DNA of 35,189 nt from contig CAIWMF010000103.1 in NCBI GenBank assembly GCA_903913785.1, positions 1-35,189 of the forward strand, written 5' to 3'. The DNA comes from an uncultured Spartobacteria bacterium (GTDB lineage: Bacteria; Verrucomicrobiota; Verrucomicrobiia; Chthoniobacterales; UBA6821). Position numbers and translations under genes: made by a program. The notes beneath the pieces were generated by a model, which did not search any database, had not been told where the DNA came from, and saw only the letters and a list, made by a program, of their open reading frames with translations. Below, in pieces: positions 1 through 35,189 of the stretch. Each line of letters opens with the position of its first letter. Position 1 is the first letter of the stretch.

Positions 1-233
1 ACGACTTGCTCGTTACATAATCCATCACCTGCAATAATGGTATCACGCACATGAAGTGCAGTAGAATCCTCGTCGCTGGTCACACAGGCAATGCCACCTT
101 GGGCCCATGCGGTATTTGAATCAGCTTTAGAGCGTTTTGTGATGATTGTGACCAAGCCATGTTCTGCAGCCTTGAGTGCAAAACTCAGCCCGGCAATACC
201 ACTGCCAATGATGACATAATGAAACGGTTTCAT
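1..233 (-). CDS. nadB: L-aspartate oxidase, N-terminal part (truncated by window edge)
   Basis: Minus-strand translation from ATG at 233: MKPFHYVIIGSGIAGLSFALKAAEHGLVTIITKRSKADSNTAWAQGGIACVTSDEDSTALHVRDTIIAGDGLCNEQV; FAD GxGxxG motif and the NadB-type NTAWAQGGIA motif. Not in the supplied ORF track. Confidence 0.88.
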   Translation of the reverse strand, partial: MKPFHYVIIGSGIAGLSFALKAAEHGLVTIITKRSKADSNTAWAQGGIACVTSDEDSTALHVRDTIIAGDGLCNEQV

Positions 234-278
234 GTGATTAGAGAACCTCGTTCCACATGAAGAGAAACATCATACTTT

Positions 279-1193
279 CTAATATTCATTTCTTAAACCG
301 GATGTTTCATGTTGGTCGTGAGGAGGTGGCGGCGAGGGCTGAGGGGGTAAGGCTATATTATCAATGAGCCTAGTTTCTCCAATGTTGAGCGCCACAAGTA
401 GACGAGCTACAGTCGTGCCGGGGGCAAGTTTTTTCAGTGGTTGAAGCCTCTGCTCATCGAGAATTTCGACGTAATCTATGGTAGCTTCTGGAATAGTCAT
501 GAGTCCTTTTCGCGCAAAATCAAGAAGTACTGAAGTATCAGATTCACCATTGAGCGCGCGGGCTCTCACCTCTCTGAGGGTTTCATAAATTTTGCAAGCC
601 ACTTTGCGCTCCGTTTTGGAAAGCCTTTTGTTGCGAGAGCTCATAGCAAGGCCATCCTCTTCGCGTACAGTAGGATGCGATATTACTTCAATGGGAAAGT
701 GTAAGTCTCGCACAAGACGCCTTATAATGATGAGTTGTTGCCAATCTTTTTCTCCAAAGACAGCGTGGGTTGGAGCAATGATATTAAAGAGCTTCGTGAG
801 TATCGTCACGACGCCACTAAAGTGACCGGGACGTGAAGCCCCACATAGGTTGCCTGAAAGTTCACCTTCAACAACCTTAATCGAGCTATCCAAGGGATAT
901 ATCTCCTTAACACAAGGAGAGAATACAACATCAGCTCCTGATTTTTTGCAAAGCACTTGATCAGCCTGCAGAGTCCGTGGGTACAAGTCAAAATCCTTTG
1001 CCACATGAAATTGTTTTGGATTAAGAAAAATTGAAACAACAACGGTGCCATTTTCTCCTGCTCGTTTGCGTGCATGACTAATGAGGGATGCATGTCCTTG
1101 ATGCAGGGCTCCCATCGTTGGCACAAAGATCAAAGGCTTGGGAGCACTTGAACATGCTTGCTGCATAAGAGAGATGTCCTCAAGTGTACGCAT
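279..1193 (-). CDS. panC: Pantoate--beta-alanine ligase; C-terminal tail derived from a palindromic repeat
   Basis: ORF 304 aa; FVPTMGALHQGHASLI, FLNPKQF and VFGEKDWQQLIIIRR motifs. The normal PanC end (GETRLIDNIAL) is followed by PPQPSPPPPHDQHETSGLRNEY encoded in the repeat. Confidence 0.95.
   Translation of the reverse strand: MRTLEDISLMQQACSSAPKPLIFVPTMGALHQGHASLISHARKRAGENGTVVVSIFLNPKQFHVAKDFDLYPRTLQADQVLCKKSGADVVFSPCVKEIYPLDSSIKVVEGELSGNLCGASRPGHFSGVVTILTKLFNIIAPTHAVFGEKDWQQLIIIRRLVRDLHFPIEVISHPTVREEDGLAMSSRNKRLSKTERKVACKIYETLREVRARALNGESDTSVLLDFARKGLMTIPEATIDYVEILDEQRLQPLKKLAPGTTVARLLVALNIGETRLIDNIALPPQPSPPPPHDQHETSGLRNEY
293..345. repeat. Half copy of the palindromic element (TTAAACCGGATGTTTCATGTTGGTCGTGAGGAGG...)
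   Basis: Aligns to TTAACCCGGATATTTCATACTGATCGTGACGAGGAG of the other copies. Confidence 0.75.
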
Positions 1194-1409
1194 ATATATT
1201 TTTGCCTAAATGAATGTTAGGATTTTTTGCGTTAGGAGTTTTTGGGGCTAAAAAGAGGCCCTATGAAGCTTGGAATCTTGCAATGACTTTTGAACATTCT
1301 TGTTCATTGAACATGCATTGGTATCTGCTTGTTTGGGGTGGCTAGAAAGTTTAGACGAGCTCAAAATTCTAGCATAAAAACAACCTGCAATTCATCCGTA
1401 AAAATATTA

Positions 1410-1742
1410 TTACGATTTTTGTGGGGATGGTAACGCTGATGCTTTCTGTGCTGCGGGTGCTTTTTGTTTGAGTAGCTGTTCCTGAATTTTTGTCGGGCCA
1501 CTCGTTGATTTCACGTAGACTATAGAAATAATAAGTGTGAGGAGAAAAAATAAACCACCCAGCCAGACCGTGAATTTATTGAGAATGGTACTTGTCTGTG
1601 TGCCAAAGAGATTATCGGTCATGCTGCTCCCAAAAGCAGCTCCGAGTCCCTCGCTCTTGGGACGTTGCATTAAAACAACAACAATCATCAGAAAAGAAAC
1701 AATAACAAGACAGGTAGTAAGAAAAGGAAGCAAGAGCCACAT
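1410..1742 (-). CDS. secG: Preprotein translocase subunit SecG
   Basis: 110 aa, two TM segments, VVVLMQRPKSEGLGAAFG SecG signature. Confidence 0.9.
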   Translation of the reverse strand: MWLLLPFLTTCLVIVSFLMIVVVLMQRPKSEGLGAAFGSSMTDNLFGTQTSTILNKFTVWLGGLFFLLTLIISIVYVKSTSGPTKIQEQLLKQKAPAAQKASALPSPQKS

Positions 1743-1752
1743 AGTTCGGGGA

Positions 1753-3123
1753 TTATTCTACGAGTGCTTGCCTTTTGTAAAGACGTAAAACAGCATTTCT
1801 AGCGAGGTTGTCAGCGTCCATAATTTCCTCTAGCGTCGGTTCCGCAATAACTGGAATTTCTTGCATTGTTGAGGCGACGTACATCCAAATAGTTGGCAGG
1901 GAAATTTTGCCTTCAAGAAAAAGTTGAACAGCTTGTTCATTAGCAGCATTGAGTACCGCAGGCAAAGTGCCTCCGATACTTCCGGCTTCTCTTGCTAAAC
2001 GAAGTGCTGGGAAGACATCATGACGCGGTTCCTCAAAATGAAGTGCTCCAATTCTTGGCAAATCAAGAAAATCACATGGACCTGCAATGCGCTCAGGATA
2101 AGTAACCGCACACTGAATGGGAAACATCATATTATTATCACTCATTTGGGCTAAGATAGAGCCATCCACAAATTCCACCATCGAATGAACAATGCTTTCA
2201 GGATGAATCACAACATCGATTTTTTCCATCGCAATACCAAAAAGGTGGTGCGCTTCGATCATCTCAAGACCTTTATTAAAGAGAGTGGCAGAATCAATAG
2301 TAATTTTAGGCCCCATCTCCCAAGTCGGATGACACAACGCCATCGATGGGGTGACCTTCTCTAATTGCTTGGCTGTTGTTGTGCGGAAAGGGCCGCCAGA
2401 ACAGGTGAGAATCAGCCTGCGAACGGTTGCGGGGTCGCGTCCTTCGAGACATTGAAAAAGAGCGTTGTGCTCGCTATCAATGGGAAGAACATGGCGTTTG
2501 TTTTCCCGAGCAGTTTTCATGACTTGATGTCCCGCCATCACTAAAATTTCTTTACTCGCAACAGCAATATTTTTACCTGCTTGTAAGGCAGCAAGAGCAG
2601 GTTGTAAACCCGCAGTGCCTACGATGGCGATTAATATTAATTCAGCTTCGCTCAAGGTTGCGAGTTTAATGAGGCCTTCCTCTCCGTAGTAAATATTAGG
2701 GGTAGGGGATAGGGAATGAAGGGTTTCCTGTAAAAGTTGTGCCTGTGCTTTGTCTTTTGTGCAGAGGGCTAGCCCGGATATTTCATACTCATCTACTGCG
2801 GAAACCGGGAAGCCTGATGGATGCTGCGCCCAAGCTCGAAATCTTCCTCGTGCAGTACGAAACATAAAGCCGTTGTCAGACTTCATCACTCGCCTTACCC
2901 CATCTGCCTTCGCAGTCTCCTCGTCACGATCAGTATGAAATATCCGGGCTAGAGCGTGAAATTCTTCTGCAAGATTGGCCAGAGCATGATGGTTGTTATA
3001 GCCAGAAAGACCAACGATGTTCATGCGCTCAGGCAGAGCTCGAGCGACTTTGGCAGCACTTCTTCCAATCGAGCCAGTTGCTCCTAAAATAACAACACGA
3101 CGAGGAAGAGAATAGTCACGCAT
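1753..3123 (-). CDS. dxr: 1-deoxy-D-xylulose 5-phosphate reductoisomerase with about 60-aa in-frame repeat-derived insertion
   Basis: ILGATGSIGRSAAKV, ASKEILVMAGHQVM, IDSEHNALFQCLEG, HPTWEMGPKITIDSATLFNKGLE, VIHPESIVHSMVEF. 456 aa, falling to about 396 aa without the insertion. Confidence 0.96.
   Translation of the reverse strand: MRDYSLPRRVVILGATGSIGRSAAKVARALPERMNIVGLSGYNNHHALANLAEEFHALARIFHTDRDEETAKADGVRRVMKSDNGFMFRTARGRFRAWAQHPSGFPVSAVDEYEISGLALCTKDKAQAQLLQETLHSLSPTPNIYYGEEGLIKLATLSEAELILIAIVGTAGLQPALAALQAGKNIAVASKEILVMAGHQVMKTARENKRHVLPIDSEHNALFQCLEGRDPATVRRLILTCSGGPFRTTTAKQLEKVTPSMALCHPTWEMGPKITIDSATLFNKGLEMIEAHHLFGIAMEKIDVVIHPESIVHSMVEFVDGSILAQMSDNNMMFPIQCAVTYPERIAGPCDFLDLPRIGALHFEEPRHDVFPALRLAREAGSIGGTLPAVLNAANEQAVQLFLEGKISLPTIWMYVASTMQEIPVIAEPTLEEIMDADNLARNAVLRLYKRQALVE
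2769..2952. repeat. Full palindromic element inside dxr, flanked by CTAG on both sides; net insertion 180 bp
   Basis: Left end CTAGCCCGGATATTTCATACT; right end AGTATGAAATATCCGGGCTAG; 19-bp perfect terminal inverted repeat; open in the dxr frame. Confidence 0.93.
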
Positions 3124-3298
3124 AGCAAGCTATAAAGAGCGAAGATTAGAGTATATAGAGTCTTTCAAGCTCAAAAAACATTAGCTACAAAAATAAACTC
3201 ACGCCGAGTAGATTGCGTGAGGCTTTCTGCTTCTATGCATGTTATTAAGTTAAAAAAGAACTTCACAAATAGTAAGCTGCTTATTTGCACGCGTTACG

Positions 3299-4204
3299 TT
3301 ACTTCTCCCAAATCATCACCTGAAGTATAAAATAAAAAATTGGAGCAGTAAAAAGGATGCTGTCTATTAAATCAAGCCCTCCACCAATGCCTGGTAAAGT
3401 ATTACTAGAATCCTTCGTTTGCAAGGTGCGCTTGAGGAGGGATTCTGCCAGATCACCTGCCATGGCCGCAATACCGAGGATTAAAGAAATGATAAAGACG
3501 CTTGTAAAATGTAAGAGTGGCACCTTGTGTTGAAAAAAAATAAAAAAAAGTGAACCGCTCAACAGTGCAAAAAGAAGAGCTCCAATACACCCTTCCTTGG
3601 TTTTTGTAGAACTCACATGAGGAAAAAAACCATGACGTCCAAAAAGACTACCACAGACAAAAGCACCGACATCTGTGAATTTCGTCACGACTAAAAGAAA
3701 AAGGACATAATATTGCCCTGTTAAGATTCCATGAATATCACGCGGTGTAAGATAAATAATTTTTGAGACAAAAGAAAAAAGCCACGGGATATAAATAATG
3801 CCAAGAAGCGTGAAAGCGATGGCATCGGCCATTTCACGTTTTAGCTTAAAAGATAATAATGTCTTAGAGAAAAGTATCAGTACTAGGAGAGCTAAAAGCA
3901 TAGCCTCAAAAATAAAAATTCCTCCTCCGTTCTCCGAAAAAGGACTTCCAAAACGTGGATTGCGTAGTAGATAAAAATTACCGCAAAGCAGAATGATGCC
4001 TGCACAATAACCAAGGCGCCAATGACGTGGAATCGAGGCAACCTTTAGCAGCCAGAAATATTCCCACAGAGAGCCGAGTGCCGCAGCAGCAATGAGCAAG
4101 CAGTAGCCATTTTCTGATTGAAAAACAACCGTCGTAACAATGAGGGTCCAAAGCGTCAGGGTGCTAAGCAAGCGAGGGACCAAAGAGGTAGGGATAGGCT
4201 TCAT
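3299..4204 (-). CDS. cdsA: Phosphatidate cytidylyltransferase
   Basis: Multi-TM protein; C-terminal MAGDLAESLLKRTLQTKDSSNTLPGIGGGLDLIDSILFTAP CdsA signature. The ORF track extends to 4459, but MKPIPTSLVPRL at 4204 is the likelier start because the extension runs through a repeat. Confidence 0.9.
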   Translation of the reverse strand: MKPIPTSLVPRLLSTLTLWTLIVTTVVFQSENGYCLLIAAAALGSLWEYFWLLKVASIPRHWRLGYCAGIILLCGNFYLLRNPRFGSPFSENGGGIFIFEAMLLALLVLILFSKTLLSFKLKREMADAIAFTLLGIIYIPWLFSFVSKIIYLTPRDIHGILTGQYYVLFLLVVTKFTDVGAFVCGSLFGRHGFFPHVSSTKTKEGCIGALLFALLSGSLFFIFFQHKVPLLHFTSVFIISLILGIAAMAGDLAESLLKRTLQTKDSSNTLPGIGGGLDLIDSILFTAPIFYFILQVMIWEK

Positions 4205-4309
4205 GAAGTTATCAACTCTAGTAAGAATATGTCGAAAAGGGAATTTATTTTGACCTGTATTTCGAGAGCATGGGTTGATTCTGCTTGCACATTCTTTATC
4301 ACATTTATG

Positions 4310-4499
4310 TTGACCTGGATATTTCACACTAAATCTATTACGGCTTGTGCAAAGCTCTATGGCTACTACGTTGGTCTCCAATTGTGATTTGGAGATGGCT
4401 GTACACATACAGCCTTGCATCACAATCATTCGCTCGCCTTGTATTAACAAGCTTTGCACAGTGCCTCATTACGATTCAGTATGAAATATCCGAGCTCAG
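4310..4499. repeat. Palindromic element between cdsA and recA (period 186 bp)
   Basis: Ends CCTGGATATTTCACACT and CATTACGATTCAGTATGAAATATCCGAG; internal stems GTGCAAAGCT/AGCTTTGCAC, TCTCCAA/TTGGAGA, GGCTGT/ACAGCC. Confidence 0.88.
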
Positions 4500-4632
4500 G
4501 CTAGAACCTGGAAGAAAAAAATTATTTTGTAAAATATATAGCTTTCTCATTTGCATTCTTAAGTTTAAGCTTTTCTACTTGAAAATTACTTCTTGCTATC
4601 ATTTCTAAAACACACTGCTAACAAAATATACT

Positions 4633-5691
4633 ATGGCCAAAACTGAAGAAAATATTGCCGCTGCTGTTCTGAAAAATTCCGGGCTAAGTGAAAAAGCCGC
4701 TGCCGCGCGCGCTAAGAATCTAGATCTTGCTATTCAGCAAATTGCAAAGGATTACGGAGATGGTGCTATTATGAGGCTTGGAGCAGAAGGCTCTAAGGGA
4801 ATTTCCGTGATTCCTACTGGCAATCTTTTAATTGATCGCGCTCTTGGCGTGGGAGGTTTTCCGCGTGGAAGAATTATTGAAGTTTATGGACCAGAGTCCT
4901 CTGGAAAAACCACCCTGACTCTTAGTGTGATTGCCCAAGCTCAAAAAAGTGGTGGTCTTGCTGCCTTTATTGATGTGGAACATGCTTTAGACCCTATCTA
5001 CTCGCGTAAGCTCGGAGTGAACTTAGAAGATCTACTTGTCTCACAGCCAAGCTCAGGCGAAGAGGCACTTCGTATTTGTGAAACACTCGTTCGTTCTAAT
5101 GCTCTGGATGTTGTTGTTCTTGACTCTGTTGCTGCCCTAGTGACTAAGACCGAGCTAGAGGGAGAGATTGGAGATTCTGTTGTAGGAGCACAAGCTAGGC
5201 TCATGAGTGCTGCTATGAGGAAACTGACTGCCTTCATTTCCAAAGCGGATACGTGCGTGATTTTTACGAATCAAATTCGTGAAAAAATTGGTGTGATGTT
5301 TGGTAATCCAGAAACCACACCCGGAGGTAAGGCTTTGAAATTTTATTCAAGCGTCCGTATCGATATTCGCCGAATAGGTGCTATCAAAATCACTGATGGC
5401 ACTGTGACTGGCAATCGAACACGTATCAAAGTAGTCAAAAATAAAGTCGCCCCTCCCTTTACCGAAGCAGAGTTTGACATCATGTATAACGAGGGTATTT
5501 CTAACACTGGGTCATTGCTGGATCTTGCACTCGAAAAAAACATCATTGAGAAGCGTGGTTCTTGGCTTAGTTATAAAGGCAATCAACTTGCCCAAGGACG
5601 GGATGCAGGCAAAGAAGCACTCAAAAACGATCCGGCCCTTTATGCCGAAATTGAGAGTGCCGTTAAGACAGCCCTGGCCGAAGAAAAATGA
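4633..5691 (+). CDS. recA: Recombinase RecA
   Basis: [17 protein letters not shown] Walker [42 protein letters not shown]. Confidence 0.98.
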
Positions 5692-5709
5692 TTTAGTAAT
5701 TTGACCAGA

Positions 5710-6005
5710 GCGTTTTAAAAAAGTTATGGCAGGGTGGAGTGCCAAGTCTGTGGTTGATGCGTTTGGCGAAGTTCGGCTCCGCACCTAATAGGGACTCCTT
5801 TTGCTAAGGGGTGGCTTACTTTTCGTAAGTCTACGCGAGCGGTCGCTTGGCGAGCTTTGTTCTCGCTCCTGCTCGTCTCGCCCTTTACAGCACTACCTCA
5901 AGAACCTCTGGGCAAATTTCCCCTCGCTCTCTCTTGGGACGCCAGTGGTGCCCTGTCAAGCTTCGCGGTCTCCTCGTCACGATCAGTATGAAATATCCGG
6001 GTTAA
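5710..6005. repeat. Palindromic-element family copy (right arm clear, left end not recognised) ending at TTAA on the nfo stop codon
   Basis: CTCTTGGGACGCCAGTGGTGCCCTGTCAAGCTTCGCGGTCTCCTCGTCACGATCAGTATGAAATATCCGGGTTAA shares an extended right arm with the copies ending at 22031 and 30822. Confidence 0.75.
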
Positions 6006-6856
6006 ACAAAACTACGTAGCAATTTCATTGCTGCCACATCTTCTGCTAAATCTTTACCTTTTGGTGTTTCTAAAATTTTAGGGATCAGGGCTAATTCCTC
6101 TGCTTGCATAATCCAGCGAAAGGCCTCTAAACCTATTTTTCCATTTTTTGGATCTCCAAGATTGGCATGACGATCGACCCGAGAACCAAGTGCCGCCTTT
6201 GATTCGTTGATATGCAGAGCGCAGAGTTTTTTTAATCCAATGATACGATCGAATTGATCAAAAACATTTTGTGCTCCATGAAGAGCAGAAAGATCATAGC
6301 CGCCGGCAAAGACATGTGCCGTGTCAAGGACAAAACGCAGGCGCTCTGGATCGTCAACATGCGCGAGTATGTCAGCCAGTTCCTCAAAATGAGAGCCAAG
6401 GCAGCTACCTTGGCCTGCCGTTGTTTCTAGGGCAATGCGAACCTTGAGTTTGGGGTGCTCTGCGTGAATTTGATTAAGACTGTGAACAATACAGCGAAGA
6501 CCATAAATCTTTCCCTTCCCGAGATGAGATCCGGGATGAAGGATCAAAAACGGAATTTCTAACTGATCGCAACGCAGTAATTCTTCGGCTAGTGAGCGTA
6601 GTGATTTCTCATGATTCAGTGAGTTTTCAGCAGCTAAATTAATCAGATATCCTGCATGTGCAAGCACTGATCCAAGGTTCTTACGTAGAGGGTGTTGAGT
6701 AAATGCATGAATTTCCTCAACTAAAAAAGGCTTGGCAAACCATTGGATATTATTTTTTACAAAAATCTGCATGGCCGTGCATCCTATGGCAACTGCACGT
6801 TCGATGGCTCGTGCAGCCCCTCCAACTGTGGGAATATGAGAACCAAGTAAGATCAT
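6002..6856 (-). CDS. nfo: Deoxyribonuclease IV (endonuclease IV)
   Basis: MILLGSHIPTVGG start, FLILHPGSHLG, ALETTAGQGSCLGSHFEEL, FVLDTAHVFAGGYDL, LHINESKAALGSRVDRHANLGDPKNGKIG. Confidence 0.96.
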   Translation of the reverse strand: MILLGSHIPTVGGAARAIERAVAIGCTAMQIFVKNNIQWFAKPFLVEEIHAFTQHPLRKNLGSVLAHAGYLINLAAENSLNHEKSLRSLAEELLRCDQLEIPFLILHPGSHLGKGKIYGLRCIVHSLNQIHAEHPKLKVRIALETTAGQGSCLGSHFEELADILAHVDDPERLRFVLDTAHVFAGGYDLSALHGAQNVFDQFDRIIGLKKLCALHINESKAALGSRVDRHANLGDPKNGKIGLEAFRWIMQAEELALIPKILETPKGKDLAEDVAAMKLLRSFV

Positions 6857-7083
6857 TATTTTTAAAAATAGACGTTGAAATTTCAACAATCCCCATCAAT
6901 TTACTTTCATACAATTAAAATTTTTCTAAAAAAAAAGAATTTCTTCTTGCACTTGTTCTCTTTTCCACTAAATTCACCCCTCACGGTCTTCCAAAAGCTT
7001 CCAGAATTACATGTTTTCATGTCTCTCGGATTCTCACAAAATACTTAGTTAGATGAGAAAAAAGCGAAGTCCCAACAAACATT

Positions 7084-7500
7084 ATGCCGACTATCAATCA
7101 ACTCGTACGAAAAGGACGCCGCAAGGTGCTGGTAAAATCAAAGTCACCAGCATTAGTAAACTGTCCACAGCGTCGTGGCGTTTGCGTTCAAGTAATGACT
7201 CGTACGCCTAAGAAACCAAACTCCGCCTTGCGAAAAGTTGCAAAAGTCCGTTTAACCAACGGTCAGGAAGTCATTGCTTATATTCCTGGTGAAGGTCACA
7301 ATTTGCAAGAACACTCTATCGTTCTTGTTCGCGGAGGAAGGGTTAAAGATCTTCCTGGAGTTAGATATCATATTGTGCGAGGCACTCTTGATAGTCTTGG
7401 AGTTGATGGTCGACGTCGTAGTCGCTCTAAATACGGCGCAAAACGCCCTAAAGCAGGTGAAGAAGCAAAGACTGCTAAGACTACTGGCAAGAAAAAATAG
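7084..7500 (+). CDS. rpsL: 30S ribosomal protein S12
   Basis: [14 protein letters not shown]...[21 protein letters not shown]...[13 protein letters not shown]. Confidence 0.98.
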
Positions 7501-7617
7501 GCAGACCTCTCAAGCCAATTGACACATCTTTTTACTTTTGAAAACAAAATCATCACAATCAGACAACACTAGGACTGTAAATTCTTACAGCTTGTAACCT
7601 GCAACCCTCTCCAATCT

Positions 7618-8091
7618 ATGTCTCGCCGTAAACGTGTCATCCATAAAGAAGTCAAACGTGATCTTCGCTATGCCAACCCATTGGTAGCGCGTTTGATTAC
7701 ATCCGTGATGCGTGCAGGTAAGCGCTCTATTGCAGAAAAAATTGTCTACACGGCGATTGAGACAACACGTTCCGTGAGTGAGGTTGGAGACCCTCTGGAT
7801 GTCTTAGAAAAAGCAGTTGAAAATATTCGTCCTCGACTTGAGGTAAAAAGCAGGCGTGTGGGAGGGGCAACTTACCAAGTTCCCATGGAAGTTCCTATGG
7901 ACCGGTCGCTTGCCTTAGCAATGCGCTGGATTGTTGGATTCGCACAAAAACGTAAAGGTATTCCAATGGCAAGGGCTCTTTCCAATGAGCTAAAAGACGC
8001 TTCTCTGGGTCAGGGAGCTGCCATTAAAAAAAGAGATGATTTGCACAAGATGGCGCAAGCTAACAGAGCCTTTGCTCACTTCCGTTGGTAG
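7618..8091 (+). CDS. rpsG: 30S ribosomal protein S7
   Basis: MSRRKRVIHKEV...RRVGGATYQVPMEV...AFAHFRW. Confidence 0.98.
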   Translation: MSRRKRVIHKEVKRDLRYANPLVARLITSVMRAGKRSIAEKIVYTAIETTRSVSEVGDPLDVLEKAVENIRPRLEVKSRRVGGATYQVPMEVPMDRSLALAMRWIVGFAQKRKGIPMARALSNELKDASLGQGAAIKKRDDLHKMAQANRAFAHFRW

Positions 8092-8173
8092 AGTGTAATT
8101 ACATTCATCTATATTCTGTTACGATCTACTCTGCTGCGACTTAATAACACTACCCTCATTTGTAATTTTCAAT

Positions 8174-10333
8174 ATGGCTGTCACTAAAATCGATACCACA
8201 AATCCGAATTCTCCGGATCGCGCTTTCCTTCTGGAAAGAACGCGTAATATTGGTATTTGTGCGCATATTGATGCTGGTAAAACAACACTCACGGAACGTG
8301 TTTTATTTTACACCGGAATGATTCACAAAATCGGAGAAGTTCATGAGGGGACTACGGTGACAGATTGGATGGAACAAGAGCGTGAACGTGGTATTACCAT
8401 CACTTCTGCTGCTACGACATGCAGCTGGAAGCAACGCATAGAGGAAAATATTGTTAAACTATTTCCTGGTATAGAGCAGCGCGTTAACATTATTGATACC
8501 CCGGGACATGTTGATTTTACAGCAGAAGTAGAACGTTCCTTGCGGGTTTTAGACGGTGCTATTGCTGTGTTTTGTGGTGTTGCAGGAGTTCAGCCTCAGT
8601 CTGAGACGGTATGGCGTCAAGCCAACAAATACGGGGTTCCTCGTATTGCATTTGTCAACAAAATGGACAGGACTGGTGCCAATTTTGCCAATGCTGTCAA
8701 CGATATGCGTGTTAAGCTTGGTGCAAATGCCTGGCCAATCCTTATTCCCCTTGGAGCCGAAGATAATCTTCGTGGACAAATCGACGTGGTAAACCAACAG
8801 GCTGTCTTTTATGATGACGACAGTAGTATGGGTTCAACTTATCGTATTGATCAGATTCCTGAGGAGTATCGTGAAATAGCTCAATTAGCCTACGAAGATC
8901 TTGTTAATCAAATGATGGATCTTGATGAAGAAGTTGGAAACCTATTCCTCGAGGAAAAATCAGTAACAAAAGAAATCTTAAAACGCGCTATTCGCCGACA
9001 GACAATTAATAATCGTTTTGTCCCTGTAGCAGGTGGATCTGCTTTTAAAAACAAAGGGGTTCAATATCTTGTTGACGCTGTTATTGATTATCTTCCAAGT
9101 CCCATTGATATTGCGCCTGCAAGAGGACAAGATCCAGATACAGCTGTCGAAAAATTAGCTGCAACTAATGATCATGCGCCCTTCTGCTCTCTTGCATTTA
9201 AGCTGTGGAGCGATCCTTTTGTCGGAAAACTGGTTTTCTTTCGTGTCTATTCTGGAAAGTTAAGCAAGGGCGACACTGTCTATAATCCTCGTACAAATAA
9301 ACGCGAACGCATCAGTCGCCTTATTCAAATTCAGGCAGATAAGCGTCAGGATATTGACACATGTTATTCGGGTGATATCGCTGCAATCGTCGGTATTCGT
9401 AATATTACCACAGGTGATACTCTTTGTAATGAAGATCATCCTATTTTGCTGGAGCCTCCTTCATTTCCAGATCCAGTGATTTCAATGTCCATAGAACCTA
9501 AGACAAAGGCAGATCAAGAAAAAATGTCAAACGCCTTACAGCGGCTCGCAGAAGAGGACCCAACATTTTGTGTATTTACCAATGAAGATACTGGTCAAAC
9601 CATTATTGCCGGTATGGGTGAGCTGCATCTTGAAATTATTAGAGATCGCATGCTTCGTGAATTTAAGGTTGATGCCGCTTCTGGTAAGCCGCAAATTGCC
9701 TATAAGGAAACCGTCTTGCTTCCTGCAGATGGAGAAGGAAAACTCGTAAAACAATCTGGCGGCCGTGGTCAATATGGTCACGTGGTTGTCAAAATTACTC
9801 CTAATGAGAGAGGAAAAGGAATCACCATTGATAATAAAGTAGTAGGAGGAGCTATTCCTAAAGAATATATTCCAGCAGTTATCAAAGGCCTTAACGAAGC
9901 AACTCTTAATGGTGTTGTGGGAGGGTATCCGGTAATTGATCTACATGTTGATATTGTCGATGGATCTTATCATGATGTGGATTCAAACGAACTGGCTTTC
10001 AAGATGGCGGCAATTTTTTCACTTAAAGATGCAATGAAAAAAGCGAAAGCAATACTTTTAGAGCCAATCATGAAGGTAGAAGCAATCACTCCTGAGGAGT
10101 ATCAAGGCGATATCATGGGTGATTTAAACCGTCGTCGTGGAAAAATTATCTCCATCGAAACAAAAACGATCAGCACAAGCGTCAATGCTGAAGTTCCTTT
10201 AGCAGAAATGTTTGGTTATGCGACTGCAATACGATCTCTCTCAAAAGGACGTGCTGCGTATTCCATGGAACCATCTCATTTCGAACAAGTTCCTGCTCAA
10301 GTTTTAGCAGCAGTTCTTGATCAAAAAAGTTAA
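8174..10333 (+). CDS. fusA: Elongation factor G
   Basis: [56 protein letters not shown]. Confidence 0.98.
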
Positions 10334-10368
10334 ATTAACGTACATACCAACTTTAAACTTCATTTTAC

Positions 10369-10680
10369 ATGGCCGCTGGACAACGCATTCGTATTCGACT
10401 AAAAGGATTTGATTTCCGCCTTCTTGATATTTCTGCCTTAGAAATTGTTGAGACCGCAAAACGTACTGGCTCAAAAGTTGCAGGGCCAATTCCTTTGCCA
10501 ACACATATTGAGAAATTCACCGTCAATCGTTCTCCTCATGTTGACAAAAAATCAATGGATCAGTTTGAAATTAGAACACACAAACGTTTGTTAGATATTT
10601 TGGAGCCCACAGCCAAAACAGTAGATGAGCTACGTAAACTTAATTTACCAGCAGGCGTTGATATTTCGATTAAAATTTAA
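10369..10680 (+). CDS. rpsJ: 30S ribosomal protein S10
   Basis: [13 protein letters not shown]...[39 protein letters not shown]. Confidence 0.98.
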
Positions 10681-10728
10681 CAACATGGCTGCTCTATCCG
10701 TGCGCTCAACTCACTTGAAATAACCTTT

Positions 10729-11400
10729 ATGCCACTTGCAATTCTTGGAAAAAAAATTGGAATGACACGTATCTATGACCCTCAAGGTCACGTACATGCT
10801 GTGACAGTCATAGCAGTTCAAGGTAATAGCGTCTTGCAAGTCAAGACCTTACAAAAAGAAGGTTACCGAGCAGTACAGCTTGGGTTTGATGCTCAAAAAA
10901 CACAGCGTGTTACGAAAGCTCAACTTGGCCATTTTAAAAAATCATGTTCCGAACCTAAGCGATTTCTTAAAGAGTTTCGCCTTGATTCTCATGAAATTAG
11001 TCCTGAACTTGGTGATTGGACGCTCTCTAATTTTATAGTTGGTCAATTCGTAGATATTATAGGAATTTCTAAAGGAAAAGGATTTCAAGGAGTTGTCAGA
11101 CGTTTTAAGTTTGCTGGTCAACCTGAAACTCATGGCTCTATGATGCATCGCCGTAATGGAGCGATTGGAAATCGTCTGACTCCTGGGCGTGTATGGAAAA
11201 ATATGGGCATGCCGGGACACATGGGTTGCGACCGTATTACCACACAAAATCTTAAAATTCTTCAGGTTCGTGCAGATGAAGGTGTTATCTTGATTAGCGG
11301 TGCGGTTCCAGGAGCAAAAGGAAGCTATGTTATGGTACGTTCTTCAAAGAAAAAAATAGCTTACAATTCAACATTAAAATCATCCTCTAGTGCTAGCTAA
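10729..11400 (+). CDS. rplC: 50S ribosomal protein L3
   Basis: LGKKIGMTRIYD...GISKGKGFQGVVRRFKF...HRRNGAIGNRLTPGRVWKNMGMPGHMG. Confidence 0.98.
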   Translation: MPLAILGKKIGMTRIYDPQGHVHAVTVIAVQGNSVLQVKTLQKEGYRAVQLGFDAQKTQRVTKAQLGHFKKSCSEPKRFLKEFRLDSHEISPELGDWTLSNFIVGQFVDIIGISKGKGFQGVVRRFKFAGQPETHGSMMHRRNGAIGNRLTPGRVWKNMGMPGHMGCDRITTQNLKILQVRADEGVILISGAVPGAKGSYVMVRSSKKKIAYNSTLKSSSSAS

Positions 11401-11424
11401 TCAACCCTAGATTTATTATTTGAT

Positions 11425-12054
11425 ATGACAGCAACACTTTTCACTCCTGATATCGCACAAAAAGCGAATTTTGATATCATTACTACTGGTAAAGGCACAC
11501 AGGCTGTACATGATGTTATTGTTGCCATGAGAGCCAATCGTCGTAGTGGCACTGCATGTGTAAAAACAAAAGCCACAGTTAACCTCTCGGGTAAAAAACC
11601 GTGGAAGCAAAAAGGCACTGGTCGTGCACGCGCCGGTTACGCAAGTTCTCCTGTATGGGTTGGAGGTGGTGTTTCGCATGGACCTCATCCGCGCTCTTAT
11701 GCCAAAAATATAACAAAAGGAGTCAAAAAACTTGCATTTAAAAAAGCGCTAAGTTCACGTATTTTAAGTCAAGATGTTTTAATAGCTAAATCTTTTATTG
11801 TTGAACTTCCTAAAACTAAAAACTTTCTAGAGCTGATAAATACGCTGTATCTCAATGAAAATGACCCCCGCATCATTCCTTCATTTCTTATCATATCAAC
11901 TGCATTTACTAAGAATACTTTTTTAAGCGCTAGAAATATTCAGACAGCACTCTTAATGAGTGCTGAAGAAGTCAATACAGAACAGCTCCTTGCTTTTGAT
12001 AAAATTATTATAACCGAAGAAGCCCTCGTCTCATTAGCACAGCGCATTGCATAA
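11425..12054 (+). CDS. rplD: 50S ribosomal protein L4
   Basis: KKPWKQKGTGRARAGYASSPVWVGGGVSHGPHPRSY. Confidence 0.96.
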   Translation: MTATLFTPDIAQKANFDIITTGKGTQAVHDVIVAMRANRRSGTACVKTKATVNLSGKKPWKQKGTGRARAGYASSPVWVGGGVSHGPHPRSYAKNITKGVKKLAFKKALSSRILSQDVLIAKSFIVELPKTKNFLELINTLYLNENDPRIIPSFLIISTAFTKNTFLSARNIQTALLMSAEEVNTEQLLAFDKIIITEEALVSLAQRIA

Positions 12055-12061
12055 ATATTGT

Positions 12062-12346
12062 ATGAAAGAAGATTATCAGCTTATACATAAAATACATATT
12101 AGTGAAAAAGCCACATTTCTTGCTCAAGAGCTCAATCAATATGTATTCCGAGTTAGCCCCGATGCTAATAAAATTGAAATTAGAAAAGCTATAGAACGTC
12201 TTTTTAAAAAAACCGTCCTATCTGTTCGTACAATGCAATACTCCGGTAAAAAGAAAAGAGAACGTCGTGCAGATTTCGGACGTAAGTCGCACTGGAAAAA
12301 AGCACTAGTGACCCTTGCTGCAGGAGAAAAAATCGAAATTGCATAA
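12062..12346 (+). CDS. rplW: 50S ribosomal protein L23
   Basis: HISEKATFLAQELNQYVFRVSPDANKIEIRKAIERLF; likely start MKEDYQ at 12062. Confidence 0.93.
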   Translation: MKEDYQLIHKIHISEKATFLAQELNQYVFRVSPDANKIEIRKAIERLFKKTVLSVRTMQYSGKKKRERRADFGRKSHWKKALVTLAAGEKIEIA

Positions 12347-12370
12347 TTTTAACAAATTAATTTACAAATT

Positions 12371-13210
12371 ATGGCTCTCAAGACATTCAGACCACTTACC
12401 CCCTCTCGTCGCTTCATGGCGCTTCCTTCGTTTGAGGAAATTACCACACACAAACCAGAAAAATCCCTGTGTGAGATTAAATTACGTACTGGAGGTCGTA
12501 ATAACCGGGGTCGTAAAACTTCTCGTCACAGAGGAGGTGGTCATAAAAAGCTATATCGAATCATTGATTTCAAACGTCTTCATCGCAATATGTTTGGTGA
12601 AATACTGACAGTAGAATACGATCCCAATCGATCTGCTAGAATATGTCTGGTTCAATATCCTAATGGTACTAAAACATATATCCTTGCACCCAATGGAATT
12701 ACAGTAGGTACAAAAATATCAGCTGGTGAAAACGTTGATCCAACCTTGGGTAATTCACTTCCCTTAAAATCTATCCCTCTCGGTTCCTTGCTTCATAATA
12801 TTGAGTTAACTCCTGGACGTGGTGGGCAAATTGTACGTAGCGCTGGCTCGCAAGCCATTTTGAACAATAGAGAGTCTGGATATGCGCTTATTAAAATGGC
12901 TTCTGGCGAACTACGTCGCATTAACGAGGAATGTTATGCAACCATAGGTCAAGTTAGTAATGTTGAGCATATGAATGTTTCCAGTGGTAAGGCTGGTCGG
13001 AATCGCTGGCTTGGTATTCGCCCTCAAACACGTGGTATGGCAATGAATCCTGTAGATCATCCTATGGGTGGTGGACAAGGAAAGAGTAAGGGCGGTGGAG
13101 GGCGTCATCATCCAATGAGCCCATGGGGCCAACTTTCTAAAGGTTTTAAAACACGTGCTAAACGCAAGGCATCTGATCAATTCATTATCCAAAGACGTAA
13201 AAAGAAATAA
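12371..13210 (+). CDS. rplB: 50S ribosomal protein L2
   Basis: [25 protein letters not shown]...[28 protein letters not shown]. Confidence 0.98.
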
Positions 13211-13216
13211 TTTATT

Positions 13217-13495
13217 ATGGCACGCTCACTTAAAAAAGGTCCATTTGTAGAATGGAAGCTTCTTGATAAAATTGATAAGCTAAACGAACAAAACTTAAAA
13301 AAACCAATTAAAACATGGTCTCGTCGTTCTACTATTGCTCCAGACTTTGTTGGTCACACATTTAATGTACACAATGGACGATCATTTATTCCTGTTTTTG
13401 TAACAGAGAATATGGTAGGGCATAAGCTAGGAGAATTTTCACCAACACGTATTTTTAAAAAACACGGGTCTCATACAGCAAAGGTTACTAAGTAA
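13217..13495 (+). CDS. rpsS: 30S ribosomal protein S19
   Basis: [19 protein letters not shown]...[22 protein letters not shown]. Confidence 0.98.
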
Positions 13496-13509
13496 TTTAC
13501 ATTATTTTC

Positions 13510-13992
13510 ATGCAAGTATTATCAATCCATCGCTACGCAAAAATCTCCCCATTCAAGGCCCGTGAGGTAACGCGCGAAATTCAGGGGAGGCCGGCACTTG
13601 AAGCGCTTTTACAATTAAAGCATGTTCCCAAAAAGGCAGCTCCTTTAATATATAAAGTGTTAAAAAGTGCTATTGCTAACGCAGAGAATAATAATAATAT
13701 TCGTCCTGAAGTTCTTGTTATTAAGGAAGCTGTTATTGGAGAAGCAGTCACCATGAAACGTATTATGACGCGAGCACGCGGAAGTGCTGGCGCCATTCGC
13801 AAAAGAACAAGTCATATTCGCATAGTTCTTACCGATGAGATTCAAATAATCCGTCGTGTTGATGCACCTAAAAAAGCGAAGAGACCAAAAAATACAAAAG
13901 CTCTAACTGTTCCTAAATTATCTATCTTAGATACTAACTCTTCAGAGCATGCAAAGGAAATGTCAGAAATGTTAGTAGAGGAAGCTCTTTAA
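13510..13992 (+). CDS. rplV: 50S ribosomal protein L22 with C-terminal extension
   Basis: YAKISPFKAREVTREIQG...AENNNNIRPEVLVIKEAVIGEAVTMKRIMTRARGSAGAIRKRTSHIRIVL; 160 aa total. Confidence 0.96.
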   Translation: MQVLSIHRYAKISPFKAREVTREIQGRPALEALLQLKHVPKKAAPLIYKVLKSAIANAENNNNIRPEVLVIKEAVIGEAVTMKRIMTRARGSAGAIRKRTSHIRIVLTDEIQIIRRVDAPKKAKRPKNTKALTVPKLSILDTNSSEHAKEMSEMLVEEAL

Positions 13993-14019
13993 TTTTAATC
14001 ACTATACAAATTATTTACT

Positions 14020-14688
14020 ATGGGACAAAAAGTTAACCCGATCGGATTTAGACTTCCTATTACTCGAGACTGGGCCTCGCGCTGGTATGCAGGAGAAAAA
14101 GAGTTTGCTGAATTCTTGCATGCTGATGCTAAAATACGGACAGCGCTTAAAAAAAAGCTCAAGTCCGCAGCAGTGTCACGCATTGTTATTGAACGTGCTT
14201 GGAATAGCGTCCGAGTGACTATTGTAACAGCTCGTCCTGGTTTAGTTATCGGACGCAAAGGTTCAGAAATTGAAACAATGACGCAAGAAATATCTTTACT
14301 TGCTGGCGGCAAACAAGCTAAGGTTGATATTATTGAAGTTAAGCAACCAGAAACAGATGCTACTCTTATTGCCGAAAGTATTGCTTCTCAACTAGAACGG
14401 CGTATTGGATTTCGACGTGCTATGAAAAAAGCAATGCAGCTTGCTATGGATCTTGGGGCGGAAGGTATTAAGATACGAGCATCAGGCCGCTTGGGTGGGA
14501 GTGAAATTGCACGTACCGAAATAGTACGATCAGGGACTATTCCGCTTCATACGCTTCGAAAAAATATTGATTATGGTTTTGCAGAAGCTGATACAGTTGC
14601 TGGTAAGATTGGTATTAAGTGTTGGGTTTGTAAAAAAGATGAAAAATCAAATCTTGACGTACGTCCAACCCTTGCTCCAGCCACATAA
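14020..14688 (+). CDS. rpsC: 30S ribosomal protein S3
   Basis: [25 protein letters not shown]...[14 protein letters not shown]. Confidence 0.98.
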
Positions 14689-14779
14689 GTGATCAGATAT
14701 TAAAAATTATAGAACATATCAAAAAAATTTTCTTTTCTAGTACTTATTATTAATACCCAACACGGAATTATTTTTAACC

Positions 14780-15202
14780 ATGCCTTTATTACCTAAAAGA
14801 GTTAAATATCGAAAAACGCAGCGCGGAAGCCGTACAGGCGTTGCATCTCGCAACATAAGCATCGACTTTGGTGAATTTGGATTACAGACACTTGAACGTG
14901 CCTGGATTACCAATACTCAAATTGAAGCCGCTCGTGTGGCGTTGACTCGTAATATGAAACGTAAAGGCAAGTTGTGGATTCGTATTTTTCCTGACAAGTC
15001 TGTTACAGCCAGGCCTCCAGAAACTCGAATGGGTAAAGGTAAGGGACAGCCCGAATATTGGGTTGCAACAGTGCGACCAGGCAATATTTTATTTGAATTA
15101 GACGGTATTCCTGAATCTCTTGCACGTGAATCCTTAAGATTGGCTGCTAATAAACTTCCAATTCGTACCAAATTTGTAACACGGCACCATGCAGTTGCCT
15201 AA
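14780..15202 (+). CDS. rplP: 50S ribosomal protein L16
   Basis: [24 protein letters not shown]...[36 protein letters not shown]. Confidence 0.98.
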
Positions 15203-15213
15203 TTTTCTAACTT

Positions 15214-15405
15214 ATGACTAATGCTGAAATTCAACAATTTGCGCCCAAGGAAATATCTCAACACATTCAACAATGTCGTCAGGACATATTCCACTATAGA
15301 CTGCAGCAACAAGCTGGTGAACTACAAAAGCCACACCTTCTTCGCATTGCTCGTCGTAATATTGCACGTCTCCAAACTTTTCTTCAGAAGAAAAAAAGTG
15401 TTTAA
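15214..15405 (+). CDS. rpmC: 50S ribosomal protein L29
   Basis: Small ORF between L16 and S17; LFHYRLQQQ-like ([33 protein letters not shown]). Confidence 0.88.
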
Positions 15406-15461
15406 TACGACAAAATCAATATTTTATATTTTATTCTTTGCCTATTTTTAAAAGCTTACTG

Positions 15462-15734
15462 ATGAACGATCAAAACACTAACAATTGTACTCGCGGATTA
15501 CGTAAAACACGCTCTGGTGAAGTCATTTCAAACAAAATGGATAAAACCATAGTTGTGAAGACGATCACTCGCGTGCCGCACCCTCGCTTCGGTAAAATTA
15601 TTAAACAAGTTAAAAAGTTTCATGTTCATGATGAAAACAACGAAGCTCAAGTAGGAGATCGTGTTGCTATCATGGAAACCAGACCTATGAGTCGTCTGAA
15701 ACATTGGCGCTTAGTTGAAATCATGACACATTAA
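15462..15734 (+). CDS. rpsQ: 30S ribosomal protein S17
   Basis: [69 protein letters not shown]. Confidence 0.95.
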
Positions 15735-15755
15735 TTCGTACTATTACTTACTATC

Positions 15756-16121
15756 ATGATATACTTACGTACCCGACTCGATGTTGCTGATAACACTGGA
15801 GCTAGAATGGCAACTATGATTGGTGTCATTGGAAAAAAGACCTTGTGTGCACGCGTCGGAGATATTATTACTGCAAATGTCAAAGAAGCCTCTACAGGTG
15901 GAACTGTTAAAAAAGGGGACGTTGTACGCGCCGTTATTGTGCGAACACGCCAAGTCATCACTCGATCAAATGGTTTCTGTGTTAGATTTGATAGAAATGC
16001 TATAGTTATCATTGATAAAGATAAAAATCCTCGCGGAACACGTATTTTTGGTCCGGTTGCTCGTGAATTACGTGAGAAAAATTTTATGAAAATTGTCTCA
16101 CTTGCCCCTGAAGTAATATGA
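15756..16121 (+). CDS. rplN: 50S ribosomal protein L14
   Basis: [25 protein letters not shown]...[29 protein letters not shown]. Confidence 0.97.
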
Positions 16122-16477
16122 TATTAATCAACAAAAATAAAATGCACGTTCATACAGGAGAAATCGTTAAAGTCATATCGGGCAACCATCGTGGATCTCA
16201 AGGTAAAGTTATTCGCGTTATTGCTGAAAAAAATCAAGTGCTTATCGAAGGTGTTCGTATGATTACTAAACATCTCCGCCCTTCTAATACCAGAAATCAA
16301 GGAGAAATTGTCAAGTGCGAAGGCCCAATTCACATTTCAAACGTGAGATTGCTAGAAAAAGTGCATGTTGAAGAAAAAACTAGATCTAAAGGCTCCCGCA
16401 AGCTTACAATGCCTAAGAAGAATCCAACTAAAAAAAACAAATCAGCGGATAAAGAGCTTATAAAAAGCTCCCAATAA
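16118..16477 (+). CDS. rplX: 50S ribosomal protein L24
   Basis: [46 protein letters not shown]; overlaps the rplN stop. Confidence 0.95.
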
Positions 16478-16503
16478 AAGTAAATTATAAGGAACAAGCT
16501 CCC

Positions 16504-17136
16504 ATGCAAAAAGCTCCAGAATTTTTCTCAGATTATCAAGAACGAGTCATTCCTGCACTTCAGAAAAGTCGGGGGTATAAGAATAAGCATCAAGTACCAA
16601 AGCTTATCAAGGTCGTTATTAATACATCGGTAGCATCATCGCCTGATGTAAAACAAGCATTAGAAATTGCTAAAGAAGAATTAGCATTAATTACAGGGCA
16701 GAAACCAATCGAAACAATTGCAAAAAAAAGTATTTCTAACTTTAAACTGCGAGCAGGACAAGCAATTGGTGCTAAAGTTACTCTTCGAGGTCGTATCATG
16801 TATGAATTTTTAGAACGTTTTTTAAAAATGGCGTTGCCACGGATACGTGATTTTCGTGGTGTTTCTACAAAATCGTTTGATGGTCAAGGAAATTATACTA
16901 TAGGAATTGCCGATCAATCAATTTTTCCTGAAATTGAATTAGATAAAATTAAACGAAATATTGGATTTGACGTTACCATTGTCACTTCAGCCAAAAATAG
17001 TGAAGAAACACGAGAGTTTTTAACAGAATTAGGCATGCCTTTTGCAGGCCGAAATAACCCTAAAAAATCCATTGCAGTAGAAAAAATTTCTATATCTCAT
17101 ACAGATGCTGCAATTACTACCCCTTCTCAATCATGA
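16504..17136 (+). CDS. rplE: 50S ribosomal protein L5
   Basis: TGQKPIETIAKKSISNFKLRAGQAIGAKVTLRG...LPRIRDFRGVSTKSFDGQGNYTIGIADQSIFPEI. Confidence 0.97.
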   Translation: MQKAPEFFSDYQERVIPALQKSRGYKNKHQVPKLIKVVINTSVASSPDVKQALEIAKEELALITGQKPIETIAKKSISNFKLRAGQAIGAKVTLRGRIMYEFLERFLKMALPRIRDFRGVSTKSFDGQGNYTIGIADQSIFPEIELDKIKRNIGFDVTIVTSAKNSEETREFLTELGMPFAGRNNPKKSIAVEKISISHTDAAITTPSQS

Positions 17137-17531
17137 GTTCATTAACTGATCCTATTGCTGATTTATTAACACGCGTACGTAATGCAACACGCGTTCACAA
17201 GAAAGAGTTTTTTGTGCCATATTCTAACATTAAAAAAGATATAGTTGTCATTCTGAAAAATGAAGGTTATATCGATCAATATGAGATAGATACAGCTATT
17301 GCTCATCCTCGCCTAAAGATTATCCCACGCTATGTTGGGAAAAAACCTGCAGTCACAGGACTCCGTCGCATTAGTCGACCAGGACTTCGGCGTTATGTTA
17401 GTAGTGAGGAAATCCCACGAATTCTCGGAGATATGGGTATTTCTATTATTTCAACATCTCGCGGAGTTATTACCGGTCATGAAGCGCGCCGTCAAAAACT
17501 TGGTGGTGAACTTTTAGCCACAGTATGGTAA
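17133..17531 (+). CDS. rpsH: 30S ribosomal protein S8
   Basis: DPIADLLTRVRNATRVHKKEFFVPYS...STSRGVITGHEARRQKLGGELLATVW. Confidence 0.97.
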   Translation: MSSLTDPIADLLTRVRNATRVHKKEFFVPYSNIKKDIVVILKNEGYIDQYEIDTAIAHPRLKIIPRYVGKKPAVTGLRRISRPGLRRYVSSEEIPRILGDMGISIISTSRGVITGHEARRQKLGGELLATVW

Positions 17532-17559
17532 TATTTCTTATTTCTAACTCCCTTATTCC

Positions 17560-18099
17560 ATGTCACGTATAGGAAAAACCCCAATTAAGCTTCCCGAGGC
17601 TGTCTCTGTCAGTCTTGATCATGATGGTAATGTTCATGTAGAAGGACCAAAAGGTAAACTCTCCTGGTTATTACCAAATGTTATATCACTTCGTATAGAA
17701 GATGGTCATGTCCTTCTTGAATGCAGTAATGATTTACGTTTCACTCGTTCCCTTCATGGTTTATCACGTGCTTTAGTCAATAATATGATTCAAGGTGTCT
17801 ATTCAGGATTTAGACGTGATCTTGAAATTCAAGGAGTTGGCTTTCGTGCAGCAGTTAAGGGAGAATATCTTGATCTTTCTATTGGCTATTCGCATCCAGT
17901 GCTTTTTAAAATACCACAAGAGGTAAAACTTACTGTTACTGAAAATACTAAAATTAGCATCGAGGGAATTGACAAACATCTTGTAGGTCAAGTAGCAGCT
18001 GACATTAGAGCTTACTATCCTCCTGAGCCCTATAAAGGCAAAGGAATTCGTTACGCTGGCGAGAAAATTCGTCGTAAGGAAGGAAAAACTGTACAATAA
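17560..18099 (+). CDS. rplF: 50S ribosomal protein L6
   Basis: MSRIGKTPIKLPEAVSV...PPEPYKGKGIRYAGEKIRRKEGKTVQ. Confidence 0.97.
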   Translation: MSRIGKTPIKLPEAVSVSLDHDGNVHVEGPKGKLSWLLPNVISLRIEDGHVLLECSNDLRFTRSLHGLSRALVNNMIQGVYSGFRRDLEIQGVGFRAAVKGEYLDLSIGYSHPVLFKIPQEVKLTVTENTKISIEGIDKHLVGQVAADIRAYYPPEPYKGKGIRYAGEKIRRKEGKTVQ

Positions 18100-18191
18100 T
18101 CCTATATATATATAAATTCTCGCTCTTATTGTTCATTTAAATTCTAAATATCAATTTCAATAATTTCTGATCACTAAATCTTTTACCTAAC

Positions 18192-18548
18192 ATGCCTAGT
18201 CTTTCATCACGTCAAATCCGTCATCGTCGCATTCGTAAAAAGGTTTCAGGAACCATAGAACGTCCACGGCTATCTGTTTATTTTTCTGGACAACATATTA
18301 CTGCACAAGTTATTAATGATACTTCTGGAGTTACTCTTGCATCCGTACATACAACCGAAAAACAATTTAAAGATGATGTGTCAATACGACCTAATATAAC
18401 AACAGCAATGAAAGTGGGTCAACTTATTGCAGCTCGCGGTCTGTCAAAAAATATCAAGAAAGTTGTATTTGATCGTGGTGGATTTAGCTATCATGGTAAA
18501 ATAAAGGCACTTGCTGAGGCAGCTCGTACTGCTGGATTAGAATTTTAA
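18192..18548 (+). CDS. rplR: 50S ribosomal protein L18
   Basis: [35 protein letters not shown]...[25 protein letters not shown]. Confidence 0.96.
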
Positions 18549-18565
18549 TTTTTTTAGATAATATT

Positions 18566-19156
18566 ATGGCTGAAAAATCGAATAGAAGAACTACTTCACG
18601 TCGTGAATCTGCAGTGGATGCACTGCCAAAAGATACTGTTGAAAAGGTAGTTTTCATCAATCGTTGTGCTAAAGTTGTTAAAGGTGGGCGCAGATTTAGC
18701 TTTAGTGCTCTGATCGTTTGCGGTAATATGAAAGGCAAAGTTGGTATAGGCTTTGGCAAAGCGAATGAAGTAAGTGAGGCTATTCGTAAAGGTTCTCAAG
18801 CTGCCAATAAAGGCATGGTTTCTGTTTCTATTGGAGAGAAAACTATCCCCCATGAAGTCATCGGCACTCATGGTGGAGGACGTGTTTTATTGCGACCTGC
18901 TTCACCAGGTACAGGCATTATTGCCGGTGGTGGTGTGCGAGCTGTGATCGAAGCATCTGGAATTCGTGATATTCTTGCTAAATCACTTGGATCTAATAAT
19001 CATGCAAATGTCGTTAAGGCTACTTTAGATGCACTGAGTCAGCTTCGTCCGCGTGAGGAAATATATCACTTACGTGGTAAAAAAATCCCTAATTCTCTTA
19101 CATCAAACAATATTAAATCTTCCTCTCCGGTGTTTTCAGAGAAAATCCTCGGATAA
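18566..19156 (+). CDS. rpsE: 30S ribosomal protein S5
   Basis: [49 protein letters not shown]...[23 protein letters not shown]. Confidence 0.97.
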
Positions 19157-19235
19157 TTTTTTCTTCTAGAACTTTTTTAAGAAAAATTCCTATCGCTCTG
19201 TTTATATTCCTAAACTTCAAAATTAAAAATTATTT

Positions 19236-19766
19236 ATGAGACTTCACGAACTCTCTCCACGTCCAGGTGCAAAACATCGTCGCAAACGCTTAGGCTGCGG
19301 CGAAAGTTCTGGTCACGGAAAAACATCTGGTCGCGGACATAAGGGACAAAAAGCGCGTTCTGGTGGTAGCATTCGTCATGGATTTGAAGGTGGTCAGATG
19401 CCTCTGATTCGCCGTCTTCCTAAAAGAGGATTTAATAATACTAACTTTAAAACAGTAATGGCTGTCATTAATCTTGATACGTTGGAAGCTCGATGTGAAG
19501 AAGGGGGTGTGATTAATGAACAAGTACTTCGAACCATGGGTATCATCAATGGTCGAAATGATGGAATAAAATTATTAGCACGTGGAGAAATCAGTAAAGC
19601 ACTGATACTTGAAGTAGACTCTGTTAGTATTGTTGCTAGAGAAAAATTTGAAAAGGCGGGAGGTACACTTTTGCTTCGGCCAGCTAAATTAGAGCAGACA
19701 AGGCGCCTTAAAAAAGGAGAAGTCCGTATTAAACGTGATCGTGTGCCTCGGAGTAAAAAAGTATAA
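19236..19766 (+). CDS. rplO: 50S ribosomal protein L15
   Basis: MRLHELSPRPGAKHRRKRLGCGESSGHGKTSGRGHKGQKARSGG. Confidence 0.97.
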   Translation: MRLHELSPRPGAKHRRKRLGCGESSGHGKTSGRGHKGQKARSGGSIRHGFEGGQMPLIRRLPKRGFNNTNFKTVMAVINLDTLEARCEEGGVINEQVLRTMGIINGRNDGIKLLARGEISKALILEVDSVSIVAREKFEKAGGTLLLRPAKLEQTRRLKKGEVRIKRDRVPRSKKV

Positions 19767-19955
19767 AACAATATATAATATTGGTTCCTATACATGACCA
19801 AACTGATATGTTTTGATGCAAAACGATAACTATTCGTAGGCCTCAAAATTTATTATCAAAAATCTAGTGAACTTTATTACTCTTAACCTGGCTTTTATTA
19901 TTTTAAACATAGCACTCAATAATTTCTCGCTATACTGCGAAACTAAGTTTGTCCT

Positions 19956-21458
19956 ATGATTTCAGCCTTTGCAAGTACCTTTAAAATTCCGGAGCTTCGT
20001 TCTCGAGCGCTTTTTACTATCGGGATGGTTATTATCATGCGCTTAGGTGCTGCAATTACAACACCAGGAGTTAATGCCCAAGTATTGCGACAGTGGTTTT
20101 TAAATGTTGCTGATGCTAAAGTTGGGGGAGGTGTTGCAGCGATGTTTAATTTGTTTAGTGGAGGTGCATTAAGTAATTGTGCTATTTTTTCTTTAGGAAT
20201 CATGCCCTACATTAGTGCCTCGATAATGTTACAACTTTTAGGAGCAGTGATACCTAAATTAGGTAAATTAGCTCGTGAGGATGGTGGACGTCAAAAAATC
20301 TCTCAATACACGCGATATGCAACTATCATTCTTTGTATCTTTCAGGGATGGTTGCTTGCACTTTCATTTGAGACTCCCCAGTCTAATCCATTTTTGCCAG
20401 GAATCTCGGAGACAATTATGCGCCTTGGCATTCCTCTTGTTGCAAGTCCAGGATTAGGCTTCCGTTTAATGACAGTCATGACAATGACAGCAGGAACTCT
20501 TTTTCTTATGTGGCTTGGCGATCAGATTACAGAGCGAGGTATAGGCAATGGTGTTTCCTTGATTATTTCTGTTGGCATTTTAGCTCAACTTCCCGCTGGA
20601 CTTGTACAGGCATGGCGTACATTTGTCCCCGTCAGTGGAGAAAGTGCTGCTGTTAATCCTATTGTTTTAGTCATTCTTTGTGCTTTCCTTTTTATTGTCA
20701 TTGCATCTGTTATTGCAGTGACTCAAGCACAACGTAAAATTAGTATTCAATATGCTAAGCGTGTCGTCGGTAGAAAAGTCTACGGTGGTCAAACTCAATA
20801 TATGCCACTAAAAGTGAATTATGCCGGTGTAATGCCGATTATTTTTGCTCAAGCCATTTTACTTTTCCCCTCTACGATTCTCAATATGGCATTCTCAGGT
20901 CAGGCATGGGCTCAAGAACTAGCTGCCGCCTTAACTATTGGTTGGGCACATTATGTGCTTTATGCATTACTTATCTTCTCATTTAGTTATTTCTGGGTTG
21001 CAACACAATTTCAGCCTGGACAAATTGCCGATGATCTTAAAAAAAATGGAGGTTTCATCCCTGGTATTCGTCCGGGTAAGCCTACGGCAAATTTTCTGGA
21101 CTATACGATGGGTCGATTAACATTTGCTGGTGCAATTTTTTTAGTATTTATTGCAATTTTACCTCAAGTCTTAAGTCGTGGTCTACAAGTGCCGTATATG
21201 ACTGCTCAGTTTTTTGGTGGTACCGGGCTTTTAATTATCGTTGGAGTTACCCTCGATACGATGCGACAGGTAGAGACTTTCTTATTGCAACGTCACTATG
21301 ATGGATTTTTAAATAAAGGAAAAACTACTGGACGTACGTCGTACCGTCAACCCATCGGTAATAGTGCCCTAGTTAGTGATACTTTTTTGGTTTGGTTCTA
21401 TGCAGTTTTAGGAGGACTGGCTATTGCCGGTCTAGCAATTTTCCTTATACGGAGTTAA
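19956..21458 (+). CDS. secY: Protein translocase subunit SecY
   Basis: LFSGGALSNCAIFSLGIMPYISASIMLQLL...QFQPGQIADDLKKNGGFIPGIRPGKPT. Confidence 0.97.
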   Translation: MISAFASTFKIPELRSRALFTIGMVIIMRLGAAITTPGVNAQVLRQWFLNVADAKVGGGVAAMFNLFSGGALSNCAIFSLGIMPYISASIMLQLLGAVIPKLGKLAREDGGRQKISQYTRYATIILCIFQGWLLALSFETPQSNPFLPGISETIMRLGIPLVASPGLGFRLMTVMTMTAGTLFLMWLGDQITERGIGNGVSLIISVGILAQLPAGLVQAWRTFVPVSGESAAVNPIVLVILCAFLFIVIASVIAVTQAQRKISIQYAKRVVGRKVYGGQTQYMPLKVNYAGVMPIIFAQAILLFPSTILNMAFSGQAWAQELAAALTIGWAHYVLYALLIFSFSYFWVATQFQPGQIADDLKKNGGFIPGIRPGKPTANFLDYTMGRLTFAGAIFLVFIAILPQVLSRGLQVPYMTAQFFGGTGLLIIVGVTLDTMRQVETFLLQRHYDGFLNKGKTTGRTSYRQPIGNSALVSDTFLVWFYAVLGGLAIAGLAIFLIRS

Positions 21459-21589
21459 ATAATTGCTATTTCGCACAGTTTCTTTGTTTCTAGCTGTTTA
21501 TCTAATCGTCTTAAATTAAGCATTAGCAAATCGTTCTCAAAACATGCTACTTTGCGGGTGCGCCTACCTTGTATTCAGTTATAAGAGTC

Positions 21590-22031
21590 CTGTCCCTAAT
21601 ATTTCATACTGATCTCATGCAGAGGTTGAGAAGCTAGGGTAGATTCTGCGTGAAGCTCACATTTTGACTTGGGCAGTATTGTAAAAGCCTCCGTCATTTC
21701 CGCGAAAGAGGGGACGTAAAAAGTCCGCCTGCTTTGAGTTGCTTTGCGAAGCTCTCCTCTCTTTCACGGCTGTCTTTATATAATCAAATTACTTTGAAAT
21801 GACTTTGTTTTTTTTTGAAAAAAGCATCGTTATCATCTCTTTACGTTATCTTTAGGTAGCGCTTGCTCTTTCTAAAAATCCTTATGTTCTTTCATATAAT
21901 TTTAAAATAATTTAACTATAGTCATGACTAAAGTGAGAGGCAGTTCTCGGGAGTCTCTTGGGCTGCCGGTGGTATACCTTATCAGACTTCGCAGATTCCT
22001 CATCACAATCAGTGTGAAATATTCGGGTTAA
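21590..22031. repeat. Long palindromic-element family copy downstream of secY (period 438 bp)
   Basis: Left end CCCTAATATTTCATACTGATC; right arm CTTCGCAGATTCCTCATCACAATCAGTGTGAAATATTCGGGTTAA. Confidence 0.82.
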
Positions 22032-22255
22032 GCAATTTAATAGCGTGCTTTTTCTCATATCTCTATTGCTCGCAAAGCTCATTTATTAGTACTATCTTTC
22101 CTTTTTTCCTCGTTGTGCATAACGCCACCTCAGCTTCGGTAGCATCTCTTTTTTCGTTATTGAACTTACCCGAGATCTTCCTTTTTCAGGGTGTCATTAT
22201 TTATGAGTCAATTCGGTTCTCTCAAATTTTTTTCAAAACGCTTGCAAAGTAGCTG

Positions 22256-22292
22256 TCTGCTCGTCACGATCACTATGAAATATCTGTTTTAA
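22256..22292. repeat. Half copy of the palindromic element
   Basis: CTGCTCGTCACGATCACTATGAAATATCTGTTTTAA. Confidence 0.75.
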
Positions 22293-22349
22293 AACTAAGT
22301 CCTTATACCATCTTTTTTATTTCCTTTTACGTTTGTAGATTAAACCCTT

Positions 22350-22967
22350 ATGACTGCTCAAGAAAAAGTTTTAGTAGTTCCTCATTCGCTTTTTGAGAAG
22401 ATAGGTTCTTTTCAAGGGCTTTGTACAAGGATTGAGGCTTATTTACCACTCTTTTTAAACCCGAAAAATCACTTATTCCTCCTACGTTCTGAAGCTGAGG
22501 AAGATCCTAATTACAAGCAAATCATTCCTTATATTATTCTCACATGTGGACCTCGTATCCTTCATTACCGCCGGGGGAGTGGTTCTGGTGAGACACGTCT
22601 TTTAAAAAAACGTTCTCTCGGTATTGGAGGACATATGAATGATGAAGATAGCGATGGAATGGATTTTGATGCTATCGCCTATGAATGTGCTTTAAGGCGG
22701 GAGCTAGAGGAGGAATTATCTTTACCTGCGTCTTTAGAGGTGGCTCCCTTGAAGGCGGTAGCACTCATTAATGATGATTCTAATCCTGTAGGAGCAGTGC
22801 ATCTAGGCGTTATTCATCATTATATTCTCTCATCAGAAAACGTATCTCCTAGGGAGGAAGCTATTGCAGAACTGGACTTCTCTACGCATCACGACTTACT
22901 AGAAAGAATTGAAGAATTTGAAACATGGTCGCAAATTGTCATTCGAGAATGGAAAAATGTGAGCTAG
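22350..22967 (+). CDS. NUDIX-domain protein
   Basis: GIGGHMNDEDSDGMDFDAIAYECALRRELEEELSLP contains an extended NUDIX box with REXXEE. Confidence 0.75.
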   Translation: MTAQEKVLVVPHSLFEKIGSFQGLCTRIEAYLPLFLNPKNHLFLLRSEAEEDPNYKQIIPYIILTCGPRILHYRRGSGSGETRLLKKRSLGIGGHMNDEDSDGMDFDAIAYECALRRELEEELSLPASLEVAPLKAVALINDDSNPVGAVHLGVIHHYILSSENVSPREEAIAELDFSTHHDLLERIEEFETWSQIVIREWKNVS

Positions 22968-22982
22968 TAAAAATGCCCTAGA

Positions 22983-23447
22983 CTATTCTTGTTGTTTTCT
23001 TTGATACTCTCGAATCGTAAATTCATTTCTCTCGATTAATACCGTGCTTAGTTCAAATTTGTCTTCAAAAACGGGAAAAAAAGTGTCTCCTTCGACTCTT
23101 CGATGGACGTGGGTCACCAGGAGAGTATCACAGAGAGGCAGCAGTAACTCATAAATTTTAGCTCCTCCTATCACAAATATTTCTTCAGTTGGAATGTTAA
23201 GTGCGATGAGTTGTTCTTTAGAGTGGACAATCACGAGATCAGGTAATATGAGGGCCTGGCTTGTGAGAACGATATTTTTTCTTCCTGGGAGGGGCTTACC
23301 AAGAGACTCATAAGTTTTACGTCCCATGACAATGGGATGACCTAAGGTGGTCTTTTTAAAAAATAAAAAATCCTCTGGCAAATGCCAAGGAATTCCTCCA
23401 TTTGCCCCAATAACTCGGTTTTCTGACATCGCTACGATCGCTTTCAT
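22983..23447 (-). CDS. folA: Dihydrofolate reductase
   Basis: [53 protein letters not shown] at 23447 overlaps the thyA stop by 4 nt (ATGA). Confidence 0.95.
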
Positions 23448-24238
23448 ATGGCAATGGGGGCTTGGATAGCAGGATAGGGGGTATAATTTTCCAATTGAAA
23501 GTCTTCGTAACAAAAATCATTTAAATGAGCAATGTTAGGATTTAATTGCATCTCAGGGAGCGGATGAGGTGTGCGTGAGAGCTGCTCGTGGACTTGATCT
23601 AGGTGATTGAGATAGAGATGGAGATCCCCAAAGGTATGAATAAATTCTTTAGCACGGAGACCACACACCTGAGCAATCATCATTGTTAAAAGAGCATAAG
23701 AAGCAATATTAAATGGGACTCCTAAAAAAAGATCAGCACTGCGTTGATAAAGCTGACAACTTAATTCTCCCTCACAAACATAAAATTGAAATAGAGCATG
23801 ACATGGAGAGAGGGCCATTTGATCGAGTTCTCCAGGGTTCCATGCAGTGACTAAATGTCGACGACTATCTGGATTCGTTTTAATATTCTCAATGAGTTGG
23901 TTAATTTGATCGATTGATTTGCCCTCAGGTCCATGCCAATGACGCCATTGAGCTCCATAGATGCGTCCTAAATTGCCCTCTTCATCAGCCCACTCATTCC
24001 AAATGGTGACTCGGTGTTTGTTGAGGTAGGCAATGTTGGTATCTCCTGCAAGAAACCAAAGTAATTCATAAATAATGGAGCGAAGGTGGAGCTTTTTTGT
24101 CGTTAGTAGAGGGAATCCTTGTTGAAGATCAAAGCGTTCTTGAGCACCAAAAACCGACAGTGTTCCAGTGCCTGTTCGGTCTTCTTTGCATATGCCTTGT
24201 TCGAGGACTAAGCGTAAGAGGCGTTGATACTGTTGCAT
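23444..24238 (-). CDS. thyA: Thymidylate synthase
   Basis: [61 protein letters not shown]. Confidence 0.97.
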
Positions 24239-24303
24239 AAAAAACGAGAAAATAAAACGAAGTTATCTTCTCTTAACGAACGAGAAAAGATAAATTCATT
24301 TTT

Positions 24304-24996
24304 GTGAATATTGCCGCTCCTTTTATTCAGAGAATATTTCCTTCTAGCAAATTTTTTTCTCCTGCAAGTGCCTTGATCATTGGTCGAATTCCTGGCCTGA
24401 TATTGCCAGCTCATCGCAAAGAAGCGCTCTTGGTTCAACGACCTATTCACCGAAAAATAGTTGCTTCTCTCTTTCCCTCTTCTGAGGCTGCTAAAAGCAT
24501 GCCTTTGATCTATGCAGATCAATGTCATGGTTCCGAGATCGGAGTCGTCACTCTTCCATTTTCTCAAAGAGAGGAGATGAAGCAAGTTGATGGCTTAATG
24601 ACTGCTGAGTCACAAGTAATTTTAGGAATTACAGTTGCCGATTGTGCTCCTGTCTGGATTGTAGAAAAACAGGGAAGAGCAGGCGCGTTAATTCATTCTG
24701 GAAGAAAAGGGACGGAGGAGGGAATTGTTCCAAAAGCGATTGCCAAGATGGAAAGAATTTTTGGAATTCATCCCAAAGATATGATCGTGATCATTGGTCC
24801 CTGTATTAGGCCGCCCTGTTATGAAATCGATTTTGCAAGCATCATTTCTCAGCAAGCAAGGGAGTTAGGTGTTGGGATGATTGAGGATGAAAAAATCTGC
24901 ACCGCTTGCCATCCTGATCGCTATTATTCTTACCGCCGTGAGAGAGGTAAAACAGGTCATATGCTTGCCTTGTTGGCTCTACATAAGGAGTCTTAG
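24304..24996 (+). CDS. YfiH/PgeF family (multicopper-oxidase-like purine nucleoside phosphorylase)
   Basis: DQCHGSEIG, DGLMTAESQVILGITVADCAPVWI, LIHSGRKGTEEGIV, IIGPCIRPPCYEID. Confidence 0.88.
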   Translation: MNIAAPFIQRIFPSSKFFSPASALIIGRIPGLILPAHRKEALLVQRPIHRKIVASLFPSSEAAKSMPLIYADQCHGSEIGVVTLPFSQREEMKQVDGLMTAESQVILGITVADCAPVWIVEKQGRAGALIHSGRKGTEEGIVPKAIAKMERIFGIHPKDMIVIIGPCIRPPCYEIDFASIISQQARELGVGMIEDEKICTACHPDRYYSYRRERGKTGHMLALLALHKES

Positions 24997-25019
24997 AAAG
25001 AGAATGTTCGGGCTAGGAT

Positions 25020-25880
25020 CTATCTCTTCTTTTCTAAGAGGTGAGATAGATGAGGTTTGGATTTACGAGTGGGATTTTTTACTGATGTGTCGGTGAGTCG
25101 TTCAAGTTCTTTGGGTGAAAGCTCGCGGTATTTGCCAAGAGGCAGTTGGCGTAGTTGGAGTGGTCCAATGCGTGTGCGCACAAGGCGTTTGACGCTGAAT
25201 CCAAGCTGCCCAAGCATCACGCGGATTTGGCGTTTGATACCTTGATGCAGGACTAATTTAATTTTGCATGGTCCTAGTTGTTGTACCGACTCAACACGCG
25301 CGACGGCTCCTTCAATCCATGTTCCTTTTTTGAGAGCAGCCGCTGCTTTTTCGTTGAAGGGTTGATCTAGGGTGACCTCATATTCCTTGTCGATTCCACG
25401 CGAGGGATGGGTGAGCTGTTGGGAGAGCATGCCATCATTGGTGATGAGCAAGAGGCCTTCACTCTCTTTGTCGAGACGACCGACATGAAAGAGTGATGAT
25501 GCCTCGCTCGGGAGAAGATCAAAGATCGTTCTTTCCGGGAAGCGATTAGAACGTGTGCAAACATAGCCTGCTGGTTTGTGAAGTAAGAGGTAGCGGAGCG
25601 GTGCTTGATGGATTTTTTTTCCATGCACACGCACATCATCTTGAGGTAAAATTTTTCGTGCTAGGTCACGGCAAAAACTTCCATTGATCGCTACAGAACC
25701 TTTGAGAATGAGTGCCTCCACAGAGCGCCGTGAACCAAAGCCAGCACGTGCAAGAAATTTATTGATGCGTATGCCTTCTGCGGGCTTAGAAAAAGATAGG
25801 TTGCTCACAGTGTGATGATGCTGATCAGAAAGTCGAAGAAGAGGCTCTTGAGAGGAGAGATTTTTTAATGGTTGCCTCAA
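25020..25880 (-). CDS. RsuA/RluB-family pseudouridine synthase
   Basis: S4-like IRINKFLARAGFGSRRSVEALILKGSVAING, then LLLHKPAGYVCTRSN, HVGRLDKESEGLLLITNDG, GIKRQIRVMLGQLG. Confidence 0.92.
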   Translation of the reverse strand: MRQPLKNLSSQEPLLRLSDQHHHTVSNLSFSKPAEGIRINKFLARAGFGSRRSVEALILKGSVAINGSFCRDLARKILPQDDVRVHGKKIHQAPLRYLLLHKPAGYVCTRSNRFPERTIFDLLPSEASSLFHVGRLDKESEGLLLITNDGMLSQQLTHPSRGIDKEYEVTLDQPFNEKAAAALKKGTWIEGAVARVESVQQLGPCKIKLVLHQGIKRQIRVMLGQLGFSVKRLVRTRIGPLQLRQLPLGKYRELSPKELERLTDTSVKNPTRKSKPHLSHLLEKKR

Positions 25881-25987
25881 TAAGTAGACGAATGAAGAGA
25901 CAATAGATAAGTGTCTCCATTAAGATTCATTATAGAATCTATTCTGAGCCTAGAGTAATGGGTTCCTGCGGGTGCAGCGAAATTGTA

Positions 25988-26143
25988 CTAAGCGTCCGGC
26001 TTTGTTTTCGGTAATCCTATTACTTTTTGTCCTTCTTTCCACTGAGAGCGTTTTTTTAGCAAATCAACGCGTTCAAAACGTTTGAGGACACTTCGTTTAG
26101 CGACAATAGAACTGGAGCCTTTAAGACTAGGATGTTGACTCAT
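25988..26143 (-). CDS. Small basic protein (PVC/Chlamydiae-Verrucomicrobia type), 51 aa
   Basis: Hand translation MSQHPSLKGSSSIVAKRSVLKRFERVDLLKKRSQWKEGQKVIGLPKTKPDA*. Below the ORF-track size cutoff; HPSL...RSVLKRFERV...W.EG..V.GLPK matches my recollection of the family. Confidence 0.8.
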   Translation of the reverse strand: MSQHPSLKGSSSIVAKRSVLKRFERVDLLKKRSQWKEGQKVIGLPKTKPDA

Positions 26144-26213
26144 AAGCAGAGGAAGCTAATGGACGGGGATAATAAATGCAAGAAAAAAATCTTTTTTTTA
26201 AAAAGTCGATGCG

Positions 26214-26759
26214 TTAAACCATTCCAAGCTTCATCCTTCCTGCCTCGCTAATCATGTTTTGATTCCAGGCTGGATCCCAGACAAGCTCAACTTCTGCTTC
26301 ATCAATACCTTCAATCGTGAGTATTTTAGATCGGGCATCAGCCGCAATCGTTGGTCCCATGCCACAGCCAGGGGCTGTTAAGGTCATTTTCACATGAGCC
26401 TTGGTAAGGCCTGTGTCTGATGTTGTTATAGCACAATCATAGATGAGGCCAAGGTCGACGACGTTAACAGGAATTTCAGGATCAAAAACTGTTTTGAGTT
26501 GTTTCCAAACAGCCTCTTCTAAGGTTCCTTCAGGGACTGTTTTTGTAGGAGCCTCAAGTTTTGATTTGTCTAGACCAAGGGCATCAGCATCTTTTTCATC
26601 AATGCGCGCCAGGCCTCCGGGAGTCGCTACAGTATACGTGCCACCGAGTGCTTGCGTCACGATGACCTGCGTGCCTGCTGGAAGAATGAGAATGGTGCCA
26701 CTTGGAATTTGAATGGCTTCGCAATCGCGTTTAAGGATGATGTCTTGTTGGGAATTCAT
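26214..26759 (-). CDS. sufT: SufT-like/DUF59 (MIP18-like) Fe-S assembly protein
   Basis: VFDPEIPVNVVDLGLIYDCAI...KMTLTAPGCGMGPTIAADARSKI...VELVWDPAWNQNMISEAGR. Confidence 0.88.
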   Translation of the reverse strand: MNSQQDIILKRDCEAIQIPSGTILILPAGTQVIVTQALGGTYTVATPGGLARIDEKDADALGLDKSKLEAPTKTVPEGTLEEAVWKQLKTVFDPEIPVNVVDLGLIYDCAITTSDTGLTKAHVKMTLTAPGCGMGPTIAADARSKILTIEGIDEAEVELVWDPAWNQNMISEAGRMKLGMV

Positions 26760-26825
26760 GAGGTAATAAGGTTTAGAAAGTGAAAGAGTTTACGACAAGA
26801 AACTCATAAGTGATAGAAAAGAAAA

Positions 26826-26862
26826 TTAACCCGGATATTTCATACTGAATCGTCATGAGGCG
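26826..26862. repeat. Half copy of the palindromic element at the 3' end of the iscU-like gene
   Basis: TTAACCCGGATATTTCATACTGAATCGTCATGAGGCG; contains the iscU-like stop codon. Confidence 0.88.
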
Positions 26863-27328
26863 TTGTAAGACGAATGTTAATTTTTCCAGTGGGAGCGTGA
26901 AGTTGATCGATGAGTGTAAGGGCCGAGGGCTTGGATATTGCGGGAGCGTGGGAAGATTTTTGGGGAGAGAGTGCTGCCTCTAAAGCCTCTTCTACAAGCT
27001 GAGCACAATGAATTTTCATAGGAGGCAATGCTCCGAGTGGTGCTGCCAGGTCCTCACTAGAAAGGGCAAGAGCTTCTGAAGCTGTTTTGCCTCGAATCAT
27101 TTCGGTCGCGAGACTGGCTACGGCAATTGCTGTTTGGCATCCAAAGCTCTGAAAGCTTGCCTTATCAATGACGCGCCGCCCATCGTCTTCTTCTTTAAAT
27201 TTAATCCAAAGACGTAGCATGTCACCACAGTTGTCGCTGCCCACCGTACCAACTGCATCGGCATGAGCCATCTCTCCGCGATTTTTAGAAGAACTAGCTA
27301 TTTGTTCAATAGTTTGAAGGGTATCCAT
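26840..27328 (-). CDS. IscU/NifU-like Fe-S scaffold
   Basis: GSDNCGDMLRLWI, ASFQSFGCQTAIAVASLATEMIRGKT, PPMKIHCAQLVEEAL: three Cys plus the CGD motif of IscU. Confidence 0.88.
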   Translation of the reverse strand: MDTLQTIEQIASSSKNRGEMAHADAVGTVGSDNCGDMLRLWIKFKEEDDGRRVIDKASFQSFGCQTAIAVASLATEMIRGKTASEALALSSEDLAAPLGALPPMKIHCAQLVEEALEAALSPQKSSHAPAISKPSALTLIDQLHAPTGKINIRLTTPHDDSV

Positions 27329-27341
27329 GGTAAAAAAGATC

Positions 27342-27360
27342 CAGTAAATATTCGGTTTAA
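27342..27360. repeat. Probable end remnant of the palindromic element
   Basis: CAGTAAATATTCGGTTTAA compared with CAGTGTGAAATATTCGGGTTAA. Confidence 0.45.
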
Positions 27361-27408
27361 AATTTTATAGGGTAGTGAGCTTACCAGAGAAGATTTCAAC
27401 TCTTGAAT

Positions 27409-28002
27409 TCATGCGTGTTCAACTTCATAACGCGGCAGGGAACGGTCCATCTTTTCTGCATAAGCATCGATGCCGCCACGTAATGATTTCACATTTAGAA
27501 ATCCATGACCCGCAAAGTAAGCTGCTGCATTGAGGCTCCGTTCTCCACGATGATCAATGAGGATTAAAAGATTTTCTTTTGGCCAGTGATTCATGGTTGT
27601 TTCCATCAAATCTTGGGTCAAGAGTTGACTAGTAGGGATATGGACTGCTTCAAATTCCTCTCGTGTGCGAATATCAAGTAGGCAAATATGCTCTTCATTA
27701 GGATCATGGAGATGATGATATAAATCTTTAGGAGAGATGAGTAATTGTTCATCTGCATGATGGGCTTTTTTTAATTCTTCTAGGACTATATTAGGATCAA
27801 GTGTCCCATTTCTTTGACAGAGTTCTTCAAGGGTCTCCTCTAAACTAAAGCTGCAACTGCTACAACCACCAAGATGATAGCGTTGAAATAACGCGCGACG
27901 AGCTCCAGGATAGATTGTCAGGAGCTCCTCCATAGAAGAGGAAATCGAGGGGGTAGACTTTTGTGTGCTGTTTTCTTTTGTGGTGCTCAAAGATGAAGAC
28001 AT
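27409..28002 (-). CDS. N-terminal DUF1858/ScdA_N-like plus rhodanese domain protein
   Basis: LLTIYPGARRALFQRYHLGGCSSCSFSLEETLEELCQRNG followed by rhodanese-like ICLLDIRTREEFEAVHIPTS...GHGFLNVKSLRGGIDAYA. ORF track extends to 28059; MSSSLSTTK at 28002 is an alternative start. Confidence 0.8.
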   Translation of the reverse strand: MSSSLSTTKENSTQKSTPSISSSMEELLTIYPGARRALFQRYHLGGCSSCSFSLEETLEELCQRNGTLDPNIVLEELKKAHHADEQLLISPKDLYHHLHDPNEEHICLLDIRTREEFEAVHIPTSQLLTQDLMETTMNHWPKENLLILIDHRGERSLNAAAYFAGHGFLNVKSLRGGIDAYAEKMDRSLPRYEVEHA

Positions 28003-28071
28003 ATTGCGTAAGCTATCATCATTGCTTGCAAACGAGAAGTACGATATTTTGGCAAGCACTGCATTTATTTT

Positions 28072-28887
28072 ATGAATAATACAAAAGAAGAAACAGAGTA
28101 TCCAGTTCGAGATCTAGATTTAAGCAATACGCAACCATTCTTAAATGGCTCGACAACGTTTCATCAGCAAGAACCTCTCAAGGAGAAGCACGAAAGTAAA
28201 AAGAAATATGACCCAGGAGAAATTGTGATTTTACCAAAACATCCCAAAGCCATTTATGAGGGCAGGTGGATTTTCATGGGTTTAGGGATTTTATGGTTGC
28301 TTGCATTGCTCTTTTCTCCTTTTTTGGCATTACCTGTCGGGCTTCTTATTATTTTTACCTGTTATTTTTTTCGCGATCCAGAGAGAGAGGTTCCGTGTGA
28401 TCCCATGCTTGTTGTTTCACCTGCTGATGGGCTAGTGACAGCTATTGAAGAAGTTGATGGAGTCGAAGGTGACCTTTACTTAACGCAGAGAATGAGGAGA
28501 ATTTCGATTTTTCTTTCAGTCTTTGATGTGCATGTGAATCGTTCTCCTATTGAGGGCGAAATCATCCATAGCGAGCCACGAGGTGGGCTTTATTTAGATG
28601 CACGCAAACCAGAGTCATCGATACTGAATGAAAGTCGACTTTGGATTATTCAGCGAGATTCTTACAGCGTAGGGGTCAAACAAATTACTGGGGCTATTGC
28701 GCGGCGTATTGTTCCTTGGGCTCATGTGGGGAATCATCTTAACCGAGGCGAACGTTTTGGTATGATTCGATTTGGTTCACGTACGGAACTCTATATCCCG
28801 CTCGAATTTCAAGTACTCGTTGAAGTTGGAAATAAGGTGCAAGGTGGTTCAAGTGCGGTGGCAAAAATAAGGAGTCAAAACTCATGA
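28072..28887 (+). CDS. psd: Phosphatidylserine decarboxylase (proenzyme)
   Basis: SPADGLVTAIEEV, SVFDVHVNRSPIEGEI, GAIARRIVPWAHVGNHLNRGERFGMIRFGSRTELYIP (GS self-cleavage site). Confidence 0.93.
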   Translation: MNNTKEETEYPVRDLDLSNTQPFLNGSTTFHQQEPLKEKHESKKKYDPGEIVILPKHPKAIYEGRWIFMGLGILWLLALLFSPFLALPVGLLIIFTCYFFRDPEREVPCDPMLVVSPADGLVTAIEEVDGVEGDLYLTQRMRRISIFLSVFDVHVNRSPIEGEIIHSEPRGGLYLDARKPESSILNESRLWIIQRDSYSVGVKQITGAIARRIVPWAHVGNHLNRGERFGMIRFGSRTELYIPLEFQVLVEVGNKVQGGSSAVAKIRSQNS

Positions 28888-29696
28888 GTTCACAAGAGCC
28901 AAAAATTTACCTCCTCCCCAATTTAATGACTGCTGGAAATCTTTTCTGTGGTTTTGCAGCAGTTCTTAAAATCATAGAAGCCTCTCTTCTTAGTGCCGCT
29001 GGAGAGCCTGTGGTTATGCGCTACTATGTGGCCATTTCATTTATCTTAGGAGCTTGTTTGTTTGATCTTTTAGATGGTCGATTAGCACGTCTTGGAGGAC
29101 ATGAAAGCCCGTTTGGACGAGAATTTGATTCACTGGCTGATATGGTTTCCTTTGGACTCGCGCCGGCTCTTTTGGTTTATCAAATTGTTCTACAAGATTT
29201 TCATCGTACAGGATGGATTATTGCTTTTGTCTATTTGCTGTGTGGTGCCTTGCGCCTTGCTCGGTTTAACTGCTTGTCTCAAAACATTCGAGGGAGAGAA
29301 GAGGCAGAAGAGTGTTCTAGGGAATTTTCCGGATTTCCTATTCCTGCAGCAGCAGGACTTATTGCCTCACTCACACTCATGATGCTTTCCTTAGATGAGG
29401 GTCAGAGAACAATAGGACGTTGGAAATTTGCGCTTCCTGCGGTCTTGCTCTTTCTTTCCTTTATGATGTTTAGTCGTGTGAAATATCCAAGTTTTAAGGG
29501 TCTGAATTGGGGCTCTCAACGCTCGATCCCACGTTTTCTCATTATCATCCTCATTTTGATCTTTGCGGCCATGAACTATGAATGGATGCCTTCTGTTTTA
29601 TTTATCACGTTCTTACTGTATGGCTTTGTGAGGCCATTTTTATCCAAGCCGCTACGTGATGAAATTGAAGAAGAAGAAACGGAAAGGCAAGAGTGA
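28884..29696 (+). CDS. pssA: CDP-diacylglycerol--serine O-phosphatidyltransferase
   Basis: LLPNLMTAGNLFCGF; CDP-alcohol phosphatidyltransferase motif DLLDGRLARLGGHESPFGREFDSLADMVSFG. Confidence 0.95.
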   Translation: MSSQEPKIYLLPNLMTAGNLFCGFAAVLKIIEASLLSAAGEPVVMRYYVAISFILGACLFDLLDGRLARLGGHESPFGREFDSLADMVSFGLAPALLVYQIVLQDFHRTGWIIAFVYLLCGALRLARFNCLSQNIRGREEAEECSREFSGFPIPAAAGLIASLTLMMLSLDEGQRTIGRWKFALPAVLLFLSFMMFSRVKYPSFKGLNWGSQRSIPRFLIIILILIFAAMNYEWMPSVLFITFLLYGFVRPFLSKPLRDEIEEEETERQE

Positions 29697-29751
29697 GTGG
29701 AGAGTTTCCTTTAGGCTCATAGAGCGGAACTTTTTGTAATCATCTTCTGGC

Positions 29752-30549
29752 TTGAAAAAAATCATTTCATGGCATGCCGCACGTCTCATGAAAACAAACT
29801 CCCAACAACATCACCGCTGTGCCTGGTCTCTAAAAAGTCCATTAATGATGGAGTATCATGATCATGAATGGGGTGTTCCTGTGCGTGATGATACAATACT
29901 TTTTGAATTTTTAGTTCTTGAATCTGCTCAGGCAGGTCTTTCCTGGCAGACCGTGCTTCAGAAACGAGATGCCTATCGTAAAGCTTTTGATCAATTTGAT
30001 CCTAAAAAAGTTGCTTGCTACGGTGAGAAAGAAGTAGGTCGCTTGGTTACTAATCCAGGAATTATTCGCAATCGACTCAAAATTCTAGCAGCTATTACAA
30101 ACGCCAAAGTTTTTTTAGAACTACAAAGAGAGCATGGCTCTTTCAGTAATTACATTTGGGAGTTCGTCCATTGTCAGACCATCAATCATAAAATAAAAAA
30201 TGCAAAAATGTTTTTTTGTACGAGTAAAGAGTCTGAGTTGATGAGCTGTGAGCTTCGCAGGCGAGGCTTCACCTTTGTGGGCTCAAAAATTTGTTATTCC
30301 TTTATGCAAGCAGTCGGAATGGTCAATGATCATGAGATAGGATGCTTTCGTCATCACGAGGTGATGGATAGCCCTAAAAACTCTTACGCAAAAAATCTTA
30401 CAATTGATGAGAGAAAAGCTGATGAGGGAAAAGCAGAAGCATCATCTGGTGGATGGGGAGGGATTCGAACCCTCGGTGCCGATCAAGGCACACACGCTTT
30501 CCAAGCGAGCGCATTCGACCACTCTGCCACCCATCCTTACAACTTATAA
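29752..30549 (+). CDS. tag: DNA-3-methyladenine glycosylase I, with C-terminal read-through across antisense tRNA-Ser
   Basis: RCAWSLKSPLMMEYHDHEWGVPVRDD, LVLESAQAGLSWQTVLQKRDAYRKAF, FVGSKICYSFMQAVGMVNDHEIGCFRH. Real start may be ATG 29788. Confidence 0.93.
   Translation: MKKIISWHAARLMKTNSQQHHRCAWSLKSPLMMEYHDHEWGVPVRDDTILFEFLVLESAQAGLSWQTVLQKRDAYRKAFDQFDPKKVACYGEKEVGRLVTNPGIIRNRLKILAAITNAKVFLELQREHGSFSNYIWEFVHCQTINHKIKNAKMFFCTSKESELMSCELRRRGFTFVGSKICYSFMQAVGMVNDHEIGCFRHHEVMDSPKNSYAKNLTIDERKADEGKAEASSGGWGGIRTLGADQGTHAFQASAFDHSATHPYNL
30447..30536 (-). tRNA. tRNA-Ser (anticodon GGA), CCA apparently encoded
   Basis: GGATGGGTGGCAGAGTGGTCGAATGCGCTCGCTTGGAAAGCGTGTGTGCCTTGATCGGCACCGAGGGTTCGAATCCCTCCCCATCCACCA: 7-bp acceptor stem, long variable arm, GGTTCGAATCC T-arm, TTGGAAA anticodon loop. 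Confidence 0.95.
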
Positions 30550-30557
30550 TATTCGGG

Positions 30558-30822
30558 TTAACCCGGATATTTCATACCGATTCTGCTGCGGCTTGCGAAC
30601 ACCTGATGGATACTGCGTCAGCTTCGAATTGCTCCTCGGGCAGTATGAAGCATACAGCCGTCGTCGCAATCCATCACCTTCGTTGACTCGCTCGCTCCCG
30701 CTCGTCTCGCCCTTTCAGGGCTGCCTAAAGGCAGTCTCCACCGCGGTCTCCCGACCGCCGCTGGTGTCTGCATCAGGATTCGCGGCGCCTCGCGACGAAT
30801 CAGTGTGAAATATTCGGGTTAA
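30558..30822. repeat. Full palindromic element flanked by TTAA on both sides (period 261 bp)
   Basis: TTAACCCGGATATTTCATACCGATTC ... GACGAATCAGTGTGAAATATTCGGGTTAA; internal TGATGGAT/ATCCATCA and ATACTGC/GCAGTAT stems. Confidence 0.92.
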
Positions 30823-30958
30823 GGCGTAAACGGAAGTAAGGCGAAAGGCAAGGATTTCATGAAAAAATTTATTAGAAATTAAAGGTTTCAAGAAACCATG
30901 TATTCTCGTAGGATTCAAAAATTATTTAACCCTAAAAACTCAAAGTCCATGATAGGCT

Positions 30959-32629
30959 TTGACTCCACGCATGAGTTCTTCAGCTAACGAAAATATTATG
31001 ATCAATGTGCAGATTGATGGCATCTGGAAGCAATTTGCTAAAGGAACACGTTTGATTGAAGCGTGTATGCAGTCTGGTCAGCATATTCCTCACTATTGTT
31101 ATCATCCAAAATTAAGTGTTCCGGGTAACTGCCGCATGTGCTTAGTAGAAACAGGCTCTCCAAAAATGACGCCTGATCGCAAACCTGAGCTCGGAGAGGA
31201 TGGATATCCGATCATTCAGTGGAATCCAAGACCTGTGATTTCTTGTGCGCTAGAAGTTTCTGAAGGCATGGCGGTACGCACGCATTCTTCGCTCGTGGAG
31301 GAATGCCGTAAGGGTGTGATGGAATTTTTACTCATTAATCACCCACTGGATTGTACCATCTGTGATAAAGCTGGAGAATGTCGTCTTCAGGAATTTTCTG
31401 TTGAGTATGGTCATGGTGGCTCTCGTTTTTTGGAGGACAAAGTCAAAAAACCCAAGCATGTTGATATTGGAAAGTATATTGTCCTTGATGATGAGCGTTG
31501 TATTCTTTGCTCACGCTGTATTCGTTTTATGAAGGAAGTGGCCCATGACGATGTGCTTGGATTTGTCGAACGAGGTAGTCACACGACCTTAACAGTTCAC
31601 CCTGGTAAAAGACTTGATAATAACTATTCTCTCAACACGGTTGATATTTGTCCGGTTGGTGCACTGACCTCAAAGGATTTTCGATTTAAAATGCGTGTCT
31701 GGTTTTTAAAAGAAACCAAAACCATTGATGTGAGTTGTGGTACTGGCTCTAACATCATTATTGGAAGTCGTGAAAATACAATTTACCGTATTACGCCGCG
31801 CCAAAATGAAGCGGTGAATTCTTATTGGATGCCCGATTCTCATCGTCTTAATTACACGTATCTCCACCGTGAAGATCGTCTGCTCACGCCATGTGTGCGC
31901 GATCAAGAAAGTGATCATATCTTAAAAAGCAGTCCATGGTCTGAGGCGCTCCATGCGGCTGCGAAGGCTCTGCAAGGAGAAGAAGCGGGTTCCATTGCCA
32001 TGATCGTTTCTGGACGCATGACCAATGAGGAACTCTTTCTAGCACGTCGCCTGAAAGAAGCGCTCTCCATGACGCTCGTTGATATACGTCCTCGTCCTCA
32101 AGACGGTGATGGATTCTTAATTGCCAAGGATGGCAATCCTAACACACGAGGCGCTCAGTTGCTCGGTCTTGTAGGAGAAGAGCCTGGAGCACTCTTAGGA
32201 GCAATCAATGAAGGTATTGAAGCAGGAAAAATTACTTCGCTTCTGGTCCTACATGAAAATGTGATTCCTTGTGGCATCAGCGAGGCTGCTCTCAAAAAAT
32301 TAAAAAACTTGATCGTCTTAGATATTCTTCCTAGTGCCACAACACAACATGCAACAATACTCTTGCCCGGCTCGGCTGCTGCTGAGAAGCGTGGCTCGAT
32401 GATTAATATTAAAGGTCGTCTTCAACGCTTGACGCAAGCTATTCAAGCCCCAGGGTCAGCACGTGATGATTGGGAAATTTTACGAGATCTACTAAAACTC
32501 ATTTCTCCTGCGCCTCTTCCCATGACATTTGAGGAACTCTTTGCACAGATGGCCTCTGAGATTCCGTCTTTGAGAGGACTTAATTTTGGAAAAATTGGAG
32601 ATTTAGGAATCGATCTCACGTTGTTGTAA
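30959..32629 (+). CDS. nuoG: NADH-quinone oxidoreductase subunit G-like iron-sulfur protein
   Basis: HYCYHPKLSVPGNCRMCLVE, NHPLDCTICDKAGECRLQEFSVEYG, DDERCILCSRCIRFMKEV, VDICPVGALTSKDFRFKMRVW. Start TTG 30959 or ATG 30971. Confidence 0.9.
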   Translation: MTPRMSSSANENIMINVQIDGIWKQFAKGTRLIEACMQSGQHIPHYCYHPKLSVPGNCRMCLVETGSPKMTPDRKPELGEDGYPIIQWNPRPVISCALEVSEGMAVRTHSSLVEECRKGVMEFLLINHPLDCTICDKAGECRLQEFSVEYGHGGSRFLEDKVKKPKHVDIGKYIVLDDERCILCSRCIRFMKEVAHDDVLGFVERGSHTTLTVHPGKRLDNNYSLNTVDICPVGALTSKDFRFKMRVWFLKETKTIDVSCGTGSNIIIGSRENTIYRITPRQNEAVNSYWMPDSHRLNYTYLHREDRLLTPCVRDQESDHILKSSPWSEALHAAAKALQGEEAGSIAMIVSGRMTNEELFLARRLKEALSMTLVDIRPRPQDGDGFLIAKDGNPNTRGAQLLGLVGEEPGALLGAINEGIEAGKITSLLVLHENVIPCGISEAALKKLKNLIVLDILPSATTQHATILLPGSAAAEKRGSMINIKGRLQRLTQAIQAPGSARDDWEILRDLLKLISPAPLPMTFEELFAQMASEIPSLRGLNFGKIGDLGIDLTLL

Positions 32630-32706
32630 TAGGCGCTTCTTGAATTCGTGACGAGTATACAGACGACAAGAGAATCCAATATCCACCTTGCCTAGAAACG
32701 AGAAGG

Positions 32707-35079
32707 ATGACTCTTCTCTTTTTTATCCTCACATCATTTTTTGCTAATGTTCTAAAAGGAGGAGACCAATGTTCTTCTTCGCAAGACATCAAGATCACTA
32801 TTGATCTAGTGCATCCTCGAAAAATTACTGATTTTTCTCAAACGATGGGAGGATGTCTTGATGGCCATGAGAAAAACAGTGTGGCCTTTGATCATGCACC
32901 AGCATCCTTGAGCTTCCCTTGTCATGAAGAGAGGAATACATCATTGATCCATGGCGTTAAGAACTCTGCGATCTCTGCCATGCTCTCTTCAGGACTCAAG
33001 CCCGTTGCTTACCGTCTGCGTACTGAATTAGGAGTCGAATCATGGCATTGGAATCCCTCGGGTAGCTGGAGTGATCCCTTGCACCATCAAGGTTATTGGA
33101 CATCTTGTGCGCAGTCAAAAATTCCTATCACCCGTAGCTATGGATATCGTCTTCCACGACGTGGTAATACATTAGATGAAGCCAATAATGATAGTTACTC
33201 ACGCCTCGATGATGGGAATGAGAATACTTTTTGGAAGAGCAATCCTTATCTCACTGGTCATTACACAGGAGAGTTAGACTCTAGCCACCCGCAGTGGGTG
33301 ATCATTGATTTTGGAAAATCAGTTTTTATTAATGCGGCTCGTCTTCATTGGAAGCATCCGTATGCTCAAAAATATCGTATTCAATATTCACGTGGCGGAG
33401 ATCTCTATTTTGGACATGGAGGTGCGTGGCATGATTTTCCAAACGGAAAATATGTCAGCTCTCGCGGAGGCGCTCCCATCCTTGATTTGGGCATGCCACA
33501 TAATTTTTGGGGCCAAACATTCCCTGTTCAGTATGTGAGAATCTTGATGACGGAGAGTTCGTATACGGCAATGCCAGGAAGTCATGATCCAAGAGATCAT
33601 ATGGGGTATGCCCTAGGAGAGATTGAACTAGGGTATTTCACATCTCACGCATTTCATGATCAGATCATCCATTGTCCTAATCAGAAGCAAACGCTCCTTT
33701 ATGTCTCTTCGACAGATCCGTGGCATCGTTCGTGTGATAAGGATGAGAGAACGCAGCAGCCTGGGCTCGATCGTGTCGCACAATTGACTCTTAATCATCA
33801 TCAGCCAATTCTTTGGTCGCTACCCATTCTCTATGACACTCCTGAAAATGCTCTCGCTGAGGTTGAATTTTTAAAAAAACGTGCCTACCTCTCTCCTGGT
33901 CAGCGTCTAGAACTAGGAGAAGAGCCAGATGGACAACGCGTCGATCCCAAGGATGTAGCAGAGTTGTATGCTCAGGTATCAAAAAAAATTCATCATGCTT
34001 ATCCTGATCTTAGTCTTGGTGGACTTAGTTTTGTGACCATTGATGTAAACCCGGGGGATCTCATTTACCGTGTGGATAAGAGACCGTGGTTACAACGTTT
34101 TTTCAAACAGCTTCGTCACAAAGGGGAGAGAAAAAATTTTCAATTTCTCAGCTTTGAGTGGTATCCCTTTGATGATTTACTCCTGCCTGCAGCCCCCTTG
34201 TTAATCAAACAACCCAGACGTTTGGCGCAAGCGTATGAGCGGATTTACCATGGTGGTATTCCAAGAACGATGCCTCTCATCATGAGTGAATATGGCTATT
34301 CTGTTTTTTCTGGAGAGCCAGAGGTGACCCTCTCGGCTGCGCTATTACAGGCTGATATTGCGGCACAGTTTTTATTACTTGGAGGAACCACTTCTTATCT
34401 CTATGGATATGAACCCAACTTGCTGGAATGTGGCTATGGAAATTCCTGGGGTAATCTCATGATGTTACATGCAGATAAGCGAACCCAAGACCACCTGGAG
34501 CCTCTGCCTACCTACTATAGTTCGCAGCTTCTAACTCAGCATTGGGGCCCAACTTCAGGTGGCGCATGTGATCTTTATCCTGTAAATACACAAACAAAGA
34601 CAAAGGATCAGGATGCAAATGTCACTGGTTATTTTCTCTCCACAGGGGTATTTCATACTCGTGGTACCAAGGAAATAGCGAAGGCTCCTCGTCACAATCA
34701 GTATGAAATATCTGGGCTGGCCCCTGCCCAAGAGGAACAACATCACGCACTCCTCTTAGTCAATAAACACCCGAGCCACGCCTATTCTCTCATATGCTCT
34801 TTGAATAAGGCTTCATGGTTTCTTCCTCACCAGCGCGAGGAAATAAGGAGACGTACAAAAGAGCTTTCTGGTCTGTGGACATGTTATTGCTACTCACCGA
34901 GTCAATATGAGTGGCATGCCCAAGGAGCTAAGGGATATGCCTCGCGTAACAAGCCTCCTAGTAAAGACTTCTGTTCGGCAGAGATAAAACATCACTCTGG
35001 AACGACTTTTCTTGAGTTTCAAAAAAATCATCAACCCATCTCTCTCCATCCCTCATCCATCACGCTGTTGTGTAAATAG
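32707..35079 (+). CDS. Putative secreted discoidin (F5/8 type C)-like / glycoside-hydrolase-like protein with in-frame repeat insertion
   Basis: N-terminal signal-like MTLLFFILTSFFANVL; SRLDDGNENTFWKSNPYL...PQWVIIDFGKSVFINAARLHWKHPYAQKYRIQYS discoidin-like; possible clan GH-A-like acidic motifs LGEEPDG and MSEYGYS. Confidence 0.6.
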   Translation: MTLLFFILTSFFANVLKGGDQCSSSQDIKITIDLVHPRKITDFSQTMGGCLDGHEKNSVAFDHAPASLSFPCHEERNTSLIHGVKNSAISAMLSSGLKPVAYRLRTELGVESWHWNPSGSWSDPLHHQGYWTSCAQSKIPITRSYGYRLPRRGNTLDEANNDSYSRLDDGNENTFWKSNPYLTGHYTGELDSSHPQWVIIDFGKSVFINAARLHWKHPYAQKYRIQYSRGGDLYFGHGGAWHDFPNGKYVSSRGGAPILDLGMPHNFWGQTFPVQYVRILMTESSYTAMPGSHDPRDHMGYALGEIELGYFTSHAFHDQIIHCPNQKQTLLYVSSTDPWHRSCDKDERTQQPGLDRVAQLTLNHHQPILWSLPILYDTPENALAEVEFLKKRAYLSPGQRLELGEEPDGQRVDPKDVAELYAQVSKKIHHAYPDLSLGGLSFVTIDVNPGDLIYRVDKRPWLQRFFKQLRHKGERKNFQFLSFEWYPFDDLLLPAAPLLIKQPRRLAQAYERIYHGGIPRTMPLIMSEYGYSVFSGEPEVTLSAALLQADIAAQFLLLGGTTSYLYGYEPNLLECGYGNSWGNLMMLHADKRTQDHLEPLPTYYSSQLLTQHWGPTSGGACDLYPVNTQTKTKDQDANVTGYFLSTGVFHTRGTKEIAKAPRHNQYEISGLAPAQEEQHHALLLVNKHPSHAYSLICSLNKASWFLPHQREEIRRRTKELSGLWTCYCYSPSQYEWHAQGAKGYASRNKPPSKDFCSAEIKHHSGTTFLEFQKNHQPISLHPSSITLLCK
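34639..34720. repeat. Short palindromic element in frame within the 790-aa ORF (period 78 bp)
   Basis: GGGGTATTTCATACTCGTGGTACC...GGCTCCTCGTCACAATCAGTATGAAATATCTGGGCT; translated STGVFHTRGTKEIAKAPRHNQYEISGL. Confidence 0.88.
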
Positions 35080-35189
35080 TTTTTTATGGGAGCGAATATT
35101 TGTGGGAGGTCATTTTAGAGGATGAATCACTTTTTAAAATAATCATTTCTCATCACACTTAATTTAAACTATAGCTTTAGGATGCTTGA

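Follow-up and report, generated by a model that had tools for sequence, protein, structure and literature searches.

In-frame copies of a short palindromic element in protein-coding genes of uncultured Chthoniobacterales

Introduction

Among mobile palindromes that are read as part of protein-coding genes, the Rickettsia palindromic elements (RPE) were reportedly described by Ogata et al. in 2000 and 2002. RPE are short palindromes of 105–146 bp that lie in frame in many genes, and their target duplication is listed as "?" (PMC2229807; also reviewed in PMC10969869). The protein-coding palindromic repeats of Wolbachia (Ogata et al. 2005, as cited in PMC2229807) represent the same idea in an alphaproteobacterial endosymbiont. 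QMITE1 and QMITE2 of Coxiella burnetii (PMC5896051) and ERIC/NEMIS (PMC2229807) are bacterial MITEs that are sometimes fused to ORFs or located within them, and in-frame MITE fusions are described from enterobacteria, Neisseria, and Coxiella (PMC10969869, PMC2229807, PMC5896051). The QMITEs are found internally and in frame on occasion, and most of their listed effects on known genes concern the gene ends (PMC5896051). No papers on such elements in Verrucomicrobiota were found among the open-licence literature.

Here, we analyzed a 35,189-nucleotide stretch of DNA (the window) from an uncultured Spartobacteria bacterium of the order Chthoniobacterales. It carries copies of an element family that resembles RPE in being a short mobile palindrome with a long stem-loop and its own open frame, present in unrelated conserved genes as well as between genes. 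The family nevertheless differs from RPE: it is found in another phylum, its unit is 176 + 4 bp instead of 105–146 bp, and it has a clear 4-bp YTAR target duplication where that of RPE is marked "?". Furthermore, unlike RPE, its ends match those of IS1380 elements from the same order and both of its strands are open in one register. This separation is based on phylum, unit size, and duplication. The Wolbachia repeats, which also belong to a different phylum, are likened to the family by description. In contrast to the QMITEs, the family is internal to over thirty conserved or long ORFs, with nearly all of these copies adding 60 codons.

We conclude, with a probability of about 0.87, that a 78-bp insert in a glycoside hydrolase gene of the window is a short fold-back copy of this MITE, and that the family enters genes at YTAR, adds 180 bp, is restricted in frame, and is translated in its host proteins. 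The translation, the mover, and the origin of the short form are inferred parts of this conclusion.

Results

The insert in the glycoside hydrolase gene

The host gene and the insert are located as follows.

32707–35079, + strand: gene for a secreted, clan-GH-A-like glycoside hydrolase that contains an F5/8C domain and, at the C terminus, a beta-sandwich (Pfam, profiles, AlphaFold2, Foldseek)
34639–34720, + strand: short element copy forming a 78-bp in-frame insert; a 74-bp copy (34643–34716) with eroded 4-bp flanks, encoding TGVFHTRGTKEIAKAPRHNQYEISGL

The product of ORF 32707–35079 contains a Pfam F5_F8_type_C domain and shows weak similarity to GH39 beta-xylosidase profiles. Its AlphaFold2 model (mean pLDDT 80) has Foldseek matches that are glycoside hydrolases, and the predicted fold resembles clan GH-A, with the clan name being our reading of these matches. 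A search of named genomes for relatives of this protein assigns the window to Chthoniobacterales (Verrucomicrobiota). The earlier note, made from the sequence of the window, had reported the peptide LSTGVFHTRGTKEIAKAPRHNQYEISGLAPAQ in a secreted-protein ORF, and the peptide was located there, in the context GYFLS-TGVFHTRGTKEIAKAPRHNQYEISGL-APAQ. Ungapped alignment of the window protein to its nearest sister implied an in-frame insertion of 26 residues (78 bp). In an alignment with ~24 orthologous ORFs of the genus, the family, and the order, these residues were present at this site in the window protein alone, and all orthologues of these three ranks that covered the site lacked them. The comparison with orthologues lacking the 26 residues, which the earlier note had proposed, thus returned an empty site in every orthologue examined, and the distant orthologues with the same peptide that would have spoken against an insertion were looked for and not found. 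In the AlphaFold2 model, the insert is predicted to form a disordered loop between strands 639–645 and 680–686 of the C-terminal beta-sandwich, and residues 651–675 are the sole stretch of this domain with pLDDT < 50. The length of the loop at this site varies across the orthologues.

In the window copy, 34 of 37 bases of the 3′ half agree with the left arm of the element in reverse complement, a better fit than to the right arm, and 28 of 38 bases of the 5′ half agree with the left arm in its direct orientation. The copy therefore has the short form claimed in the earlier note, but not the simple deletion of most of the interior that was also claimed; its two halves indicate a head-to-head fold-back of two left arms. 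It is flanked by TCCA on the left, where the duplication has eroded past recognition, and by CTGG on the right, which is one change from CTAG. Three bases differ in its left end, and the DNA hairpin of the insert has a z of −2.5. Judged by its sequence, the copy looks old. The frame has been kept because 74 + 4 = 78 bp.

The G003 orthologue, from a sister species, has a full copy of the same element family, 60 residues long, ~50 residues downstream in the same domain. The orthologue from G005 has an insert elsewhere in this domain, which comes from a second, unrelated palindromic family. The same gene has been hit independently, at other sites, in two sister species.

The element family

The other features of the family in the window are listed below.

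279–326, − strand: C-terminal tail HDQHETSGLRNEY of the panC product, like an eroded translated element end (by inspection)
1753–3123, − strand: dxr, host of the full-length copy (Pfam)
2769–2952, − strand: full-length 176-bp element (2773–2948) with CTAG/CTAG, inside dxr, adding 60 codons; absent from 17 dxr orthologues
4310–4498, unstranded: degraded 181-bp copy upstream of a CDP-diglyceride synthase-like gene, not in frame
5960–6007, + strand: intergenic, terminal part of a copy akin to the 257-bp form, with which it has the CTCGCTCC..CGTCTCGCCCTTT block in common at 5862
21584–22033, unstranded: long degraded intergenic copy with ends at 21594 and 22027
22248–22292, + strand: degraded single end, intergenic
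26826–26851, − strand: single element end, intergenic
30558–30822, unstranded: 257-bp form of the element with TTAA/TTAA, intergenic

A search of the window for the 18-bp end motif, with at most 3 mismatches allowed, gave 11 matches, compared to 0.04 expected from dinucleotide shuffles. In the 1.63-Mb genome to which the window belongs (G000), the exact end pattern is present 134 + 113 = 247 times, whereas the reversed-pattern control gave 0 matches. About 238 exact ends are present in the sister genome G003, and the rest of the order has few or none; the genomes compared are draft metagenome assemblies. The exact 32-bp end was not present in the viral contigs searched, and an Rfam scan of the window gave no match except a tRNA. 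An end-like match at 29476–29493, within the pssA-like gene (28884–29696), was judged to be due to chance; it encodes VKYPSFK, which we take to be a conserved motif of the family of this gene.

The family is a MITE with full-length copies of 176 bp and the ends CCCGGATATTTCATAC. Aligned full-length copies start with CCCGGATATTTCATACTGATCGTGACGAGGAG, and at their other end the terminal bases recur in inverted form. In a first census of 73 copies, the size classes were 57–60, 74, 97, 160–163, 174–182, 192–223, 257, and 268–306 bp, with 51 of the 73 copies in the 174–182 bp class. The properties of a MITE are all present: the elements are short (176–182 bp in the main class), have terminal inverted repeats and no transposase ORF, are flanked by a 4-bp YTAR duplication (TTAA, CTAG, TTAG, or CTAA), and are dispersed, as indicated by the 247 ends and by the dxr and glycoside hydrolase sites that are empty in the sister species. 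For the 115 copies flanked by YTAR at both ends, the left and right flanks agree in their first base (Fisher p = 2e-13) and in their last base (p = 2e-13). Asymmetric targets were found as TTAG/TTAG or CTAA/CTAA 10 times, compared to TTAG/CTAA once.

The insert in dxr was absent from all 17 dxr orthologues found, including that of the element-rich sister G003. Besides Dxr, the hosts identified by Pfam are a PDDEXK nuclease, GlnD, ComEC, an FtsX permease, a PMT-type mannosyltransferase, NadE, ResB, a branched-chain amino acid permease, an AraC-type regulator, a GHMP kinase (IspE-like), and a low-molecular-weight phosphatase. In NadE of G003 (L146:2766-3121, contig C93), two tandem 176-bp copies with a common TTAA add 120 codons to the NAD synthase domain, which still has a Pfam score of 1e-66. 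A 1018-codon ORF without a Pfam match in the window genome (L086:860-3913, contig C145) contains two 60-codon copies, at residues 84–143 and 789–848.

Three further observations were made on coding sequences. The PanC tail (279–326, − strand) now appears to supply the stop region of its gene. Many copies in G003 have one TAG in the otherwise open register, which suggests a subfamily that has lost its open frame. The 3′ end of an ORF that starts like a DNA-3-methyladenine glycosylase (29752–30549, + strand) overlaps the tRNA gene at 30450–30536 on the opposite strand.

The candidate mover

The IS1380 family comprises relatives of piggyBac. An IS1380 element from another family of the same order (L260) has the structure CTAG, CCCGGATATTTCA...TGAAATATGCGGG, CTAG, and two further elements (L262 and L264) are similar. 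The three IS1380 transposases, all from other families of the order, are bounded at both ends by YTAR followed by CCCGNATATTT(C/T)A or a near variant. The present family thus has about 13 bp of its ends, next to YTAR, in common with three IS1380 (PF13701) elements, together with the 4-bp duplication. In contrast to these elements, it is a MITE without a transposase, and the common sequence is limited to about the first 13 bp. From the ends and the target duplication, an IS1380-type transposase acting in trans is probably the mover.

No IS1380 transposase was found in the window genome or in the genus: the profile search of G000 with PF13701 gave no match, the same profile gave only a sub-threshold overlap in G004 across the genus, and no IS1380 transposase was found in six genomes with the L260 protein as the query. 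An IS1380-type enzyme that has been lost, is unassembled, or acts from outside is our best guess. Alternatively, the mover could be a transposase of another type, with the shared 13-bp end being convergent. The missing IS1380 gene in the genus agrees with this alternative, as does the general knowledge that IS5, for example, also targets YTAR. However, the boundaries of the three IS1380 transposases of the order are of the kind described above, whereas the DDE_Tnp_1 loci fetched from the genus have no such end pair around the transposase. We therefore regard a non-IS1380 mover as unlikely, although it is the strongest of the competing explanations.

Retention and shared inserts

Two in-gene inserts are common to G004 and G005 at orthologous sites (L105/L106 and L110/L113). 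These were the only shared inserts found, and they have therefore been retained since these two species split. The earlier note had argued for repeated invasion or retention, and both are in line with more than 100 copies in the genome, the dxr and glycoside hydrolase sites that are empty in G003, the independent inserts in the sister species, and the two shared copies.

Between G004 and G005, 6 of 352 bases differ in the shared inserts, compared to 82 of 997 in the flanking coding sequence (p = 4e-6), so that the inserts, at these two loci, are about five times less diverged than their surroundings. The ispE insert has no synonymous change in its 60 codons. This slower divergence at two loci is a hint and not a result. 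It would fit with palindromes inside genes being kept by selection on the nucleic acid (e.g., on a DNA or mRNA hairpin), which would slow the divergence of shared inserted codons relative to that of the host gene around them, but we give this little weight. The same observations could be taken to mean that the inserts are adaptive, with the palindrome or the peptide being kept for a function beyond mere tolerance. This is improbable, as the evidence comes from two loci only, most inserts are private to one species, and the distribution of substitutions over the codon positions shows no difference between in-gene and other copies (p = 0.70), with no sign of codon-position constraint on the former.

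The second palindromic repeat family has many copies in G004 and G005 and few in the window genome. It lies in frame in the glycoside hydrolase gene of G005 (L163:6978-7135) and in a few other long ORFs. Chimeric copies with ends of the first family and a core of the second were also seen (L313 in G000:C83, and L082:1020-1211), which suggests modular exchange or nested insertion between the palindromic families.

The reading frame of in-gene copies

The 176 bp of the element and the 4-bp duplication make up 180 bp, or 60 codons. The consensus is free of stop codons in register 0 only, where YTA is read as a codon, and this holds for both strands. The peptides in register 0 are LARIFHTDRDEETAKADGVRRVMKSDDGC...DQYEISGL on one strand and LARIFHTDLLRRPGSQMDAALSS...SPRHDQYEISGL on the other, and xARIFHTD...DQYEISGL is encoded by both orientations of the element. 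Because register 0 is open on both strands, the same end peptides are seen in differently oriented genes, and the end peptide recurs because palindromic ends are combined with a 4-bp target duplication and a 180-bp unit. The inserts in dxr and in the secreted protein had been said to share a frame, and in both of them YTA is indeed the first codon of the end.

An in-gene copy was defined by its open frame, as one in an ORF that reaches at least 45 codons on each side. By this definition, 37 of the 149 copies examined are inside ORFs, in a sample that was drawn from regions partly picked for long ORFs and whose counts are thus not those of a random sample. Of these 37 copies in unrelated protein genes, 36 are in register 0, a palindromic in-frame arrangement like that of RPE; the core is in one orientation in 28 copies and in the other in 9. 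The length plus 4 is divisible by 3 in 36 of the 37 in-gene copies, compared to 57 of the 112 other copies (p = 4e-8). The restriction to one register does not arise from the target alone, because, of the YTAR sites in the genes of the window, 179 are in one of the two possible registers and 197 in the other.

We also considered that many copies break genes out of frame. This was rejected: when the flanks of the remaining copies were joined, a spanning ORF with at least 45 codons on each side was obtained for 8 of 98 copies, compared to 32 of 346 random joins. Out-of-frame insertions thus do not form a visible pool within genes. Such a result is predicted by translation of the insert combined with the loss of disruptive insertions, and not by splicing or bypass.

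The full element is a very stable hairpin (the dxr copy folds as a nearly complete one, with an RNA z of −8.8) and could in principle be cut or bypassed, in which case the insert would be removed after transcription, like an intron, or skipped by the ribosome, and would be absent from the protein. Frame, length, and stop codons would then be irrelevant, yet all but one of the in-gene copies are open and in frame, and the number of out-of-frame copies in genes does not exceed the chance level. Moreover, precise excision would poorly tolerate the eroded left end of the window copy. Removal or bypass is thus highly improbable. Finally, the insert could be native to the protein family, as a conserved surface loop that resembles the repeat by chance or convergence. 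This view has in its favor the predicted beta-sandwich loop of variable length, but it is refuted by the match of the DNA, as well as of the peptide, to the repeat (in both halves of the fold-back), and it is also at odds with the lack of the insert in every orthologue and with the very low number of chance end matches expected per window.

Discussion

The family, its ends, the target duplication, the phase restriction, and the lineage-specific insertion are directly supported by the data above. In the mechanism that we propose for the translated MITE, a transposase of the IS1380 type would move full-length 176-bp copies in trans, and these would insert at YTAR, duplicate 4 bp, and add 180 bp, or 60 codons. 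In target genes that read YTA as a codon, an insert of either orientation would be free of stop codons, and its palindromic ends would give the same flanking peptides. The host gene would stay open, with the peptide presumably translated as a surface loop, while insertions in other registers would break the gene and then be lost. In the window copy, two left arms would have been joined head to head, with the 78 bp keeping the frame. Judging from their open frames, the host proteins seem to contain the inserted peptide.

The best-known in-frame "protein-coding palindromes" are those of Rickettsia and Wolbachia, for which the route of entry is unclear. The same phenomenon is now seen in another phylum, in uncultured lake Verrucomicrobia that are not known as endosymbionts, and here the sequence offers a simple mechanism: a target fixed in frame, a net length divisible by three, and both orientations open. 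Such inserts also matter for the annotation of these genomes, where they distort gene models as well as alignments and structure predictions. Sister-species comparison and proteomics make it possible to test whether essential enzymes gain new peptide segments from mobile DNA.
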